Part shown: piece after piece, positions 1 through 64,000 of the stretch
Layout of the letters: every line of letters begins with the position of its first letter
Position numbering within the stretch: the first letter of the stretch is position 1
Assembly (NCBI GenBank): GCA_029266455.1
Contig: JAQSWV010000033.1
Span: 1 to 64,000, forward strand
Origin: Nocardioidaceae bacterium
GTDB taxonomy: Bacteria; Actinomycetota; Actinomycetes; Propionibacteriales; Nocardioidaceae
DNA length: 64,000 bases
Direction of reading: 5' to 3'
The notes under the pieces: model-generated
What the model was told of the DNA's origin: nothing
Databases searched by the model: none
The model's input: the letters and a program-made list of their open reading frames with translations, nothing else
Translations under genes and position numbers: made by a program

Positions 1-174
1 CGAGTGGTCCTCATCATCCTGGCGGCCATCACGGTGCTGGTCGGACTGTTCTTCACGGTCTTCGGCGGCGGGGTCGGCCTGCCGTGGGCGATCGCGGGTG
101 GGCTCGTGGTGCTGTTCCTCCTGCTGGGGGACGCAGGCGCCTGGTTCGCGGGCAGGAAGGCCGGCGCGGTCTGA
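1..174 (+). CDS. Membrane protein, C-terminal end only
   Basis: The gene enters from the left edge, so only the last 57 residues are visible in frame 1, ending at the TGA at 172-174. They form two hydrophobic stretches (about residues 2-21 and 30-48) separated by a glycine-rich turn. A short tail ending GRKAGAV, with R and K, should lie in the cytoplasm. This fits the last two helices of a small integral membrane protein. No family motif survives in the visible part, so no function is proposed. Confidence 0.6.
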   Translation, partial: RVVLIILAAITVLVGLFFTVFGGGVGLPWAIAGGLVVLFLLLGDAGAWFAGRKAGAV

Positions 175-228
175 GCGCGCGCACCGGTCCCGCGTCCGGA
201 CCCGCCTCGGGATCGACGGGTCCGCCCG

Positions 229-1386
229 TCAGCTGAAGGCACGACGGAGGCGCCCGAGAGCCTCCAGCAGCACGGCGTCCTGCTTGCAGAACGCCCACCG
301 CACCAGCGGTCTGCCGGCCTCGAGATCGTCGTAGAAGACCTGGTGCGGGATCGCCACGACCCCCGCCCGGGTCGGCAGGTCACGGCAGAACTCCACGCCG
401 TCGGTGTAGCCGAGCGGCCGCACGTCGGTGGTGGTGAAGTAGGTGCCCTCCGGCACGTGGACCTCGAACCCGATCTCCTTCAGCCCGGCACAGAGCAGGT
501 CACGCTTGCCCTCTAGCTCCCGGCGGAGGTCGTCGAAGGCAGCGCTGGGCAGCCGCAGCGCGTACGCCACTGCCGGTTGCAGCGGCGCCCCGGACGTGTA
601 GGTCAGGAACTGCTTGGCGGTCAGCATCGAGGCGATCATGTCGGCAGGGCCGCTCGCCCAGCCCACCTTCCAGCCGGTCACCGAGAACGTCTTGCCCGCC
701 GACGAACAGGTCACCGTGCGCTCGGCCATGCCGGGGAACGTCGCGAGCGGCAGGTGGGTGTGCTGCCCGAACGTCAGGTGCTCGTAGACCTCGTCGGTGA
801 CCACCAGCAGGTCGTGCTCGACCGCCACCTCGGCGATCACCGCCAGCTCGGCGCGGGTGAGCACGGTCCCGGTGGGGTTGTGCGGCGAGTTGATGAGCAG
901 CATCCGGGTCCGCGGGGTCACGGCGGCGCGCAGCTCGTGGGGGTCGAGCCGGAAGTCGGGCGCCCGCAGCATCACCGGCCGGCGCACGCCACCCGCCATC
1001 TGGATGCAGGCGACATAGGAGTCGTAGTACGGCTCGAGGGCCACCACCTCGTCGCCAGGGTCGACCAGACCGAGCAGCGCGGCGGCGATCGCCTCGGTGG
1101 CACCCGTGGTGACCAGCACCTCCCGCTCGGGGTCGAGCTCGATGCCGTAGCGAGCCCGCTGGTGGTCGGCGACGGCCTGGCGCAGCGGCGCCACGCCGCG
1201 GCCGGGGGCGTACTGGTTGTGGCCGGTGCGCAGGGCGTGAACGGCCTGCTCGATGACCTCGGCCGGCCCGTCGGTGTCGGGGAAGCCCTGCCCGAGGTTG
1301 ACCGAGCCGGTGCTCTGGGCGAGCTCGGACATCTCCGCGAAGATCGTCGTGCCGAGCCCTGTCACCCGCTGCGCGCGCCGCTGCAT
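229..1386 (-). CDS. dapC: PLP-dependent class I/II aminotransferase, probably N-succinyldiaminopimelate aminotransferase
   Basis: This 385-residue fold-type I aminotransferase has a full family length. Visible motifs are the substrate loop LGQGFPDTDGP near the N-terminus, NSPHNPTGT, TDEVYEH, and the lysine motif SSAGKTFSVTGWKVGW that binds PLP. The best-matching actinobacterial group is annotated DapC (lysine and peptidoglycan precursor synthesis) or kynurenine/methionine aminotransferase, and sequence alone does not separate these activities. The ATG start lies 6 nt after TAGTGT (reverse strand, 1393-1398), which suggests a leaderless transcript. It is divergent from pyrE with only 57 bp between them. 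The fold is certain; the substrate is inferred. Confidence 0.85.
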   Translation of the reverse strand: MQRRAQRVTGLGTTIFAEMSELAQSTGSVNLGQGFPDTDGPAEVIEQAVHALRTGHNQYAPGRGVAPLRQAVADHQRARYGIELDPEREVLVTTGATEAIAAALLGLVDPGDEVVALEPYYDSYVACIQMAGGVRRPVMLRAPDFRLDPHELRAAVTPRTRMLLINSPHNPTGTVLTRAELAVIAEVAVEHDLLVVTDEVYEHLTFGQHTHLPLATFPGMAERTVTCSSAGKTFSVTGWKVGWASGPADMIASMLTAKQFLTYTSGAPLQPAVAYALRLPSAAFDDLRRELEGKRDLLCAGLKEIGFEVHVPEGTYFTTTDVRPLGYTDGVEFCRDLPTRAGVVAIPHQVFYDDLEAGRPLVRWAFCKQDAVLLEALGRLRRAFS

Positions 1387-1443
1387 GCTCCGACACTAGA
1401 GCGACCGGCCCGAAGTGCCCCGCGGCTGCCAGAATCGGCTCCC

Positions 1444-2073
1444 GTGACAGACGCCAGCACCCCCCCATCCAGCTCGTCAGCCCGTCAGCCCGCCAGCACC
1501 CCGCCCGCCGGCCACCCCGCCGATGACCTCCCCGCCATCCGCGAGTCGCTGCGTCGGCTCATCGTGGCCACGGCGGTGATCCGGGGCCGCGTGACGCTGT
1601 CCTCGGGGCGTGTGGCCGACCACTACGTCGATCTGCGTCGCATCCCGCTGGCCGCGGACGCGGCCCCCCTGGTGGGTCGGGTGATGCTCGACCTGGTGGC
1701 CGATCTGGAGATCGAGGCCGTGGGTGGACTCACGCTCGGCGCCGACCCGGTGGCCACCGCCATGCTGCATGCCGCCGCCGCCCAGGGCCGTCGGCTGGAC
1801 GCCTTCGTGGTGCGCAAGCAGGACAAGGCGCACGGCTTGCAGCGGCGGATCGAGGGCCCCGACGTGTCGGACCGCCGCGTCCTGGCGGTCGAGGACACCT
1901 CGACCACCGGCGGATCGGTGCTCACCGCCGTGGAGGCACTGCGTGAGGCGGGCGCCCAGGTGGTGGCCGTCGCCGTTGTCGCTGACCGTGGCACGGGCGC
2001 GCGGGAGCAGGTGGAGGCGGCAGGGCTCGACTACCGCTACGCCTACGACCCGGCCGACCTCGAGCTGGTCTGA
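1444..2073 (+). CDS. pyrE: Orotate phosphoribosyltransferase
   Basis: PyrE joins orotate to PRPP to give OMP, the fifth step of pyrimidine synthesis, in the cytoplasm. The 209-residue product has the type I phosphoribosyltransferase PRPP loop VLAVEDTSTTGGS and the upstream lysine-rich segment FVVRKQDKAHG that faces the catalytic site. The GTG at 1444 is chosen because conserved sequence begins about 25 residues later, after a Ser/Pro/Ala-rich leader; a shorter start is possible. The last 31 bp overlap the 3' end of the convergent dedA-type gene. Confidence 0.9.
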   Translation: MTDASTPPSSSSARQPASTPPAGHPADDLPAIRESLRRLIVATAVIRGRVTLSSGRVADHYVDLRRIPLAADAAPLVGRVMLDLVADLEIEAVGGLTLGADPVATAMLHAAAAQGRRLDAFVVRKQDKAHGLQRRIEGPDVSDRRVLAVEDTSTTGGSVLTAVEALREAGAQVVAVAVVADRGTGAREQVEAAGLDYRYAYDPADLELV

Positions 2074-2801
2074 CCGAGGGGCGCGTCGGGTGTGGCCTCG
2101 CCCAGCGCTACCGCCGCAGCCAGCTCGCGCTGGCGGCTTCGCCGCTCGAGCACCAGGTGCGTCACCAGGGGGACGATGCTCAAGACGACGACGGCGAGCA
2201 GGATGAGATCGAGGTGCGGCTGCACGTACTCGCGGACGAACGGGACGTTGCCGAGGAAGAAGCCCAACGACGTGATGCCGCAGACCCAGACCACGCCGCC
2301 GAGCGCGCTGTACAGCAGGTAGCGGCGACGGGGCATCCCGGCGGCACCGGCCGTCACGGTGATGACGGTGCGCACGATCGGGACGAATCGCGCCAGCACG
2401 ATCGCCGGGGCGCCGTACCGGTCGAAGAACCGACGGGTGCGCTCGACGTTCTTGCGGCTGAGGTACGTGCGTCCCTCGCGCTCCAGCAGCGGGGGGCCGG
2501 CCCAGCGGCCGATCTCGTAGCCGACGACGTTCCCGAGGATCGCGGCCACGGTGAGCACCAGCAGGATGACGCCGAACGGCTCGGGGATGAAGCCCTGGCT
2601 CGCGAGCAGCCCGACGCTGAACAGCAGGGTGTCGCCGGGGAACGCGAACCCGATGAGAAGTCCGCACTCGGAGAAGAGCACGGCAGCGGTGACCCACAAC
2701 GCCCAGGTCCCGGCCGACTCGAGGATGGTGTTGGGGTCCAGCCATCCGGGACCAAGCGCCTGGGTCACGGCCAGGGTGGCCTCGGTGGCGATCACGTGCA
2801 T
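2043..2801 (-). CDS. DedA-family (SNARE-associated) membrane protein
   Basis: The 252-residue integral membrane protein has the DedA/VTT core. This comprises a re-entrant acidic region around FSECGLLIGFAFPGD, the GYEIGRWAG segment, and the RFVPIVRTVITVTAGAAGM signature with the conserved arginines. Family members act in lipid scrambling or membrane homeostasis; the exact substrate is unknown. The C-terminal tail of about 40 residues is charged and cytoplasmic. An alternative GTG start at 2795 lies exactly 7 nt after TACGCT, so translation may begin at codon 3 on a leaderless mRNA. Its 3' end overlaps pyrE by 31 bp. Confidence 0.85.
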   Translation of the reverse strand: MHVIATEATLAVTQALGPGWLDPNTILESAGTWALWVTAAVLFSECGLLIGFAFPGDTLLFSVGLLASQGFIPEPFGVILLVLTVAAILGNVVGYEIGRWAGPPLLEREGRTYLSRKNVERTRRFFDRYGAPAIVLARFVPIVRTVITVTAGAAGMPRRRYLLYSALGGVVWVCGITSLGFFLGNVPFVREYVQPHLDLILLAVVVLSIVPLVTHLVLERRSRQRELAAAVALGEATPDAPLGQTSSRSAGS

Positions 2802-2849
2802 GAGCGTACCGGCGGACCGCGGCGGGATCCGCCACTAGCGTGAACGACC

Positions 2850-3521
2850 GTGGACGAACAGGTGAAACCGCCGGACGAACAGGTGACGGGCCGCGAGACC
2901 TCAGCCGTGGGCGTCGGCCCCTGGGCCGGGCGATGGCCGGACGACGACCGGCTCGACCCGGAGCTGCTGGCCTCCGGCGACCGCCGCAATGTCGTCGACG
3001 CGTACCGGTACTGGCGGCACGACGCCGTCGTCGCCGACCTGGACACTCGCCGGCATGCGTTCTCGGTGGCGATCGAGAACTGGCAGCACGACCTCAACAT
3101 CGGATCCGTGGTCCGCACGGCCAACGCGTTCCTGGCCCGCTCGGTGCACGTGGTGGGCCGACGGCGCTGGAACCGTCGCGGCGCGATGGTCACCGATCGC
3201 TACCAGCACGTCCATCATCACCGCGACGTCCGCGGCCTGTCCGAGTGGGCGTCGGGGGCCGGCCTGGTGATGGTCGGTGTCGACAACCAGCCCGGCTGCC
3301 TGCCGCTGGAAACCGCGACGCTGCCGCACGCCTGCCTGCTCGTCTTCGGTCAGGAGGGTCCCGGCCTGAGCCCGGCCGCCCGCTCGGCCTGCGACACCAC
3401 CCTGTCGATCGCGCAGTTCGGCTCGACCCGCTCCATCAACGCCGGTGCCGCCGCCGCCATCGCCATGCACACGTGGGTCCGCCAGCACGCCGATCTGTCT
3501 CTCGCCTGGCCGGCTGGCTAG
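2850..3521 (+). CDS. TrmH/SpoU-family RNA 2'-O-methyltransferase
   Basis: This is a 223-residue SPOUT-class enzyme that uses SAM to methylate the 2'-hydroxyl of a tRNA or rRNA nucleotide. All three SpoU motifs are present: NIGSVVRTANAF (motif 1), VFGQEGPGLSP (motif 2) and SINAGAAAAIAMHTW (motif 3), which form the trefoil knot and SAM pocket. About 65 residues precede the core and are mostly acidic and poorly conserved. The GTG start lies 8 nt after TAGCGT. The target RNA cannot be read from sequence. Confidence 0.85.
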   Translation: MDEQVKPPDEQVTGRETSAVGVGPWAGRWPDDDRLDPELLASGDRRNVVDAYRYWRHDAVVADLDTRRHAFSVAIENWQHDLNIGSVVRTANAFLARSVHVVGRRRWNRRGAMVTDRYQHVHHHRDVRGLSEWASGAGLVMVGVDNQPGCLPLETATLPHACLLVFGQEGPGLSPAARSACDTTLSIAQFGSTRSINAGAAAAIAMHTWVRQHADLSLAWPAG

Positions 3522-3531
3522 CGTGGCCCGG

Positions 3532-4893
3532 GTGACCGAACGCGTCGTGGTGATCGGCGGTGACGCGGCCGGCATGTCGGCAGCCGCCACGGCCCGCCGC
3601 CAGGCAGGCGACCGCCTCGAGATCGTGGTCCTCGAGCGCGGCCCCTGGACGTCGTACTCGGCGTGCGGCATCCCGTACTGGCTGGCCGGGCACGTGGACG
3701 GACCGGAGGGCCTGGTCGCCCGCACACCGCAGGAGCACCGGGACAACGGCATCGACGTACGCACCGCGGCTGCTGCGACCGCGATCGACGTCCGTGCGCG
3801 AACGGTCACCGTCGCGACCGAGGGGTCGGAGTCGCTGCTTCCCTACGACCAGCTGGTCCTGGCCACCGGGGCCCAGCCCGTGGTGCCGGACGTACCGGGA
3901 GCGGACGCCATCGGGGTACACGGGGTGCAGACGCTCGACGACGGGTGTCGGCTCCTCGACACCCTCGGCCACCTGGACGAGTCCCGGCCGCGACGGGCGG
4001 TGATCGTGGGGGCTGGGTACATCGGCGTCGAGATGGCCGAGGCCTGCGTCGTGCGCGGCCTCGAGACGACGCTGCTCGACCAGGCCGACGAGCCGATGGG
4101 CACCATCGACGACGATCTCGCGCGGATGGTCCGCGACGCCATGCAGGGCATGGGCATCCGCACGGTGATGGGCACCCCGGTGGAGGCGTTCGAGACCGGG
4201 GCAGACGGCAGGGTGACCGCGGTGGCGACGCCGGGGCGGAGCTACCCCGCCGACCTGGTCGTCCTGGGCATCGGGGTGCTGCCACGTTCCGAGCTGGCAC
4301 GCGCCGCCGGGCTGCCGCTCGGGTGCTCCGGGGGGATCCGCACCGAACCCTCGATGACCGTGCCCGGTCACCCGGGGGTCTGGGCTGCCGGCGACTGCGT
4401 CGAGTCCTGGGACCGGGTGCGCCGCGACTTCACGCACGTCCCGCTCGGGACCCATGCGAACAAGCAGGGACGGGTCGTGGGGCACAACCTGAGCGGCGGC
4501 CATCTGGTGTTCGCCGGGGTCCTCGGCACCGGCATCACCAAGGTGTGCGACGTCGAGATCGGCCGCACCGGGCTCAGCCACTCGATGGCCGAGTCGGAAG
4601 GGAGGGACCCGGTGTCGGCGACGATCGAGACCACCACCAAGGCCGGCTACTTCCCCGGTGCCGAGCCGATGACGGTGCGGCTCACCGCCGAGGCGGGCGG
4701 CCTGCTGCTCGGTGGCCAGATCGTGGGGCGGGCGGGCTCGGCCCTGCGGATCGATACGGTCGCGACCGCCCTGTGGGCGGGGATGTCGGTGCACGACCTG
4801 GTGGACCTCGACCTCGCGTACGCCCCGCCGTTCTCCTCGGTGTGGGATCCCGTGCAGGTGGCGGCTCGCTCGTTGCTCGGCCGGCTGCGCTGA
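3532..4893 (+). CDS. FAD/NAD(P)-dependent disulfide oxidoreductase, CoA-disulfide-reductase-like
   Basis: This 453-residue flavoprotein has an N-terminal FAD Rossmann motif (VIGGDAAGMSAA), a second nucleotide site (VIVGAGYIGVEMAEA) and WAAGDCVE near the FAD. A single redox cysteine, Cys45, sits in YSACGIPYW, the signature of CoA-disulfide reductases and NADH oxidases/polysulfide reductases rather than the CxxxxC of lipoamide dehydrogenases. The C-terminal dimerisation domain is present. GTG 3532 is 7 nt after TAGCGT (3519-3524), so it is preferred over GTG 3523. Reduction of CoA- or related disulfides is a family inference. Confidence 0.8.
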   Translation: MTERVVVIGGDAAGMSAAATARRQAGDRLEIVVLERGPWTSYSACGIPYWLAGHVDGPEGLVARTPQEHRDNGIDVRTAAAATAIDVRARTVTVATEGSESLLPYDQLVLATGAQPVVPDVPGADAIGVHGVQTLDDGCRLLDTLGHLDESRPRRAVIVGAGYIGVEMAEACVVRGLETTLLDQADEPMGTIDDDLARMVRDAMQGMGIRTVMGTPVEAFETGADGRVTAVATPGRSYPADLVVLGIGVLPRSELARAAGLPLGCSGGIRTEPSMTVPGHPGVWAAGDCVESWDRVRRDFTHVPLGTHANKQGRVVGHNLSGGHLVFAGVLGTGITKVCDVEIGRTGLSHSMAESEGRDPVSATIETTTKAGYFPGAEPMTVRLTAEAGGLLLGGQIVGRAGSALRIDTVATALWAGMSVHDLVDLDLAYAPPFSSVWDPVQVAARSLLGRLR

Positions 4894-4933
4894 CATACTG
4901 AGGGCTCGCCATTGGAAGTCGAGGGAGCCCGAC

Positions 4934-5965
4934 ATGCCCATCGCCAGTCCCGAGGTCTACGCGCAGATGCTCGACGCCGCCAAGGACCGATCCTTCGCCT
5001 ACCCGGCCATCAACGTGACGTCGTCGCAGACGCTGCACGCGGCCCTGCGGGGCTTCGCCGAGGCGGAGAGCGACGGCATCGTGCAGGTGTCGACCGGTGG
5101 GGCGGAGTTCCTCTCGGGCGCGACCGTCAAGAACATGGTCGCCGGCTCGGTGGCCTTCGCGGCGTTCGCGCGGGAAGCGGCGAAGCAGTACCCGGTGAAC
5201 GTCGCCCTGCACACCGACCACTGCCCCAAGGAGAAGCTCGACGGGTTCGTCCGCCCGCTGCTCGAGCTGTCCCGCGAGCAGGTCGCCGCCGGTGGCGAGC
5301 CGCTGTTCCAGTCGCACATGTGGGACGGGTCCGCAGTTGAGCTCGAGGAGAACCTCGACATCGCCAAGGACCTGCTCAAGGCCGCCGCCGAGGCCAACGT
5401 GGTGCTCGAGGTCGAGATCGGCATCGTCGGGGGCGAGGAGGACGGCATCGTCGGGGACATGGACGAGAAGCTCTACTCCGCGCCCGGCGACGCGGTCCGC
5501 ACCGTCGAGGCGCTCGGTCTCGGCGAGAACGGGCGGTACCTGACCGCGCTGACGTTCGGCAACGTCCACGGCGTGTACAAGCCCGGCAACGTCAAGCTGC
5601 GCCCCGAGATCCTCCAGGAGGCCCAGCGCGTGGTCGCGGACAAGTGGCAGCTCGGTGAGGACGCCAAGCCCTTCCACCTGGTCTTCCACGGCGGCTCCGG
5701 CTCGACCGCCGAGGAGATCGGCGCCGCCGTCGACTACGGCGTGGTGAAGATGAACGTCGACACCGACACCCAGTATGCGTTCACCCGCGCCGTTGCCGAC
5801 CACATGTTCACGAACTACTCGGGCGTGCTGAAGATCGACGGCGAGGTGGGCGACAAGAAGGCCTACGACCCCCGCTCGTACGGCAAGGCCGCCGAGGGGT
5901 CCATGGCCGCCCGCGTCACCGAGGCCTGCCAGCACCTCCGCTCGGCCGGCACCCGTCTCGGCTGA
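4934..5965 (+). CDS. fbaA: Fructose-bisphosphate aldolase, class II
   Basis: Zn-dependent aldolase of glycolysis and gluconeogenesis that cleaves fructose 1,6-bisphosphate to DHAP and glyceraldehyde 3-phosphate. The 343-residue protein has the class IIA motifs HTDHCPKEKLD and NVHGVYKPG (metal and catalytic side), VFHGGSGS (phosphate loop) and VKMNVDTDTQYAFTRAV near the C-terminus. ATG 4934 follows a GGGAG ribosome-binding site at about 4923. A hairpin with perfect 7-bp arms follows the stop at about 5994-6016. Confidence 0.95.
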   Translation: MPIASPEVYAQMLDAAKDRSFAYPAINVTSSQTLHAALRGFAEAESDGIVQVSTGGAEFLSGATVKNMVAGSVAFAAFAREAAKQYPVNVALHTDHCPKEKLDGFVRPLLELSREQVAAGGEPLFQSHMWDGSAVELEENLDIAKDLLKAAAEANVVLEVEIGIVGGEEDGIVGDMDEKLYSAPGDAVRTVEALGLGENGRYLTALTFGNVHGVYKPGNVKLRPEILQEAQRVVADKWQLGEDAKPFHLVFHGGSGSTAEEIGAAVDYGVVKMNVDTDTQYAFTRAVADHMFTNYSGVLKIDGEVGDKKAYDPRSYGKAAEGSMAARVTEACQHLRSAGTRLG

Positions 5966-5991
5966 CCCCTGGCGGCTGCTGCGCCCGGGGA

Positions 5992-6046
5992 GTTTTCGCA
6001 GGGTGGGCTGCGAAAGCGGCACTCCACAGGCGCTGCAGCGCCCGGG
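5992..6046. repeat. Left arm of a 55-bp inverted repeat
   Basis: The left arm matches the reverse complement of 7167-7221 at 47 of 55 positions, the first 20 bases being identical. Inside it TTTCGCA...TGCGAAA forms a perfect 7-bp hairpin, so it may also end fbaA transcription. The pair brackets the AbiEi-like gene at 6076-7062, which suggests that gene and repeats may once have moved as one unit. No flanking target duplication was seen. Confidence 0.7.
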
Positions 6047-6075
6047 AAGCGGCGCTTTCGCTGTGGAAGTGGGGG

Positions 6076-7062
6076 TCAGGCGAAGGTACGCGTCCGGATC
6101 CGTAGTGCCCGCGCGAATCGTTCGACGACGACGTTCGGGGTGAACAACTCAGACCACACCAGTCGTCGGACGACCAGTCCGGTCTCGACGATCCACTCCT
6201 CGCGCTGCTTCTCGCGGATCACGACGTCGCTCGCCGACTCGCCCTCGCGGAGGCTGCGGAGGTACTTCACCTTGCCGTCGAACTCTCCGACCACACGTTC
6301 TTCGTCCCAGCCGTAGTCGGTATAGGCGAGCTGTCCGGACGTACCCAGCACCCGCATCTGCAGCTCGGGCCTAGGCAGTCCACCTCGCCAGAACACGAGC
6401 CGGCCGAGTGTCTCGCCGGCACTCTCCGCTCTGCCGTCCATGAGTCGGGTGGCCAGCCGTACGTGCCGTGACTCCGGCACACGGTTCCAGGACTCGACGA
6501 GCTCGCCCAGCGGCTCGGCCGCGACCAGGCCGCGGAAAAGGGCGGAGTCGGCCATGACCACCGCCTGGTCGAGACCGTGCAGCAGCATCGCCCCGGCGAC
6601 TGCGTGCGCCGGGGGCACGATGAGCAAGTCGGCGTCGTCGACGCCGTCGTCACTGCGGAGACGGACGCACTCGGACCTGGTCACCGCCATCTCGTGGTGC
6701 GCTACGCCGTGCTCATGACCGCCCTGTCGACCGTCGAGCCGGGTCACATGAATGTCGGCGAGCCGAGGTCCCCACGTCTGCACCCCGAGGGCCAGCGCCG
6801 CCGTGATGTGGCTGAGCGCCACCTCGCCGGCGAGGGGGCGAATCACGGCCCGGGCCAGCAGCAGGTGGCGAGCCACCGCATCAGCCGCCTCCCACACAGG
6901 AGTCAGCACGTAGGAGCCGCGCCGCAGCCGGGTCCACTCGCGACGGTCGACGGCGCGCCGGATCCCGCGATGGTCGTACCCGAGCCTGCGTGCGTCCGCC
7001 GTCGTGAACACCTCGTGCTGTACCTCGGCCAGCTGCCTGATCTCCTGGTGTCGCACATCCAC
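6076..7062 (-). CDS. AbiEi-type winged-helix protein with a C-terminal nuclease-like domain
   Basis: The 328-residue protein starts with an AbiEi antitoxin-type wHTH (about residues 8-60: LAEVQHEVFTTADARRLG, then RRAVDRREWTRLRRGSYVL). The last 100 residues contain VVGEFDGKVKY followed by a charged helix and LVVRRLVWSEL. These resemble the DUF559/VSR-like PD-(D/E)XK core found at the end of many actinobacterial AbiEi-like proteins. No AbiEii nucleotidyltransferase toxin is next to it, so it is not a normal type IV toxin-antitoxin pair. It starts with GTG and is enclosed by inverted repeats (5992-6046 and 7167-7221). The function is unknown; DNA binding is likely, nuclease activity speculative. 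Confidence 0.7.
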   Translation of the reverse strand: MDVRHQEIRQLAEVQHEVFTTADARRLGYDHRGIRRAVDRREWTRLRRGSYVLTPVWEAADAVARHLLLARAVIRPLAGEVALSHITAALALGVQTWGPRLADIHVTRLDGRQGGHEHGVAHHEMAVTRSECVRLRSDDGVDDADLLIVPPAHAVAGAMLLHGLDQAVVMADSALFRGLVAAEPLGELVESWNRVPESRHVRLATRLMDGRAESAGETLGRLVFWRGGLPRPELQMRVLGTSGQLAYTDYGWDEERVVGEFDGKVKYLRSLREGESASDVVIREKQREEWIVETGLVVRRLVWSELFTPNVVVERFARALRIRTRTFA

Positions 7063-7166
7063 AACGTTGTCGTTTGCTCAGCGGTCCGGTACGGCGGTCC
7101 ACAGGAGTGTGGAAAGGTCCGTCGCACCCTCGCCGCACCCTCACTACGGCAGCGATAAGTGCGCCT

Positions 7167-7221
7167 CTCGGGTGCTGCAGCGCTCGGGTAGTGCCGTTTT
7201 TGCAGCCCACCCTGCGAAAAC
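7167..7221. repeat. Right arm of the 55-bp inverted repeat
   Basis: This is the inverted partner of 5992-6046. Its core GCAGCCCACCCTGCGA (7202-7217) is repeated once more in direct orientation at 7223-7238, giving three copies of the 16-mer in this locus (the third is inverted, 5996-6011). The arm ends about 50 bp before the DUF3151 gene. Confidence 0.7.
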
Positions 7222-7273
7222 AGCAGCCCACCCTGCGAGAACGACAGCCGCGGCCGGGCGGCAGGATGGGGCC

Positions 7274-7681
7274 ATGACACCCGAGAATCTGCTGGGCGGT
7301 CCGCCGGAGACCCTGCTCGCTTCTGACCCGGCTGCTGAGCCGCTGGACTCCGGGGCCAGCCCGGTCGCGGTGGCGCGGGCCAACCCCACCTCGAGCCTGG
7401 CATGGGCGACGCTGGCCGAGCAGGCGCTCGAGGAGGGCAGGGATGTCGAGGCGTACGCGTACGCCCGCACCGGCTATCACCGGGGTCTGGACGCGCTTCG
7501 CCGCAGCGGCTGGAAGGGGCACGGGCCGGTGCCGTGGGCCCACGTGCCCAACCGTGGGTTCCTGCGCTCGCTCGCGGCGCTCGCGCGTGCTGCGGCCGAG
7601 ATCGACGAGATCGATGAGGCGGAGCGCTGCCGCAGCTTCCTCGCGGACTCGAGCCGGGAAGCCGCCACCGCGCTGCTCTGA
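7274..7681 (+). CDS. DUF3151 family protein
   Basis: The 135-residue cytoplasmic protein is recognisable as DUF3151 from NPTSSLAWATLAEQAL, AYAYARTGYHRGLDALRR and WKGHGPVPW, followed by a helical FLRSLAALARAA tail. Alternating short helices suggest a TPR-like fold. DUF3151 genes usually sit between fba and purA in actinobacteria, as here. No function is known. ATG 7274 is preceded by a CAGGAT hexamer 6 nt upstream, again compatible with leaderless expression. Confidence 0.85.
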   Translation: MTPENLLGGPPETLLASDPAAEPLDSGASPVAVARANPTSSLAWATLAEQALEEGRDVEAYAYARTGYHRGLDALRRSGWKGHGPVPWAHVPNRGFLRSLAALARAAAEIDEIDEAERCRSFLADSSREAATALL

Positions 7682-7689
7682 CGCTCTGG

Positions 7690-7719
7690 CCCTCCCGAGC
7701 CCGACTGCGGCTGGGAGGG
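7690..7719. terminator. Hairpin after the DUF3151 gene
   Basis: An 11-bp GC-rich stem (7690-7701 with 7709-7719, one bulged G at 7697) and a 7-nt loop begin 9 nt after the DUF3151 stop. No T tract follows, which is usual for actinobacterial terminators. It sits between convergent genes. Confidence 0.5.
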
Positions 7720-7934
7720 ATGCGGCGGGGGCTGGGAAGTACGGCCGCCCCGAGGAGCGCGACGCCGACACTATGACAAAGGGCGCCGAAACCGTCCCCC
7801 GCGCGGTTTCGACGCCACTCTCAGTGATCATGTCATCTCTGTGCGCGAACGTACAGGGGGCGTTGCCACCGGCGACCCGTAGCCACTCGCCCCGGCCGAG
7901 CCGGCGGCGACATGTACGCCCACCGCCCCGTCCG

Positions 7935-8017
7935 GTCGCCGTCGGATCACCTGGCGAGTCGCCGTCGGATCACCTGGCGAGTCGCCGTCGGCCCACCTGG
8001 CGAGTCGCCGTCGGATC
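7935..8017. repeat. 23-bp tandem repeat, 3.6 copies
   Basis: The unit GTCGCCGTCGGATCACCTGG plus CGA occurs exactly at 7935-7957 and 7958-7980, with a two-base variant at 7981-8003 and the first 14 bases again at 8004-8017. The period is not a multiple of three and the array lies outside genes. It could be a protein-binding array or a simple slippage product. Confidence 0.85.
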
Positions 8018-8048
8018 GCGGACAGGCCTGCCGTGTGACCCGGCTGGG

Positions 8049-8969
8049 TCAGCGGTCTGTTGTCTCGTCCGCCTCGGACGCCGCGCCGCTGGGGGCAAGG
8101 AAGCGCAGCGCACCGGCGTGCACGGTCCACGACCGCCTCGTGTCGGGTCCGTGCAGCTCGCCGTCGACGTTCCAGCCGAACGGCGGTCCCGTCACCGTCA
8201 CCCGCTGTCCGCGGTAGGTCTGCACGTCCTGGCGCAGCCCGTGTCTGCCCATGCGCACCCCGAACGCGTAGGCGAAGCGCTTGGCCGGCGCCAGCGCGTA
8301 CGACAGCACGACGTCGACCAGGCCGTCGCACGGGTCGGCGTCGGGGGCGATCGGTGTGCCTCCCCCGACGAATCGGCCGTTGCCCACGGCCACCTGGAAC
8401 ACGTGGTGGCCTCCGGTGGCGACCACCACGTCGTCGACCACCACCCGCAGTCGCAGTCCCTTGCTCACGAAGCCCGCGCGAGCGGCGCCGAGCACGTACC
8501 CGAAGCGGCCGTAGCGGGGTTTCAGGTCCGCCGCCTCCTCGGCGGCGTCGACTCCGACGCCGATGTGGACCGCGTTCACCACCACCTCGCCGTCGTCCCC
8601 GACCAGCAGGTCGATCCGGCGCTCCTCCGCTGACGCGACCCCCCGCGCGGCCTCGGTCGGGTCCAAAGGCAGGTCGAGGGTGCGGGCGAAGTCGTTGCCC
8701 GTGCCGAGCGGCACCAGCGCCACGAGGGTGTCCGCGAGCCACCCCTCGGTCTGCAGCACGGTCGCGACCGCGTGCAGGCTGCCGTCGCCGCCGAAGACCA
8801 CGAGTGGACGTCCGTCGCGGTCGGCCAGGAGTGCGGGGAGTTCGTCGACGTCCTTGCAGGCTGCCACCTCCACGTCATGGGTCTGGCGGAGGACCTGCAG
8901 CGCTGCCTCCACGGCTTCGTCCTCACCGCCGCCGGCGGTGGCATTGGTGACGGCGAGCAGTCGGTCCAC
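8049..8969 (-). CDS. Diacylglycerol kinase/lipid kinase family protein (DagK catalytic domain)
   Basis: The 306-residue protein belongs to the DagK/YegS lipid-kinase family, which phosphorylates diacylglycerol or related lipids with ATP. The nucleotide-binding motifs [13 protein letters not shown] and [10 protein letters not shown] are intact, and the C-terminal beta domain contains [13 protein letters not shown] and the DGLVDVV stretch. Members supply phosphatidic acid or prenyl phosphates; the acceptor here is unknown. It has no membrane segment, so it is a peripheral enzyme. It is divergent from purA. Confidence 0.85.
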
Positions 8970-9083
8970 ATGCGCAGGGTAGTCAGCGGCGCCTCTCGGC
9001 CGAGACGGGCGGAGTGCGAACCACCTGTTCGGTTACCCTTGCCCCGCCGATCAGCCGCCCGGCCGTACCGATGGAGGACTGCG

Positions 9084-10367
9084 ATGCCCGCCATCGTGAT
9101 CGTCGGCGCCCAGTGGGGTGACGAGGGCAAGGGCAAGGCGACCGACCAGCTCGGCAGCCGGGTCGACCACGTCGTGAAGTTCAACGGCGGCAACAACGCG
9201 GGCCACACCGTCGTCATCGGCGAGGAGAAGTACGCCCTGCACCTGCTGCCCAGCGGCATCCTCACGCCGGGCGTGGTACCGGTCATCGGCAACGGCGTCG
9301 TGGTCGACCTGTCGGTGTTGTTCGACGAGATCGACGCGCTCGAGGCCCGCGGGGTGGACACCTCCCGCCTGGTCCTGAGCGCCAACGCGCACCTGATCGC
9401 CCCCTACAACCGGGTGCTCGACAAGGTGGGCGAGCGGTTCCTCGGCTCTCGGCGCATCGGCACCACCGGGCGCGGCATCGGCCCGACGTACGCGGACAAG
9501 ATGAACCGCGTCGGCATCCGTGTGCAGGACCTCTTCGACGAGAAGATCCTGCTGCAGAAGGTCGAGAGTGCCCTGGAGCTGAAGAACCAGATGCTGACGA
9601 AGGTCTACAACCGTCGTGCCGTCGAGCCCGGTGAGATCCTCGACGAGCTGCTGCCCTTCGCCGACCGGGTCCGGCCGATGGTCGCCGACACGTCCCTGCT
9701 GCTCGAGGAGGCACTCGATGCCGGCAGCACCGTCCTGCTCGAGGCGGGCCAGGCCACGCTGCTCGACGTCGACCACGGCACCTACCCGTTCGTCACCTCG
9801 TCGTCGGCGACCTCAGGCGGCGCGTGCACCGGCTCCGGCATCCCCCCGACGCGGATCGACCGGGTCGCGGCCATCATCAAGGCCTACACGACCCGGGTCG
9901 GCGAGGGCCCCTTCCCGACCGAGCTGCACGACGCGGCCGGCGAGCACCTGCGCCAGACCGGCAGTGAGTTCGGCACCACGACCGGCAGGCCCCGCCGGTG
10001 CGGCTGGTTCGACGCGGTCATCGGCAGGTACGCCACCCGGGTCAACGGCGTGACCGACTTCGTGCTCACCAAGCTCGACGTGCTGACCGGCCTGGACACC
10101 GTGCCGGTCTGCGTCGCCTACGAGGTGGACGGGGAGCGCATGGACGAGATGCCGATGACCCAGACCGACTTCCACCACGCCGTTCCGATCTACGAGCACC
10201 TGCCCGGCTGGGACGAGGACATCACCGGTGCTCGCACCATCGAGGACCTGCCGGGCAACGCGCGGGCGTACGTGTCGCGGCTGGAGGAGATGATCGGACG
10301 CCCCATCTCCGTCGTGGGTGTCGGGCCGGACCGCGACGCCTCGGTCGTCGTGCGCGATCTGCTGTGA
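9084..10367 (+). CDS. purA: Adenylosuccinate synthetase
   Basis: PurA uses GTP and aspartate to turn IMP into adenylosuccinate, the first committed step to AMP. The 427-residue protein has the GTP P-loop [11 protein letters not shown], the loop [25 protein letters not shown] and RPRRCGWFD. The IMP-binding segment is unusual: [18 protein letters not shown] and SSSATSGGA stand where actinobacterial enzymes normally read EGGQGT/EGAQGT and SSNPTAGGA, and GSGIPPT replaces GSGIGPT. The catalytic Asp and His of the P-loop regions are present, so activity is expected. ATG 9084 has a GGAGG site at 9073. Confidence 0.93.
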
Positions 10368-10446
10368 GCCTGCGGCGAGCCTGCGGTGAGCCGGCGGTGC
10401 GGCCGGCGGTGCGGCCTGCGGCGAGGTCCGCGGTGAGGGGGGCGGC
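10368..10446. repeat. G/C-rich short-repeat spacer between purA and purD
   Basis: The 79-bp spacer is built from imperfect repeats of GCCTGCGGTGAG/GCCGGCGGTGCG-type words. It is probably a slippage-prone spacer. It ends in a G-rich stretch that serves as the purD ribosome-binding region. No hairpin stands out. Confidence 0.5.
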
Positions 10447-11712
10447 ATGAGGGTCCTGGTGATCGGTTCGGGTGGTCGTGAGCACGCGCTGGTCCTGGCC
10501 CTCGCCCGCGACCTCGCCGTCGACGAGGTGCACGCGGCACCGGGCAACCCGGGCATGGCCGCCGCCGCCCGCCTGCACCCGGTGGACCCCCTCGACGGTG
10601 GCCGGGTGGCTGAGCTGGCCACCTCGCTCCCGGTCGATCTCGTCGTGATCGGTCCGGAGGCGCCGCTTGTCGCCGGTGTCGCCGACGCCGTACGTGCGGC
10701 CGGGGTCGCCTGCTTCGGGCCCAGCGCCGAGGCCGCCCGGCTGGAGGGCTCCAAGGCGTTCGCCAAGGAGGTGATGGCCGCCGCGGGCGTGCCCACCGCC
10801 ATGGCGCACATCTGTGCCGGGATCCCCGCCGTCGAGGCGGCGTTGGACGCGTTCGGTCCGCCGTACGTGGTGAAGGACGACGGGCTGGCGGCCGGCAAGG
10901 GCGTGGTGGTGACCGACGACCGGGAGTCGGCGCTCGCGCACGCCCGGACCTGTCTGGGCGGTCCCGCCGCGGATGCCGGTGGTCGCACGGTGGTGGTCGA
11001 GGAGTTTCTCGACGGGCCCGAGGTGTCGGTGTTCGGCGTCACCGACGGGCGAACGGTGGTGCCGCTGATGCCGGCCCAGGACTTCAAGCGGCTCGGGGAC
11101 GGCGACACCGGCCCCAACACCGGAGGGATGGGTGCCTACGCCCCCCTGTCCTGGGTGCCCGACGGCCTCGTTGCCGAGGTGACGGACCGGGTGCTTCGGC
11201 CGACGGTCTCCGAGATGGCCCGGCGCGGGACACCGTTCGCCGGGCTGCTGTACGCCGGACTGGCGCTGAGCACCCGCGGCATGCGGGTGGTCGAGTTCAA
11301 TGCGCGCTTCGGCGATCCCGAGACCCAGGTGGTGCTGCCTCTGCTCGAGTCCTCGCTGGGAACCCTGCTGTACGCCGCCGCAACCGGCCGCCTCGACGAC
11401 CTGCCGGCCCTGCGCTGGCGCCGGGAGGCGGCGGTCACCGTGGTGGTGGCCTCGCCCGGGTACCCGGAGTCGGCGCGCACCGGTGACCCGGTCACCGGCC
11501 TCGACCGGGCCGCGGGCTGCGACGGCGTCCATCTCGTGCATGCCGGGACTGCGGTGCACGACGGCGAGCTGGTCACCGCTGGTGGCCGGGTGCTGGCGGT
11601 CACGGCGGTGGGGGCCGACGTGGGCGAGGCGCGGGCGCGGGCCTACGTGGGCGTCGGCCAGGTGCGCCTCGACGGCGCGCAGTACCGGTCCGACATCGCG
11701 GCGGGACGCTAG
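10447..11712 (+). CDS. purD: Phosphoribosylamine-glycine ligase
   Basis: PurD condenses phosphoribosylamine and glycine with ATP to form GAR. The 421-residue protein has the N-domain motif VIGSGGREHALV, GPEAPLVAG, an ATP-grasp region with DGLAAGKGVVV, the loop FLDGPEVSVF, the signature DFKRLGDGDTGPNTGGMGAY, and VEFNARFGDPETQVVLPL. Length and motif order are normal. The stop is followed after 80 bp by the purB start on the same strand, so the two could be co-transcribed with purA. Confidence 0.95.
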   Translation: MRVLVIGSGGREHALVLALARDLAVDEVHAAPGNPGMAAAARLHPVDPLDGGRVAELATSLPVDLVVIGPEAPLVAGVADAVRAAGVACFGPSAEAARLEGSKAFAKEVMAAAGVPTAMAHICAGIPAVEAALDAFGPPYVVKDDGLAAGKGVVVTDDRESALAHARTCLGGPAADAGGRTVVVEEFLDGPEVSVFGVTDGRTVVPLMPAQDFKRLGDGDTGPNTGGMGAYAPLSWVPDGLVAEVTDRVLRPTVSEMARRGTPFAGLLYAGLALSTRGMRVVEFNARFGDPETQVVLPLLESSLGTLLYAAATGRLDDLPALRWRREAAVTVVVASPGYPESARTGDPVTGLDRAAGCDGVHLVHAGTAVHDGELVTAGGRVLAVTAVGADVGEARARAYVGVGQVRLDGAQYRSDIAAGR

Positions 11713-11792
11713 GCGTGCAGCCGGGCCCGGGGCGGGCGCAGCGTTTCCGTGCAGTCGACGACGTGGGGAACGACGTGCGGGACACTGGGCCC

Positions 11793-13217
11793 GTGCCCTC
11801 GATCCCCAACGTCCTGGCGCACCGGTACGCGTCGGCGCCGATGGTCGGCCTGTGGTCGCCCGAGCACAAGGTGGTGCTCGAGCGGCGGCTATGGATAGCG
11901 GTGCTCACGGCGCAACGCGACCTCGGTGTCGACGTGCCCGACGGTGTGGTGGCCGACTACGAAGCCGCCGTCGAGAAGGTCGACCTGGTGTCGATCGCCG
12001 AGCGGGAACGGGTCACGCGCCACGACGTCAAGGCGCGCATCGAGGAGTTCAACGCCCTCGCCGGCCACGAGCATGTGCACAAGGGCATGACCTCGCGCGA
12101 CCTGACCGAGAACGTCGAGCAGCTACAGGTGCGCGACTCGCTGCTCCTCGTCCGGGACCGCGCGGTGGCCGCGCTCGCCCGGCTGGCCCGACTCGCCGTC
12201 CAGTACCGCGACACCGTGATGGCGGGGCGCAGCCACAACGTCGCAGCGCAGGCGACGACACTGGGCAAGCGTTTCGCGACGGTCGCCGACGAGCTGCTGG
12301 TGGCGGTCGAGCGGGTCGAGGAGCTCGTCGCGCGTTATCCGCTGCGCGGCATCAAGGGGCCGGTCGGCACCGCCCAGGACATGCTCGACCTGCTGGACGG
12401 CGATCCGCAGCGCCTGGCTGCGCTCGAGCACCGCGTCGCCGAGCACCTGGGGTTCAGCCGGGTCCTGACCAGCGTGGGTCAGGTCTATCCCCGCTCCGTG
12501 GACCTCGACGCGGTGACGGCGCTGGCCCAGCTGGTGGCTGGTCCGTCCAACCTGGCCACCACGATCAGGTTGATGGCCGGCAACGAGCTCGTGACGGAAG
12601 GCTTCCAGCCCGGGCAGGTCGGGTCGTCGGCGATGCCGCACAAGATGAACACCCGATCGTGCGAACGCGTGAACGGGTTGGCCGTGGTCGTGCGCGGCTG
12701 CGGAGCGATGATCGGTGAGCTGGCCGGCGACCAGTGGAACGAGGGCGACGTGTCCGACTCCGTCGTCCGCCGCGTGGCGCTGCCGGACGCCTTCCTGGCC
12801 ACCGACGGACTCTTCGAGACGATGCTCACGGTGCTCGACGAGTTCGGCGCCTTCCCGGCCGTCGTGGCCCGCGAGCTCGACCGGTACCTGCCGTTCCTGG
12901 CGACGACCAGAGTGCTCATGCACGCCGTACGCCACGGGGTCGGTCGCGAGCAGGCTCACGCCGCCGTCAAGGAGCATGCGGTGGCGGTGGCACTGGCCAT
13001 GCGCGAGCAGGGCGCCGAGAGCAACGACCTGCTCGACCGGCTGGCCGCCGACCCACGGCTGCGGCTCTCCCGGGACGACCTGGCCGAGGCGGTCGCGTCG
13101 CCGCTGTCGTTCACCGGCGCGGCGACCGGTCAGGTCGACGCGGTCGTCGGCAGGGTCGAGGCACTGGCCGCGCGGCACCCGTCTGCGGCCGCCTACGTCC
13201 CCGACGCGATCCTCTAG
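11793..13217 (+). CDS. purB: Adenylosuccinate lyase
   Basis: PurB catalyses two steps: SAICAR to AICAR plus fumarate, and adenylosuccinate to AMP plus fumarate. The 474-residue product is an all-helical fumarase/aspartase-superfamily enzyme. The signature SSAMPHKMNTRSCERV carries the flexible catalytic loop, and HKGMTSRDLTENVEQLQ and AGRSHNVAAQATTLGKR provide the other catalytic residues. GTG 11793 is chosen because IPNVLAHRYASAPM follows directly; further GTG codons upstream would add poorly conserved sequence. Confidence 0.94.
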   Translation: MPSIPNVLAHRYASAPMVGLWSPEHKVVLERRLWIAVLTAQRDLGVDVPDGVVADYEAAVEKVDLVSIAERERVTRHDVKARIEEFNALAGHEHVHKGMTSRDLTENVEQLQVRDSLLLVRDRAVAALARLARLAVQYRDTVMAGRSHNVAAQATTLGKRFATVADELLVAVERVEELVARYPLRGIKGPVGTAQDMLDLLDGDPQRLAALEHRVAEHLGFSRVLTSVGQVYPRSVDLDAVTALAQLVAGPSNLATTIRLMAGNELVTEGFQPGQVGSSAMPHKMNTRSCERVNGLAVVVRGCGAMIGELAGDQWNEGDVSDSVVRRVALPDAFLATDGLFETMLTVLDEFGAFPAVVARELDRYLPFLATTRVLMHAVRHGVGREQAHAAVKEHAVAVALAMREQGAESNDLLDRLAADPRLRLSRDDLAEAVASPLSFTGAATGQVDAVVGRVEALAARHPSAAAYVPDAIL

Positions 13218-13245
13218 TCCGGATCGGCTGGCTGTACGTGCCCGG

Positions 13246-13857
13246 TCAGTCCAGCGCGAACGACCCGGTGACGATCTCGCCGGCCGGCTGGTACGTACCG
13301 ATCATCACCCCGGTCGTGGACACCGTGCTGTCGACGAGCCGCAGCCCGGCCGGGACGGCGCCGTCGGCGAACAGCCGCTTGCCGGTGCCGAGGACCACGG
13401 GGAACACCATCAGGCGGTACTCGTCCACCAGGTCGTGGCGCAGCAGCGTCTGGATGAGCCCGCCGCTCCCGTGCACCTGGAGCTCAGGGCCGTCCTGCTG
13501 CTTGAGCGCCGCGATGCCGTCGGCTGCATCCCCCTCGATCAGGACCGAGTTGGTCCACTCCAGCACGGGACGACTGCGCGACGCGACGTGCTTGGTGGCA
13601 TCGTTGAACGGCTTGGCTCCCTCCTCCTCGGAGGCGTGCGGCCAGTGTGCGGCGAAGATGTCGTAGGTCCGGCGTCCGAGAACGAGGTCGAACGGCACGC
13701 TTGTCGCCGCGCCCATGACGTCACCCATGGTCTCGTCCCAGTAGTTCACCGACCACCCGCCGTGCGTGAAGCCACCGTCGTCGTCCTCTCCCGGCCCGCC
13801 CGGCGCCTGCATGACGCCGTCGAGGGTCAGGAACGTGCTCACGATCAGCTTTCTCAT
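13246..13857 (-). CDS. Dihydrofolate-reductase-like (RibD C-terminal domain) protein
   Basis: The 203-residue protein belongs to the RibD-C/YyaP-like DHFR superfamily, NADPH-dependent reductases of mostly unknown substrate. Visible motifs are the N-terminal KLIVSTFLTLDGVMQ, VLGRRTYDIFAAHWP, the dinucleotide-contact region LQVHGSGGLIQTLL and DEYRLMVFPVVLGTGKRLF. The ATG at 13857 is preceded by a GAGAGGA site and begins right at the conserved strand. It is not a folA gene: the folate-binding residues of true DHFR are not evident. It lies between purB and an SRPBCC gene without clear linkage. Confidence 0.8.
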   Translation of the reverse strand: MRKLIVSTFLTLDGVMQAPGGPGEDDDGGFTHGGWSVNYWDETMGDVMGAATSVPFDLVLGRRTYDIFAAHWPHASEEEGAKPFNDATKHVASRSRPVLEWTNSVLIEGDAADGIAALKQQDGPELQVHGSGGLIQTLLRHDLVDEYRLMVFPVVLGTGKRLFADGAVPAGLRLVDSTVSTTGVMIGTYQPAGEIVTGSFALD

Positions 13858-14009
13858 CTCTTGTCCTCTCGACACATCCGGTGCTCCGGTTGGCTCTTGC
13901 GGAGTAGACGGCTCGCAGCCGCAGAACTCATCTGCCTGCGCTGGTTGCCGTACGACCGCTGCACGAGACGCGCTGGTGTCGTTCGGCACGACGGTGACAC
14001 CATGCCACG

Positions 14010-14552
14010 GTGCGAGTCACCGACCTTCAGCCGGACACGCTCGTGCACGTGGGTCTCGCCTCGGCGACCGCGCTCACCCGGGGCAGCCGGAGGCTGCTCG
14101 GCGGCCGCCTCGACCCGTGCGGGGTCGCTCGCGTCCACCTCTGGTTCGACGCGGCTCCGGAGCGGGTGTGGCCGGTGCTCGTCGACGGTTCCCGGTACGG
14201 CGAGTGGGTGGTCGGGGTCAAGCCGGTGCGAGCGGTGGACACCGGCTGGCCCCGGCCGGGAGCGTCGCTGCACTACGCGATCGGGGCCGGCCCCGTCCAG
14301 GTGCAGGACCGCACCACGGTCCGGCACAGCTGTCCCGAGCAGATGCTGGACCTCGACATCGGTGGGCCGCTGGGCTCCGTGCGGGTGCTGATCCGGCTCC
14401 AGCAGTCGGGCGGCCGGACGCTGGTGACCCTGGACGAGTACCCCGACGGGGGCCTGCTGCGCCTGCTGCACACCCCTGTCGGCTCCGCTGCCTTCGCCGC
14501 GCGCGGCGTGCTCATGCTGCACCGGCTGCGCGCGCTGACGAGGACCGGCTGA
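14010..14552 (+). CDS. SRPBCC (START-like) family protein
   Basis: The 180-residue protein has the helix-grip start RVHLWFDAAPERVWPVLVD and the following SRYGEWVVGV, typical of polyketide cyclase/SRPBCC ligand-binding folds. The next strands end near LVTLDEYP, before the long C-terminal helix. Such proteins bind hydrophobic ligands in the cytoplasm. It converges with the FAD oxidoreductase at 14599-16176, a pairing common in actinobacteria. A shared hydrophobic or carotenoid-like substrate is possible but unproven. It starts with GTG. Confidence 0.75.
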   Translation: MRVTDLQPDTLVHVGLASATALTRGSRRLLGGRLDPCGVARVHLWFDAAPERVWPVLVDGSRYGEWVVGVKPVRAVDTGWPRPGASLHYAIGAGPVQVQDRTTVRHSCPEQMLDLDIGGPLGSVRVLIRLQQSGGRTLVTLDEYPDGGLLRLLHTPVGSAAFAARGVLMLHRLRALTRTG

Positions 14553-14598
14553 GCCGGTAGTCGCGGTGGGGCGGGTCGCTCGCCAGGGCCGGCGGAGC

Positions 14599-16176
14599 TC
14601 AGCCGGTCGTCCGGCGGCGCAGCCGGGCACCGGCGAGCGCGGCACGGGCGGCATTGGCGCCCGGCGCGCCGTGCACGCCGCCACCGGGGTGGGCCGAGGC
14701 GCTGGCGAGGTACAGACCCCGCACCGGCGTGTTCGCGCGGCCCAGCCCCGGCGCCGGCCGGAAGACTAGGGACTGGTGCAGCTGGGCCGTCCCGCCGTTG
14801 ACGGCACCCCGCACCAGGTTGGCGTCCCGCCGCTCGAGCTCGGTCGGGGACAGCACCCGGCGGGCGCTCACCCGTTCGCCGAAGCCGGGCGCGTACCTCT
14901 CGATGCGGGCCTGCATCCGGTCGGCGAAGCGCTCGGCGTCGCCGCCGTCCCAGTCCCCTTTCAAGCCGTCCGGCCCCGCGTCGGAGCGGACCCGCTGCGG
15001 CACGTGCGTGTACGCCCACATCGACTCCGTGCCGGCGGGCGAGCGGGTGGGGTCGGTGGTGGTCATCTGCCCGGTCAGCAGGAACGGGTGCGACGGGATG
15101 TACCCGGCGGCCACCTGCGCCGACTCCAGGCTCAGCTCGTCCAGCCCGTTGCAGATGTGCACGCAGCCGGGCAGCACGTCCGGGGCCGGGTCCCACGGGA
15201 CCGGTCCGGACAGGGCCCAGTCGACCTTGACGGTGGCGGGGTCCCAGGCGAAGCGCCGCATCCCGCGCCGCGTCCGCGCCGGCAGGTGCTCCCACGCGAC
15301 GAGATCGCCGTACAAGGAGGTGGCCGAGACGTCGGCCAGCACGGCACGGCCGACGAGGATCCGCTCGCCGAGGGCCGTGGTGACCGCGGCGGCCCGCCGG
15401 TTCCGCACCTCGATGCCGGTGACCTCCACCCGGGTCCGCACCACACCCCCGCGTGACGTCAGCCGTCGCAGCAGCGCGTCGCTCAGCGCCCCGGCGCCAC
15501 CCTCGGGGACCGGGAACCCGACGGTCTGGGCGAGCATGGTCATGATCCAGCCGAACACCCCTGAGCCCGCCCCCTCGGGGGAGAAGTCGGCGTGCATCGC
15601 GTTCCCGGCGAGCAGCACGCCGGGGCCCTCCCCGGCGAACCGCTCCTCGACCAGTCGCCGGACCGGAACCAGCAGCATCCGCGCGGTCTCCAGACCTGAC
15701 TCGGTGCCCAGCCGGGCCAGTAGCGGCAGCCCGTGACGCACCGGCGGGAAGGGGGACAGCAGCGCGCCGGTCAGATGGCCGTCCAGGCGGTCCCACTGGG
15801 CGACCAGATCGTGCCAGGCCCGCCCGTCGCCGGCCTGCGCGCGCTCGAAGCCGGCCGCGGTGGCCGCACGGTCCCGATGCAGCAGAGCCCAGCGTCCTCC
15901 CGGCAACGGGTTGCCGAGCACGGCGGGGGCGTGCCTCCACACCAGGCCGTGCGCGCCCAGGTCGAGCGCGGCCAGGGCGGGGGAGGCGGCGCCGAACGGG
16001 TAGAACGCGCTGAAGGTGTCCTGCACGAACCCGTCCCGGAGCTCGGAGTCGCTGCGCACGGCACCGCCCACCGTCGGCTGCTCCTCGAGCACCAGCACCG
16101 ACCAGCCCGCGTCGGCCAGGAGGTTGGCGGCCACCAGGCCGTTCACCCCGGCTCCGACGACCACGGCATCCGGCAC
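14599..16176 (-). CDS. NAD(P)/FAD-dependent oxidoreductase of the phytoene-desaturase type
   Basis: The 525-residue flavoprotein begins with a Rossmann motif VVVGAGVNGLVAANLLA and LEEQPTVGGAVRS. It continues with the substrate domain and ends with the FAD-closing motif GLYLASASAHPGGGVHG, as in CrtI/phytoene dehydrogenases and retinol saturases. No crt biosynthesis genes are nearby, so it is more likely a desaturase or isomerase of another isoprenoid or lipid. It is the only gene on its strand here and converges with the SRPBCC gene. Confidence 0.8.
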   Translation of the reverse strand: MPDAVVVGAGVNGLVAANLLADAGWSVLVLEEQPTVGGAVRSDSELRDGFVQDTFSAFYPFGAASPALAALDLGAHGLVWRHAPAVLGNPLPGGRWALLHRDRAATAAGFERAQAGDGRAWHDLVAQWDRLDGHLTGALLSPFPPVRHGLPLLARLGTESGLETARMLLVPVRRLVEERFAGEGPGVLLAGNAMHADFSPEGAGSGVFGWIMTMLAQTVGFPVPEGGAGALSDALLRRLTSRGGVVRTRVEVTGIEVRNRRAAAVTTALGERILVGRAVLADVSATSLYGDLVAWEHLPARTRRGMRRFAWDPATVKVDWALSGPVPWDPAPDVLPGCVHICNGLDELSLESAQVAAGYIPSHPFLLTGQMTTTDPTRSPAGTESMWAYTHVPQRVRSDAGPDGLKGDWDGGDAERFADRMQARIERYAPGFGERVSARRVLSPTELERRDANLVRGAVNGGTAQLHQSLVFRPAPGLGRANTPVRGLYLASASAHPGGGVHGAPGANAARAALAGARLRRRTTG

Positions 16177-16316
16177 CCGGCCATTGTCGCGCCTCGTGCC
16201 GCGCCCTGCGCCTCACCCCTGTGCCGTCGCCTGTGGCCTGCGCTGGTGCGGGCTCCCCGTATGCAGCCCGCTGTCGAGATGCCACGACCGCCGCGGTGGG
16301 CCGGACGTCGCCGCCC

Positions 16317-16332
16317 TACGATCCCGGGGGTG
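16317..16332 (+). promoter_or_regulatory. Leaderless -10 element of purC
   Basis: TACGAT (16317-16322) lies 7 nt before the GTG start. Together these match the TAnnnT-N7-RTG pattern that places the transcription start at the first codon. No ribosome-binding site is present. Confidence 0.55.
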
Positions 16333-17268
16333 ACCGCAGAAACCTCGGGCGCGATCCCCGAGCCGATCCCTGAGCCGATCCCTGAGCCGATCCCCGGGCC
16401 GATCCCCGGGGCCTCGCACGTGCACAGCGGCAAGGTCCGGGACCTGTACGCGCTGGCCGACGGGACCCTGCTGATGGTCGCGAGCGACCGGATCTCCGCC
16501 TACGACCACGTCCTTGCGCCACCGATCCCGGACAAGGGGGCTGTGCTGACGCGGCTGTCCCTGTGGTGGTTCGACCAGCTGGCCGACCTGTTGCCGCACC
16601 ACATCGTGTCCACCGCGCTCCCGGCCGGTGCACCCGCCGAGTGGGCCGGGCGGGCGGTGGTGGTCGAGCGGCTCGCCATGGTGCCGGTCGAGTGCGTCGC
16701 ACGCGGCTACCTGGCCGGCTCCGGCGTGTCGGCGTACGAGGCATCGGGTGAGGTCTGCGGAGTGCGGCTGCCGGCCGGCCTGGTCGAGGGGTCGGCCCTG
16801 CCGGCGCCGATCTTCACCCCGACCACCAAGGCCGCACTCGGCAGCCACGACGAGCCGATGCGGTACTCCGAGGTCGAGGCGCAGGTGGGGCCCGAGCTTG
16901 CCGCCGAGCTGCGCCGCATCACCCTCGACGTGTACCGGCGAGGCCACGAGATCGCCGCGGCCCAGGGCATCATCGTGGCCGACACCAAGATCGAGATCGG
17001 TCGCCGGGCCGACGGGACCCTGGTGCTGGCCGATGAGGTGCTCACGCCCGACTCCTCGCGGTTCTGGCCGCTCGACTCGTGGGCGCCCGGCGGGCCGCAA
17101 CCCTCCTACGACAAGCAGTACGTGCGCGACTGGCTGGTGTCCCCCGCGAGCGGCTGGGACCCGGCGTCGGGCGAGTCGCCGCCCCGTTTGCCGGACGAGG
17201 TCGTCGCTGCCACGCGGAAGCGGTACGTCGAGTCGTACGAGCGGCTCACCGGCGAGACGTTCGGCTGA
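16330..17268 (+). CDS. purC: Phosphoribosylaminoimidazole-succinocarboxamide synthase
   Basis: PurC joins CAIR and aspartate with ATP to make SAICAR. The 312-residue protein contains HSGKVRDLY, the metal/ATP loops [13 protein letters not shown] and [29 protein letters not shown], and the substrate loop [11 protein letters not shown] ending in [14 protein letters not shown]. The first 28 residues are peculiar: a proline-rich (IPEP)n/(IPGP)n tract encoded by 12-bp repeats (16360-16415) precedes the conserved core. The start could therefore be internal only if HVHSGKV were reached by a GTG near 16420. A leaderless -10 favours GTG 16330. Confidence 0.94.
16360..16415 (+). repeat. 12-bp coding repeat at the start of purC
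   Basis: About 4.5 copies of ATCCCTGAGCCG and its variants (CGAG, CCGG) lie in frame and encode an [19 protein letters not shown] tract. A 12-bp period keeps the frame, so copy number can vary without loss of purC. Confidence 0.8.
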
Positions 17269-17354
17269 GCCCCGTCATCCGCCGGGTGCCGACGGGGGTC
17301 TCCTAGACTCGGGTGTCAGCAGCCCGTCCTCGCCTCGCCCCGTTAGGAGCGCCC

Positions 17355-17606
17355 GTGCCCCGCGTCGTCGTGGACGTCATGCTCAAGCCCGAGATCCTCG
17401 ACCCGCAGGGCAAGGCGGTGCACGGCGCGCTGTTCCGCCTCGGCTTCGAGGGTGTCGTCGACGTCCGGCAGGGCAAGCGCTTCGAGCTGGAGGTCGAGGG
17501 CGAGCTGACGCCCGACCGGTTGGCCGACGTACGCAGGATCGCCGAGACGCTGCTGTCGAACCCGGTGATCGAGGACTTCGCGGTCCGTGTGGAGGCAGAG
17601 GCATGA
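17355..17606 (+). CDS. purS: Phosphoribosylformylglycinamidine synthase subunit PurS
   Basis: PurS is the small subunit that bridges PurQ and PurL and channels ammonia in FGAM synthesis. The 83-residue protein has the expected length, with the strand [19 protein letters not shown] and the [10 protein letters not shown] segment. GTG 17355 follows TAGGAGCG, a fair ribosome-binding site. The stop overlaps the purQ start (ATGA), so the two are translationally coupled. A TAGACT hexamer at about 17303 may be its own -10. Confidence 0.93.
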
Positions 17607-18280
17607 CCCGCATCGGGGTGGTGACGTTCCCCGGCTCGCTCGACGACATCGACGCCGCCCGGGCGGTCCGCGTCGCCGGCGCCGACCCCGTGCCGCTGTG
17701 GCACGGCGACCACGACTTGCGCGGTGTCGACGCGATCGTGCTGCCCGGAGGGTTCTCGTACGGTGACTACCTCCGCTGCGGGGCGATCGCGCGCTTCGCG
17801 CCCGTGATGGCGGAGGTGATCCAGGCGGCCGGGCGGGGCATGCCGGTGCTCGGCATCTGCAACGGCTTCCAGGTCCTCTGCGAGTCGCACCTGCTGCCCG
17901 GCGCGCTGATCCGCAACGACCACCGCAGGTTCGTCTGCCGCGACCAACGGCTGCGGGTCGAGAACGCGACCACGGCCTGGACGTCGAGCTATGCGGTCGG
18001 TGACGAGCTGGTGGTGCCGCTGAAGAACGGCGAGGGTGGATATGTCGCCGACGCCGCCACCCTCGACCGGCTCGAGGCGGAGCACCGGGTGGTCGTGCGC
18101 TATCTGGGCGGCAATCCCAACGGCTCGATGCGTGACATCGCCGGCGTCAGCAACGAGTCCGGGAACATCGTCGGCCTGATGCCGCACCCCGAGCACGCGG
18201 TCGAGTCCTTGTGCGGTCCGGGCACCGACGGGCTCGGCTTCTTCTCCTCCGTGCTGCAGGGCATCCTCACCCGCGCGTGA
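17603..18280 (+). CDS. purQ: Phosphoribosylformylglycinamidine synthase subunit PurQ (glutaminase)
   Basis: PurQ is a class I glutamine amidotransferase that delivers ammonia to PurL. The 225-residue product shows the oxyanion region [16 protein letters not shown], the nucleophile elbow [10 protein letters not shown] and the His-Glu pair in MPHPEHAVE. It overlaps purS by 4 bp and ends 9 bp before the convergent EamA gene. PurL, its partner, is 2.2 kb downstream rather than adjacent. Confidence 0.95.
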
Positions 18281-18289
18281 TCCCGGCGC

Positions 18290-19117
18290 TCATCCGGCGG
18301 CAACCAGGGTGACGGCAGTGAGAGCCAGGAGGAGACCCACGCTCTGGACGCGGCCGATGGCCTCACGCAGCACGAGCGCGGCCAGCAGCACGGTCAGGGC
18401 GGGGTACAGCGAGGTCAACACGGCCGCCACCGCCAGCAGGCCCGTCTGCGTGGCCAACAGGAACAAGACATTGGCCAGCGCACTGAGCACGCCGGCCCAG
18501 ACCGCCGGCAGGCTCGACCGGCCGGGCGTCCACCCGGCCGACAGGCTGGCAGCGAGCACCGCCGTGGAGACCACCGCAACCGCCTGGGTCAGCACGAGCG
18601 GTCCGAAGCCCGCCTCGGCGTGCACCTGGTCCAGCGCGGCGAACAGCACGCCGAACCCCGCGCCGGCGAGCACCCCGTCGACCAGTCCGTCCCCGCCACG
18701 GACGGTCGTCGGCTGGTCGGACCTCGACACCAGCCAGATGGCCGGGAAGGCGCAGGCGACGCCGAGCCAGGTCAGCAGGGACGGTCGCTCGCCGATCGCC
18801 ACGCCGACCAGCACGGGAAGCAGCGCCGCGCCCACGGCCGAGACCGGTGCCACCACACCCATCCGGCCGGCGGACAGGCCGCGGTAGAGGAACCCCGCCC
18901 CCGCCCCGCTGCCCACGCCGGCCAGCGCTGCCCAGGCCCAGTCGGCGGGCACTGCGCTGCCACCCAGCAGCAGGGCCGCCACCAGCACGCAGACCGCCGA
19001 CGACGCCTGCCCGACCACGGCCACCGCCCACGGGCTCGCCCGCCGCGAGGCGAACCCGCCGATGAAGTCGGACAGGCCGTACGCCAAGGCCGATCCCAGG
19101 GCGAGGACGACGACCAC
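18290..19117 (-). CDS. EamA/DMT-family transporter
   Basis: The 275-residue protein has ten hydrophobic segments in two repeated halves, the layout of the drug/metabolite transporter superfamily. Half one contains LAYGLSDFIGGFASRR and a GMGVVAPVSAV-like loop. Half two contains LTSLYPALTVLLAALVLRE, the EamA signature with the Pro in helix 9 and the Glu ahead of helix 10. It is probably a secondary exporter of metabolites; the substrate is unknown. It uses a GTG start and is divergent from the sulfotransferase-like gene with 69 bp between. Confidence 0.8.
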   Translation of the reverse strand: MVVVLALGSALAYGLSDFIGGFASRRASPWAVAVVGQASSAVCVLVAALLLGGSAVPADWAWAALAGVGSGAGAGFLYRGLSAGRMGVVAPVSAVGAALLPVLVGVAIGERPSLLTWLGVACAFPAIWLVSRSDQPTTVRGGDGLVDGVLAGAGFGVLFAALDQVHAEAGFGPLVLTQAVAVVSTAVLAASLSAGWTPGRSSLPAVWAGVLSALANVLFLLATQTGLLAVAAVLTSLYPALTVLLAALVLREAIGRVQSVGLLLALTAVTLVAAG

Positions 19118-19186
19118 GGGGTGACCCTACGTACGCCGCCCGACATGCCCGCGGCATCATCGGGCGGATCGACGGAAGGGGGGCCA

Positions 19187-20434
19187 ATGGCACCCGGCAC
19201 GCTGTACCTCCACATCGGGCTCCACAAGACCGGCACGACCTTCCTGCAGAACGTCCTGCGGGCCAACCGCGACGAGCTCCGGCGACAGGGTCTCGAGTAC
19301 CCCGGTGGTCCCGGGGTGCCCGTGCAGGCGCTCGCCGTGTGGGACCTCCAGGGCCGCCGCCCCCGGGGTGTCGACGACGGACGCATCGCAGGCAGCTGGC
19401 GCGCGCTGGTCGACCATCTCGGCGCCAGCAGCTCGCCCCGGGCACTCGTGTCCGTGGAACGGCTCAGCGTCTCGACGCCCCGACAAGCCAGAGCGGTCGT
19501 CGATGCCTTCCCCGACTCGGAGGTGCACGTCATCGTCACCGCCCGGGACATCGCCCGGGTCGCGGTGTCGGCCTGGCAGGAGGACATCAAGAACGACAAC
19601 GCGTGGACGTGGCAGGAGTTCGCCGACTCCATCACCGATCCGGCGCGCGCGGCCCAGAACCCGGCGCGCGGCTTCTGGATGCGTCAAGACCTGCCGAGGG
19701 TCTGCGCGGTCTGGGAGACGGTCGTGCCCATCGAGCGCCTCCACGTGGTCACCGTTCCGCCACCCGGCGCTGATCCGGGCCTGCTGCTGCAGCGTCTCTG
19801 CTCGGTCATCGGCGTCGATGCGGCGTCGCTCACCGAGCGGCCGGCCTGGGCGAACGAGACCGTGGGCGTGGCCGGCACCGAAGTCCTCCGCCAGGTCAAC
19901 ACCCGGCTCGAGGGCCGGCTCAACCAGCGGCAGTACGACCGTGCGGTCAAGCGGGTGCTCGTGCACCTGATGGCCCGTCGTACCGGACCCGAGCGCTTCG
20001 GCCTGCCCGCTGACCGGATGGAATGGGCGACGGCGTGGACCGACGCGACGATCAAGACCCTCGAGGCGCGCGGATACCCGGTCATCGGCGACCTGGACGA
20101 GCTGCGGCCATGCGACCCGGCAGGCGTCCGGCGACCGGACGACGCCTCCCGCGACGAGGTTCTCGACGCCGCCCTGGACGCGCTGAGCCTGCTGGTCGAG
20201 GAGCACGCCACCACGTTGTGGTCGCGACGAAAGCCCGACACCGTGCGCGCCGATGCCCGCGCCGGCGGTGCCAGCTGGGCGCGGGGTGTCGCGTTCCGAA
20301 GCCAGCGCCGCGCGGCTGCTCTGGCCGACCGGAACGCGCTCGTGGCCAGAGTGGCCGGGGTCGTACTGCGGCACCGGTACCGCACCGAGTCCCGCGCCGG
20401 GCGCAGGGCCGACGAGGAGCGAGGCGCCGGCTAG
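19187..20434 (+). CDS. Sulfotransferase-like P-loop protein
   Basis: The 415-residue protein begins with [15 protein letters not shown]. The KTGTTFLQ loop matches the PAPS 5'-phosphosulfate-binding loop of sulfotransferases and appears at residue 10 as expected. A second region, [20 protein letters not shown], corresponds to the 3'-phosphate-binding strand and helix (usually R..R.P..SxxS). The C-terminal 100 residues are helical and basic and have no clear match. It could sulfate a surface glycan or lipid, but no glycan genes adjoin it. ATG 19187 has a strong G-rich site (GGAAGGGGGG). Confidence 0.65.
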
Positions 20435-20483
20435 GACGATCCGGCCGCACCTCCACCGGCGGCATCCCCCACCGGCCCGCCGA

Positions 20484-20498
20484 TACCCTGGGGCCGTG
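20484..20498 (+). promoter_or_regulatory. Leaderless -10 element of purL
   Basis: TACCCT (20484-20489) stands 6 nt before GTG 20496, with no ribosome-binding site between them. It fits a leaderless purL transcript separate from purSQ. Confidence 0.5.
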
Positions 20499-22862
20499 CC
20501 GGATGCCCTCGCCCCCCGACCCGACACCGCCATCGACCTTCCCTTCGACGCCGTCGAGAGCATCCCTGGCCCCGACACCGTGGACAGCGTCGAGCGCGCC
20601 GCCGCCACGCCTGACCATCCGCAGCCGTGGGCCGATCTCGGCCTCGACGCCGACGAGTACGCCCGCATCCGCGAGATCCTGGGTCGCCGGCCGACCAGCT
20701 CCGAGCTGGCGATGTACTCGGTGATGTGGAGCGAGCACTGCTCGTACAAGTCCAGCAAGGTCCATCTGCGCCGGTTCGGCGAGCTGAGCCAGGAGACTCC
20801 GCTGGGCAAGACACTGGCCGGCATCGGCGAGAACGCCGGGGTCATCGACATCGGCCAGGGCTACGCCGTGACGTTCAAGGTCGAGTCGCACAACCACCCC
20901 AGCTACGTCGAGCCTTACCAGGGTGCCGCGACCGGTGTGGGCGGCATCGTGCGCGACATCCTCGCGATGGGGGCGCGGCCGGTGGCGGTGATGGACCCAC
21001 TGAGGTTCGGGCCCCTGCACGCGCCGGACACCGCACGGGTGCTGCCGGGGATCGTGGCCGGCGTCGGCGGCTACGGGAACTGCCTCGGGCTGCCCAACAT
21101 CGGCGGTGAGGTGGTCTTCGACCCGACGTACGCCGGCAATCCGCTGGTCAACGCCCTGTGCGTCGGCGTGCTGCGACACGAGCAGCTGCACACCGCTCAG
21201 GCCAGCGGTGCGGGCAACCTCGTCGTCCTCTACGGCGCCCGCACCGGTGGTGACGGCATCGGCGGGGTGTCGGTGCTGGCCAGTGAGACCTTCGCGGCGG
21301 CCGCGGACGGGCAGTCCGGCGGACCGACCAAGCGGCCGAGCGTGCAGGTCGGCGACCCGTTCATGGAGAAGCTGCTCATCGAGTGCACACTCGAGCTGTT
21401 CGAGGAGGGTCTGGTCGACGGCATCCAGGACCTCGGCGGTGCCGGGCTCTCGTGCGCCACCTCCGAGCTGGCCAGCGCCGGTGACGGCGGCATGCGGGTC
21501 GAGCTCGACCGTGTCCCGCTACGCGACTCGTCGCTCGCCCCCGAGGAGATCCTCATGAGCGAGAGCCAGGAGCGGATGATGGCCGTCGTCGAGCCCGAGA
21601 AGGTCGAGCGGTTCCTTGCGGTCTGCGCCCGGTGGGAGGTCGATGCGACCGTCATCGGCGAGGTCGTCACCGGCGGCCGGCTGCTGGTCTCCTGGCACGG
21701 CCAGACCGTCGTCGACGTGCCGCCACGCACGGTGGCGCACGAGGGGCCGGTGTACGACCGGCCGTACGCACGCCCCGTCGAGCAGGACACGCTTCAGGCT
21801 GACGCCGCCGAGCGGCTGCCTCGCCCGGCAGGCGGCGAGGAGCTGCGCGCGACGCTGCTGCGGCTCGCCGGCTCCCCGAACCTGGCCGACAAGTCCTGGG
21901 TGACCGACCAGTACGACCGCTACGTCCGCGGCAACACGGTCCTCGCCCAACCCGAGGACGCCGGGGTGGTCCGCGTCGACGAGGAGACCGGTCTCGGCAT
22001 CGCGCTGTCGACCGACTGCAACGGCCGCTTCTGCCGGCTCGACCCGTACGAGGGCGCGCGGTTGGCGCTGGCCGAGGCCTACCGCAACGTCGCTGTCGTC
22101 GGGGCCCAGCCGCTGGCCGTCACCGACTGCCTCAACTTCGGCTCCCCGGAGGACCCGGCGGTGATGTGGCAGTTCGAGCGGGCGGTGCAGGGGCTCACCG
22201 ACGGCTGTCGCGAGCTGGGGCTCCCGGTGACCGGCGGGAACGTCAGCTTCTACAACCAGACCGGCGCGACCGCGATCCTTCCCACTCCTGTGGTGGGCGT
22301 GCTCGGGGTGCTCGACGACGTGACCACCCGGCTGCGTCAGGGGTTCGCTGCCGGCGGGCATGCGGTCTGGCTGCTGGGGAGCACCCGCGAGGAGCTGTCC
22401 GGCTCGGAGTGGGCGCACGTCGTCCATCACCACCTCGGCGGGAGGCCGCCGGTCGCTGACCTGTCGGCGGAGCAAGCCCTGGGCGACCTGCTGCGGGCGG
22501 CCGCGCGCATGGGCCTGCTCTCCGCCGCGCACGACCTGTCCGACGGCGGGCTCGGCCAGGGACTGGTCGAGGCGTGCCTGAGGCACGGCATCGGCGTCGA
22601 GGTGACCGTCCCCGACGGCCTGGACCCGTTCGTGGCGCTGTTCTCGGAGTCGACGGCGCGTGCTCTGGTGGCGCTCGACCCCGTCGCCGAGGAGCGGTTC
22701 GTCGCGGCGGCTGCAGCCCGCGGGGTGCCGCACACACGCCTCGGTGTCACCACGGCCGGCGACGCCGGTGCGGCGCTGACGGTCGCGGGCGCGTTCACCG
22801 TGGCACTGCCGGAGCTCCGCGCCGCCTGGTCGGCCGCCCTGCCGGCCGCACTGCGGGTCTGA
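20496..22862 (+). CDS. purL: Phosphoribosylformylglycinamidine synthase subunit PurL
   Basis: PurL is the large, ATP-using subunit that turns FGAR into FGAM with ammonia from PurQ. At 788 residues it is the small (bacterial, PurS-dependent) type, made of two AIRS-like halves. Visible motifs are [60 protein letters not shown], and in the second half NVSFYNQTG and [15 protein letters not shown]. The 45 residues before the core are Pro/Asp-rich. The gene ends 43 bp before a convergent secreted-repeat gene, with GC-rich dyads between. Confidence 0.95.
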
Positions 22863-22877
22863 GCCGGGTTGCGGCCC

Positions 22878-22915
22878 GAGCCGGCTGGGTCCGACGATCC
22901 CCGGCTCAGCTGAGC
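22878..22915. terminator. GC-rich dyads between purL and the repeat-protein gene
   Basis: GAGCCGG (22878-22884) pairs with CCGGCTC (22901-22907). The perfect 12-bp palindrome GCTCAGCTGAGC (22904-22915) overlaps the end of the convergent gene. It could end both transcripts, but there is no T tract. Confidence 0.35.
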
Positions 22916-23421
22916 ACGAGGACCTCCTCGCAGTCGCCGGCGATGACGTCGGAGCGGTCGCGCTCGAGGTTGTAGATGACCGTGTCGAACCCCGGACCAC
23001 AACGGAGGCGGTCGACGCCGTCGGCCGGTGGCAGCCAGATCGTGTCGCGGCCGCCTCCTGCCCAGATGCGGTCGTGGCCGTAGCTGTTGCCGATCCTGTC
23101 GCCACCCGGCCCGCCGTAGACCCGGTCGTGGCCGCGGCCGTCGACGATCTGGTCCTTGCCCCGGTCCCCGTACCCGGCGTCGGCGCCCGGCCCGAGCCAC
23201 ACCCGGTCGGCACCGCCCCTGGCGGTCACGACGTCGTCGCCGGCGAACACCCGGATCACGTCGTCACCGCGCGTTCCGTCCGGGAAGTCCGGTCCCGGCG
23301 TGCCGGTGATGATGTCGCGGGTCGGCGCAGCAGTGGCCGAGGGGGCCGCCGCGACTCCGGCGACGGGTGCCACGAGGGCCGTCAGGGCGGCGGCGGCCGT
23401 GGTGATCCGGAAGGTGCGCAT
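22906..23421 (-). CDS. Secreted calcium-binding (RTX-like nonapeptide repeat) protein
   Basis: The 171-residue protein has a signal peptide (MRTFRITT, then an Ala/Val-rich core ending near AAPSATAAP). After it comes a string of degenerate GG-x-G-x-D nonapeptides: GTPGPDFPDG, GTRGDDVIRVFAGDD, GGADRVW, GRGHDRVYGGPGGDRIG, GYGHDRIWAGGGRDTIW. Such beta-rolls bind Ca2+ outside the cell. No catalytic domain is attached and the C-terminus (CGPGFDTVIYNLERD...DCEEV) carries two cysteines. ATG 23421 follows GAGGAGGA. The role is unknown. Confidence 0.75.
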   Translation of the reverse strand: MRTFRITTAAAALTALVAPVAGVAAAPSATAAPTRDIITGTPGPDFPDGTRGDDVIRVFAGDDVVTARGGADRVWLGPGADAGYGDRGKDQIVDGRGHDRVYGGPGGDRIGNSYGHDRIWAGGGRDTIWLPPADGVDRLRCGPGFDTVIYNLERDRSDVIAGDCEEVLVLS

Positions 23422-23522
23422 GGTGTCCTCCTCAGAGATGGGTTGTGCGCAGGAGCCCGCCGCACCGGTGGTGATACGTCGGGTCACCGGTGTCGCTGTG
23501 CCGACCGGCTACCGTCGGAGGC

Positions 23523-23900
23523 ATGCCTGTCCGCCTCCGCCGTGCGCCGGAGCCGGCCGTCGATGCGGCGTTGACGCGGTTCGACGCCGGCGCTGCCACC
23601 GCCGACGACAGCCGGCTGCTGGTCAGGCACCTGCTGGCGGTGCTGACCGAGCGGGCGCCGGGGGCGAGCGTCGAGGTGCGGGTCCCGCCCTATGCCGTCG
23701 CCCAGTGCGTCTCCGGCGCGCGGCACACGCGAGGCACGCCGCCCGCGGTCGTCGAGACCGACGCCCACACATGGATCGCCCTGGCGTCGGGCCGCCTCCC
23801 GTGGGCTGACGCCGTCGGCAACGGCCGGCTCCGCGCGTCCGGCGAGCGCTCCGACCTCTCGGACCTGCTCCCCCTGCACGAGCCGGCCCGGGACCAGTGA
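23523..23900 (+). CDS. Sterol-carrier-protein-like (SCP_3) protein
   Basis: The 125-residue protein matches the actinobacterial SCP ortholog family: VEVRVPPYAVAQCVSG, RGTPPAVVETDAHTWIALASG, and GRLRASGERSDLSDLLPL at the end. The SCP2 fold binds lipids, but the ligand of this group is unknown. It commonly sits between purL and purF in actinobacteria, as here. ATG 23523 lies 7 nt after TACCGT; the intervening CGGAGGC could also serve as a weak ribosome-binding site. Confidence 0.8.
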   Translation: MPVRLRRAPEPAVDAALTRFDAGAATADDSRLLVRHLLAVLTERAPGASVEVRVPPYAVAQCVSGARHTRGTPPAVVETDAHTWIALASGRLPWADAVGNGRLRASGERSDLSDLLPLHEPARDQ

Positions 23901-23979
23901 GCCTGCCCGGCATGGATCCGCAGCGGTGTCGATGGGTTCCCGCACGGGTACGGGCGGTGGCCGGGCCCAGGGTCGCGTC

Positions 23980-25353
23980 ATGACCCAGACCGACCGGACC
24001 GCCGAGCTCCGGGCAGCGGTGCTGCGGCAGTCACCGCGGGTGCGCGCCTGGCTCGAGGAGCTGGTGCGGATCCCGTCGGTGAGCGATGTGGACGGCGACG
24101 CGCCCGAGGTTCGTCGCAGCGCCGAGGCGGTGGCCCGGATCCTCGCGGCCGCGGGCTTTCCCGAGATCCAGATCGTGCAGGAGGGTCGCGGCCGGCCTGC
24201 GGTCGTCGCCCGTCACCCTCCGCCCGAGGGGGCGCCCACCGTGCTGTTGTACGCGCATCACGACGTGCAGCCGCCTGGCGACGGCGACGACTGGCACAGC
24301 CCGCCATTCGAGCCCACCGAGCGGAAGGGACGTCTCTACGGCCGGGGCGCCGCCGACGACAAGGCCGGCATCGCGGCCCACCTGGCGGCCTACCTGGCCC
24401 ATGACGGCGACCCGCCGGTGGGCGTGACCGTCTTCGTCGAGGGGGAGGAGGAGTCGGGCTCCGACTCGCTTCCGGCGATCCTGGAGCGGCACCGTGACCG
24501 CCTGCGGGCCGACGTCATCGTGATCGCCGACTCCACCAACTGGGACATCGGTGTGCCCGCGCTCACCACCTCCCTGCGCGGCCTGGTGAACTGCCTCGTC
24601 GAGGTGCGCACCCTGCACCACGGGGTGCACTCCGGGATGTGGGGCGGCGTGGCTCCCGACGCCCTCACCACCCTGGTGCGCCTGCTGGCGACGCTGCACG
24701 ACGATGCCGGCGAGGTCGCGGTCGGCGGGCTGGCCTCCGCGACGGCCGCGGCTCTGGACTACCCGCTCGACCGGCTGCGTGCGGAGGCAGCGCTTCGCGA
24801 CGGAGTGGAGCTGATCGGCTCCGGGTCGGTCGTCGAACGGCTGTGGGCCAAGCCCGCCATCGCGATCACGGGTGTCGACGCGCCTGGCGCCGCGCATGCG
24901 TCCAACACGCTCCTCCCCTCGGCCCGGGCGAAGATCAGCCTGCGGCTGGCCCCCGGCGACAACGCCGCCAGCGGCTACGCCGCACTCACCCGCCACCTCC
25001 GAGAGCACGTCCCGTGGGGCGCCGAGGTCGTGGTGGACAGCCCTGATCTCGGTGAGCCGTTCGCCGTCGATGCCGAGGGGCCTGCCCACGACACCGCGCG
25101 GACCGCCTTCGCCGACGCCTGGGACGGCACCGAGCCCGTCGACATCGGTGTCGGCGGGTCGATCCCCTTCATCGCCGAGCTCGCGGCGGCCTACCCGGAG
25201 GCGGCGATCCTCGTCACCGGCGTGGAGGACCCCGACACCCGGGCGCACGGGGCGGACGAGAGCCTGCACCTGGCCGAGTTCGCGAGGGTGTGCCTGGCCG
25301 AGACGTTGTTGCTCGACCGGCTCGCGACCGCGACCGGGCCGCACCGGCGCTGA
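23980..25353 (+). CDS. M20 family dipeptidase
   Basis: The 457-residue cytosolic metallopeptidase has the di-zinc M20 set: YAHHDVQPP (His and catalytic Asp), RGAADDKAG (bridging Asp), VEGEEESGS (catalytic Glu pair), IADSTNWD (Asp) and AHGADESLH near the C-terminus (His ligand). The lid/dimerisation domain with TLHHGVHSGMWGG lies in the middle. The substrate is probably a dipeptide such as a Gly-Xaa or carnosine-like peptide. It is intact and of normal length, and probably transcribed independently of purF. Confidence 0.85.
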   Translation: MTQTDRTAELRAAVLRQSPRVRAWLEELVRIPSVSDVDGDAPEVRRSAEAVARILAAAGFPEIQIVQEGRGRPAVVARHPPPEGAPTVLLYAHHDVQPPGDGDDWHSPPFEPTERKGRLYGRGAADDKAGIAAHLAAYLAHDGDPPVGVTVFVEGEEESGSDSLPAILERHRDRLRADVIVIADSTNWDIGVPALTTSLRGLVNCLVEVRTLHHGVHSGMWGGVAPDALTTLVRLLATLHDDAGEVAVGGLASATAAALDYPLDRLRAEAALRDGVELIGSGSVVERLWAKPAIAITGVDAPGAAHASNTLLPSARAKISLRLAPGDNAASGYAALTRHLREHVPWGAEVVVDSPDLGEPFAVDAEGPAHDTARTAFADAWDGTEPVDIGVGGSIPFIAELAAAYPEAAILVTGVEDPDTRAHGADESLHLAEFARVCLAETLLLDRLATATGPHRR

Positions 25354-25444
25354 GGCACCGCCGCAGGGGCCGGCCCCTCCGGGCGCGGGCGACGTCCCGC
25401 CGCGCTGCTGACCTGTCGCGAGGGGGTCAGGCCGGCTCGCCCCG

Positions 25445-25460
25445 TACAGTGGCTGTCGTG
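25445..25460 (+). promoter_or_regulatory. Leaderless -10 element of purF
   Basis: TACAGT (25445-25450) is 7 nt upstream of GTG 25458, matching the arrangement at purC, purL and purM. Confidence 0.55.
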
Positions 25461-27011
25461 CCTCGCGGAGACGGTCTGCTCACGCACGACACCGACCCCG
25501 ACGACCGCGGCCCCCAGGACGCCTGCGGGGTGTTCGGGGTATGGGCTCCCGGTGAGGACGTGTCGAAGCTCGTCTACTTCGGGCTGTACGCGCTGCAGCA
25601 CCGCGGCCAGGAGTCGGCCGGCATCGCAGTGAGCAACGGGCGGCAGATCCTCGTCTACAAGGACATGGGACTGGTCTCCCAGGTCTTCGACGAGCCGACA
25701 CTGGAGTCTTTGAAGGGGCATCTGGGTGTCGGGCACAGCCGCTACTCCACGACCGGTGCCAGCACCTGGCTCAACGCGCAGCCGACGTTCCGCTCCACCG
25801 CGAACGGTGCCATCGCGCTTGCCCACAACGGGAACCTCACCAACACGCACGAGCTGGTCAACCTGCTCGACAAGCGCGCGGCCGACACCGGCGAGCTGGT
25901 GGCGGACCGCAAGCGCGACATCGAGACCACCGACACCGGCGTCATGGCCGCGCTGCTGGCGTCCTACCCGGACCGCTCGCTCGAGGAGGCCGCCGGCGAG
26001 GTGCTTCGCGAGGTGCGAGGCGCGTTCTCGCTCGTGTTCATGGACGAGGGCACCCTCTACGCCGCCCGCGACCCCCAGGGGATCCGACCGCTGGTGCTGG
26101 GCCGGCTCGAGCGGGGCTGGGTGGTGGCGAGCGAGACCGCGGCTCTGGACATCGTCGGCGCGTCGTACGTGCGCGAGGTGGAGCCGGGCGAGCTGCTCGC
26201 CGTCGACGAGCACGGGCTCCGGACGCAGCGCTTCGCCGAGCCCGCCCCCAAGGGCTGCCTGTTCGAGTTCGTCTACCTGGCCCGCCCCGACACCCGGATC
26301 TCCGACCAGCGCGTGCACACCGTGCGGGTCGAGGTGGGCCGCCGGCTCGCCCGCGGGCACCCGGCCGACGCCGACCTGGTCATCCCCGTGCCCGAGTCCG
26401 GCACGCCGGCGGCGATCGGCTACGCCGAGGAGTCGGGGATCCCGTACGGCCAGGGGCTGGTCAAGAACTCCTACGTCGGCCGGACGTTCATCCAGCCCAG
26501 CCAGACGATCCGTCAGCTCGGCATCAGGCTCAAGCTGAACCCGCTGCAGGACGTGATCGCCGGCAAGCGGCTGGTCGTGGTCGACGACTCGATCGTCCGG
26601 GGCAACACCCAGCGGGCACTGGTGCGGATGCTGCGGGAGGCAGGCGCCGCCGAGGTGCACGTGCGCATCTCCAGCCCGCCGGTGAAGTGGCCGTGCTTCT
26701 ACGGCATCGACTTCGCCAGCCGTGCCGAGCTGGTCGCGAACGGCCTGTCAGTCGACGAGATCTGCACCTCCATCGGCGCAGACTCCCTCGGCTACGTCGA
26801 CCTCGACGAGCTGGTCGCCGCCACCAACGTGCCCGCGGACGACCTGTGCCGCGCCTGCTTCGACGGGGTCTACCCGGTACCGCTCCCACCCGCGCACCAC
26901 CTGGGCAAGCACCTGCTCGAGCTGGAGGTCGTCACCCCCGCCACGGATGCGGACGGGCTCCCCACCCTCACCGCCGCCGGCGGCGCGGCCGAGGCCCTGA
27001 CGCGTCCATGA
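25458..27011 (+). CDS. purF: Amidophosphoribosyltransferase
   Basis: PurF makes phosphoribosylamine from PRPP and glutamine, the first step of purine synthesis. The 517-residue product has a short propeptide ending DRGPQDA before the Ntn nucleophile cysteine of CGVFG. It continues with ALQHRGQESAGIA, HNGNLTN, the PRPP loop VVVDDSIVRGNT and RISSPP. Cysteines in KGCLFEFVY, WPCFYGID and LCRACFDG match the ligands of the Fe-S cluster found in the oxygen-sensitive PurF class. PurM follows after 30 bp. Confidence 0.95.
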   Translation: MPRGDGLLTHDTDPDDRGPQDACGVFGVWAPGEDVSKLVYFGLYALQHRGQESAGIAVSNGRQILVYKDMGLVSQVFDEPTLESLKGHLGVGHSRYSTTGASTWLNAQPTFRSTANGAIALAHNGNLTNTHELVNLLDKRAADTGELVADRKRDIETTDTGVMAALLASYPDRSLEEAAGEVLREVRGAFSLVFMDEGTLYAARDPQGIRPLVLGRLERGWVVASETAALDIVGASYVREVEPGELLAVDEHGLRTQRFAEPAPKGCLFEFVYLARPDTRISDQRVHTVRVEVGRRLARGHPADADLVIPVPESGTPAAIGYAEESGIPYGQGLVKNSYVGRTFIQPSQTIRQLGIRLKLNPLQDVIAGKRLVVVDDSIVRGNTQRALVRMLREAGAAEVHVRISSPPVKWPCFYGIDFASRAELVANGLSVDEICTSIGADSLGYVDLDELVAATNVPADDLCRACFDGVYPVPLPPAHHLGKHLLELEVVTPATDADGLPTLTAAGGAAEALTRP

Positions 27012-27041
27012 CCCGCTTCCCCACCCGATAGTCTGCGGCCG

Positions 27042-28097
27042 GTGAGCGGCGAGTCGACGTACGCGGCCGCCGGGGTCGACATCCAGGCCGGCGAGCGCGC
27101 GGTCGAGCTCATGCGGAAGTGGGTGGACGCGGCGCGGCGCCCCGAGGTGATGGGGGGCATCGGCGGCTTCGCGGGTCTCTTCGACGCGTCGGCCCTCAAG
27201 GGCTTTGACCATCCGCTGCTGGCCACCTCCGCCGACGGCGTGGGCACCAAGGTGGCGCTCGCCAGCGCCATGGACCGCTACACCACGGTCGGCCACGACC
27301 TGGTCGGGATGCTGGTCGACGACCTGGTCGTCTGCGGCGCCGAGCCGCTCTTTGTCACCGACTACATCGCCTGTGGCCGGGTCGTGCCCTCCCGCATCGC
27401 CGCGATCGTCCAAGGCGTCGCCGAGGCCTGCGTGCTGGCCGGCTGTGCACTGCTGGGCGGCGAGACGGCCGAGCACCCGGGCCTGCTCGGGCCCGACGAC
27501 TTCGACCTGGCCGGTGCGACGACCGGCGTGGTGGAGGCAGCGGCACTGCTGGGCCCTGACCGGGTACGCGCCGGAGACGCGGTGGTGGCGATGGGGTCGT
27601 CCGGCCTGCACAGCAACGGCTACTCGCTCGTGCGGCACGTGCTGCTGGACCGTGCCGGCTGGGCACTGGACCGCCACGTCGACGAGTTCGGCCGCTCGCT
27701 CGGCGACGAGCTGCTCGAGCCGACGAGGATCTACGCCCAGGACTGCCTGGCGCTCGCGGCTGCGGTGGACGTGCATGCCATGTCGCATGTGACCGGGGGA
27801 GGGCTCGCGGCCAACCTCGGCCGGGTGCTGCCCGCAGGTACGGGCGCGGACATCGACCGGCACACCTGGTCGCCGGCACCCGTGTTCGAGGTCGTGAGAG
27901 CCGTCGGCGACATCGCCCGCGAGGAGATGGAGCGCACCCTCAACATGGGGGTGGGCATGGTGGCCGTCGTGGCCGCGGAGGCGGCGGACGCCGCCGTCAC
28001 CCTGCTGCGCGACCGGGGGGTGCCGGCGTGGCGGTGCGGCGCAGTCGTCGCAGGGAAGTCCAGTGTCCGGCTGCTCGGCGAGCACCGCCGAGCCTGA
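27042..28097 (+). CDS. purM: Phosphoribosylformylglycinamidine cyclo-ligase
   Basis: PurM (AIR synthetase) closes the imidazole ring of FGAM with ATP. The 351-residue protein shows the family series: YAAAGVDIQAGERAV, IGGFAGLF, SADGVGTKV, the loop HDLVGMLVDDLVVCGAEP, GGETAEHPG, SSGLHSNGYSLVR and HVTGGGLAANLGRVLP. GTG 27042 is 7 nt after TAGTCT (27029-27034). It probably forms a unit with purF, although each has its own leaderless-type promoter. Confidence 0.95.
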   Translation: MSGESTYAAAGVDIQAGERAVELMRKWVDAARRPEVMGGIGGFAGLFDASALKGFDHPLLATSADGVGTKVALASAMDRYTTVGHDLVGMLVDDLVVCGAEPLFVTDYIACGRVVPSRIAAIVQGVAEACVLAGCALLGGETAEHPGLLGPDDFDLAGATTGVVEAAALLGPDRVRAGDAVVAMGSSGLHSNGYSLVRHVLLDRAGWALDRHVDEFGRSLGDELLEPTRIYAQDCLALAAAVDVHAMSHVTGGGLAANLGRVLPAGTGADIDRHTWSPAPVFEVVRAVGDIAREEMERTLNMGVGMVAVVAAEAADAAVTLLRDRGVPAWRCGAVVAGKSSVRLLGEHRRA

Positions 28098-28221
28098 GTA
28101 CGGCGCCGGTGTGCGGAATGCCCGGACGGCCGGGTACCGTTGTGCCCACGAGTGAACTGATGACACGGCCGGGGGCCCCACACGGCTCTCCCGCCTCGAC
28201 CTGTGCAAGGGGGTCGACCCT

Positions 28222-28437
28222 ATGGGCCGCGGCCGCGCGAAGGCCAAGCAGACCAAGGTTGCCCGCGAGTTGAAGTACCGGCAGCAAGGGCCGGACTTCA
28301 CCCAGCTGCAGCGCGAGCTGCACGGCGGCGACGAGATGACTGACGACGGGGCGCCCGCCGCCGACGAGGACGACGGGGAGGACGACCTGTACTCCCGCTA
28401 CATCGACCCCGACGACGCGGAGCCCGCCGCGCGCTGA
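28222..28437 (+). CDS. DUF3073 family protein
   Basis: The 71-residue small protein has a strongly basic N-half (MGRGRAKAKQTKVARELKY) and a very acidic C-half (DEDDGEDDLYSRYIDPDD). This is the DUF3073 pattern found downstream of purM across actinobacteria. The charge asymmetry suggests nucleic-acid or ribosome binding, but the function is unknown. ATG 28222 follows AAGGGGGT. A TACCGT hexamer near 28134 would give a leader of about 80 nt. Confidence 0.85.
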   Translation: MGRGRAKAKQTKVARELKYRQQGPDFTQLQRELHGGDEMTDDGAPAADEDDGEDDLYSRYIDPDDAEPAAR

Positions 28438-28462
28438 GGCTCACTCTGCAGCGGGGCAGCCC

Positions 28463-29533
28463 TCAGGCGACGGGTCTCGTCGCGGCGGCCAGCCGCTGCT
28501 CGGCGGTGCGGTCGGCGGCGACCGATGGCGGCACCCCTTCGGCGAGCGCGCGCTCGAGCACCCGCAGGGTCGTGTCGAAGATCCGCGCCGCCCGCTCCCG
28601 GGCGCCGTCCAACCCGGACCCGTCGCGCTCGGCCGCCACCTGGATCAGGCCGCCGGCGTTCACGCAGTAGTCCGGCGCGTACACCACCCCCCGCTCGTGC
28701 AGCCGGTTGCCGACCTCGGGATGCGCGAGCTGGTTGTTGGCGCCACCGCACACCACCGACGCCTGCAGCAGGTCGGCGACGACGTCGTCGATCGCACCGC
28801 CGAGGGCGCAGGGCGCGTAGATGTCCAGCGGCGCCGCCGCCAGCTCCAGGGCGTCGGGCACGACGGTCACCTGGGGATGGGTGGCCACGGCTCGCTGGAC
28901 GGCGGCCGCGTCGACGTCGGTCACCACCACCTCCGCACCGGCCTGGACGAGCCCGTGCACCAGGTGCCCCCCGACCTTGCCGACCCCCGCGACCCCGATC
29001 CGCCTCCCGGACAGGCCGGGATCTCCCCACACGTGCTGGGCCGCAGCGCGCATGCCATGGAGAACTCCGTCCGCGGTGAGCACCGACGAGTCGCCCAGGC
29101 CGCCTCCGGCCACGCTTCGGCCGGTGACGTGGTCGCAGGTCTCGGCGACGACGTCCATGTCCTGCGGGTAGGTGCCGACGTCGCACGCGGTGACGTAGCG
29201 ACCGGAGAGCGACTGCACCGCCCGCCCGTACGCCCGCAGCAGCTCGACCGACTTGTCGACCGACGGGTCGCCCAGTATCACCCCCTTCCCGCCCCCGAGC
29301 GAGAGGCCGGCCAGAGCCGCCTTGTACGACATGCCTTGCGAGAGGGCCAGCGCGTCGTCGAGGGCGTCCGACTCGTCCGCGTAGGCGTGGAAGCGCGTAC
29401 CGCCCAGCGCCGGCCCGAGGGCGGTGGAGTGGATGGCCACGATGCACCGCAGTCCGGTCGGCTCGTCGGTGCTGAACAGGATCTGCTCGTGTCCGGCCGC
29501 GCGGGCGAAGACGCCGGTCTCGGGTGCGCTCAC
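28463..29533 (-). CDS. Glu/Leu/Phe/Val dehydrogenase, valine/leucine type
   Basis: The 356-residue NAD-dependent amino acid dehydrogenase oxidatively deaminates branched-chain amino acids to 2-oxo acids. It has ALGGTRFH, the catalytic lysine motif [19 protein letters not shown], and the Rossmann motif [14 protein letters not shown] followed by VVVTDVD. Length and motifs match leucine/valine dehydrogenases (Vdh) rather than hexameric GDH. In streptomycetes a Vdh gene also neighbours bldC. The products could feed branched-chain fatty acid synthesis. It starts with GTG. Confidence 0.85.
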
Positions 29534-29627
29534 CGGACCACTATGGCCCAGCCCGGAGGTGACCGATCCGGCGCCACCGCCGTGGACGGTGGACGCCGCT
29601 CGCCCGTGCCACTTCCCAGCCGCGGGC

Positions 29628-29643
29628 TAGGGTCGGAGGCGTG
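29628..29643 (+). promoter_or_regulatory. Leaderless -10 element of the unknown gene upstream of bldC
   Basis: TAGGGT (29628-29633) precedes GTG 29641 by 7 nt (CGGAGGC). Confidence 0.5.
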
Positions 29644-30468
29644 CTCCCGTACGCCGCCTACCTGCGCGTGTACGAGCCGGTCGAGTCGCTGTCCGTCCGT
29701 TCCGGCGAGGGGGTGCCCGCGGTCGGCGACGCGACTGCTCCCGACCCGCAACAGCTGACCAGCGCAGAGCAGGAGCGTTCGCGCCGGGCGGCCGTCCTGG
29801 GCGGCGCCGTCGTCGTCGTCGACGTCGAGGACGAGGCGGCGTTCGTTCTCCGCCGGGGCGGTCGCACCTTCGTGGCGCCGGCCGACGAGCAGGTGCGCTC
29901 CTGGGTGGCCCTGGGCCGGCTGGCCGCCACCTTGTCGCCCTCGGCGTCCCGTGCGCTCACCTCGCAGTCGCTGCTGGACCGGGCGGGCGAGGCGCTCCGG
30001 ATGTGGCAGCACGGGCACCCCGATGCCGTCCCGCACGTACGGGAGACGACCTGGCGACTTCCGGTGGCGTGGCTCCTGCTCGCCGCGCCCGACGAGCAGG
30101 ACCCGTACCAGGTGGGCGATGAGATGACCGCGCGCTACCTGGTCCCGATGGCACAGGCGCGGCGGCGCATCGCCCGGGCTCTTGCCGCCGCCCGCCGGCA
30201 CTTCCCCGACTCCGACGACGTGGCCGATCTGGTCGATGTCGGACGCTGGCTCGAGGCCTTCCACGCGCACAGCTGGGTGGAGCTGGACCTCGCCGGGCTC
30301 GGCCTGGCGGTCTCGGCCGCTGACCCGGCCGAGCCCGACCGCTCGCTCCAGGACCTGCAGGCAGCGGTCACGGCTCTTCGCGAGGGTCGCGTCGACGACG
30401 CCGCCGAGCACTACCGCGGGGTGGCCATGTGGTGGGGCTCCCTCGCTCTACGTGAGCGCGCGAACTGA
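29641..30468 (+). CDS. Conserved actinobacterial protein of unknown function
   Basis: The 275-residue soluble protein has no domain I recognise. It begins LPYAAYLRVYEPVESL and is mixed alpha/beta, with RETTWRLPVAWLLL and MTARYLVPMAQARRRIARAL. A C-terminal helical part ends VAMWWGSLALRERAN. No signal peptide or membrane segment is seen. Proteins like it occur next to bldC and the valine dehydrogenase gene in other actinobacteria, so its position is conserved, but no role should be inferred from that alone. Codon use is typical of the region. Confidence 0.7.
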   Translation: MLPYAAYLRVYEPVESLSVRSGEGVPAVGDATAPDPQQLTSAEQERSRRAAVLGGAVVVVDVEDEAAFVLRRGGRTFVAPADEQVRSWVALGRLAATLSPSASRALTSQSLLDRAGEALRMWQHGHPDAVPHVRETTWRLPVAWLLLAAPDEQDPYQVGDEMTARYLVPMAQARRRIARALAAARRHFPDSDDVADLVDVGRWLEAFHAHSWVELDLAGLGLAVSAADPAEPDRSLQDLQAAVTALREGRVDDAAEHYRGVAMWWGSLALRERAN

Positions 30469-30491
30469 TACTGTAATCAGGTCGCACCCAC

Positions 30492-30527
30492 CTTGGCCGA
30501 TTATTTCCTGTTTTTCAGGAGGCCAAG
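30492..30527 (+). promoter_or_regulatory. AT-rich nested hairpin upstream of bldC
   Basis: Outer stem CTTGGCC (30492-30498) pairs with GGCCAAG (30521-30527). Inside, TCCTG (30506-30510) pairs with CAGGA (30516-30520) around a T5 loop. The bases 30499-30517 are strikingly AT-rich for this genome. It is either the terminator of the upstream gene or a leader structure of bldC, 75 nt before its start. A smaller dyad, CTGAT-N6-ATCAG (30465-30480), overlaps the preceding stop codon. Confidence 0.5.
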
Positions 30528-30601
30528 AGGCGGCGACTTCTGCAACACTGGTCGGACATTCGGCTGTCACCCAAGCAGTGGGGGCGGCCAAAGGAGGCAC
30601 A

Positions 30602-30826
30602 ATGACCGCGCAGCCGACTCAGACCGAGGCGCTCCTCACCCCGTCCGAAGTGGCGGCCCTTTTCCGGGTCGACCCGAAGACGGTCACCCGGTGGGCCAAG
30701 GCCGGCAAGCTCAGCTCGATCCGGACCCTCGGCGGACATCGCCGTTACCGCGAGACCGAGGTCCGGTCACTGCTCGCCGGCACCGGCATGGCGCTGCCCG
30801 GGCAGCGGAGCCCCGCCGACGCCTGA
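30602..30826 (+). CDS. bldC: BldC, MerR-like developmental regulator
   Basis: The 74-residue protein is a single winged HTH of the MerR type. The core LLTPSEVAALFRVDPKTVTR, then WAKAGKLSSIRTLGGHRRY, is nearly invariant among BldC proteins. BldC binds head-to-tail along direct repeats and represses early differentiation in Streptomyces. Because it lacks the MerR dimerisation helix, it works as a cooperative DNA binder. The ATG at 30602 has a near-perfect AAAGGAGGC site. Confidence 0.92.
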   Translation: MTAQPTQTEALLTPSEVAALFRVDPKTVTRWAKAGKLSSIRTLGGHRRYRETEVRSLLAGTGMALPGQRSPADA

Positions 30827-30937
30827 CCATCCGGCTGCTGCGCGCAGCGCCGCTGTCGAGCCATGTCACCGCCCTGAGCAAGGGTCCGAGTGCAGGCCGC
30901 GCGGGCCACGGGCGGGCACGTGCAGGAGGAGCCCAGC

Positions 30938-32092
30938 GTGAGCGACGCGACCTCCGGACACCGTCTGGGCGTGCTGGCGGGATCGCGCAAGGAGAACGAG
31001 CGCCGCCTGGCGCTTCATCCGCGCCACCTCGAGCGTGTCGACGCAGACCTGCGCCGGCGGATCGTGCTCGAGTGTGGCTACGGAGACCGCTTCGGGGTTC
31101 CCGACTCAGAGCTTGCCCCTCTGGTCGCCGGCATGCTGCCACGCGAGCAGGTCGTCGAGCAGTCCGACATCGTGCTGCTGCCCAAACCCGTGGCCGACGA
31201 CCTGCGCAGGTTCCGCGACCAGCAGGTCCTGTGGGGTTGGCCCCACTGCGTCCAGGACGAGCAGCTCACCCAGCTGGCCATCGACAAGCGGCTCACGGTG
31301 GTGGCCTTCGAGGCGATGAACCACTGGACCGACTCGGGCGCGTTCAGCCTGCACGTATTCCACGCGAACAACGAGCTGGCCGGCTACTGCTCGGTGCTGC
31401 ATGCACTGTCGCTGGTCGGCAGCACCGGACACTACGGCCGCCGGCTCTCGGCCGCCGTCATCGGGTTCGGGGCCACCGCACGCGGAGCCGTCACCGCGCT
31501 GAAGTCGTCCGGGGTCCATGACATCGACGTGCTGACCCAGCGGGACCCTGCCGCGGTAGCCGCGCCTCTCCACTACGTGCAGCTGGTGCAGTTCGAGGTC
31601 GACCCGGACCACCCGCGCGCCTCCTCCGCCCTCATACCCGGCGGCCGGCAGCCGCTTGCGGGCTTCCTCGCCGAGCACGACATCGTCGTCAACTGCGTGT
31701 TGCAGGACACCGACGCGCCGCTGGTCTTCGTGACCGATGACGAGCTGAAGGCGTTCGCGCCCGGCAGTCTCATCGTCGACGTGTCGTGCGACGAGGGCAT
31801 GGGGTTCAGCTGGGCGCGGCCGACCAGCTTCACCGAGCCGATCTTCACTGTGGGGCAGAACATCGACTACTACGCCGTCGACCACAGCCCGTCGTACCTG
31901 TGGAACTCCGCGACCTGGGAGATCAGCGAGGCGCTGATGCCGTACCTTCGGCCGATGCTCAGCGGGCCCGACGGGTGGAAGTCGGAGCAGGTCCTGGACC
32001 GCGCGGTCGAGATCCGCGACGGAGTCGTGCAGAACCCCAGCATCCTGTCGTTCCAGCACCGCTCGGCCGACTACCCGCACCTCCGCGCCTGA
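30938..32092 (+). CDS. Alanine dehydrogenase/N5-(carboxyethyl)ornithine synthase-like protein
   Basis: The 384-residue protein belongs to the AlaDH/PNT superfamily. The N-domain holds GVLAGSRKENERRLALHP (substrate lysine and arginine) and IVLLPKPVADD. The NAD domain holds AAVIGFGATARGAVTALKSSG, with a GxGxxxxG fingerprint. Its closest recognisable relatives are N5-(carboxyethyl)ornithine synthases and orphan AlaDH-like enzymes rather than catabolic alanine dehydrogenase. The AGGAGGA site at 30923-30930 fixes GTG 30938 over GTG 30890. The substrate is uncertain. Confidence 0.7.
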   Translation: MSDATSGHRLGVLAGSRKENERRLALHPRHLERVDADLRRRIVLECGYGDRFGVPDSELAPLVAGMLPREQVVEQSDIVLLPKPVADDLRRFRDQQVLWGWPHCVQDEQLTQLAIDKRLTVVAFEAMNHWTDSGAFSLHVFHANNELAGYCSVLHALSLVGSTGHYGRRLSAAVIGFGATARGAVTALKSSGVHDIDVLTQRDPAAVAAPLHYVQLVQFEVDPDHPRASSALIPGGRQPLAGFLAEHDIVVNCVLQDTDAPLVFVTDDELKAFAPGSLIVDVSCDEGMGFSWARPTSFTEPIFTVGQNIDYYAVDHSPSYLWNSATWEISEALMPYLRPMLSGPDGWKSEQVLDRAVEIRDGVVQNPSILSFQHRSADYPHLRA

Positions 32093-32218
32093 CGGGGCGC
32101 CGCCTGGCAGGGTCGCCGCAGCGAGAGATCCGGCCGCCGACCCGGCGACGCGGCCTTGCCGGACGGAGTACGGTCCGTACTGCTGCCATCCTTACCCTTT
32201 CGGACCAGCGGAGGAGCA

Positions 32219-32953
32219 ATGCGCGGGACCGGTGGAGAAGTCGCGCGCGGACACGCCGAACGACCCCCGGATCTCGCGACGATCATGGCCGAGGTGGCGC
32301 GGCAGCTGGACCAGCCGGACACCGTGGAGGACCAGCTCTCCACCGTGCTGGACGCCGCGGTCGAGACCGTGCCCGGGGTCGATGTGGCCAGCATCACCGT
32401 CCTGCACAGGGACGGGCGGGCCGAGACGGTCGCGTCGACGTCGCCGCTCGCTGACGAGATCGACGTGATGCAGTACGAGCTGGACGAAGGCCCGTGCCTT
32501 GACGCGTTGAGACGCCGCCCCTTCCTGCGGGTCGACGACATGCCGGCCGAGAAGCGCTGGCCCGTCTATGCGCCCAAGGCGGCGGAGAGGGGGGTCGGCT
32601 CCCAGATCGGACTGGAGCTGTACAACGACCAGCGCAGCATCGGCGGCCTGAATCTCTACTCGTTGCAGCGCAACGCCTTCGACGAGGACACGAGATCCGC
32701 CGCGTGGCTGTTCGCCACCCACGCCGCCCTGGCGATGGGCCGTACCCGGCAGGCGGAGGAGCTGAAGACGGCCCTCGAGGGTCGCAAGGTGATCGGCCAG
32801 GCCCTGGGCATCGTGATGGAGCGCTTCGAGCTCGATGAGCACCGCGCTTTCCAGTTCCTCGTCCGCGTGTCCCGCAACGGCAACATCAAGCTGCGCGACG
32901 TGGCCCGCCGGATCGTCGACGAGCGCAATGCACCTGGCCAGGTGAGGAGCTGA
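32219..32953 (+). CDS. GAF-ANTAR transcription antitermination regulator
   Basis: The 244-residue protein has a GAF sensor domain (about residues 30-175, with VMQYELDEGPCLDALRRR, the common small-ligand GAF variant). A C-terminal ANTAR RNA-binding domain follows (GRKVIGQALGIVMERFELDE, then AFQFLVRVSRNGNIKLRDVA). ANTAR proteins stabilise two-hexaloop RNA stems to prevent termination. ATG 32219 follows GGAGGAG. It is a paralog of the gene at 53002-53706. The ligand and RNA target are unknown. Confidence 0.85.
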   Translation: MRGTGGEVARGHAERPPDLATIMAEVARQLDQPDTVEDQLSTVLDAAVETVPGVDVASITVLHRDGRAETVASTSPLADEIDVMQYELDEGPCLDALRRRPFLRVDDMPAEKRWPVYAPKAAERGVGSQIGLELYNDQRSIGGLNLYSLQRNAFDEDTRSAAWLFATHAALAMGRTRQAEELKTALEGRKVIGQALGIVMERFELDEHRAFQFLVRVSRNGNIKLRDVARRIVDERNAPGQVRS

Positions 32954-33045
32954 CCGGCCCCCCAGGACCGTTCGGCGGATCACGCGGCTCGGCTAGTGAC
33001 TCTGCTGCCGGCAGGCACTAGGCTCGGCGACATCCCGGGCCGGCG

Positions 33046-33582
33046 ATGGTCGCCCCGAGGCATCCGGTGGCCCAGGAAAGCGCCGCCTCCCGTCCACAGC
33101 GGTCCGAGGCCGATGTGCGCGCAAAGCGAGTGCCTGTGACGTCCTCTCTCTCCGCAGCGGCTCGACCCGGCGCCTCCGAGGTGCCGGCCCAGCCCGCAGT
33201 ACCGGGCTCCGAGCACCGTTCCGACAACGACGCCAGTGACGCGGAGGCCTGGGCGACGGCGGCCTTCCAGCAGCGGTTCTGGGAGGCCCAGATGGTGTTC
33301 CTCACTGCCGCACGTACCCGGACCGGCCCGCTGCACCTGCTGGAGGCCGCCGAGCAACGGGCGGCCCTGCAGCGGCTGGCGCCGGCCGGCCGTGCGCTGG
33401 GGGTGCGTGGTGGAGCGCCGGCTGGGGCGGGCTCCACAGGTACCCCTGACCGAAGTCGCAGCCGAGGTCCCGGAGGATCTCCAGGTGCTCCCAGGTCTCG
33501 ATGCCCTCTGCGACCGCGTCGATGCCGAAGGCGTGCGCGAGCTCGATCACACTGCGCACGATCGCATCGTCGTCCTTGTTGA
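33046..33582 (+). CDS. Uncertain reading frame antisense to the GGDEF-EAL gene end
   Basis: This open frame of 178 codons has high G/C at third positions from about 33136 to 33410. A plausible helical stretch, FQQRFWEAQMVFLTAARTR, followed by HLLEAAEQRAALQRL lies in the part that does not cover the EAL core. Its last 170 bp are antisense to conserved EAL sequence, which argues against the full frame. A TAGGCT hexamer lies at 33019. It may be a small real gene, the front of a gene truncated by the EAL gene, or chance. No family match is known. Confidence 0.25.
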   Translation: MVAPRHPVAQESAASRPQRSEADVRAKRVPVTSSLSAAARPGASEVPAQPAVPGSEHRSDNDASDAEAWATAAFQQRFWEAQMVFLTAARTRTGPLHLLEAAEQRAALQRLAPAGRALGVRGGAPAGAGSTGTPDRSRSRGPGGSPGAPRSRCPLRPRRCRRRARARSHCARSHRRPC

Positions 33583-35254
33583 GGCCGAGGCCGGCGATGA
33601 ACGAACGGTCGATCTTGAGCAGGTCGACCGGGAACCGCTTGAGGTACACCAGCGACGAGTATCCGGTCCCGAAGTCGTCGATCGCGATCCGGACGCCGAG
33701 GGTCTTGAGCTCCTTGAGCACCCGCAGCGCTGCCTCGGCGTCGTCCACCAGGGCGCTCTCCGTGACCTCCAGGACTACCGACGTGGGGTCGAGGCCCGAG
33801 TCGCGCAACGCCAGCCGCGTCGACTCGACCAGGCCGGCCCCCTGCGCGAGCTGGCGGGCGGAGACGTTGACCGCCATGTCCAGCGCTCGGTGCGGCTCGG
33901 TGCGCCGCCACTCCGAAGCCTGTCGGCACGCCTCTCCCATCACCCAGGCGCCGATCCCGGTGATGAGGCCACTGCGCTCGGCGAAGGGCACGAAGTCGTC
34001 GGGGGCGACCAGCCCGAGGTGGGGGTGCTCCCAGCGAAGGAGAGCCTCGAGGCCGACCACCTTCTCGTCGTCGAGGCTGACGACGGGCTGGTAGTGCAGG
34101 CGCAGCTGGTCGTCCTCCACGGCGCTGTGCAGCTCCGCCAGGAGCCGCAGCCGGGACTTGGCGACGACGCGCAGCTGCTCGTCGAACAGCTCGATGACGT
34201 TGGGTCCCTGCCGCTTGGCCTTGTACATGGCCTCGTCGGCGTCGCGCAGCAACGTGTCCGCGCTGGCATCGTGGTCGTCCACGGATGCGACGGCGACACC
34301 GATGCTCACGGTCACGTCGAGGGTGAGTGCGCCGGCGGTGAACGGGGCGGAGGCCGCGGCCCGCACCCGGGACGCGACCACCGCGGCGTCGGTCATGTCC
34401 TCGAGGCCCTCGCACAGCACGACGAACTCGTCGCCGCCGATGCGGGCGACGGTGTCCTCCGGCCGGACCGCCGAGGCCAGGCGCTGGGACACGACGCGCA
34501 GCGTCTCGTCGCCCACCTGGTGCCCGTGGGCGTCGTTGATGTTCTTGAAGCCGTCGAGATCACAGAACAGCAGCGCCATCACGTTCTTGTCGCTGGCCCG
34601 GCGCGCGAGTGCGTGCTCGATGCGGTCGTTGAGCAGGCCACGGTTCGGCAGACCGGTGAGGGTGTCGTGCTGGGCGGAGTACGTGACCGCTGCCTCTGCC
34701 TGACGCTCCCGGGTGAGGTCCGTGACCGTGATGCAGATGAGTGTTTCGCTGTCCCGCTCGTCAGCGAGCGACGAGCCGATGAGCACCGGCACCGTGCGAT
34801 CGTCGCTGCCGAGCAGTGCCGCCTCGAACGAGCCGCCTGAGCTGTGCGGGCCGACCATCTGGGCGAGGTGCTCACGGGTCGCGCCGTCCAACAGGGCGGC
34901 GAGCGGCCGCCCGACGATCTGCTCGCACGACGTTCCCAGCAGATCGGCCAGCGCCTGGTTCGCGTACAGCACGATGCCGTCGATCGACACCGTGGCAGCC
35001 CCGTCGGACATGTTCTCGACGAAGTGGCGGTAGGCGCGGTCAGCGCCCGACAGGGTGAAGATCTGTTCCTCACCCGGTGTCGACCCGATCACGAGGGCGT
35101 CGACCTCGCCCTGGCTGATCGCGCGGAGGGCCTGCTCGTACTCGACCAGGCGCTCCAGGGCGTCGGCGAGCTCGTGCCGCACCTGCGTCACGTCGATCGT
35201 GGTTCCGTCAGCGGGCGGCTCGGTGGCCTGCGTGATCCGCCCGCCGGTCGTCAT
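33302..35254 (-). CDS. PAS-GGDEF-EAL cyclic-di-GMP enzyme, last gene of the kai operon
   Basis: The 650-residue protein has a KaiC-associated-kinase-like N-terminus (AISQGEVDALVIG, EEQIFTLSGADRAYRHFVE), a PAS domain (NMSDGAATVSIDGIVLYAN), and a GGDEF domain with intact IGGDEF. The EAL domain has EALLRW, NVSARQLAQ, EVTES, DDFGTGYSSL, KIDRSFI and AEGIE. Both cyclase and phosphodiesterase signatures therefore look competent. After GYLWSPPQP comes a 35-residue Pro/Ala/His tail of low complexity not seen in the family. Its start overlaps the upstream kaiB by 4 bp (ATGA), so it is the output gene of kaiC-kaiB-kaiB. Confidence 0.9.
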   Translation of the reverse strand: MTTGGRITQATEPPADGTTIDVTQVRHELADALERLVEYEQALRAISQGEVDALVIGSTPGEEQIFTLSGADRAYRHFVENMSDGAATVSIDGIVLYANQALADLLGTSCEQIVGRPLAALLDGATREHLAQMVGPHSSGGSFEAALLGSDDRTVPVLIGSSLADERDSETLICITVTDLTRERQAEAAVTYSAQHDTLTGLPNRGLLNDRIEHALARRASDKNVMALLFCDLDGFKNINDAHGHQVGDETLRVVSQRLASAVRPEDTVARIGGDEFVVLCEGLEDMTDAAVVASRVRAAASAPFTAGALTLDVTVSIGVAVASVDDHDASADTLLRDADEAMYKAKRQGPNVIELFDEQLRVVAKSRLRLLAELHSAVEDDQLRLHYQPVVSLDDEKVVGLEALLRWEHPHLGLVAPDDFVPFAERSGLITGIGAWVMGEACRQASEWRRTEPHRALDMAVNVSARQLAQGAGLVESTRLALRDSGLDPTSVVLEVTESALVDDAEAALRVLKELKTLGVRIAIDDFGTGYSSLVYLKRFPVDLLKIDRSFIAGLGLNKDDDAIVRSVIELAHAFGIDAVAEGIETWEHLEILRDLGCDFGQGYLWSPPQPALHHAPPAHGRPAPAAAGPPVARRPPAGAAGRSGYVRQ

Positions 35255-35616
35255 CCGCTCGACCCGGTGTCGGGCGCTGGCTCGGCCACCCTGATGTCCA
35301 GTGCCGCCAGTACCCGCGACGTGTCCGACAGGTCACCCACCAGCCGGCGCTTCGGCAGCGGGGACTCCTTGATCAGGGTCGGTGCCGCCAGCACGTTGTG
35401 CGACAGCATCGACACGGCGTCCCGGTGGATGTCCACGACCTCGAGCTGATAGCGGCCCTGCAGATGCATCTCGCACAGTGCCCGCACATTGCCGATGGCC
35501 CGCACAGACATGTCGGATGCCCCGGTGACGAAGAGCGTAAGAACGTACTCGCCCGGGCCTAGGTCGGCCAGGCTCTGCTCGAAGCGGCGAAGCGTCGAGT
35601 CGTGCTCGCCGGTCAC
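35251..35616 (-). CDS. KaiB-like protein, divergent copy
   Basis: The 121-residue protein has the thioredoxin-like KaiB fold: [57 protein letters not shown], then [11 protein letters not shown]. The cis-proline region (APTLI) and the [10 protein letters not shown] segment match KaiB. Compared with the neighbouring copy it lacks several core identities and has an added N-terminus. It overlaps both neighbours by 4 bp. In cyanobacteria KaiB switches fold to bind KaiC; whether this divergent copy does so is unknown. Confidence 0.85.
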
Positions 35617-35975
35617 GTCGGCCCTCTGGGGGCCAGCTGCAGACCTACCAGGACACGCTCGGTGTCGGACAGGTCGCCGATGATCTTGCGCATCGGCGCC
35701 GGGAGCTGGCGCACCAGCGTCGGGATGGCGACGATCTCGTCCCCTCGGGCAAGGCGCGGATGCTCCAGCAGGTCGACGATCTCGATCTCGTAGCGGCTGG
35801 CGAGGTGGGTCTCGCAGAGCCTCCTGAGGTTGTTGAACGCCTCCAGCGACTTGGGCGAGGCGCCGGCCACGTAGAGGCGCAGGTGGTACTGCTCGGTGCC
35901 GGCGAGGTGCGCGTCGATGTCGACCTCGACCGAGCTGGTCGGCTGACCTGGAATGGCCGGGCTGTCGGTGGTCAT
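35613..35975 (-). CDS. kaiB: KaiB
   Basis: The 120-residue protein is a canonical-looking Kai[61 protein letters not shown] and [12 protein letters not shown] follow the family order. The N-terminal 25 residues form a variable acidic extension. The gene overlaps kaiC by 4 bp upstream and the second kaiB by 4 bp downstream, so all are translationally coupled. KaiB normally antagonises KaiC phosphorylation with KaiA, but no kaiA is in this window. Confidence 0.9.
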
Positions 35976-37447
35976 GCGACGTCTCCGTTGTGGTGGACTC
36001 CGGTGAGCTCGAGGCCCTCCTCGCTGAGCACGAAGCTGCGAATCTCGTGGGAGTGCGACATGCCCCTCGACTTGAGGACGTACAGGACGCGGCTGCGCGA
36101 TCCGTCTCCCTCTGCCAGCTTGGCGACGATCCAGGTGTCGATGAGCGAGCCGATGCGCTGCTCGGTGTTCTCCGCGTCGGAGACGGCCTTGAGGCTGGTG
36201 AACAGCGCGGTCACGCCACGGCTCTTCAGGTAGTCGACCTGACGGGTGAGCATCGACGACACCTCGTCGCCGCCCCCTGCGTGCAGCAGGTCCGAGATGG
36301 GGTCCATCACCACGACGTCGGGAGCGAAGTCCGAGACCACCTCCTGCATCGTCATCAGGTGCGCCTCGAGGCCCAGCAAGCTGGGGCGGATGCAGCGGAA
36401 CTGCAACAACCCGACGTCGACCCAGTGCGCGAGATCGATGCCGACCGACGCCATGTTGCGGACGATCTGCGCTGCCGACTCCTCGAAGGCGAAGTACAGC
36501 GCCCGCTCGCCCCGCGTGCACGCGGCTGCGCAGAACTGCGCTGCCAGGGTCGACTTCCCCGTTCCCGCCGTACCGCTGATCAGCACCGAGCTGCCGCGGT
36601 AGAAGCCCGTCCCGCCGAGCATCTCGTCCAGGCTCGGCATGCCACTCGACACCCGTTCGTCGGACACGGTGTGCTGGAGCCCGAGCGAGGTGATCGGGAG
36701 CACGGTCACCCCGTGCGCGCCGATCAGGAACGGGTACTCGTTCGTGCCATGCAGGGTCCCGCGGTACTTGAGCACTCGCAGGCGCCGGGTCGACGTCTGC
36801 TCGGTCACCCGGTGGTCCAGGACGATCACGCAGTCGGAGACGTACTCCTCGATGCCCTGTCGGGTGAGTGCTCCGTCACCGCGTTCGCCGGTGATCACGG
36901 CCGTGACGCCGCGATCCTTGAGCCAGCCGAACAGCCGGCGCAGCTCGGCGCGCAAGATGCTGACATCCTCGAAGGCGCCGAACAGTGTCTCGATCGTGTC
37001 GAGCACGACTCGCTTGGCGCCGACCTCGTCGATGGCGGCGCCGATGCGGATGAACAGGCCTTCGAGGTCCCAGGAGCCGGCCTCCTGCAGATCGCTCGGC
37101 GCGAGGTTCACATGGTCCATCACGAGCAGGCCGTCGTTCTGCAGCTGCTGCAGGTCGAATCCCATGGATGCCACGTTCTCGACCAGCTCGTGCACCTTCT
37201 CCTCGAACGAGATGAAGACTCCGGGCTCACCGAACTCGGTGATCCCTCGGAACAGGAACTCCATCGCCAGCAGCGTCTTGCCACACCCGGCAGGACCGCA
37301 GACGAGCGTCGGACGACCTTGCGGAAGTCCGCCACCGGTGACCTCGTCGAGCCCACTGATGCCCGTCGCCGCCTTGCGCAGAGCCGCCAGCTTCGGCGCA
37401 CGCTGTGGCGGGAGGCTGAACGTCTGGTCAGCGGTCTTGGACGGCAT
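35972..37447 (-). CDS. kaiC: KaiC-family RecA-like ATPase/autokinase
   Basis: The 491-residue protein has the duplicated CI-CII layout. CI has the Walker A GPAGCGKT and catalytic pair SFEEK, with the Walker B region [16 protein letters not shown] has Walker A GTAGTGKS, the catalytic pair AFEES and [13 protein letters not shown]. In CII the stretch [17 protein letters not shown] aligns by eye with the cyanobacterial phosphosite region HISTITDT, so the Ser-Thr phosphosites read Gly-Ser here. That resembles non-cyanobacterial KaiC groups. ATG 37447 follows GGGGGAG. It heads a four-gene overlapping operon. Confidence 0.9.
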
Positions 37448-37753
37448 CGCGCGGCTCCCCCGGGTTCCCCGTACGGAATGTAGCCGCACGAATACACTCA
37501 GCAACGTAACAGCCGGTCGAGGATCCGCGGTGCCCCCGCTGGCAAGGCAGCGACGAAGGGACTAGTCCCCGGCACCCGTCCGGGCGCGGCGCTCGCGGCG
37601 ACCGCGGTCAGGTACTGCGGACAACCCTGGACGATCCAGGGCATATCCGGGCTCGTCACGTGCTCCCGGCACGCGGCATGGCGCACACTGGAACGGTGGG
37701 GACAACAACAGGCGCGATGGCGCCGCCGACGTGCGTTCGGCCGGGTGTAGCCC
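37448..37753. other. Divergent control region between kaiC and the cobalamin-binding gene
   Basis: This 306-bp stretch has no credible gene. It contains the candidate kaiC promoter on the left and an unresolved promoter for the rightward gene. No CarH-type ACATGTA...TACATGT operator was seen. If the cobalamin-binding protein controls the kai operon, this is the place to look. Confidence 0.6.
37477..37504 (-). promoter_or_regulatory. Candidate promoter of the kai operon
   Basis: On the minus strand, TTGCTG (37504-37499) and TACATT (37482-37477) are separated by 16 nt. This gives a transcription start near 37470 and a short leader with the GGGGGAG site before kaiC. The local sequence is AT-richer than its surroundings. 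Confidence 0.45.
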
Positions 37754-39313
37754 GTGGCCGGTAGTGTCCAGCCCTGGATCTTCGGCCCGGCCACCGCTGC
37801 CGCCCGACGCGATCGGGCGGAACGTGCGGGCAGCGCGGCGCGGGGCTATCCGAGATCCGAGCACCTCGACGACCCCAGCGGCAACGCCGTGGCGCTCGCG
37901 GCGACGCGCGCGCTGCTCACGGTGCAGACGCCGGCGGAGGCGGCGCAGGTGCTGCACACTGCCGTGCACGACCTCGGCGGCGCCGTCGTGCCGGCGCGGC
38001 TGGCCGGCGACGACGCCCTTCCGGTGGATGTGTCCCTGGGGGTAGGCGAGCCGCGGGTGGTAGTGGCCGACGCGCTGGACATGGCGGGCATGCGCCTCGC
38101 GCAGCACCTGCCGCTCCTCGTCCAGGACGCCCTGCACGCTGCTGCCCGATGCGAGACCTCGAGACCGCCAGCCCGCGAGGTGCGGGCCAGCGGTGCACCG
38201 CTGCCGGACCAGCAGCCGTCGTCGCCCAGCACCGGCGACGGCTACTTCGCCGCGCTGTCCGCCGCAGACGCCGGGGCAGCCGCAGCCGTGCTCGCCCGGG
38301 CCGTGGACGCGGGCGAGACGACGCACGCCCTGATCCGCGACGTCCTGGTGCCGGCGCAGCGCAGGATCGGCGAGATGTGGTTCTCCGGCGCCTGGAACGT
38401 GGCCGACGAGCACGCCGCGAGTGCCGTCGCGGAGCAGGCGCTGACCCTGGTCGCCGCTCCGCGCGCTCGCAGGTCGCTCCGGTCGACAGTCGGCGGGTCG
38501 ACAGTGGGCGGGTCGACAGTGGGCGGGTCGACAGTGAGCCGATCGACGACGGACACCGTGCTGATCGCCTGCGCCGAGGGGGAGTGGCACACGCTGCCCG
38601 CGCGGCTGGCCGGGGAGCTGGCGCGCACCGACGATCTCGAGGTCGTCCTCCTCGGCGGCAGCATCCCCGCGGACCACCTGCGCCAGCGTCTCCGGGCCGA
38701 CCGGCCGGCGGCGCTCGCGCTGTCCTGCACGATGGCGACGAACCTGATCGGTGCGACCCGGAGCATCGAGGCGGCACACGCCGAAAGGATCCCGGTGATC
38801 GCAGGAGGAGCGGCGTGGGGCGAGGGAAGCCACCGCGCCACCCGGCTGGGCGCCGACCTGCGTCTCGACGACCCCGCCGAGCTTGCCGACGGCCTCCAGA
38901 CCGTCTGGGGGACGAGCCTCGCTGAGCCCCTGCCGTCGGTCTCCGCCGAGGCGCTGCTGCTCGACGCCGCGCCGCCGGAGCTGCTGGTGATCGCCCTCGA
39001 GCGCCAGTGCGCCGCGAACCCGTGGATGCGCGGCTTGCGGCCCTACCAACGAGAGCGCTCCCTGGAGGACCTGGGCTGGCTGGCCAGGCATGCGGCCGCC
39101 GCCGTCGCGTGCGACGACCCCACCATCGTCCGGCAGCTGCTGGACTGGCTGGTGGGGCTGCTGACACCACGGGGCGTCCCGGCCGCCGCCGTTCTGGAGA
39201 GTGGTTTCTACCTCGCCGACAGCATCGAGGCGGACGCGCCGACCGCGGCAGAGATGCTCCGTGGCGAGGCCTCGAGTGCTCTCGACGAGCAGGCGCGGCG
39301 GGACCGGGCATGA
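37754..39313 (+). CDS. CarH-like cobalamin-binding photoreceptor-type protein without a MerR domain
   Basis: The 519-residue protein has four parts. The N-terminal domain (about 40-140) starts LAATRALLTVQTPAEAAQVL and resembles a degenerate GAF-like sensor. The four-helix cap domain contains W209-x9-E219-H220 (MWFSGAWNVADEH), the motif that holds the upper axial side of adenosylcobalamin in CarH. The B12 Rossmann domain has EGEWHTLP (His279 as probable lower ligand), VVLLGGSIP and SCTM. A helical C-domain follows (about 410-510). A 15-bp repeat forms the linker. No DNA-binding domain is present, so signalling must be by protein contact. It overlaps the ABM gene by 4 bp. Confidence 0.8.
   Translation: MAGSVQPWIFGPATAAARRDRAERAGSAARGYPRSEHLDDPSGNAVALAATRALLTVQTPAEAAQVLHTAVHDLGGAVVPARLAGDDALPVDVSLGVGEPRVVVADALDMAGMRLAQHLPLLVQDALHAAARCETSRPPAREVRASGAPLPDQQPSSPSTGDGYFAALSAADAGAAAAVLARAVDAGETTHALIRDVLVPAQRRIGEMWFSGAWNVADEHAASAVAEQALTLVAAPRARRSLRSTVGGSTVGGSTVGGSTVSRSTTDTVLIACAEGEWHTLPARLAGELARTDDLEVVLLGGSIPADHLRQRLRADRPAALALSCTMATNLIGATRSIEAAHAERIPVIAGGAAWGEGSHRATRLGADLRLDDPAELADGLQTVWGTSLAEPLPSVSAEALLLDAAPPELLVIALERQCAANPWMRGLRPYQRERSLEDLGWLARHAAAAVACDDPTIVRQLLDWLVGLLTPRGVPAAAVLESGFYLADSIEADAPTAAEMLRGEASSALDEQARRDRA
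38481..38540 (+). repeat. 15-bp in-frame tandem repeat in the cap-B12 linker
   Basis: GGTCGACAGT recurs at 38481, 38496, 38511 and 38526 with 15-bp period, encoding STVGG units (STVGG x3, then STVSR). It lies exactly between the cap and the B12 domain, so copy number would change linker length without breaking the frame. Confidence 0.85.
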
Positions 39314-39636
39314 GCCACCACCTCGATCACTCTCCCGCGGCATTCGTCGTGGCCAGCGAGCTGGCGGTCGACCCGGACGGCGCATCGACGCTCGAGGATG
39401 CCTTCCGCGGCCGGCTCGGGCAGGTGGAAGGGCATCCGGGCTTCCAGCACCTGGAGGTGTGGCGGGACAACTCCAGCGAGGGCAGCTACCTCATGATCAC
39501 CTGGTGGGACGACGAGACGGCGTTCCGCACGTACATGCGGTCGCCGGAGCACCGGGTCTCGCACGACCGCATCCCCACAGAGCCGGCCCGCGCTCGCGGC
39601 GTGGGGCTACGCCGCTTCACCCGGGTCGCGACCTGA
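39310..39636 (+). CDS. Antibiotic-biosynthesis-monooxygenase (ABM) fold protein
   Basis: The 108-residue protein matches the dimeric alpha/beta-barrel ABM family: AFVVASELAVDPDGASTLED, HPGFQHLEVWRDN, SYLMITWWDDETAFRTYMRS, EHRVSHDRIP. The family includes quinol monooxygenases and heme-degrading HmoB/IsdG enzymes; the SHDR(I)P segment recalls the HmoB group. It is coupled to the cobalamin-binding gene by an ATGA overlap, so a tetrapyrrole or redox link is suggestive, not shown. The next gene on the right is an opposing pseudogene. Confidence 0.75.
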   Translation: MSHHLDHSPAAFVVASELAVDPDGASTLEDAFRGRLGQVEGHPGFQHLEVWRDNSSEGSYLMITWWDDETAFRTYMRSPEHRVSHDRIPTEPARARGVGLRRFTRVAT

Positions 39637-39649
39637 CCGAGCCCAGCTG

Positions 39650-40233
39650 TCACACGGTGGCAGCGGCCCGGCGGACGCTGGCCACCGACGCGGCCACGTC
39701 GTCGGCGTCGGTCGACCAGTTGCTGACGGAGATGCGCAGAACGGCCCGGTCGCGCCACAGCGAGCCGGACATCCATGCCGTCCCGTCCGCCAGCACCCGG
39801 GCGGTGACGGCTCGGGTGCGCTCGTCGTCGCCGAACGCAACGCAGACCTGCGTGAACACGACCTCGTTGACGATCTCGGCGCCCTCGATGGCACCGATGC
39901 CGTCGGCCAGGGCCCGGGCGTTCGCCGCCAGCCCGTCCACCAGCTCGGCCACACCGCTGCGAAGCGCATCCCGCTGTTCTGGTCCCACGCCGAGGTCAGC
40001 CAGTCGGCCGCCAGCGCCGCCGGCAGCGTGCCGCCGATGACCCAGCCGAAGAAGCGGACCACGGCCGCGGGGTCGCTCGGCTCCTCCGGCAGGGCCGTGC
40101 GCCGGCCGACGGCCAGCTCGTCGATGGTTGCCGTCGGAGGGACCGGCCGGTCGGGCAGCGAATCCAGCCAGGCGCGGGCGTGCGTCACGGCACGTTCCAG
40201 GGGGGCGGCGTACGCGTCGGATCGGGAGTTCAC
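39650..40233 (-). pseudogene. PLP-dependent decarboxylase pseudogene (internal deletion and frameshift)
   Basis: From the GTG at 40233 the first 85 codons read as the start of an aromatic/glutamate-decarboxylase-like protein (HARAWLDSLPDRPV, RFFGWVIGGTLPAALAADW, LTSAWDQNSG). The frame then jumps, and the C-terminal 110 residues (LVDGLAANARALADGI, EIVNEVVFTQVCVAFGDDE, LRISVSNWSTDADDV) continue in another frame from about 39985. The middle of the enzyme, about 250 residues including the PLP lysine, is missing. A shorter loss follows DPAAVV near the start. It is clearly inactive. Confidence 0.85.
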
Positions 40234-40294
40234 GGGGTCACTGTGCACCACTCGCCCGTCTCCGGCACCGGGCTTTACGCCCTGTTCGCCCACG

Positions 40295-41095
40295 TCAGCG
40301 TGCCGACCAGCGTGGGGCACGGCGCTCGGAGAAGGCTCGGGGGCCCTCCTCGGCGTCCGCCGACCCGAGCATCGCCTGGTAGTCGGGCAGCGAGCCGCTG
40401 CGCAGCAGGTCGAAACCTCGCTCGATGTCCAGGCTGGGTGTGCGCTCCAGCACCTCCATCACCGCCGCCACCGCCAACGGACCGGCGGCGCGGATCCGTC
40501 CGGCCAGCGCCAGCGCGGCGTCGAGCAGCTCGCTCCCCGGGACCACGGTGGTCACCAGGCCGTGGGCGTGCGCCTCGCCGGCAGACATGCGGCGGCCCGT
40601 GAGGAGCAGCTCGGAGGCCAGGTTCTGCGGCAGCCGCCGGGGGAGCCGGAGCAGGCCACCGGAGTCCGGGACGAGGCCCAGCGTGACCTCGGGCAGCGCC
40701 AGCTCGGCGTGGTCGGCGGCCACCATGAGGTCGGCTGCCAGCGCGATCTCGAAGCCACCGCCGAGGGCCATCCCGTTCACCGCGGCGATGACGGGTGTGC
40801 GACGGCCCCGCAGCTCGGTGAGCCCTCCGAACCCCCCCGGCCCGTGGTCGGCGTCGACGGCCTCTCCCGACGCGGCGGCCTTGAGGTCCCAGCCGGCCGA
40901 GAAGAACCGGTCCCCCGCACCGGTCAGGATGGCGACCCGGAGCTCGGGGTCGCGCTCGAGCCGGGCGAACGCGTCGTACAGCTCGCCGCTGGTGCGCACG
41001 TCGACGGCGTTGGCCTTCGGTCGGTCGAGGGTGACGAGCAGGATGCCCGTCTCCACCACCTCGGTGCGGACCGCGCTCGCGGAAGGTCTGGTCAC
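40295..41095 (-). CDS. Enoyl-CoA hydratase/isomerase
   Basis: The 266-residue crotonase-fold enzyme hydrates enoyl-CoA in fatty-acid or branched-chain oxidation. It shows VTLDRPKANAVDV, the oxyanion loop SAGWDLKAAASG, and NGMALGGGFEIALAADLMV with LPEVTLGLVPDSGG, where the Glu catalytic positions normally lie. The GTG at 41095 is one base from the stop of the upstream acyl-CoA dehydrogenase, so they form an operon. The exact acyl chain is unknown; some members are carnitinyl-CoA dehydratases, which fits the betainyl-CoA-like thioesterase nearby. Confidence 0.85.
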   Translation of the reverse strand: MTRPSASAVRTEVVETGILLVTLDRPKANAVDVRTSGELYDAFARLERDPELRVAILTGAGDRFFSAGWDLKAAASGEAVDADHGPGGFGGLTELRGRRTPVIAAVNGMALGGGFEIALAADLMVAADHAELALPEVTLGLVPDSGGLLRLPRRLPQNLASELLLTGRRMSAGEAHAHGLVTTVVPGSELLDAALALAGRIRAAGPLAVAAVMEVLERTPSLDIERGFDLLRSGSLPDYQAMLGSADAEEGPRAFSERRAPRWSAR

Positions 41096-41096
41096 G

Positions 41097-42257
41097 TCAG
41101 GCTCCGAGTGGGCGCAGCAGCGAGCGCGAGATGATGTGGCGCTGGATCTCGCTGGTCCCGTCCCAGATCCGCTCGACCCGGGCGTCACGCCAGAAGCGCT
41201 CGATGGGCAGCTCGTTCATCAGTCCCATCCCGCCGTAGATCTGCAGCGCCTGGTCGGTGATGTGGCCCAGGGCCTCGGACGAGAAGACCTTCGCCATCGC
41301 GGCGTCCCGGTCCGTCATGGTGCCCTGGTCGAGACGCCAGGCGGCTCGCAGCGTGAGCAGCTCGGCGGCCTCGAGCTCGGTCGCCATGTCGGCCAGCGGG
41401 AAGCTGACGCCCTGGAAGCGCCCGATCGGCTGACCGAACTGCGTGCGCCGGGCAGCCCACTCGGTCGCCATCTCCAGTACCCGGTGCCCGCGCCCGACGC
41501 TTGTCGCGGCGACGGTCAGCCGGCTGGCTCCCAGCCACTCGCCCATCAGCTCGAACCCGCGCCCCTCCTCCCCGAGCCGGCTGGACCCGGGCACCCGGCA
41601 GGAGTCGAAGGACAGCTCGAGCTGGTGATAGCCCCGGTGCGAGACCGCGGCCGACCCACGGGTGAGAGTCAGCCCCGGCGTGTCCAGGTCGACGAGGAAG
41701 CAGGTGATCAGCTTCTTCGGGCCGGAGGCTGTCTGCTCGGTCCCGGTCGCGGCGAAGAGGACCACGAAGTCGGACATGTCCGCGTGGCTGATGAAGTGCT
41801 TCGTCCCGGTGATCAGGTAGTCGTCCCCGGCCCGGACCGCCCTGGTGGTCATCGAGCGGACGTCGGACCCCGCTCCGGGCTCCGACATCGCCAGACAGTC
41901 GTGCCGCTCCCCCCGGATGGTGGGCAGCAGGTAGCGCTCGCGCTGCTCGCCCTCGCAGGCCAGCAGGATGTTGCTGGGGCGTGCCACCAGCCACTGGAGG
42001 GCATAGCTGGCCCTCCCGAGCTCCCTCTCGACCAGCGTCACACCGACGGCGTCGAGCCCACCGCCGCCCAGCTCGGCCGGCATGTTGGCCGCGTACAGCC
42101 CGGCCTCGAGCGCCTTGGTGCGGATCTCGTCGGCGATGTCCGGCGCCACCTCGTCCAGCCGGTCGACCTCGTCCTCGTGCGGGTACAGCTCTGCGACGAC
42201 GAAGCGGCGGACCGTGTCGACGATGGCTCTCTGCTCGTCATCGAGAGCGAAGTCCAT
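41097..42257 (-). CDS. Acyl-CoA dehydrogenase
   Basis: The 386-residue flavoenzyme makes the first double bond in acyl-CoA oxidation. It has the N-terminal DFALDDEQRAIVDTVRRFV, the substrate/FAD signature CLAMSEPGAGSDVRSM, the motif QFGQPIGRFQGV, and a C-terminal signature LQIYGGMGLMNELPIERFWRD ending IWDGTSEIQRHIISR. The final region has the YGG...E arrangement of the short/medium-chain class. ATG 42257 is preceded by GGGAGG. The enoyl-CoA hydratase follows by one base and the thioesterase gene precedes by 38 bp. Confidence 0.9.
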   Translation of the reverse strand: MDFALDDEQRAIVDTVRRFVVAELYPHEDEVDRLDEVAPDIADEIRTKALEAGLYAANMPAELGGGGLDAVGVTLVERELGRASYALQWLVARPSNILLACEGEQRERYLLPTIRGERHDCLAMSEPGAGSDVRSMTTRAVRAGDDYLITGTKHFISHADMSDFVVLFAATGTEQTASGPKKLITCFLVDLDTPGLTLTRGSAAVSHRGYHQLELSFDSCRVPGSSRLGEEGRGFELMGEWLGASRLTVAATSVGRGHRVLEMATEWAARRTQFGQPIGRFQGVSFPLADMATELEAAELLTLRAAWRLDQGTMTDRDAAMAKVFSSEALGHITDQALQIYGGMGLMNELPIERFWRDARVERIWDGTSEIQRHIISRSLLRPLGA

Positions 42258-42295
42258 GCTGACCTCCCGGAGGCTCGAACAACTTGCGGTGCCGA

Positions 42296-42856
42296 CTATC
42301 GCCGGTGGCGGATACGCAGGGGCCGACCCACCAGGTCCGGCACGGCGAGGCCGGCGTGCGCCTCCCGCACGGCCCGCACATGGGCAAGGACCTCCGCAGG
42401 CATCGATGTCGAGCGGCCGGCTGCAACGTCCACGTGCACGAGCAACTGCTCCGCGGCCGCGAGCAGCTCGCCCGTCCCGCCGTGCAGCATCTCGTGATAG
42501 ATGTGCACCCGCGCGTCGTCGTGGTCGAGCACCCGGAGGGTCAGGTCGAGAGGATCGCCTTCCGCGGCCTCGCGCCGGTGATGCAATGAGGTCTGCACCG
42601 TGTACAGCGACTGACCGCTCTCCCGGTACGCCTCGTCGATACCCACGTATCGGAAGAAGGCGTCGGCGTTGTCCCCGAACACCAGCAGGAAGCAGGACTC
42701 GCTCATGTGCGCGTTGTAGTCCACCCACTCGGGCCGGACCGTCGCCGCGTGCAGCCGCAGCGGCGCGTCGACGGGGGCCGACGGGTCCCGGGCCGGGCGT
42801 CCGCTCCCCTCGTACGGGGTGGCGATCCGGCTCACGAGCGACTCCGGCTCCGCCAT
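42296..42856 (-). CDS. Hot-dog thioesterase, betainyl-CoA thioesterase-like
   Basis: The 186-residue hot-dog protein contains EWVDYNAHMSESCFLLVFGD then NADAFFRYVGID, the hallmark of the betainyl-CoA thioesterases fused to L-carnitine dehydrogenase, followed by TVQTSLHHRREAAEGDPL and HIYHEMLHGGTGELLAAAEQ. The Asp/Asn-His pair (DYNAH) is the catalytic site of the group. It heads the acyl-CoA dehydrogenase/enoyl-CoA hydratase set, so together they could process carnitine-, betaine- or branched acyl-CoAs. No carnitine dehydrogenase is present in the window. Confidence 0.75.
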   Translation of the reverse strand: MAEPESLVSRIATPYEGSGRPARDPSAPVDAPLRLHAATVRPEWVDYNAHMSESCFLLVFGDNADAFFRYVGIDEAYRESGQSLYTVQTSLHHRREAAEGDPLDLTLRVLDHDDARVHIYHEMLHGGTGELLAAAEQLLVHVDVAAGRSTSMPAEVLAHVRAVREAHAGLAVPDLVGRPLRIRHRR

Positions 42857-42972
42857 GTCGACCTGGGTACCGCCATGCCCGCACTGTAGGCGTCCCCGTC
42901 CCGCGGTGCCTGTGCGGATCTGTCAGCGCTGGAGCCGCCTGGCCGGCACGACGTGCCTCCCCACCCCGCGGG

Positions 42973-45216
42973 TCATGACGTCGCCTCGGCCAGTGGACGC
43001 GGTGACACCTCCGTGGAGCGGTGTGCGGACAGGAAGGTCTCGGGCCTGCCCTCGATGTGCAGCTGGGGCACCCACCGGCCCAGCCAGCCGGGCAGCCACC
43101 AGTTCGCGCGGCCCAGCAGATGCATGACTGACGGCACCAGGAGCATCCGCACGATCGTGGCGTCGATGAAGATCGCCGAGGCCATGCCGACACCGATGAC
43201 CTTGAGGATGACGTCGGCACTCGGGATGAACGCGGCGAACACCGCGACCATGATGGCGGCGGCGGCCGTGATCACCCGGCCGGTGCCCGCCAGTCCCTCG
43301 ACGATCGCCCGGTGGTTGTCCCGGGTCCGCAGCCAGGACTCGCGCATGCGGCTCACGAGGAAGACCTCGTAGTCCATCGAGAGCCCGAACAGCACAGCGA
43401 ACATCAGCACGGGCACGAAGGCGGGAAGTGGCGTCTCGGCGTCGATGCCGACCAGGCGGCCGGCCCAGCCGCCCTGCAGCACCAGAGCCACGATGCCGTA
43501 GGCAGCCGCGACGGAGAGCAGGTTCATCAGGGCGGCCTTCACGGCCACCGCCAGGCTGCGGAAGGCGACGATCAGCAACAGCATCGACAGCAGCACGACG
43601 CCGCCGATCAGCAGCGGCAGCCGCTTGGCGATGTTCTCGGTGCTGTCGATCGAGGTCGCCGTGACACCGCCGACGTGGACCTCTGCTCCGGTGCCTGCGG
43701 TCGCGGCCGGCAGCACGTCATCGCGCAGGTCACGCACCAGGTCCTCGGTCCGCGCATCCTGTGGGCCGGTGTCCGGCACCACGGTGAAGACCGCCGTGTC
43801 GCCGGAAGGGCTGACCGCCGGTGGGGTGACGGCGGCGACGCCTGCGGTCTCACTGATCGCGGCCATCGCCGGCTCCAGTGCAGCGGTGTCGCCAGGAGCG
43901 GGCAGCTCGCTGACCAGGAGCAGCGGTCCGTTCGAGCCGGCGCCGAACGCCCGCGCCTGCAGGTCGTACGCCTCTCGGGTGCTGGTCTCCTCGCGGTTGT
44001 TGCCGGCGTCAGGGAACCCGAACCGCACATCGAGGAACGGTGCGGCGACGACCAGGAGCGCGACTACCCCGGTGAGCATGGCGACGACGGCGTGCCGCTG
44101 GATCAGCCGGCTCCACCACAACCACGCCCCGGACGGTTCGACGTGCCCGCCGGCGGCCACCTGCACCGCACCGCCCCGCCGGACGGGCAGGCGCAGCCGG
44201 TCCACGTGCGTGCCGAGGTAGCCGAGCAGCGCCGGGAACAGGGTCACGCTGGCCGCCATCACGACCAGCACGCTCAGAATGGTGACCACGGCCGCTCCGC
44301 GCATGAACGACAGGCCCATCGCGAAGAGGCCCAGCATGCTGATCACGACGGTCGTCCCGGCCACCAGTACCGCCCGGCCAGCGGTGTCCAGGGTCGCGAC
44401 CGTCGCGGCCTGCTCGTCGAGTCCGGCGGCACGCCACTCCCGGTACCGGGTCACCATCAGCAGTACGTAGTCGATGCCGATACCGATCCCCATCATCGTG
44501 GCCAGCGACGTGGACCAGTCCGGGGCGTCGACGAACGCGATGAGCAGTGTGGTCAGGGTCGAGCTCACCGCCAGACCCGCGACGGCGACCAGCAGGGGCA
44601 GCCCGGCAGCCACGACGGACCCGAAGGTCAGCAGCAGGATCACCGCGGCCGCAGCCAGGCCGATGGCCTCGGAGCCGATCTCGCCCTGCTCGGCCTGCTG
44701 GATGATCTGACCTCCGAGAGCGACCTCGAAGCCGGTCTGCGAGGCCTCCTCGGCGATCTCGAGCATCCGCTCGCTGTCGGCGACCGGCACGTCCACGGGG
44801 TTCGACACGTCCAGCCGCAGCTGCGCCGCGAGCGTCCGTCCGTCGGGAGAGACGGCTCCCGGGGTGGTGTACGGGTCATCGACCGACTGCACGTGCGGCT
44901 GCTCGCCCAGCTCCTCGAGGAGAGTGCCGACGCCAGCCTTCGCGGCCGCCGTGCGCACGCCGCCGTCCGCGTGCACGACGACGGCGACAGTGTCGCCCTT
45001 CATCGCGGGGAACTGCTCGTCGAGCAGACTCTGCGCGCGGCTGGAGTCCGACCCGGGTGCCGAGTAGTCGGCGAAGAAGGATCCCCCGAAGGCGGAGGCC
45101 AGCCCGACCGCCAGCAGCAGCGCGCTGACCCAGGCGACGACGGTCCGGCCGCGGCGACGGTAGGCGAGGGCGGCGAGCCGGCCCAGCGGGCCGGGTGCAG
45201 GACTGGTGTGCGCCAT
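42973..45216 (-). CDS. MMPL-family transporter (RND type)
   Basis: The 747-residue membrane protein has the RND/MMPL plan: helix 1, a large loop, five helices, repeated once. Each half carries the GIGIGIDYVLLMVTRYRE or LFGLSMDYEVFLVSRMRE proton-relay motif with Asp-Tyr pairs. It probably exports lipids or hydrophobic toxins by proton antiport. It starts at ATG 45216. Upstream are a TCGTTAC-N5-GTAACGA dyad and the shared element at 45280-45315. TetR is encoded 1 kb to the right, and control by it is likely. Confidence 0.9.
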   Translation of the reverse strand: MAHTSPAPGPLGRLAALAYRRRGRTVVAWVSALLLAVGLASAFGGSFFADYSAPGSDSSRAQSLLDEQFPAMKGDTVAVVVHADGGVRTAAAKAGVGTLLEELGEQPHVQSVDDPYTTPGAVSPDGRTLAAQLRLDVSNPVDVPVADSERMLEIAEEASQTGFEVALGGQIIQQAEQGEIGSEAIGLAAAAVILLLTFGSVVAAGLPLLVAVAGLAVSSTLTTLLIAFVDAPDWSTSLATMMGIGIGIDYVLLMVTRYREWRAAGLDEQAATVATLDTAGRAVLVAGTTVVISMLGLFAMGLSFMRGAAVVTILSVLVVMAASVTLFPALLGYLGTHVDRLRLPVRRGGAVQVAAGGHVEPSGAWLWWSRLIQRHAVVAMLTGVVALLVVAAPFLDVRFGFPDAGNNREETSTREAYDLQARAFGAGSNGPLLLVSELPAPGDTAALEPAMAAISETAGVAAVTPPAVSPSGDTAVFTVVPDTGPQDARTEDLVRDLRDDVLPAATAGTGAEVHVGGVTATSIDSTENIAKRLPLLIGGVVLLSMLLLIVAFRSLAVAVKAALMNLLSVAAAYGIVALVLQGGWAGRLVGIDAETPLPAFVPVLMFAVLFGLSMDYEVFLVSRMRESWLRTRDNHRAIVEGLAGTGRVITAAAAIMVAVFAAFIPSADVILKVIGVGMASAIFIDATIVRMLLVPSVMHLLGRANWWLPGWLGRWVPQLHIEGRPETFLSAHRSTEVSPRPLAEATS

Positions 45217-45243
45217 GGCGGTCGAGCCTCACGGGAGAGATGA

Positions 45244-45262
45244 TCGTTACGACACGTAACGA
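45244..45262. promoter_or_regulatory. Operator-like dyad in front of the MMPL gene
   Basis: TCGTTAC (45244-45250) and GTAACGA (45256-45262) are perfect 7-bp inverted arms around a 5-nt centre, 28 bp before the MMPL start. The size and spacing suit a TetR-family or similar dimeric repressor. Confidence 0.6.
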
Positions 45263-45279
45263 ACACGATGCAGCGTCAC

Positions 45280-45315
45280 TTGTCAAGCCTCTTCACTTCC
45301 GTGACGACTCTTCAC
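45280..45315. promoter_or_regulatory. Regulatory element, copy A
   Basis: The pattern TTGTCAAG-N3-CTTCAC-N4-GTGA-N4-TCTTCAC occurs here and again at 46128-46163 with identical spacing in the same orientation. TCAC-N4-GTGA inside it is a dyad. It lies 63 bp upstream of the divergent MMPL start and about 200 bp before the 45514 gene. Confidence 0.7.
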
Positions 45316-45356
45316 CCCCTCTTGCCACCTCCTGTTGCCCACCCCCCTCTTGCCCA

Positions 45357-45387
45357 CCCCCTCCCGACGATCCGCGACTTATGCAGG
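45357..45387. repeat. Left arm of a 31-bp inverted repeat
   Basis: It is the reverse complement of 46073-46103 at 29 of 31 positions (core GACGATCCGCGACTT). The two arms enclose the 159-residue gene at 45514-45993. Confidence 0.75.
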
Positions 45388-45513
45388 CGGGTCGGCCAAG
45401 CCCCTTGTCCGGGTGCTGTCGGGCATGTCGACCGCGGGGGTGGGGTCACTGGCAGCGAGCCCGCGCATACGGCAGCATGCTGCGGCACCAGGACGGCTCG
45501 GAAAGGCGGGAAC

Positions 45514-45993
45514 ATGTCCCCACAGCGCATGGTCGAGTCGGTGACCGCGGCGCTGCGCCAGCTGGCGGTCGACGGGCCCGTGCTCGCCGTCGGTCAGTTC
45601 ATGCCGCGCGGCCATACCGGGAGCATGTTCGCCGGCGGACTTCTCGGAGACGGTGTCGGCGGTGGGGGTGGCGGACTCGTGGACAGCATCGCCATGGTCG
45701 GCGGGTCGGTCGCCGGCTACAAGCTCCATGACGCCACCTCCGGCTTGCCGGAGCGAATGCTCATCGGCGTGACGCCCAACGCCGTCTATGGCTTCGCGGC
45801 CTCGAGCCGGGCCAGCGAGGCGGGAGCGCTGGTCTTCGCCCTGCACCGCGACGACCTGACCGTGCAGGTGCACCAACGTGTCAACGTACGGATTCTCGAG
45901 CTGATCCAGACCTCGACCGGCGCCAGAATCCAGGTCGAGGGCAACCGGATTCCACTGACGCACTCCAAGGACGTCATCGACGCACTCACCTGA
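45514..45993 (+). CDS. Unknown protein, PH-like small cytoplasmic protein
   Basis: The 159-residue protein has no family I can name. It contains a Gly-rich loop (GDGVGGGGGGLVDS) after VLAVGQFMPRGHTGSM. A strand-rich C-half follows (MLIGVTPNAVYGF, LVFALHRDDLTVQVHQRV, ARIQVEGNRIPLTH) that looks like a PH-type barrel. No signal peptide is seen, and the Gly-rich stretch is too polar to be a clear transmembrane helix. ATG 45514 follows AAAGGCGGG. It sits alone inside the 31-bp inverted repeats between two copies of the 36-bp regulatory element. Confidence 0.6.
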   Translation: MSPQRMVESVTAALRQLAVDGPVLAVGQFMPRGHTGSMFAGGLLGDGVGGGGGGLVDSIAMVGGSVAGYKLHDATSGLPERMLIGVTPNAVYGFAASSRASEAGALVFALHRDDLTVQVHQRVNVRILELIQTSTGARIQVEGNRIPLTHSKDVIDALT

Positions 45994-46072
45994 CGTGCTC
46001 GGGTGCCGGGGCCGTGGTGCGTGCAGTGTTCGCCGCGCGGTGCGTGCTGCTTCGTAGCTGGCCGGTTCCTCC

Positions 46073-46103
46073 CCTGCACAAGTCGCGGATCGTCGCGAGG
46101 GGG
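46073..46103. repeat. Right arm of the 31-bp inverted repeat
   Basis: It is the partner of 45357-45387. It ends 24 bp before copy B of the regulatory element. Confidence 0.75.
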
Positions 46104-46127
46104 AGCGGGGCGGGGAGGGGTGGAGGC

Positions 46128-46163
46128 TTGTCAAGTGCCTTCACAGATGTGATGCTTCTTCAC
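46128..46163 (+). promoter_or_regulatory. Regulatory element, copy B, with a candidate TetR-gene promoter
   Basis: It has the same pattern and spacing as copy A. TTGTCA (46128-46133) and GATGCT (46151-46156) are 17 nt apart and would serve as -35 and -10 boxes. The start would fall near 46163, before the GAAGGGGG site of the TetR gene. The dyad TCAC-AGAT-GTGA overlaps this promoter, a likely autorepression site. Confidence 0.6.
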
Positions 46164-46189
46164 GCGACAGCGACTGAAGGGGGCCCTGG

Positions 46190-46924
46190 ATGCCGGCGAC
46201 GCCCGCCACGGAGTCCCGTCGGGACCGCGCCCGGAGCGCGACCATCGACGAGATCAAGCGGACTGCTCTGGACCTCATGCGCGAGCAGGGGACCACCGAC
46301 GTCCGGTTCACCGACATCGCCCGCGTCATGGGCATGACCCCACCCGCGCTGTACCGGTACTTCGCTGACCGCGACGAGCTGCTCACCGAGCTGATCGTCG
46401 ACGCCTACACCGAGCTCGGCACTGCCGTCGCGACGGCCCGGGAGAGCGTGCCCGAGAAGGACATAGGGGGACGGTGGTGGGCGACCGCCTCGGCCTACCG
46501 GGACTGGGCGCGTGGACACCCTCAGCGGTTCGCACTCGTCCTCGGCCTGCCGGTTCCGGGCTACGCCGCCCCCGAGGAGGGCCCCACCACCGAAGCCGCC
46601 AAGCGGGCGATGTCCGAGCTGGCTCAGCTGTTCGTGGCCGCAGCCGGTCTGGGCCGGTTGCGCAAGCCGCTCGTGCGGGGCGTAGGCGCGGCCATGGTCC
46701 GGTGCGCCCAGGACAACCACCCCGAGCTCGAGGGCGTGGTGCCGCACGACACCTTCCAAGCCATGCTGCAGGCCTGGGCGTCTCTGCACGGGATCACCTC
46801 GCTCGAGGCGTACGGCCACTTGGACTGGCTGGAGCCGGCAGCTCGTGACGCACTCTTCCGGAGTCAGGTTCTGATGGTGGCCAAGGCGGCCGGCCTACCG
46901 GCGCCCGCCTCAACCGCCGCCTGA
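46190..46924 (+). CDS. TetR-family regulator
   Basis: The 244-residue repressor has an N-terminal HTH (ATIDEIKRTALDLMREQGTT, DVRFTDIARVMGMTPPALYR, YFADRDELLTELI). A C-terminal WHG-type ligand domain (TetR_C_13) follows, with AYRDWARGHPQRFALVLGLP. ATG 46190 follows GAAGGGGG. A copy of the 36-bp element lies just upstream and another in front of the MMPL gene, so autoregulation and control of the exporter are likely. The ligand is unknown. Confidence 0.85.
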   Translation: MPATPATESRRDRARSATIDEIKRTALDLMREQGTTDVRFTDIARVMGMTPPALYRYFADRDELLTELIVDAYTELGTAVATARESVPEKDIGGRWWATASAYRDWARGHPQRFALVLGLPVPGYAAPEEGPTTEAAKRAMSELAQLFVAAAGLGRLRKPLVRGVGAAMVRCAQDNHPELEGVVPHDTFQAMLQAWASLHGITSLEAYGHLDWLEPAARDALFRSQVLMVAKAAGLPAPASTAA

Positions 46925-46985
46925 CCCGCCGGCCTTGACGGCTCGGCTGAGCGTGTCCGGCTGAACGCGTCCGGCCGACCGCCCG

Positions 46986-48377
46986 TCACCCGGCGAGTGA
47001 GTCCAGCAGAGCCCACAGGGCGTCGACGTGCCGCTGGACGGTGCCGGTCTGCCCGACCGAGACCCGTACGAAGGTCGTGCCGTCCGGCAGCTCCGAGGCG
47101 GTGAGGTGCACGCGTCCGGTCGCGTTCACCGCCGCCACCAGCGCCCGGGTGGCATCGTCGCCGTCGACGTGCCGGAAGCACACGAGCCCGAACGGCACCG
47201 GCGCCACCAGGGCGAACCGGGGGTCTCCCGCCAGCCGCTCGCTGAGACCCCGGGCCAGCCGGATGTGCTCGCGCACATGGTGGCGGATGCCCTCGGCGCC
47301 GTACGAGCGCAGCACGAACATCAGCTTCAGCGATCGGAAGCGGCGCCCGAGCGGTACGTGCCAGTCGCGGTAGTCCACCGCGACGTCGGACTGCGACGCG
47401 GCCTCCCGCAGGTACGGCGGCAGGACCGAGAGGGTGCTGATCAGCTCACGGCGGTCCGCGACCCAGAAGGCGGAGCAGTCGAAGTTGGTGAACATCCACT
47501 TGTGCGGGTTGAACGCGTAGGAGTCGACGAGCTCCACGCCGTCCTGTAGATGCCGCAGCTCCGGACAGATCATGGCCGTCCCGGCGTATGCGGCGTCCAC
47601 GTGGTGCCAGATGCCGTGCGCCTGCGCGACCCCTGCCACCGACCTGACGGGGTCGACAGCCGTCGTGCCGGTGGTCCCCATCGTGCTCACCACCGCACAG
47701 GGCACCAACCCGTCGTCCCGATCCCGCTGCACCGCGTGCGCGAGCACCAGCGGGTCCATGGCGTGAACCTCGTCGACGGCGATGGCGCGGACGTGGCCGA
47801 ACCCGGCCACCCGGGCCCCCTTCTCGACCGACGAGTGGGCCTGCGACGACGAGTACACCACGAGCCGGCCGATCTCCGCCCCGGCTCGTACGGCACGCTC
47901 CCTTGCCACGACCATGGCGGTGTGGGTGGAGTCGGACGCGCTCATCTGCAGCACGCCACCACCCGGCCCGGTGTCGATCCGCCAGCTCGAGGGAAGCCCG
48001 AGCAGGTCGACGAGCCAGTCCAGGACCAGGTTCTCCACCTCTGTGGCCGCCGGGCTGGTCGACCAGAGCATCCCCTGCACGCCCAGCCCCGCGGACACCA
48101 GCTCGCCCAGGATCGACTCCGGCGAGGAGTTGGCGGGGAAGTAGGCGAACCAGCCGGGGTGCTGCCAGTGCGTGATGCCCGGCAGGATCACGCGGTCGAG
48201 GTCTGCCAGCACCGCCTCGAACGACTCGGGTCGGTCGGGTGCTCGCGCAGGCAGCCCGGCTCGTACGTCACCGGGCGCCACGGTCGCCAGCACGGGCCGC
48301 CGCTCGACGGTGGCCAGGTAGTCGGCCACCCAGTCGACCAGCTGGTGCCCATATCGGCGGAAGTCGTCGAGAGGCAT
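46986..48377 (-). CDS. PLP-dependent decarboxylase (aromatic-L-amino-acid decarboxylase family)
   Basis: The 463-residue group II decarboxylase has FRRYGHQLVDWVADYLATVE, ITHWQHPGWFAYFPANSS, PAATEVENLVLDWL, HVDAAYAG and the Schiff-base motif FNPHKWMFTNFDCSAFWV. Members decarboxylate tryptophan, tyrosine or DOPA, or act as aldehyde synthases. ATG 48377 matches the usual N-terminus; a GTG at 48485 would add 36 variable residues. It differs in subfamily from the decarboxylase pseudogene at 39650. It stands alone, divergent from the histidine kinase. Confidence 0.85.
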   Translation of the reverse strand: MPLDDFRRYGHQLVDWVADYLATVERRPVLATVAPGDVRAGLPARAPDRPESFEAVLADLDRVILPGITHWQHPGWFAYFPANSSPESILGELVSAGLGVQGMLWSTSPAATEVENLVLDWLVDLLGLPSSWRIDTGPGGGVLQMSASDSTHTAMVVARERAVRAGAEIGRLVVYSSSQAHSSVEKGARVAGFGHVRAIAVDEVHAMDPLVLAHAVQRDRDDGLVPCAVVSTMGTTGTTAVDPVRSVAGVAQAHGIWHHVDAAYAGTAMICPELRHLQDGVELVDSYAFNPHKWMFTNFDCSAFWVADRRELISTLSVLPPYLREAASQSDVAVDYRDWHVPLGRRFRSLKLMFVLRSYGAEGIRHHVREHIRLARGLSERLAGDPRFALVAPVPFGLVCFRHVDGDDATRALVAAVNATGRVHLTASELPDGTTFVRVSVGQTGTVQRHVDALWALLDSLAG

Positions 48378-48568
48378 GTGATAGCCGGCTCGCTCCTCGC
48401 CGGCCGCCGGCCCGTCGCGGGTCGGCTGATCGGTCGAGAAATCCTCAGCCGGTCGGTCAGAACCGGCACAGCCAGGGTGACTCACGCGACCATTCAAGCG
48501 GACGACGCATCGGGCGTTGCGCCGTGCTTCATGCCACGGGGTATGCACGGGTCTTCGGGGGTGAGGGC

Positions 48569-49774
48569 ATGCCGAGCAGGGTCGGAGTGACCAAGGGCCT
48601 GCTGGCCCAGATCGTCCAGGTGTCGGCCGACGCCATCTTCAGCGAGGATCTGCACGGGAACATCACGAGCTGGAACGCCGCCGCTGAGCGCCTGTACGGG
48701 CGTTCCGCCGAGGACATGGTCGGCCGGTGCGCGACCGACCTGCTGCCCGCCGAGACGACATGGGATCTGCGCCGGGTACACGACCTGGCCATGCAGGGTG
48801 AACGGGTCGAGCGCTTCGACAGCTGGCACCTACGACCCGATGGCCGGCGCGTGGCCGTGTCGCTGACCGTCTCACCGCTGCGCCGACCGGACGGCGAGAT
48901 CGCCGGAATCGCGACGAGCGTGCAAGACGTGACCGATCGGGTTGAGCCGGCGGCCGAGCTGGACCGGGTCCACAGCGAGCTGGAGAAGCAGTTCGAGGCG
49001 CTGGGCCGGTCCAACCGGGACCTGGCGCAGTTCGCGTACGTCGCGTCCCATGACCTTTCCGAGCCGCTACGGGTGATGACCGGCTTCGTCCAACTACTGG
49101 AGAAGCGCTATGCGGAGGTGCTCGACGAGCGCGGCTTGCGCTACATCGAGCACGTCGTCGACGGTGCCGCGCGGATGCGCGCGCTCATCGACGACCTGCT
49201 CCAGTTCGCGAGCTTCCTCCGATCCAGCCCGCCGCCGACGCATGTCGAGCCGGTCGAGGTCGCCCAGAAGGTGCTGACCTCGCTGGGCACCGACGCGGTG
49301 GAGATCGGTCCCCTGCCCGCGGTCTGGTGCGACGAGCCGTCGGTAGCCGCCGTCCTGCAGAACCTGCTGAGCAACGCGCTCAAGTTCCACCGCCCGGGGA
49401 CCTCGTCCCGCGTGATGCTGAGCGGGTCGCTCAAGGGCGATCGGGTGACGCTGGTCGTGGACGACGACGGCATCGGCATCGCACCGGAGAACCGGCAGCG
49501 CGTGTTCGGCATGTTCTCGCGTCTGCACACTCGTGAGTCCTTCGCAGGCAGCGGCATCGGGCTGGCGATCGTCCAACAGATCGCGGAGCGGCGGGACGGC
49601 ACCGCCTGGGTCGAGGAGTCCCCACTGGGCGGCAGTCGCTTCTGCGTCACCCTCCCCGCGAGTGCCGTCGACAGTGGCATCGACATGGTGCCTCTCGCCG
49701 AGCTGGTGGGAGCGTCGGCGCAGATCCACGCCCCCGTCTTCGACGGAGACCGGGTCCGGTTGCCGTCGTGGTGA
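48569..49774 (+). CDS. PAS-domain sensor histidine kinase
   Basis: The 401-residue cytoplasmic kinase has a PAS domain (about 10-125, ADAIFSEDLHGNITSWNAAA, ERLYG). HisKA follows with phosphoacceptor His161 in AYVASHDLSEPLR, then HATPase_c with NLLSNALKFH, VVDDDGIGIAPENR and GSGIGLAIVQQIAE. The phytochrome-like DLSEPLR box and the Cph1-type architecture fit a soluble light or redox sensor, but no chromophore domain is present. Its stop overlaps the next gene, whose receiver domain is the likely phosphoacceptor. Confidence 0.88.
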   Translation: MPSRVGVTKGLLAQIVQVSADAIFSEDLHGNITSWNAAAERLYGRSAEDMVGRCATDLLPAETTWDLRRVHDLAMQGERVERFDSWHLRPDGRRVAVSLTVSPLRRPDGEIAGIATSVQDVTDRVEPAAELDRVHSELEKQFEALGRSNRDLAQFAYVASHDLSEPLRVMTGFVQLLEKRYAEVLDERGLRYIEHVVDGAARMRALIDDLLQFASFLRSSPPPTHVEPVEVAQKVLTSLGTDAVEIGPLPAVWCDEPSVAAVLQNLLSNALKFHRPGTSSRVMLSGSLKGDRVTLVVDDDGIGIAPENRQRVFGMFSRLHTRESFAGSGIGLAIVQQIAERRDGTAWVEESPLGGSRFCVTLPASAVDSGIDMVPLAELVGASAQIHAPVFDGDRVRLPSW

Positions 49775-52524
49775 CAGCGGTTGCGCTCCCGGTCACCCCT
49801 GCGGCCCTCGTACTCGGCAAGGACAGCCCGCTGCGCCTTCTGCTCATCGAGGACTCGCTCCCCGACAGCGACCTGGTCCTCGCCGTGCTCGAAGAGGAGC
49901 TGCCGCAGATGGAGGTGGAGGTCGCCGGCAACCTCTCGGCTGCCTTGGCGCTGGCGAAGACGCTCACCTTCGACGTGGTGCTGGCCGACCTGTCGCTGCC
50001 CGACTGCGAGGGCAAGAAGATCGTGGCGGCCGTACGGGAGGCCCTTCCGTCCACCGCTCTGATCGTGCTCACCAGCCGGGTTGACGGGGAGCTGGCGCTG
50101 TGGGCGTTGTCCGCCGGTGCTCAGGACTACCTGATCAAGGGCCACAACGACGGTCCTGGACTGGCCACCGCCTTGCTGCACGCGCTGCAGCGGCACCGTA
50201 CCGAGCAGGAGGCGCACCGCTACCTGAGACTCGCCCAGGACCTGCTCGACGCGTTGGAGGCGCCGACGTGCGCCGTCGGAGCTGACAGCCGGATCGTCGC
50301 GGTGAACGAGTCGTGGCGGGCGTTCATGGCCGCCAACGGCGGCAGCCCGGAGTCCTGCGGTGAGGGCAACAGCTACCTGCTGGCCTGTGACCAGGCCGAC
50401 CCCGCCTCGGAGGGAGCGGTGATAGCCGGTGAGGTCGCATCGGGGCTGCGCAGCGTCCTGGACGGGCAGCTGACCCGCTACCAGCAGAGCTACCCGTGCC
50501 ACACCGCGGGAGTGGACCGCTGGTTCAGCGTGCGGATGACGTCCGCGGCGGTCGACGGCACCGGTGGCGGCGCGGTGATCAGCCACGTTGATGTGAGCGA
50601 CATGCACGCGGTCCAGCAGGCGCTGGCGCACCAGGCGCTCCATGACGCGCTGACCGGACTCCCGAACCGACTGCTGCTCACCGACCGGCTCAGCCAGGCG
50701 CTGCTCGACCGTGACCGGCGCGGCGGCGACGTCGCGGTTGCCTTCGTCGACCTGGACCGCTTCAAGCGGGTCAACGACAGCTTCGGTCACCCCATCGGGG
50801 ACGCGCTGCTCGTGGAGGTCGCCCAACGGCTCACCCAGCGGATCCGCGCCACCGACACCCTGGCCAGGCTGTCGGGTGACGAGTTCGTCGTCGTATGGCG
50901 CGACCTCGGATCTCCCGAGGAGGCCACGTTCCTGAGCGAGCGGCTGGGCTCTGCGCTGCGGGAGCCGTACCACCTCGGGGGCGACGTGGTGGACATCTCG
51001 GCCAGCATCGGAGTCGTCGTCGGGCGGGCGGGCGACGGCGTCGAGGAGCTGCTGCACGCGTCCGACGCCGCGATGTACGAGGCCAAGCGCCTCGGCGGCG
51101 GCCGGGTGCACGAGTTCAGCGACAAGCTGCGCGGTGGCATCAAGCAGGCGCTGGTCGCCGAGGACGGCCTGCGCACCGCGCTCGCACGGCACGAGCTGGT
51201 CCTGCACTACCAGCCGGTCATCGACCTCACCACCGGGCGGGCCGTCGCGGTCGAGGCACTGGTCCGGTGGGAGCACCCCGAGCAGGGCCTGCTGGGACCG
51301 ATGCACTTCATCTCGGTGGCGGAGTCGAGCGGCCTCATCATCCCGCTGGGCCGGTGGGTGCTGGAGCAGGCCTGCCGGGATGCGGCCGCGGCCAGCGGTC
51401 CGATGGCCGGTCTGGACGTCGCCGTGAACCTGTCCGTCCACCAGCTCATCCAGTCCGACGTCGTGGAGCACGTGAGTCAGGCCCTGAGCCACAGTGGTCT
51501 CGCACCGGAGCGGCTGCTGCTCGAGGTGACCGAGTCCGCCGTCATGGAGGACGCGGAGGCCGCCGCGCTCACCCTGGACGCGTTGTCGCGCCTCGGCGTG
51601 CGCATCGCGATCGACGACTTCGGCACCGGGTACAGCTCGTTGCTCTACCTCCGGCTGTGTCCCATCACCGCGCTGAAGCTGGACCGTGCCTTCGTCTCGG
51701 GGATCGGCATCAGTGCGGACGACGAGGCGATCTGCGGCAGCGTCGTCGGCCTCGCGCACGCAGTCGGTGCCACCTCCATCGGCGAGGGTGTGGAGACGAT
51801 GGAGCAGTACGCCGCCCTGCGCGGACTCGGATGCCAGCAGGCCCAGGGGTTCCTCTGGTCGCCGGCGGTCCCGATCGAGGAGCTGAAGGACACCTTGGTG
51901 CGCATCGCCACGATGTCCCGGCCGGCGCCGAGGCCACTCGCTGCAGCCGTGGTCCCTCCACTCCCGCTGCAACGCCGGGGCAGAACCAGCGCCGACGACT
52001 CTCCTAACGGGCAGTCTGCCGCAGCGATCTCAACGGCCGACAAGACGGCCGAGGTGGCCGAGACGGCGCGCGGCGAGACCGCCATCGCGGTGGCCGTGGC
52101 GGCAGAGCTGACGGCGGAGACCGCCGCGCAGACCGCCCTGGCCGTCCAGCGTCAGGCCGATGCATCCGCCTCCAAGGTGGCCGACGCTGCGTCGGCCGCA
52201 GCCGCCGCAGTCGCCGCGTCGGTCTCCGAGGACGATCCCGCGGCGACGCTGGTCGCGCTGAGGCTGGCCGCGATAGTGACGGCCGCGGCCATGGCCAACG
52301 CCGAGGAGACCGCGGCTGCTGCAGCGATCGTGGCCCGCGCCGTAGCGACGGCGGCCGCGGACACCGCGCTCACTGCGTCCACGCAGGCCAGCGCTCGTGA
52401 GCAGGAGGTCTCGGATGCTGCCGCCGCGGTACGTGCCGCTGTGGCCGAGGATGCCGGTGACAAGCACGAGAGGGTCCGGAAGGTCACGGTCGCGGTCCCG
52501 GTCGAGAGCCTCGACTCCGCCTGA
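49771..52524 (+). CDS. Receiver-PAS-GGDEF-EAL protein with an alanine-rich C-terminal tail
   Basis: The protein has about 917 residues. The N-terminal receiver has IEDSLPDSDL, the phosphoacceptor Asp in VVLADLSLPD and the Lys in YLIKGHND. A PAS-like region (APTCAVGADSRIVAVNESW) follows. The GGDEF domain reads RLSGDEFVVVW, so the first Gly is Ser, as in weak or inactive cyclases. The EAL domain is intact (VEALVRW, EVTESA, DDFGTGYSSL, KLDRAF, GEGVE). Residues from about 750 to 910 are an Ala-rich, heptad-like helix. It starts by a GTGA overlap with the kinase (GTG 49768 also possible). Probable role: phosphorylation-controlled c-di-GMP breakdown. Confidence 0.88.
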   Translation: MTAVALPVTPAALVLGKDSPLRLLLIEDSLPDSDLVLAVLEEELPQMEVEVAGNLSAALALAKTLTFDVVLADLSLPDCEGKKIVAAVREALPSTALIVLTSRVDGELALWALSAGAQDYLIKGHNDGPGLATALLHALQRHRTEQEAHRYLRLAQDLLDALEAPTCAVGADSRIVAVNESWRAFMAANGGSPESCGEGNSYLLACDQADPASEGAVIAGEVASGLRSVLDGQLTRYQQSYPCHTAGVDRWFSVRMTSAAVDGTGGGAVISHVDVSDMHAVQQALAHQALHDALTGLPNRLLLTDRLSQALLDRDRRGGDVAVAFVDLDRFKRVNDSFGHPIGDALLVEVAQRLTQRIRATDTLARLSGDEFVVVWRDLGSPEEATFLSERLGSALREPYHLGGDVVDISASIGVVVGRAGDGVEELLHASDAAMYEAKRLGGGRVHEFSDKLRGGIKQALVAEDGLRTALARHELVLHYQPVIDLTTGRAVAVEALVRWEHPEQGLLGPMHFISVAESSGLIIPLGRWVLEQACRDAAAASGPMAGLDVAVNLSVHQLIQSDVVEHVSQALSHSGLAPERLLLEVTESAVMEDAEAAALTLDALSRLGVRIAIDDFGTGYSSLLYLRLCPITALKLDRAFVSGIGISADDEAICGSVVGLAHAVGATSIGEGVETMEQYAALRGLGCQQAQGFLWSPAVPIEELKDTLVRIATMSRPAPRPLAAAVVPPLPLQRRGRTSADDSPNGQSAAAISTADKTAEVAETARGETAIAVAVAAELTAETAAQTALAVQRQADASASKVADAASAAAAAVAASVSEDDPAATLVALRLAAIVTAAAMANAEETAAAAAIVARAVATAAADTALTASTQASAREQEVSDAAAAVRAAVAEDAGDKHERVRKVTVAVPVESLDSA

Positions 52525-52561
52525 CACCTCGCACCCCCGGTCCCCGCCGCTGGCGGATCCG

Positions 52562-52635
52562 TGGGCAGGGGCGGGGTCGAACCGCCGACCTTCCGCTTTT
52601 CAGGCGGACGCTCGTACCAACTGAGCTACCTGCCC
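52562..52635 (-). tRNA. tRNA-Phe (GAA)
   Basis: A complete cloverleaf of 74 nt: acceptor GGGCAGG/CCTGCCC, D-arm GCTC...GAGC, anticodon stem TCCGC/GCGGA with loop CTGAAAA (anticodon GAA), T-arm GGCGG-TTCGACC-CCGCC, discriminator A. No encoded CCA. Confidence 0.95.
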
Positions 52636-52670
52636 CAGGCGACGCGCAGACCCTACCTGACGTCGTGAAG

Positions 52671-52744
52671 CGACCCCGACGGGACTCGAACCCGCGGCCT
52701 CCGCCGTGACAGGGCGGCGCGCTAACCAGCTGCGCTACGGGGCC
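52671..52744 (-). tRNA. tRNA-Asp (GTC)
   Basis: Cloverleaf of 74 nt with acceptor GGCCCCG/CGGGGTC, anticodon stem CCGCC/GGCGG, loop CTGTCAC (anticodon GTC), T-loop TTCGAGT, discriminator G. It lies between tRNA-Glu and tRNA-Phe on the same strand. Confidence 0.95.
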
Positions 52745-52795
52745 TGGATGGGACTTTGTACTGCGACGGGTAATTCTAACGCACCCGCCGAAGCG

Positions 52796-52868
52796 TGCCC
52801 CCAACGGGATTCGAACCCGTGCTGCCGCCTTGAAAGGGCGGTGTCCTAGGCCTCTAGACGATGAGGGC
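52796..52868 (-). tRNA. tRNA-Glu (TTC)
   Basis: Cloverleaf of 73 nt with acceptor GCCCTCA/TGGGGGC, anticodon stem CCGCC/GGCGG, loop CTTTCAA (anticodon TTC), T-loop TTCGAAT, discriminator A. It is first in the Glu-Asp-Phe cluster, which is conserved in actinobacteria. Confidence 0.95.
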
Positions 52869-53001
52869 GGCCGGCCGGGACTGGCCGGCCGCCATCCTCT
52901 CAGACCGGCAGATCACTCGTTGCCGTGGACAGGCTCCGCTGTCCAGGTCAGCCCGAGCGCGGATCTCGCTCGGCTGTGGGGGCAGGGGAATGCCGCGCCC
53001 C

Positions 53002-53706
53002 TCAGCCGCCCGACGTGGCGTCTCGCTCGCGCTGGACGACCAGGTCGCTCGCCACCTGGCGGAGCTTCACGTTGCCCTCGCGGGACACGCGGATCAAGAA
53101 CTGGAACGCCCGCATCTCGGTCATGTTGTAGCGCTCCATGACGATCCCGATGGCCTGACCTATCGTCTTGCGACTGGCCAGGGCCTGTTCCATCTGCTCC
53201 GTGTGCCGTGCGGCGCTCAGCGCGATCGCGGCGTGAGCGGCGAGCAGGGCCGCGATCTCCTGGGCATGCTCGTCGAAGACGTCGGCTTCGGTGGAGTACA
53301 GGTTGAGCGCACCCATCGAGTCCCCTGCGGTGTACAGCCGGTACGCCATCCACGAGCTGACACCGAGCTTCTCCGCCCGGGGCGCGAAGTTCGGCCACCG
53401 CGACTTGTCATGCAGGTCGTCGACCTGCATGACCTCGTCCTCGTGGTCGAGCAGGTCCACGCACGGGCCCTCGCGCAGCTCGTACTGCATCGTGTCGATG
53501 TCATGGACCAGGTCGCCGGACCCGGCCAGCGTCTCGATCCGTCCCTGGCGGTGGATCTGGGAGATGCCGGCGTCCGTGACCCCGGGGATGGCCTGGGTCG
53601 CCGCCTGGACGATGCCGTGCAAGGTCTCGGGGACAGAGCCCTCGGCCTCCAGGGTCCGCGCCGCGACCTCCATGGCCTCGGCTACCGAGAGATTACGCTG
53701 AGTCAT
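53002..53706 (-). CDS. GAF-ANTAR transcription antitermination regulator
   Basis: The 234-residue protein has a GAF domain (SVPETLHGIVQAATQAIPGV, TMQYELREGPCVDLLDHED) and an ANTAR domain at the end (SRKTIGQAIGIVMERYNMTE, AFQFLIRVSREGNVKLRQVA). It is a close paralog of the 32219 gene, so both may answer small-molecule or redox cues by controlling termination. ATG 53706 is chosen from TQRNLSVAEAMEVAA; an ATG at 53715 is also possible. Confidence 0.85.
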   Translation of the reverse strand: MTQRNLSVAEAMEVAARTLEAEGSVPETLHGIVQAATQAIPGVTDAGISQIHRQGRIETLAGSGDLVHDIDTMQYELREGPCVDLLDHEDEVMQVDDLHDKSRWPNFAPRAEKLGVSSWMAYRLYTAGDSMGALNLYSTEADVFDEHAQEIAALLAAHAAIALSAARHTEQMEQALASRKTIGQAIGIVMERYNMTEMRAFQFLIRVSREGNVKLRQVASDLVVQRERDATSGG

Positions 53707-53924
53707 CTCACCCATTCCGTCGGACCACCACGTCAATCCCCTTCAGCACTGTTCCTCAGCAGGCGCATCGGATGCAAGCGCTACCTCCACCGTCGCGACC
53801 GACCCAGTGCCGGGTCGGGGCTTCGCCGCTGGTCGACCGTGGTATCACCACGGACCGCCGAGCACCCGGGCCTCCCCGGCTGCCGGACCCGAGGTCGCGT
53901 AACGTCGCGCTGGACGACGGCGCG

Positions 53925-53997
53925 GGGCCTCTAGCTCAACTGGCAGAGCAGCGGACTTTTAATCCGCGGGTTGTGGGTTCGAGCCCCACGAGGCCCA
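53925..53997 (+). tRNA. tRNA-Lys (TTT), probable island integration site
   Basis: Cloverleaf of 73 nt with acceptor GGGCCTC/GAGGCCC, D-arm AGCTC...GAGC, anticodon stem GCGGA/TCCGC, loop CTTTTAA (anticodon TTT), T-arm GTGGG-TTCGAGC-CCCAC, discriminator A. An integrase remnant starts 92 bp beyond its 3' end, and island-type genes follow, so its 3' half is the likely attachment site. Confidence 0.95.
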
Positions 53998-54088
53998 CCT
54001 CCTGACCTGCGGCGATGCGGCGAACCGGCGCAGAATGTCCACGCCAGAGCTCGCAATGTAGCCAAGTATGTAGCCAAGAGATCAGCGG

Positions 54089-54700
54089 TCAGTTGAAGAG
54101 TGCGGCTTCGAGGGCGTCGGCGGCGTCGCGTTGTAGCAGGGGCGCGACGTGCGCGTAGGTGTTCATGGTGATGCCGATCTGTGAGTGCCGAAGCATCTCC
54201 ATGACGACGAGGGGGTGGACGCCGAGGGCGGTCAGGATGGTGGCGCAGGAGTGACGCAGGTCGTGCAGCCGCAGGTGCGGTAGGTCGGCTTCGCGGCGCA
54301 GGCGGTCCCATGCGCGGGTGACGCTGCGGGGTTCCAGCGGGGTCCCGGTGGTGGACGTGAAGACCAGGTCGAGTCCCGGCCAGGCCTCACCGAGAGCGAG
54401 CCGATCGGCCTGCTGTTGGACGCGGTGTCGGGCCAGGATGGCGATCAGACTTGGGCACACCGCGAGGGTTGCGGGGGATGACCGGGTCTTGGTTTCGACC
54501 AGCTGGAGCGTCCCGTCGAGCCGCTGGAGCGACCGTCGGATCCGGATGATGTTGTGGTCCATGTCAACGTCGTCCCAGTTGAGTGCCAGTACCTCGCCAC
54601 GCCGTAGGCCGAGCACGAGAGAGGTGGCGAACAGGGGACGACCAGGCTGTCGGCACCATCTGCCGTCAGGCCAACGAAGCCAACCCGCGCGACCGCCAAA
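54089..54700 (-). pseudogene. Tyrosine recombinase (phage integrase) remnant
   Basis: The catalytic domain is well kept: LVLGLRRGEVLALNWDDVD (first Arg), LHDLRHSCATIL (His-x-x-Arg), LRHSQIGITMNTYAHV (His and nucleophile Tyr). Near 54640 the frame breaks: GADSLVV in one frame is followed by PLFATSLVLG in another, because one C seems to be missing from a CCCC run. The N-terminal core-binding domain upstream is lost. The gene points away from tRNA-Lys in the orientation typical of integrases beside their attachment site. Unless the shift is an assembly error, it is not functional. Confidence 0.85.
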
Positions 54701-54797
54701 CCGCGACAGCCGTGGACCCACGGCGGCATGGTGACGGGGTACCGAAACGGGTGCCGCTCAAGGCTGCAGCAAGGCCCACTCGGACCATGAGGCCGAC

Positions 54798-54992
54798 ATG
54801 CGGATCGCCAGGAGACGGCGGCTGGACACCGATCCAAACGTGGTGCCTCATGGCCGGACGACGACCTGCGTCGGTTGGTGCTGCCGATGCGACGAGTGCC
54901 TGGCGGCGATCCGCGAACAAGAGAGCAGACGGAAACAACGTACTCGTACACGCGACTTCGCCGCCTCGAGCTCGACCAAGTCTTCGCAGTAG
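54798..54992 (+). CDS. Small HG/CRC-motif protein of phage type
   Basis: The 64-residue protein contains PHGRTTTCVGWCCRCDECLA followed by a basic helix (AIREQESRRKQRTR). Short proteins with the pattern HG-x(8)-CRC-x2-C-x2-A are common in actinophages and actinobacterial islands and probably bind zinc. GAGG at 54791 precedes ATG 54798 by 5 nt. The function is unknown. Confidence 0.5.
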   Translation: MRIARRRRLDTDPNVVPHGRTTTCVGWCCRCDECLAAIREQESRRKQRTRTRDFAASSSTKSSQ

Positions 54993-55458
54993 CAGTCCAA
55001 CACCAAACGCGCAGCCTCAGACCTCTCCCAACAACAGCTCGTAGCAGTCTGCGGTGAGGGTCGGTGATGGAGGCGATACGTCAGAGTGAGCGGAGGGCGC
55101 TTGAGTCGCGCTCGCGGTCAGTCGACGTGGCGATACGTTCACCGTTCGCTGTACCTATCGCTCGTCGGCGACGGCATTCTGGAGCACGCTTAACGCGAGC
55201 AGCGCCGCTTCCAGCCTCCGACCAATGCACTGGCGGCCGGGCCGTCAGCCGACAAGTCTCCCTGCTCCATGGGGACCCGCGGATGCGGCGGAGGGCATGC
55301 GCCGCGTCTGCCTGCTGCCTTGGGTGGGCGGCATTCCTCCATAGTGGCACCTGACGCCGTTGGAGTGGTGCCGGACTCAGGGTCGTGGGCCTCGTCTCCG
55401 GCCGTCGAGGTTGTCATCTTGGCGACGGGAATGGAGCTCGGGTCGTGGCCGACTCGCG
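54993..55458. other. Region without a supported gene in the island
   Basis: 466 bp between the CRC-motif gene and chrA. Open frames on both strands here have no consistent codon bias or recognisable motif. The base composition is lower in G+C than the core. No clear hairpin or repeat was seen; it is probably decayed island DNA. Confidence 0.5.
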
Positions 55459-56865
55459 CTAGAGAGCCGCAGCGGTGAGTCCGATGAGGGTGCCCGTGAT
55501 CGCGCAGATGCCGAGGGTACGAAGCACCGACCAGTTGCGCCAGAAGATTAGTGCGCAGCCGAGGACTGCGATGGCGACGGCCGCCCACTGGATGGAGTCG
55601 AGGACAGGGGCCTCGAAGTTGAATGGTCCCGCGCTGATGTGGTTGGTGTCGTCGAAGAGGGTGTGCAGGGCGAAGTAGACGGCGAGGCTGGCGATGACGC
55701 CAACCACGGCGGCGGTTATTCCGGTCAAGGCGGTCGAGAGCGCCCGGTTGCCACGGAGCCGCTCCACGTATGGGGCTCCGAGCAGGATGAAGAGGAAGCA
55801 CGGCACGAACGTCACCCATGTGACCAGCAGAGCGGCGATCGTGGCGGCGACCCATGGGTTGAGTTCGCCGGACGCACGGTATGCGCCTACGAAGGCGACG
55901 AACTGGACCACCATTATGAGCGGGCCAGGAGTCGTTTCGGCTAGGGCGAGACCTCGTACCATCTCACCGGGCGCAAGCCAGCCGTAGACGTTGACGGCCT
56001 GCTGGGCGACGTACGCAAGGACGGCGTAAGCGCCGCCGAAGGTGACAACGGCTGCGCCAGAGAAGAAGAGTCCTTGATCGACGTAAATGCTGGAATGACC
56101 GAAGACAGATGCGGCTATGACGACGGGTGCCGCCCACAGGGTGAGACCGACACTCAAGGTCGTGGCGGCACGCCGTCCGGACGGGCGCTCAGCGTGGAGG
56201 GCTTCGTCGCTGATGAGTGGCGGGGGGCCGTCGTCGGCTGCCGTCTTCCTTGGCTTCGTGAGATTGGGGATGATCCGTCCGAGGATCCAACCGATGAGCG
56301 CGGCGAGGGCTACGACGATGGGGAACGGCACCGAGAAGAACGTCAAGGCAACGAAGGCCGCGACGGCGAGCCCGAGCAGCGCGGGATGAGTGAGACCCTT
56401 CTGGGCGACGCGGGTGACGGCTTGGATGACGATGGCGATCACGGCGGGAGCGAGACCCAGAAAGAGGGATTCGACGAGGGTGGTGTCGCCGAAGGCCACG
56501 TAGATGGCGGAGAGGGCGAGGAGAGCGACGACGCCTGGGAGGATAAACAGCAGCCCAGCGATGAGTGCGCCCTTGATGCCGTTGAGTAGCCACCCTATGT
56601 AGGTCGCCAATTGCTGGGCTTCGGGGCCAGGCAACAGGGTGCAGTAGGATAGCGCGAACAGGAACCGCTGCTGGCCAATCCACCGCTTCTCGTCCACTAG
56701 CGTGCGCTGCATGACCGCGATCTGCCCGGCGGGTCCACCGAAGGTCTGCAACGAGATCGCGAACCATGTCTTTGTCGCTTCAGGTAGCGGGATCACGTCC
56801 GCAGCGTGAGAGTCGCGGCGGCTGAGATGAGCGTCCTGACCGGTCACGAGGATGCATGCTGCCAT
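55459..56865 (-). CDS. chrA: Chromate transporter (ChrA, long-chain CHR family)
   Basis: The 468-residue membrane protein has two homologous CHR halves. The first contains FAISLQTFGGPAGQIAVMQR and TLLPGPEAQQLATYIGW; the second contains VVTFGGAYAVLAYVAQQAV and ALAETTPGPLIMVVQFVAFV. About twelve hydrophobic segments agree with family models. ChrA exports chromate by chemiosmotic coupling, giving resistance. The start is ATG 56865, and TATACT lies upstream in an AT-rich block (about 56880-56910). No chrB is nearby. The codon use and lower G+C indicate acquired DNA. Confidence 0.88.
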   Translation of the reverse strand: MAACILVTGQDAHLSRRDSHAADVIPLPEATKTWFAISLQTFGGPAGQIAVMQRTLVDEKRWIGQQRFLFALSYCTLLPGPEAQQLATYIGWLLNGIKGALIAGLLFILPGVVALLALSAIYVAFGDTTLVESLFLGLAPAVIAIVIQAVTRVAQKGLTHPALLGLAVAAFVALTFFSVPFPIVVALAALIGWILGRIIPNLTKPRKTAADDGPPPLISDEALHAERPSGRRAATTLSVGLTLWAAPVVIAASVFGHSSIYVDQGLFFSGAAVVTFGGAYAVLAYVAQQAVNVYGWLAPGEMVRGLALAETTPGPLIMVVQFVAFVGAYRASGELNPWVAATIAALLVTWVTFVPCFLFILLGAPYVERLRGNRALSTALTGITAAVVGVIASLAVYFALHTLFDDTNHISAGPFNFEAPVLDSIQWAAVAIAVLGCALIFWRNWSVLRTLGICAITGTLIGLTAAAL

Positions 56866-57080
56866 GTGATCCGACTATGAACTACTAACTTCACTGACTA
56901 AGTATAGATTGGTCCATGTGACGTCGTGACCATCTGGGCCTGGCGGCGGCGCTCGCACTCGCCCCCGGCCGTACTGGGCTGCCGCCCTCCTGTCTTCGCC
57001 CGGACGAGCGCGCCGCCCCCGGATGGACCACTCTTGTGCGAAGCGGCCGTCGGCGGGGAACGACTTCGGAGAGGACGAGG

Positions 57081-57278
57081 ATGTACGAGTACAAGGTCAT
57101 CGAGGTTCGCGAGAAGATGATCGGCGGCAAGATGTCGGGTGACAAGCTGGAGAACCGGCTCAACGAGTACGGCAATCAGGGGTGGCAGCTGAGGGCGATC
57201 ACCGCGACGGAGATCAAGGGCCGGATCGGACCGGGTGGGGTCGAGGGGCTGCTGGTGACGTTTGAGCGAGGTCGCTGA
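57081..57278 (+). CDS. DUF4177 family protein
   Basis: The 65-residue protein YEYKVIEVREKMIGGKMSGD, then LENRLNEYGNQGWQLRAITA, matches DUF4177: a beta strand, the helix with ELLNxxGxxGWELV-like spacing, and a final strand. These small proteins have unknown function. ATG 57081 has a GAGGACGAGG site. It is divergent from chrA with a 215-bp control region. Confidence 0.75.
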   Translation: MYEYKVIEVREKMIGGKMSGDKLENRLNEYGNQGWQLRAITATEIKGRIGPGGVEGLLVTFERGR

Positions 57279-57317
57279 CCGACGGCCGGTCAATCAGCGG
57301 GCCGCGGATGAAAGGCC

Positions 57318-57560
57318 GTGTCAGCGCGAGTAGGGACCGCGGACAGCGTGCACATCTTGGTCGCCTGGTTGACATGGTCGTGCGCCCTGAGAGACCGCCT
57401 ACAGGCCGTCCTGGCCGACCCGCAGACGATCCCAAGGGACCTCGCCGCGGTCTCGCGGGAGTACTGGATGACCCTGGACAAGCTGGCCGAGATCGAGCCG
57501 TCCTCGGGCACGTCTCCGCTCGATGAGATCGCCGCCCGGCGACACCGCGGCGCCTCGTGA
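57318..57560 (+). CDS. Phage-derived small protein, terminase-small-subunit-like
   Basis: The 80-residue protein (GTG start) is helical and ends SPLDEIAARRHRGAS. It overlaps the next frame by GTGA. In actinophages, a short protein with an LDELxARRxxR-type C-terminus commonly precedes the terminase large subunit, and a terminase fragment follows here. It is probably the intact or slightly shortened first gene of a lost packaging module. Confidence 0.45.
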   Translation: MSARVGTADSVHILVAWLTWSCALRDRLQAVLADPQTIPRDLAAVSREYWMTLDKLAEIEPSSGTSPLDEIAARRHRGAS

Positions 57561-57708
57561 CCGAGCCGACCGAGCCGACGTTCACCCGGGTACCGACCGG
57601 CGACAAGACCACCGGGCAGGTAGCCGTCGACCTGGCCCGCGCCTACGGCGTCCCGCTCGACCCCTGGCAGGAAGACATCGTCCGCGGCATCCTCCGCGAG
57701 ATCAGCGG
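57557..57708 (+). pseudogene. Terminase large subunit, N-terminal fragment
   Basis: About 50 residues survive: AVDLARAYGVPLDPWQEDIV (ending GILREIS) is the usual N-terminus of the HK97-type terminase large subunit. The Walker A motif and the nuclease domain are absent because the sequence switches abruptly to M28 peptidase near 57708. Confidence 0.65.
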
Positions 57709-58086
57709 CACCTGGTGGACTTCTTCACGTCGATCGGGCGAGAGACAGAGCCCACTGCCTTCGACGGGCGCTCCGACTATGACGCGTTCGTCGCCGCAGG
57801 AATCCCGGCCGGCGGTTTGTTCACCGGCGCAGAAGACATCAAGACCGAGGAGCAGGCAGTCAAGTGGGGTGGTACCGCGACCGAGGCGTTTGACCCGTGC
57901 TACCACCAGGCATGCGACGATCTCGACAACGTGGATCTCGTCGCATTGGACGAGATGACTGATGCCGTCGCGCACGCAATCCTGACGTTCGCGATGACCC
58001 GCTCCGCGGTACAGGGCACCAACAGGGCTGCTGACCGCGCGGCCACGTACGACCCAACCTTCCGCGGGTCCGCCGCCATCAAGTAG
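57708..58086 (+). pseudogene. M28 aminopeptidase, C-terminal fragment
   Basis: About 125 residues of a Streptomyces-griseus-type M28 aminopeptidase remain: LVDFFTSIGRETEPTAFDGR, SDYDAFVAAGIPAGGLFTGA, DPCYHQACDDLDNVDLVALD and the terminal helix DAVAHAILTFAM. The signal peptide and the first half of the metal site are lost at the junction with the terminase fragment, and no start codon is present. The first half was not found elsewhere in the window. Confidence 0.8.
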
Positions 58087-58172
58087 AACTCGTCGCGGGT
58101 GGGGTGGCGCCACTGGCGCGGCCCCATCCCATCTACACCAGCATGTGCGACTACTAGCGACACCATTGCTGG

Positions 58173-58193
58173 CCCCGGGGTCAAGTCCCGGGG
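58173..58193. terminator. Hairpin CCCCGGG/CCCGGGG
   Basis: Perfect 7-bp arms (58173-58179 and 58187-58193) with a GTCAAGT loop, 87 bp after the M28 fragment stop. It is followed by GTGTGGTG rather than a T tract. It may be the terminator of the former peptidase gene. Confidence 0.45.
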
Positions 58194-58199
58194 TGTGGT

Positions 58200-58325
58200 G
58201 TACGAGTCGTCGCGGTTGATGGAATGTACACGCTTGAGTGCCGCGCCGAGGGCTTCGCCGCAACCCGCGCGACTATCGCCTCCGGCGACCCCGGCAGCGT
58301 CGAACTCACTCTGCAGCCGCAGTAG
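58200..58325 (+). pseudogene. C-terminal fragment of a carboxypeptidase-regulatory-like beta domain protein
   Basis: In one frame the stretch reads VAVDGMYTLECRAEGFAATR, then ATIASGDPGSVELTLQPQ and a stop. This is the pattern of a CarboxypepD_reg-like terminal beta domain. The frame has no clear start and upstream sequence is not homologous, so only the tail of a larger surface-type protein remains. Confidence 0.4.
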
Positions 58326-58495
58326 CCCTAGCGACCGTCGCAGGCTGCCTCCGATTCGCGCCGAGGCGCACACCTGCTTCCCGCTTGCTCGGCGGCATCG
58401 CGAGTTGGTCCACGCGGCGTTGCGGGCGGTGCACTGGCAACCAGGCTGGGCGTGCGCACCTTGCGATCCGGCCCGGAGCCGGCTGGAAGATCAAC

Positions 58496-58717
58496 TTAGT
58501 ACGGCGTGGGCTCCGATTCGGGGTTCACGCCTAGCACCCTTAAGTCCGTGGCACGAAGCTTCTTGGGAAGGTCATGCGGGCCCTCGGCGAAGACGACCAC
58601 CTCGTCAGCCCCCATCGGGACTGGGTCGACGTCGCGGAGGGAACCCTGCGCGGAACGCACCGCATCCTCTAGAGCGCCGAGGTCTGTGCTGGCCGCCACG
58701 GTGATCAGCCAGCGCAC
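58496..58717 (-). CDS. Small unknown protein downstream of the subtilase
   Basis: The 73-residue protein (GTG 58717, with AGGAG 5 nt upstream) starts RWLITVAASTDLGALEDAVR and has an alternating strand/helix pattern with VDPVPMGADEVVVFAEGP. It lies 24 bp after the subtilase on the same strand, so co-transcription is likely. Its size and ferredoxin-like pattern suggest an inhibitor-I9-like or partner protein, but this is only a guess. Confidence 0.5.
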   Translation of the reverse strand: MRWLITVAASTDLGALEDAVRSAQGSLRDVDPVPMGADEVVVFAEGPHDLPKKLRATDLRVLGVNPESEPTPY

Positions 58718-58741
58718 GGTGCTCCTGGAGACGCGATGGAA

Positions 58742-60115
58742 CTACGCATGCAAAGCACTGTAGGCGGCGGCCGCGTTGATGATTCCCCGACCGTACCCGG
58801 GGTCCCAGGGCCGACCGGTTACGTTGTGCAGTCCGGCGAGGAGGACGCCGCGAAGCTGGTCCGGCGTCACGCCCGGCGAGGAGGAGAGCAGCATGGCTGC
58901 GATCCCGGCAGCGACCGGAGTGGCGGCGGAGGTGCCGCTGTCAAACGGGGACACTGTGTCCCCGCCGGGGCGGCCAGGTCCGAAGTTGCCGAAGAAGTGT
59001 GAGTAGCACGCCATGTCGGGCTTCTCTGGTTGGAACATGCCGGGGCCCTGGGAGGAGTACCCGATCCGCTCGTGGCGGGTGTTCACCGCTGCGATCGTGA
59101 TGACCTCTCCGAGACTGTTGGACGCATGAATCGATTTGCCGGGGCCGACGCCGCTGGCATGACACGCTCCACTGGGGCAGTCGGCGCCGCAGTTGCCGGC
59201 AGCGAAGAAGCACGCCGCTCCCGAAGCGACCACTTCACGCACCTTCCGGTGCACCGGGTGGTTCGGGTCGTGCACCTCGTGGCCAGGGAAGTCAGCGATC
59301 GGCGGGATTCCCACGAACCCGTAACTGTTGGATGTCAGATGCGGCGTCCCGTCGAGGCGGCGGTGGTCCAGGATCGCCTGGAACATCGTGAGCACGCCGC
59401 CTGAGTTGGCGATCCCCAGGAACGGGTAGTCGTAGATTCTGGCGCTTGGAGCAGCGACGAGGACGTCCGCGGCGCACATCGATCCGTGGCTGGTGATCGG
59501 CGCCGCCCCAGGCTGCTGGGCGTTCGGGCGGCCGAACCCGTCGACGACGGGGTACTCCTGCCCGTTGACGCCCTCATCGACGATCGCGACAGCGACGTTC
59601 TGACCACGGAAGCCATCGTTCCAGGCGCGGTGGACGCCGAGCATCGTTCGAACGACGTCGACGGTCACCGCGCCCCGGAAGGGGCGGCAGTCGAGCCCGG
59701 GTCGAGAGCGAGCGAGGTCCAGAGTGGCGTCGTCGTCGTGGTAAAGGGTCACAGCGGAGTTCGGCCACACCGTGACATCGTCGCGGGCCCGTAGTTCCTC
59801 GAGGTTTGAGTGGTCGACTTCGGCGGCGACCACAATCGACGTTGCGGTCACGTCCTGGTTGGTCTCCTCGGCGCTGAAGGAGGAGAGTTCGTCAGTTGGA
59901 TCTCGCTCGAGGGGGAGGTTGTCGTCGCGGATGCCGAACATCGGCACGGGGGCAAGCGGCTCGTCCACCTCGACGCCGAGCCCCGTCACCCGGTCCAGCG
60001 CGGGACGCGCCCGCATGTGTGCCTCGTTCGCTGACTCTGTCGCCTCAGCGAAGAGAGCGAATCCCGCTGGCTCGGGAGGCGCCGTCATCTCCAGCAGCAC
60101 CTTCACCTTGGACAT
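58742..60115 (-). CDS. Intracellular S8 subtilisin-like serine protease
   Basis: The 457-residue protease has the S8 triad: Asp180 in VAIVDEGVNG, His210 in ITSHGSMCAADVL and Ser396 in FDSGTSAATPVAAGIAA, with the oxyanion Asn in FFAAGNCGADCP. The His motif (HGSMC for HGTxV) and Ser motif (SAATP for SMAAP) are unusual. About 165 residues precede the catalytic domain, without a signal peptide, and resemble no propeptide I recognise. ATG 60115 follows GGAGGACGGAG. A small gene follows by 24 bp. It is divergent from the EACC1-caspase pair, with 836 bp between. Confidence 0.85.
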   Translation of the reverse strand: MSKVKVLLEMTAPPEPAGFALFAEATESANEAHMRARPALDRVTGLGVEVDEPLAPVPMFGIRDDNLPLERDPTDELSSFSAEETNQDVTATSIVVAAEVDHSNLEELRARDDVTVWPNSAVTLYHDDDATLDLARSRPGLDCRPFRGAVTVDVVRTMLGVHRAWNDGFRGQNVAVAIVDEGVNGQEYPVVDGFGRPNAQQPGAAPITSHGSMCAADVLVAAPSARIYDYPFLGIANSGGVLTMFQAILDHRRLDGTPHLTSNSYGFVGIPPIADFPGHEVHDPNHPVHRKVREVVASGAACFFAAGNCGADCPSGACHASGVGPGKSIHASNSLGEVITIAAVNTRHERIGYSSQGPGMFQPEKPDMACYSHFFGNFGPGRPGGDTVSPFDSGTSAATPVAAGIAAMLLSSSPGVTPDQLRGVLLAGLHNVTGRPWDPGYGRGIINAAAAYSALHA

Positions 60116-60951
60116 CTCCGTCCTCCCTTCCACCATCCCCGAGGCTCGGTCCTTACATTGTGGACGAGGCGGCAGTTTCGAGGCAATGGCGATTTGACAC
60201 TGGCAACAGCGCAATGCGCCGGCTGGTGAGAGTGACTCCGTTGCGACGTCGACCCCTTTTGCATGCGGCGACCTCCACAGTTCGCGCCAAGCGCCGCTCC
60301 TCGGCGTCTATGCCTGGCCCTTCGGCATCTTGGGCACCGCCAGCGTGCACCCGACGGGCGGGCAGCACGGTCATCGCCCGCTGCCTCGGTGGACGCGGCA
60401 GAACGGCTTGCCGTCTGCTGCCAACCGACGGCCCCGGCCGTATTCGCGGCGCTCGCCAAGTCGGCCCACTTAGCCGCGATCCTCCACGGTGCAGCAACCA
60501 GGCTCGGGTAAAGCCGCTTCTTGGCTATAGCAGTATTATTGCTCCCTCGGGAAGTGAACGCTTGCTGCACTTGTGGCGCATCTGTTCGTCGCCGACAGAT
60601 TTGGTTCCCACGGTGGACACTGATCTCGTGTCCCGCGGGCTTACCGATCGTCGGCTAGACGGTAATGGAATCGGTGCTGGCCGGAGTGGCCCGAGCTATC
60701 GCCGCCCTCGTCTGCATCCAGGAGCCCGGTGGAACCCGCAAAGCTGCCCATCGGGCACTGCCGGATGTGTCTGTCACGGGAGGTACGCAGCGGCGGGTTT
60801 GACGCGGGTGTAACCCGGCTATACCGGCGCGGCAAGGAACGCGCTGTGGCCCTTGGTGACCGATGGCGGGGGTGGTGACAAAGCGACACACACGGGTCAT
60901 CCTATTGTTGAGGCTAGGGGCCGAGCCTCTGCCCGGCGCAGGGAGGATGCG
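60116..60951. other. 836-bp divergent region between the subtilase and EACC1 genes
   Basis: No coding sequence is convincing on either strand: frames here lack third-position bias and family motifs. A short AT-rich patch near 60520-60545 (CTATAGCAGTATTATTGCTC) stands out against high G+C surroundings. A plausible EACC1 promoter lies near 60895-60925. It could hold a small RNA or regulatory sites for both operons. Confidence 0.5.
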
Positions 60952-61329
60952 GTGGACGGTCAACTTGTCGTTAGCATCAATGAGGGCGGTGCTGACGCGT
61001 CACGGCTGGAGGACCTGTCGCTGGCGTTGCGACAAGACCTGCTAGAACTGGACGTCGACGATGTTCAGCCGCTACGCACGGGCGAGGCCCCGGCGGGGAC
61101 GCGGGCAATCGACGTCGCCGCGGTAGGTGCCTTGTTGGTGTCATTGAGCTCCTCAGCAGGCGCCGTGACCCGCGTTGTCGACATGCTGCGCGGTTGGCTA
61201 ACCCGGGGGTCGGGAGGGCGCACAGTCGAGTTATCCATCGGCGACAAGACGCTGAAGTTGTCCGGAGCGTCAAGTGAGCAACAAGACCGGCTCGTGCAAG
61301 AGTTTCTCCGCTCAATCAACGGGGATTAA
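60952..61329 (+). CDS. EACC1 family protein (effector-associated constant component 1)
   Basis: The 125-residue protein has an N-terminal strand-helix part (VVSINEGGADASRLEDLSLA) and the EACC1 signature AVGALLVSLSSSAGAVTRVV, VDMLRGWLTRGSGGRTVELS, then GDKTLKLSGASSEQQDRLVQ. EACC1 proteins are small constant partners of variable effectors (proteases, caspases) in bacterial conflict systems. The hydrophobic VGALLVSLSS helix may be membrane-associated. GTG 60952 follows GGGAGGATGC. The caspase gene starts two bases after its stop, so the pair is one operon. Confidence 0.8.
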   Translation: MDGQLVVSINEGGADASRLEDLSLALRQDLLELDVDDVQPLRTGEAPAGTRAIDVAAVGALLVSLSSSAGAVTRVVDMLRGWLTRGSGGRTVELSIGDKTLKLSGASSEQQDRLVQEFLRSINGD

Positions 61330-61331
61330 TC

Positions 61332-63548
61332 GTGAACGGTCGTCGGCTCGCGCTAGTGGTTGCCACGGACCAGTACGACGATCCGAGGTTGCATGGATTA
61401 GCCGCACCGGGTGCTGACGCCGAGGCGTTGGCCGATGTCCTAGGTGATGCCGATCGAGGCGGCTTCGAGATTGACGTGTTGCGCAACCCATCCTCGTGGG
61501 TCACCGCCCAGCACGTTGAGTCCCTGCTGTGCGATCGGCACCCCTCGGACCTGGTACTGCTGCACTTCTCGTGCCACGGTCTAAAGGACGACTCCGGCGA
61601 GCTGTACTTAGCCGCACGCAACACGGCGCCGACACTGTTGGCCTCGACGGCGGTGGACACGGCGATGGTCAACCGGCTGATGCAACGCAGTCGGGCACAG
61701 CGCGTCGTCCTGCTGCTGGACTGCTGCTACGGGGGAGCGTTCGAGCGTGGCGTCGTCACCCGTGCGGACCCAAGTATGCACGTGGGAGAACAGTTCTCAC
61801 AGGGCCACCTAGGCGGCGGCCGCGGCCGGGTGGTCATCACCGCATCTAGCGCCATGGAGTACGCCTTCGAGGGAACCGACCTGAGCATCACCGGCCCGCC
61901 CACACCGTCGCTATTCACCGGTGCTCTGGTCGATGGTCTCCGCAGCGGCGAAGCAGACCGCGACCAAGACGGCAATGTCGGCTTGGACGAACTGTACGAG
62001 TATGTGTTCGAGAAAGTACGGCAGCGGAGTTCGAAGCAAACCCCGAGCAAGTGGGAGTTCGGCCTGCAGGGGGACTTGTTCATCGCCCGCAACCCCCGGC
62101 GACGCATCGTGCCGGCTCCCGTGCCCAGGGAAATCCTGGACCTAACGCAACATCCCACGGCCGGTGTGCGGATCGGCGCGATCGACGAGCTGGCGCAGCT
62201 CGGCGCGGGAACGGCCCTGCCACGAGCTGCCGGGGCGGCGCTCCTCTTGCGGCAACTGCAACAGGACGACAGCCGTCGGGTCTCCGAGGCTGCTACCGCT
62301 GTCCTCAGCGAGATATCCCTGCGGGTGTCGAGCGCGGTGATCGACCTCGAGACGATCCCAGCCGGCGGCACTCCGGTGACGCGTGACGTCCATGTTGACG
62401 GAAGTCCGCTAGCGCTTGCCTCGATGGTGGAGACATCCAGCGATCAGATACAGGCACGACTCGAACAATCTGTGCTGCACGTCGAAATCACCGCGAGCAC
62501 GCCCGGTCCCCTTCACGGGTGGGTGACTCTCACCGGACCGGCAGGCGATGTCCGCATCGATGTCACCGCCCGCATTGTCCCCAGCATCAGCGCGGACCAA
62601 GAGTCGGCTCCAGCTGTCGGCGGGGGGGAGGGCGCCACCGGTGAACCGCCTGCAAATGCAGAGCCACCAAGTGCACAGCGCGCCCAAGATTCCGGGGAGC
62701 CGTCATCGACCGCCACGCTGCTCACCCCGGCGCCACAGGGCACGGAGTCAACCGAGTACACCTCTTCGGTTGCGGCCTTCCCGCAGCGCACAAGGTTGGC
62801 GTCACTCACTGTGCTGCTGGCGACCGCCGCAGCGGCGATTGTCGCGGCGGCACTCCTAGCTCCTGAGGTTGACGGCTTCCGGACAGCTCCTGTCAGGGGG
62901 GCTGGCTGGATGTTCCTCCCAGCCTTTGCCGTGGCGGTAGCCGTGCCGGGTCTGTTCTTTGCGCGGACGCGTGCCGTTGCGCTCGGAGTCGTCGGGGGAG
63001 CTGCCGCCTGGGCCGCGGGGTTCTTCCTGAAGATGACGGTCAGCGCCCTGTTTGAACTGGAACCAGCCGACCTCCCATCGGTGTGGTTCAACACCGGCCT
63101 GTGGGCCCTCGCCGCGGCGTCTCTGATGCTTGCTGTCGCTGTTGCCGGTGCACTCAGCCTGTCGGCGCCGCAGCGGCGAACTTCACCGTTGGTGCGGGAC
63201 GGGCGCGCCGTGACGGCGGGAGTGCTCACCCTTTGCGGACCGGCTCTGCTGCTGGTCGTCACCGTGATTGACGAGCCGGATAGCGTTCCTCGGGTTGCGA
63301 CGCTTTCCTTCGTTATCGCCGCCGTGTGCCTGCCGGTTGCTGTCATCGGCCTTGCCGTTGAGCAACGTCGTGCGGCGTTGACCGGTGTGACGGCTTTCCT
63401 GCTCTTCACCTGGGGCAGAGACGTCTGGATGCTCGCAGCGGGACAGTACAACCCCCACTTCGTGGGTACGGTCTCATGCCTGCTGCTCGTCGTCAGCGGC
63501 TGCTTCCTAGGGGCATGGCGCACGGAGCGCGGTAGCCTCAAACATTGA
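61332..63548 (+). CDS. Caspase (peptidase C14) effector with EF-hand-like loop, helical and beta domains and membrane segments
   Basis: The 738-residue protein has a C14 caspase-like domain at residues 1-250. It contains ALVVATDQYDDPRLHGLAAP, catalytic His82 in LHFSCHGLKDDSGELYLA and catalytic Cys132 in LLLDCCYGGAFERG. A full EF-hand loop DRDQDGNVGLDE (209-220) near its end may bind Ca2+. A HEAT-like helical pair (about 265-340) and a beta-sandwich (about 345-425) follow. After a disordered Pro/Ser linker, about eight transmembrane helices (490-735) complete the protein. It is coupled to EACC1. It likely acts as a membrane-anchored death protease triggered by stress or phage. Confidence 0.82.
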   Translation: MNGRRLALVVATDQYDDPRLHGLAAPGADAEALADVLGDADRGGFEIDVLRNPSSWVTAQHVESLLCDRHPSDLVLLHFSCHGLKDDSGELYLAARNTAPTLLASTAVDTAMVNRLMQRSRAQRVVLLLDCCYGGAFERGVVTRADPSMHVGEQFSQGHLGGGRGRVVITASSAMEYAFEGTDLSITGPPTPSLFTGALVDGLRSGEADRDQDGNVGLDELYEYVFEKVRQRSSKQTPSKWEFGLQGDLFIARNPRRRIVPAPVPREILDLTQHPTAGVRIGAIDELAQLGAGTALPRAAGAALLLRQLQQDDSRRVSEAATAVLSEISLRVSSAVIDLETIPAGGTPVTRDVHVDGSPLALASMVETSSDQIQARLEQSVLHVEITASTPGPLHGWVTLTGPAGDVRIDVTARIVPSISADQESAPAVGGGEGATGEPPANAEPPSAQRAQDSGEPSSTATLLTPAPQGTESTEYTSSVAAFPQRTRLASLTVLLATAAAAIVAAALLAPEVDGFRTAPVRGAGWMFLPAFAVAVAVPGLFFARTRAVALGVVGGAAAWAAGFFLKMTVSALFELEPADLPSVWFNTGLWALAAASLMLAVAVAGALSLSAPQRRTSPLVRDGRAVTAGVLTLCGPALLLVVTVIDEPDSVPRVATLSFVIAAVCLPVAVIGLAVEQRRAALTGVTAFLLFTWGRDVWMLAAGQYNPHFVGTVSCLLLVVSGCFLGAWRTERGSLKH

Positions 63549-63746
63549 GCGATTTGTGGGTCAGCCGGCAACATGGTGGCGAACCGCCGGCCGAGCGGAC
63601 CTGTAGCAAGTCACACCACTAAGGGCAGCGGCGATCTCAGCGCACTACACACCTCGGGAACGATGACCGCGCTCGCCGCAACCCAGGCCCGCGTCAGCGA
63701 TGTCGGGTCTGCCCCCGCTTTGGTTGACTCCGCGGGTGGGTGATGG
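63549..63746. other. Spacer between the caspase gene and the IS3 remnant
   Basis: 198 bp with no gene or hairpin that I can support. The end of the insertion element should fall here, but its terminal inverted repeat cannot be fixed without the other end. Confidence 0.5.
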
Positions 63747-64000
63747 TCAGGCCGCGTGAGCGGTTTGGAGGAGGGTCTCAAACTCGATGGGGGTGAGTCG
63801 ACCGAGGCGGTCTTGGCGGCGTCGGCGGTGGTAGGTCTTCTCTATCCAGACGATGATCGCCAAGCGCAGCTCGTCGCGGGTTGTCCAGTGTGCCGGTCGA
63901 GGACGTTCTTCTGCAGCAGGCTGAAGAACGACTCCAGGCGGCGTTGTCGGCGCAAGCGCCGACTCGGCCCATGGAGCCGTGGAGGCCGTGATCGCGGAGA
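63747..64000 (-). pseudogene. IS3-family transposase C-terminus with two frameshifts
   Basis: The reverse strand reads HGSMGRVGACADNAA, then, after a missing base, ESFFSLLQKNVLD, then after a second missing base WTTRDELRLAIIVWIEKTYH followed by LGRLTPIEFETLL. This is the DDE integrase-core end of IS3-type OrfB transposases. The two frameshifts show it is inactive. The 5' part continues beyond the window. Confidence 0.8.

Follow-up and report, generated by a model that had tools for sequence, protein, structure and literature searches.

An AbiEi-type gene enclosed by palindromic elements

The window, a stretch of 64,000 nucleotides from a Nocardioidaceae bacterium, carries between fba and a DUF3151 gene a minus-strand gene that is enclosed by two palindromic elements in inverted orientation. 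The features of the locus are:

4934–5965, plus strand: fba, class II fructose-bisphosphate aldolase, left neighbour (PF01116, F_bP_aldolase, E = 1e-78)
5993–6071, plus strand: left palindromic element, just 3′ of the AbiEi-type gene, placed by the alignment of 33 elements and the inverted repeat; end hairpin 5994–6015, central GCGCTGCAGCGC 6030–6041, tail 6056–6071 ending in AGTG
6076–7062, minus strand: protein of 328 aa with an AbiEi-type wHTH, an NTase-like middle domain and a Vsr-like (DUF559-type) nuclease fold, from Pfam AbiEi_4 and the predicted structure
7142–7220, minus strand: right palindromic element, inverted relative to the left one; lies ∼80 nt upstream of the start of the gene; tail 7142–7157, centre 7172–7183, end hairpin 7198–7219
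7223–7238, plus strand: third 16-mer, a lone end-hairpin half whose counterpart is retained in a gene-free junction of the same-genus genome G001
7274–7681, plus strand: DUF3151 gene, right neighbour (PF11349, E = 7.6e-56)

A preliminary description of this locus, made from the letters alone, had reported an AbiEi-like gene between 55-bp arms that match at 47 of 55 positions, and a 16-mer, GCAGCCCACCCTGCGA, occurring three times. Pfam agrees on the gene (AbiEi_4, E = 1.5e-8), recomputing the arms gave the identical figure, and a search of the window places the 16-mer exactly at 5996 (−), 7202 (+) and 7223 (+), with the two remaining matches carrying 3 mismatches each, about the level of chance. 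The arms had been located correctly and drawn slightly short: pairing extends to 6090 on the left and starts at 7123 on the right, so that 5992–6090 and 7123–7221 match at 77 of 99 positions. Aligned as an inverted repeat, the two flanks of the gene score 43, against a maximum of 15.0 across 60 shuffles. The left arm has a single-strand folding z of −2.56, and no Rfam family matched positions 5800–7500. Elsewhere in the window, at 7930–8010 between the DUF3151 gene and a diacylglycerol-kinase-like gene, a short tandem repeat of ∼23 nt (CGAGTCGCCGTCGGATCACCTGG-like) can be seen by eye.

The enclosed protein combines an AbiEi-type wHTH with a Vsr-like nuclease fold

An AlphaFold2 model built from a 29-sequence alignment reached a mean pLDDT of 93.3. 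Residues 3–209 of the model superpose on the S. agalactiae AbiEi antitoxin (6y8q, Z 10.2) and residues 1–211 on Rv2827c (Z 8.4), while the C-terminal domain (about 210–325) superposes on the catalytic domain of the homing endonuclease I-Bth0305I (3r3p; Z 12.5, rmsd 2.3, 97 aligned), on NGO0050 (3hrl, Z 11.5) and on the Vsr repair endonuclease (1cw0, Z 9.9); the structure comparisons included Foldseek. Its earlier description as DUF559-like is borne out by the Vsr/DUF559-type fold of the predicted structure and finds no counterpart in Pfam, which makes no DUF559 call on the window protein. Five residues, E217, D249, E260, D262 and R287, are invariant in all 29 homologues. A Vsr-like fold with conserved acidic active-site residues (E217, D249, E260 and D262) is present in the model, and some of these residues would be catalytic; the motif goes by the name EDxHD.

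A Pfam scan of the 29 members finds AbiEi_4 in every one, DUF559 in three and MTES_1575 in four with E no greater than 1, and nothing from a Y1 transposase family; PADLOC AbiEi models likewise match all 29. Neither NCBIfam nor a sequence search of solved structures returned a match to the window protein. The protein shares with the AbiEi of type IV toxin–antitoxin systems (Rv2827c and S. agalactiae AbiEi) the wHTH and the second domain, and differs from it in an extra C-terminal nuclease fold, in repeats that are two-sided and genome-wide, and in the lack of an adjoining toxin: no DUF1814 (AbiEii) partner lies next to the window gene, whose neighbours are the aldolase and DUF3151. The C-terminal domain in turn differs from the Vsr, I-Bth0305I and MTES_1575-DUF559 fold on which it superposes by its fusion to AbiEi and its association with repeats. 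The MTES_1575 domain, of Vsr type, was defined in a different setting in PMC3710099.

Inverted flanks accompany the gene across actinobacteria

Among 80 actinobacterial genome loci, 63 of the 78 homologues with usable flanks have a flanking inverted repeat that scores at least 20 (the 15 others are L087, L088, L090, L092, L096, L097, L105, L122, L125, L130, L132, L138, L140, L141 and L145). Control windows from the same loci reach this score in 8 of 4185 cases, and not one of 293 other called genes does so; of the target genes, the simple gene caller recovered 43, and 29 of these reach it. A set of homologues from relatives, which overlaps the 80-locus set in part, agrees: among the 27 with usable flanks, 25 reach the threshold of 20 and L062 (15.0) and L074 (13.5) fall below it, while two extra members, L067 and L071, lie at contig ends. 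For 51 of 67 homologues the self-complementarity of the arms exceeds that of every one of 50 shuffles. Similar arms (score at least 25) occur in 14 of 2278 homologue pairs, none of them at a protein identity below 44%. Inverted-repeat flanking is general to the gene family, and the sequence of the repeat differs by lineage. Additional arm copies inside the homologues' fetched loci were found for 1 of 67, a count that is uninformative since a low density is expected. One locus of the set, L138, lies on a Rhodococcus sp. contig and was displayed in the tree as Cyanobacteriota, probably through a name-parsing slip.

Each genome tested has its own dispersed repeat family

The genome from which the window comes (G000) comprises 3.43 Mb in 128 contigs. 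The 16-mer with up to one mismatch occurs at 39 places in it, merging into 33 loci, and its reversed-pattern control at none; searching for GCAGCCCACCCWGCGA as an exact pattern gives 37 matches in G000 and none in 57 further genomes, G001 included. The repeats, treated at first as belonging to the gene, are therefore not private to it and form a family of palindromic elements of ∼80 nt. A gapless alignment of the G000 elements over 82 columns gives their ground plan: TTTCGCAGGGTGGGCTGCGAAA as the end hairpin, a central GCGCTGCAGCGC with variable sequence around it, and a tail TTTCGC...AGTG. From 39 element rows, 33 entered the alignment; left out were the window's lone third 16-mer and five rows that were each the second end of an element with two ends. 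Eight aligned elements are two-ended, with the end hairpin on either side, and 25 finish with the tail (scripted tail sorting gave 7 and 26, with one of the 26 being two-ended to judge from the tail printed for it). Among the 25 single-type tails, 20 have AGTG at fixed columns, and GTAG occurs in 5. According to a crude gene caller, 24 of the 33 elements fall outside called ORFs, mostly intergenic, and the elements are hairpin-rich and frequently close to gene ends.

No covariation beyond shuffles is seen among the variable pairs in the central hairpin: 487 shuffles out of 500 paired at least as well. For this reason the element need not work as a folded strand, and its symmetry may serve protein binding as much as folding. 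A covarying hairpin acting as structured DNA or RNA is, with these shuffles and no Rfam match, an unsupported candidate.

Dispersal of the gene's own arm recurs in all five genomes tested, G000, G001, G023, G036 and G046, with loci counted by merging the listed places. The G001 arm gave 25 pieces at 17 loci in G001, one weak match in G000 and no match in four further genomes. That of G023 gave 133 pieces at 39 loci at home, two weak ones in G001 and nothing in four more genomes, and that of G036 gave 54 pieces at 18 loci at home and none in five others. The G046 arm, with 81 pieces at 40 loci in its own genome, also matched twice in G041 and seven times in G038, and not in four others.

Paralogues of the gene have repeats of their own

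Beside its one close copy of the gene, G000 has three distant paralogues at 27–30% identity, AbiEi/MTES_1575-type genes on contigs C55, C98 and C5 (L044, L046 and L045). On either side of each paralogue, inverted to one another, stand arrays of a short direct repeat of its own, which is iteron-like and not palindromic. These repeats too are dispersed in G000: GATCCGCGACTTGTGCA occurs at 138 places, GATCATCCGCGCACTACGAC at 70 and GATCAGCGGCTTGCGGTTGC at 43, against 5, 0 and 1 for the respective reversed-pattern controls. Because they are short direct arrays and not palindromes, a single mechanism must cover two repeat shapes. No hidden homologues were found between the other convergent repeat arrays of G000, which enclose ordinary genes.

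Among such convergent iteron-type arrays are those at C9 158900–162142 (L276), C64 34000–37400 (L275) and C59 6800–10000 (L277), whose enclosed genes are phosphatase- and PHP-like (names given by eye). Within the window itself, inverted copies of the C55-type 17-mer at 45369–45385 and 46075–46091 bracket a short gene, which lies downstream of a large ORF named transporter-like by eye.

Shared sites generally carry each genome's own repeat type

Of the 17 element loci of G001, eight align with G000 element loci in the sequence outside the element; one is the fba junction, leaving seven others, all intergenic. Where both genomes have an element at such a shared site, each generally carries the type of its own genome, and two G001 copies (L311 and L314) are diverged. 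The mean number of end-hairpin mismatches is 0.40 within G000, 2.15 within G001 and 4.54 between the two, with the within-genome values biased low because elements were selected by likeness to their own consensus (at most 1 mismatch for G000 and at most 3 for G001). Two private types at the same sites are unexpected if shared ancestral elements had drifted independently. On the evidence of the two sequences, the shared sites appear generally to have changed in concert in each genome, that is, to have undergone concerted turnover; independent insertion at hot spots is a possible explanation of the sharing.

History of the fba–DUF3151 junction

A gene-free fba–DUF3151 junction, as would be expected among relatives if the gene is a cassette, exists in G001 (L304), where two hairpins stand without a gene: TTTCGCAGGGTCACCTGCGAAA, an end hairpin, and one that matches the outer right hairpin of the window. 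The two junctions align, and are too diverged to reveal a target-site duplication. The G001 homologue is the nearest to the window protein on the tree (51% identity, 100/100) and is located elsewhere than fba–DUF3151.

The preliminary description had considered the gene unexpected in this neighbourhood. That view does not hold: at least three other genomes have homologues there, though these are not one clade. In other genera, homologues lie at fba/DUF3151 in L094/L058 and L108, beside DUF3151 in L102, where the flank resembles the fba end by eye, and beside fba in L107. A recent lone insertion at an odd place is thereby ruled out. The fba/DUF3151 homologues required 4 changes for 4 tested rows (L108, being too short, was left out of this test), so the junction was either repeatedly occupied or is ancestral with repeated relocation. 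The homologue tree broadly tracks host taxonomy. Among 72,556 plasmid records there were 2 weak matches to the gene, and among 50,697 phage records none. The empty G001 junction, together with homologues likewise boxed in across actinobacteria, favours the suggestion that gene and repeats may form a small mobile or domesticated cassette.

A proposed nuclease-driven repeat system

We propose a REP-like system in which the resident enzyme is a wHTH protein with a Vsr-like nuclease instead of a tyrosine transposase, and would bind the palindromes and nick or cut them, such that repair copies them; we give this reading a probability of about 0.55. It builds on the observed anatomy of the locus, flank association, dispersal, lineage specificity, empty site and co-occupied, species-specific sites, and adds binding, cutting and conversion as postulated steps. 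Each genome would have one gene copy per repeat family, lying between two inverted palindromic elements, with tens of copies dispersed. The AbiEi-type winged helix is predicted to bind the palindrome from its kinship with AbiEi, since AbiEi antitoxins bind inverted repeats and repress through those in their own promoter, as described in PMC7319586. The Vsr/homing-endonuclease-like domain would then nick or cut at or near the palindrome, and repair would copy in the sequence of another element. Repeated cycles could homogenise the entire family and sometimes seed new sites, and the gene cassette could sometimes be removed or relocated. The gene-adjacent copies would keep enzyme and repeat matched, and probably double as operator.

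In several respects this resembles RAYT (TnpA_REP) with its REP and REPIN sequences, for which PMC3116915 and PMC8266576 describe a gene beside intergenic dispersed palindromes and inverted doublets, a single gene copy per family, an own repeat for each paralogue and a chromosomal, housekeeping-like character. The features found here as well are flanking by own-family palindromes (63/78), dispersal (5/5 genomes), and a single copy without plasmid or phage spread. In contrast, RAYTs have an HUH motif with a catalytic tyrosine where the window protein has an AbiEi wHTH and a Vsr-like fold, and a GTAG tag, which only 5 of 25 elements carry here, with AGTG at fixed columns in 20 of 25. Since the HUH tyrosine enzyme is missing, the window system is not a RAYT, and an enzyme and tag so unlike those of RAYT lead us to expect a different chemistry. 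TIRYTs and TIRtrons (PMC3733652) offer another likeness, a gene between longer terminal inverted repeats drawn from repeat families, and differ in that TIRYTs are tyrosine transposases.

More tentatively, and at somewhat less than even odds in our estimation, AbiEi–Vsr-type nucleases would make up a second, independently evolved class of bacterial repeat enzymes, which spread and rewrite palindromes by cut-and-repair conversion, with private repeats in each lineage and paralogues running separate families. The results suggest a previously unnoticed partnership of a DNA-cutting enzyme with repeated DNA; a full-text search of an open-access library turned up no account that links such repeats with genes of the AbiEi, DUF559 or Vsr-like kind. 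If true, the proposal would supply an enzyme for orphan actinobacterial repeat families, a function for the widespread 'AbiEi antitoxin domain' proteins now taken as orphan toxin–antitoxin parts, and a case of nuclease-driven concerted evolution of dispersed sites in bacteria. Because each genome has a matched enzyme–repeat pair, recognition and co-evolution are directly testable.

Alternative explanations

The protein could instead be a genome-wide DNA-binding regulator or architectural protein. In that case the palindromes would be its operators, insulators or terminators, and DNA binding would be all that the nuclease-like domain does. The repression by AbiEi through promoter inverted repeats (PMC7319586), the position of one arm ∼80 nt upstream of the gene start, the 24 of 33 elements outside called ORFs (by the crude caller) and the folding z of the left arm all fit such a role. 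We nonetheless consider it rather unlikely, because one would not expect operators to flank the gene on either side as inverted copies, or to be replaced wholesale between genomes, and because the nuclease fold keeps its acidic residues unchanged in all 29 homologues. A defence or addiction device, in which the nuclease attacks incoming DNA, the palindromes mark or titrate self and the AbiEi ancestry reflects a toxin–antitoxin past, would account for the PADLOC matches and the Vsr-like fold. No DUF1814 toxin directly adjoins the window gene, however, and defence alone does not predict concerted change at dozens of sites, which makes this explanation quite improbable.

The empty G001 junction and the scatter of fba/DUF3151 homologues on the tree (4 changes for 4 rows) would also be produced by a classic mobile unit, composite or MITE-like, whose terminal repeats are moved by another transposase with the AbiEi–nuclease gene as passenger or stabiliser. 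This too appears improbable: the AbiEi–nuclease gene is the sole gene enclosed, the same family is enclosed by unrelated repeats in many genera, and the genome holds one close copy with next to no presence in plasmid or phage records. That ordinary bidirectional terminators or REPs flank the gene by chance might be thought from hairpin-rich elements often found by gene ends, and genome-wide plain terminators without a link to such genes had been named as what would overturn the cassette interpretation. Such an origin fails on the strong link to the gene family, 63 of 78 homologues against 0 of 293 control genes; this gene-flank control rules out plain terminators or bystander repeats, and we regard a chance arrangement as extremely improbable, with lineage-specific repeats accompanying the gene in five of five genomes.

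Follow-up and report, generated by a model that had tools for sequence, protein, structure and literature searches.

Divergent genes for an exporter and its regulator that share their operators are familiar from the tetA/tetR layout, and a −10 box inside the operator dyad is the usual arrangement of a self-repressing TetR gene. Dispersed palindromic repeats are known as well, in the form of REP/BIME-like elements. For exporters of the MMPL family, the TetR regulators Rv1816 and Rv3249c (AlkX) of M. tuberculosis bind mmpL regions until palmitic acid releases them; with this fatty acid Rv1816 loses its affinity for DNA (PMC6463170). The locus reported here likewise associates a TetR-family regulator with an MMPL exporter, but in contrast to Rv1816 and Rv3249c it comprises a local regulator divergent from a single MMPL gene, the two sharing a promoter, and it is known from its sequence. 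It resembles tetA/tetR in its divergent exporter and regulator, in two predicted operators over two promoters and in a short intergenic region, whereas it differs in that 811 bp of DNA interrupt this region, one promoter/operator half of which occurs in two copies.

The window, a stretch of 64,000 nt from the Nocardioidaceae bacterium contig JAQSWV010000033.1, had been described in an earlier note as carrying, in this order, element A, an inverted repeat, a 159-aa gene, an inverted repeat, element B and a TetR gene. All of these sequence statements hold, including the position of the 159-aa reading frame between the arms, and Pfam matches confirm an MMPL gene as the left and a TetR gene as the right neighbour (Table 1). 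The MMPL protein matches PF03176 with 279 bits in two stretches, so that MMPL domains are present, and it is 65–77 % identical to the MMPL proteins of relatives; its score with the MmpL3 equivalog (trehalose monomycolate exporter) is 257.6 bits, far below the cut-off of 1400. With 37.3 bits for PF00440 (cut-off 24) and 74.7 bits for PF13305 (cut-off 26.8), the TetR protein lies above both Pfam cut-offs and combines an N-terminal HTH with a C-terminal ligand domain. SCO4313 (2oi8) is the best and Rv1816 (5d1r; E=2e-20) the second among its nearest solved relatives; a literature search returned no relevant paper on SCO4313. Scans for consensus promoters and terminators (45.2–46.2 kb) and for Rfam RNA families (42–49 kb) gave no site and no family, respectively.

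Table 1. Positions and descriptions of the features of the MMPL/TetR locus, with the layouts used for comparison.
Feature	Position	Strand	Description
MMPL-family (RND) exporter gene	42973–45216	−	PF03176, 6e-83
O1 dyad	45244–45262		TCGTTAC-GACAC-GTAACGA; 15-mer GTTACGACACGTAAC at 45246–45260; MMPL side; predicted ancestral operator
Element A	45279–45315	+	CTTGTCAAG, half-site CTTCAC, 15-mer GTGACGACTCTTCAC; still joined to O1
Inserted 811-bp block	45316–46126		C-rich end and arm, 159-aa gene, arm and G-rich end
Left inverted arm	45357–45387	−	Dispersed-repeat unit, core CCTGCACAASTCGCGGATCG
159-aa gene	45514–45993	+	Predicted PH-like fold, disordered glycine-rich loop; rare accessory gene
Right inverted arm	46073–46103	+	Another unit of this dispersed repeat
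Element B	46127–46163	+	TTGTCA (46128–46133), 17 bp, GATGCT (46151–46156); 15-mer GTGATGCTTCTTCAC (46149–46163)
TetR-family regulator gene (TetR_C_33)	46190–46924	+	PF13305, 1e-20; PF00440, 2.3e-9
Element pattern			TTGTCAAG-N3-CTTCAC-N4-GTGA-N4-TCTTCAC; exact in both copies
Ancestral layout			GTTA..TAAC dyad, usually (G/A)AACACGA, ~8 bp, CTTGTCAAG, 3 bp, CTTMAC, 3 bp, TGTRACGATGCTTAAC
Single-copy layout (summary form)			Dyad O1, then CTTGTCAAG-N3-CTTCAC-N3-TGTGACGATGCTTAAC

The two elements, proposed as 36-bp sequences (45280–45315 and 46128–46163), match the common pattern with 0 mismatches, where 0.00 matches are expected by chance at ≤3 mismatches. Both can be lengthened leftward by one C to 37 bp, over which they are identical at 27 of 37 positions, and their local alignment scores 17, compared with a maximum of 11 in 60 shuffles. 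As to further copies of either repeat elsewhere, which the earlier note had considered, the 36-bp element has none in its own genome within 3 mismatches, while the arms proved to be abundant (see below). A single 3-mismatch copy of the element was found among 294 other genomes of the family, likewise between the same two genes.

The comparison with genomes that carry MMPL directly beside TetR, which had been suggested before, was based on loci of relatives fetched with the TetR protein and one further locus found via the element pattern. The 19 loci come from Nocardioides, Jiangella, Phytoactinopolyspora, Haloactinopolyspora, Virgisporangium and MAGs; the MMPL gene lies divergently beside the TetR gene in 18 of them, and the contig of the 19th ends before MMPL. 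The MMPL and TetR matches are separated by 173–310 nt, except in two Jiangella loci with a larger gap. In each relative a single CTTGTCAAG element occupies a constant position in the intergenic region, and only the window has two copies. The 159-aa gene is absent from the fetched stretch of the 18 loci in which both genes are seen, and the block is absent from the loci of the relatives. This reading of an empty site rests on TetR proteins that are 56–68 % identical, a same-genus genome being without this TetR at E≤1e-40. The wide gap between MMPL and TetR in one of the Jiangella loci was considered as a second insertion and rejected, as it is actually an N-terminal low-complexity extension of MMPL: in Jiangella muralis (L055:3150–3900) the MMPL frame runs N-terminally into a long low-complexity repeat (NQPGSGNGRNGDHGQTGAS...). 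The gap in J. endophytica (L053) is similarly wide.

In most relatives, the O1-type GTTA..TAAC dyad followed by (G/A)AACACGA is conserved, and 18 distinct relative sequences agree without exception at 17 of the 37 element columns. The CTTGTCAAG motif, which does not vary from its second base onward, gives TTGTCA when read rightward and TTGACA when read leftward, a near-palindromic −35-like box. A rightward −10 of the form TTGTCA-17-(G/A/T)AnnnT is found in 18 of 18 relatives, and this putative −10 (nAnnnT) falls within the 15-mer dyad; for MMPL, the leftward −10 is poorly defined. The conservation of 15-mer dyads at both promoters suggests that the TetR protein binds the elements. The ancestral order would then have been O1 on the MMPL side, the near-palindromic −35 box CTTGTCAAG and an operator overlapping the −10 of the TetR gene itself, and a TetR protein seated on both operators would repress the exporter as well as itself until a ligand releases it. 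For a regulator/exporter pair conserved in at least three actinobacterial families, this provides a predicted operator consensus, GTKANGNNNCNTMAC, together with the half-site CTTMAC.

Against this background the flanks of the two elements in the window are informative. Element A keeps 15 of the 15 conserved ancestral columns of the left flank, compared with 2 of 15 for B, while in B the ancestral right flank persists at its start (CACGC). Such a division of the ancestral flanks between two copies is the mark expected of an insertion with target duplication. The block fits exactly between A and B, which abut its C-rich and its G-rich end, so that 37-bp copies with split ancestral flanks bracket it directly. 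Judged by their sequence, elements A and B represent the same 37-bp control element in duplicate. The T in column 31 of both A and B is found in no relative (G in 16, A in 2), and this shared base indicates that the duplication probably occurred within this lineage. It is hardly credible that two operators evolved independently for one regulator and resemble each other by chance: the operators of one regulator must indeed share defined bases, but here the whole layout of −35 box, half-site and operator is common to both copies, the T in column 31 is foreign to the relatives, and shuffles yield 0 such pairs.

Our preferred reading, to which we assign a probability of about 75 %, is that an insertion struck the shared MMPL/TetR control region, duplicated its right half and was followed by specialisation of the copies. 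The 811-bp block, in which repeat units on either side enclose a small gene with a predicted PH-like product, would have entered the control region in this lineage, and duplication of the 37-bp right half would have left both genes with a promoter and an operator. The length of the duplication is unusual, since 37 bp is longer than the target duplications that ordinary transposases make; a literature search for long target duplications returned, by title, casposons and eukaryotic elements. The same length speaks for a history in which tandem duplication of the control region came first and unrelated DNA with the repeats entered between the copies later, as does the age of the duplication implied by the 10 of 37 positions at which A and B differ. 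Both histories would leave the same sequence pattern. We nevertheless regard the prior tandem duplication as rather unlikely, as it needs two events at one place and the copies abut the C-rich and G-rich block ends exactly. The conserved TetR/MMPL control region is ordinary and an event of this type is not new; the details, namely the shared −35 box, the split roles and the lineage-specific repeat, are neat and testable. The locus presents a concrete example of a tightly packed two-way control region that survived an insertion, its overlapping part doubled and each copy apparently keeping the job of its own side.

The two copies have not remained alike. Of the 17 invariant columns B keeps 17 and A 16, and the rightward −10 reads GATGCT in B and GACGAC in A, which has lost the T at −7 that is present in 18 of 18 relatives. 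In view of this loss, the idea that A and B are equivalent promoters is not supported. Since A is without the T at −7 and B keeps it, A, still joined to O1, probably serves MMPL, and B probably serves TetR. All that lies leftward of B is G-rich repeat DNA; the leftward −35 of B, which now faces this DNA, finds no −10-like hexamer there at a spacing of 17 bp. The 15-mer of A is symmetric at 6 of 7 pairs. Identity between A and B amounts to 22 of 26 in conserved columns and 5 of 11 elsewhere (p=0.04), a weak and merely suggestive sign that both copies may be under constraint, the operator half of A included.

What the block carries between its ends is a single ORF, that of the 159-aa protein with its predicted PH-like fold, and no transposase or other mobility gene. 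The protein has no Pfam or NCBIfam match. Homologues 48–63 % identical to it occur in 4 of 97 other genomes, and weak homologues in 10 other genomes of a class sample; none of the four close homologues has a TetR/MMPL match within the 3.5 kb fetched. A structural model built with five sequences (pLDDT 71) shows strand E25–35, six further strands, helix H151–158 and a disordered glycine-rich loop at 42–75. Structural matches are led by PH/PTB domains, mostly at E 0.0007–0.04 and with TM <0.5 by query length, and our best guess from the model is a small PH-like protein. Such a protein might work alongside a lipid exporter at the membrane. An alternative is that element A still drives the 159-aa gene, which the insertion would have brought under TetR control as an accessory to the exporter. 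Element A does face this gene and retains TTGTCA and the largely symmetric 15-mer. We consider recruitment unlikely all the same, given that the rightward −10 of A has lost the T shared by all 18 relatives, that the gene starts ~200 bp downstream of A with a repeat arm in between, and that its homologues do not stand beside this TetR/MMPL pair in the stretches fetched.

The inverted arms are complementary at 29 of 31 positions (94 %), as described before; 685 nt separate them, and they are set back from the block ends by 41 and 23 bp. They turned out to belong to a dispersed repeat (core CCTGCACAASTCGCGGATCG) that this genome contains 136 times at ≤2 mismatches, compared with 0–4 times in the others of a class sample of 395 genomes. 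Of 120 other genomes of the family, 119 have none at ≤1 mismatch, and the same-genus genome is among these 119. This high-copy repeat is undescribed and confined to one genome among those searched. A literature search for such repeats in Nocardioides returned no relevant paper. Of the two alternatives offered by the earlier note, operators of TetR or an inserted unit that duplicated the promoter, both are supported at once, the exceptions being the equivalence of the promoters and the view of the arms as ends peculiar to the unit. As the arms belong to a genome-wide repeat, repeat units came to flank the block, which does not imply a complete transposon.

In the fetched stretches, 110 of 112 repeat units are intergenic by a home-made gene call, from whose coverage ~91 would be expected inside genes. 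Like REP/BIME elements, the units are short intergenic repeats whose inverted pairs form strong hairpins, the two closest pairs folding into near-perfect 20-bp hairpins with z about −9 to −11. They differ from REP/BIME elements in that one unit alone does not form a hairpin, in their frequent tandem runs at ~42 nt and in the absence of a Y1_Tnp (RAYT-type) gene. Mobilisation by a RAYT was rejected as an explanation, since no Y1_Tnp was found in the genome and control genomes gave matches.

The block could also be read as a mobile unit that ends in the inverted arms and inserts with long target duplications. The amplification of the repeat in this genome would fit, as would the orientation of opposite-strand neighbours within 1.5 kb, which stand in the order − then + in 20 of 22 pairs and in reverse in 2. 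Direct duplications moreover bracket the pair described here and a second one at locus L078, where the 3' end of a gene is duplicated over 102 nt (2793–2894 and 3134–3235; 96 % identical). This reading nonetheless appears distinctly unlikely: of the 18 pairs that allowed a test for short flanking duplications, 16 are without a long one, the pair described here and that at L078 being the two that have one, the DNA between the arms of wider pairs carries either unrelated genes (PHP domain, polyketide cyclase, AbiEi-like, exonuclease) or no gene, and neither a transposase family in the genes scanned nor a Y1_Tnp in the genome was found. In our view improbable, too, is the broader proposal of a mobile element specific to this lineage and lacking any recognised transposase. 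Under this proposal the 136-copy repeat would insert in inverted pairs of fixed orientation, produce long target duplications (37 bp here, 102 nt at L078) and be able to carry host genes between its arms, and here it would have split and duplicated the promoter of a regulator. The repeat is found, for example, at loci L075, L080, L083, L085, L088, L089 and L090 of this genome; several of its copies lie at contig ends, and single exact copies of its core are present in two IMG/VR viral contigs (L136, L137).
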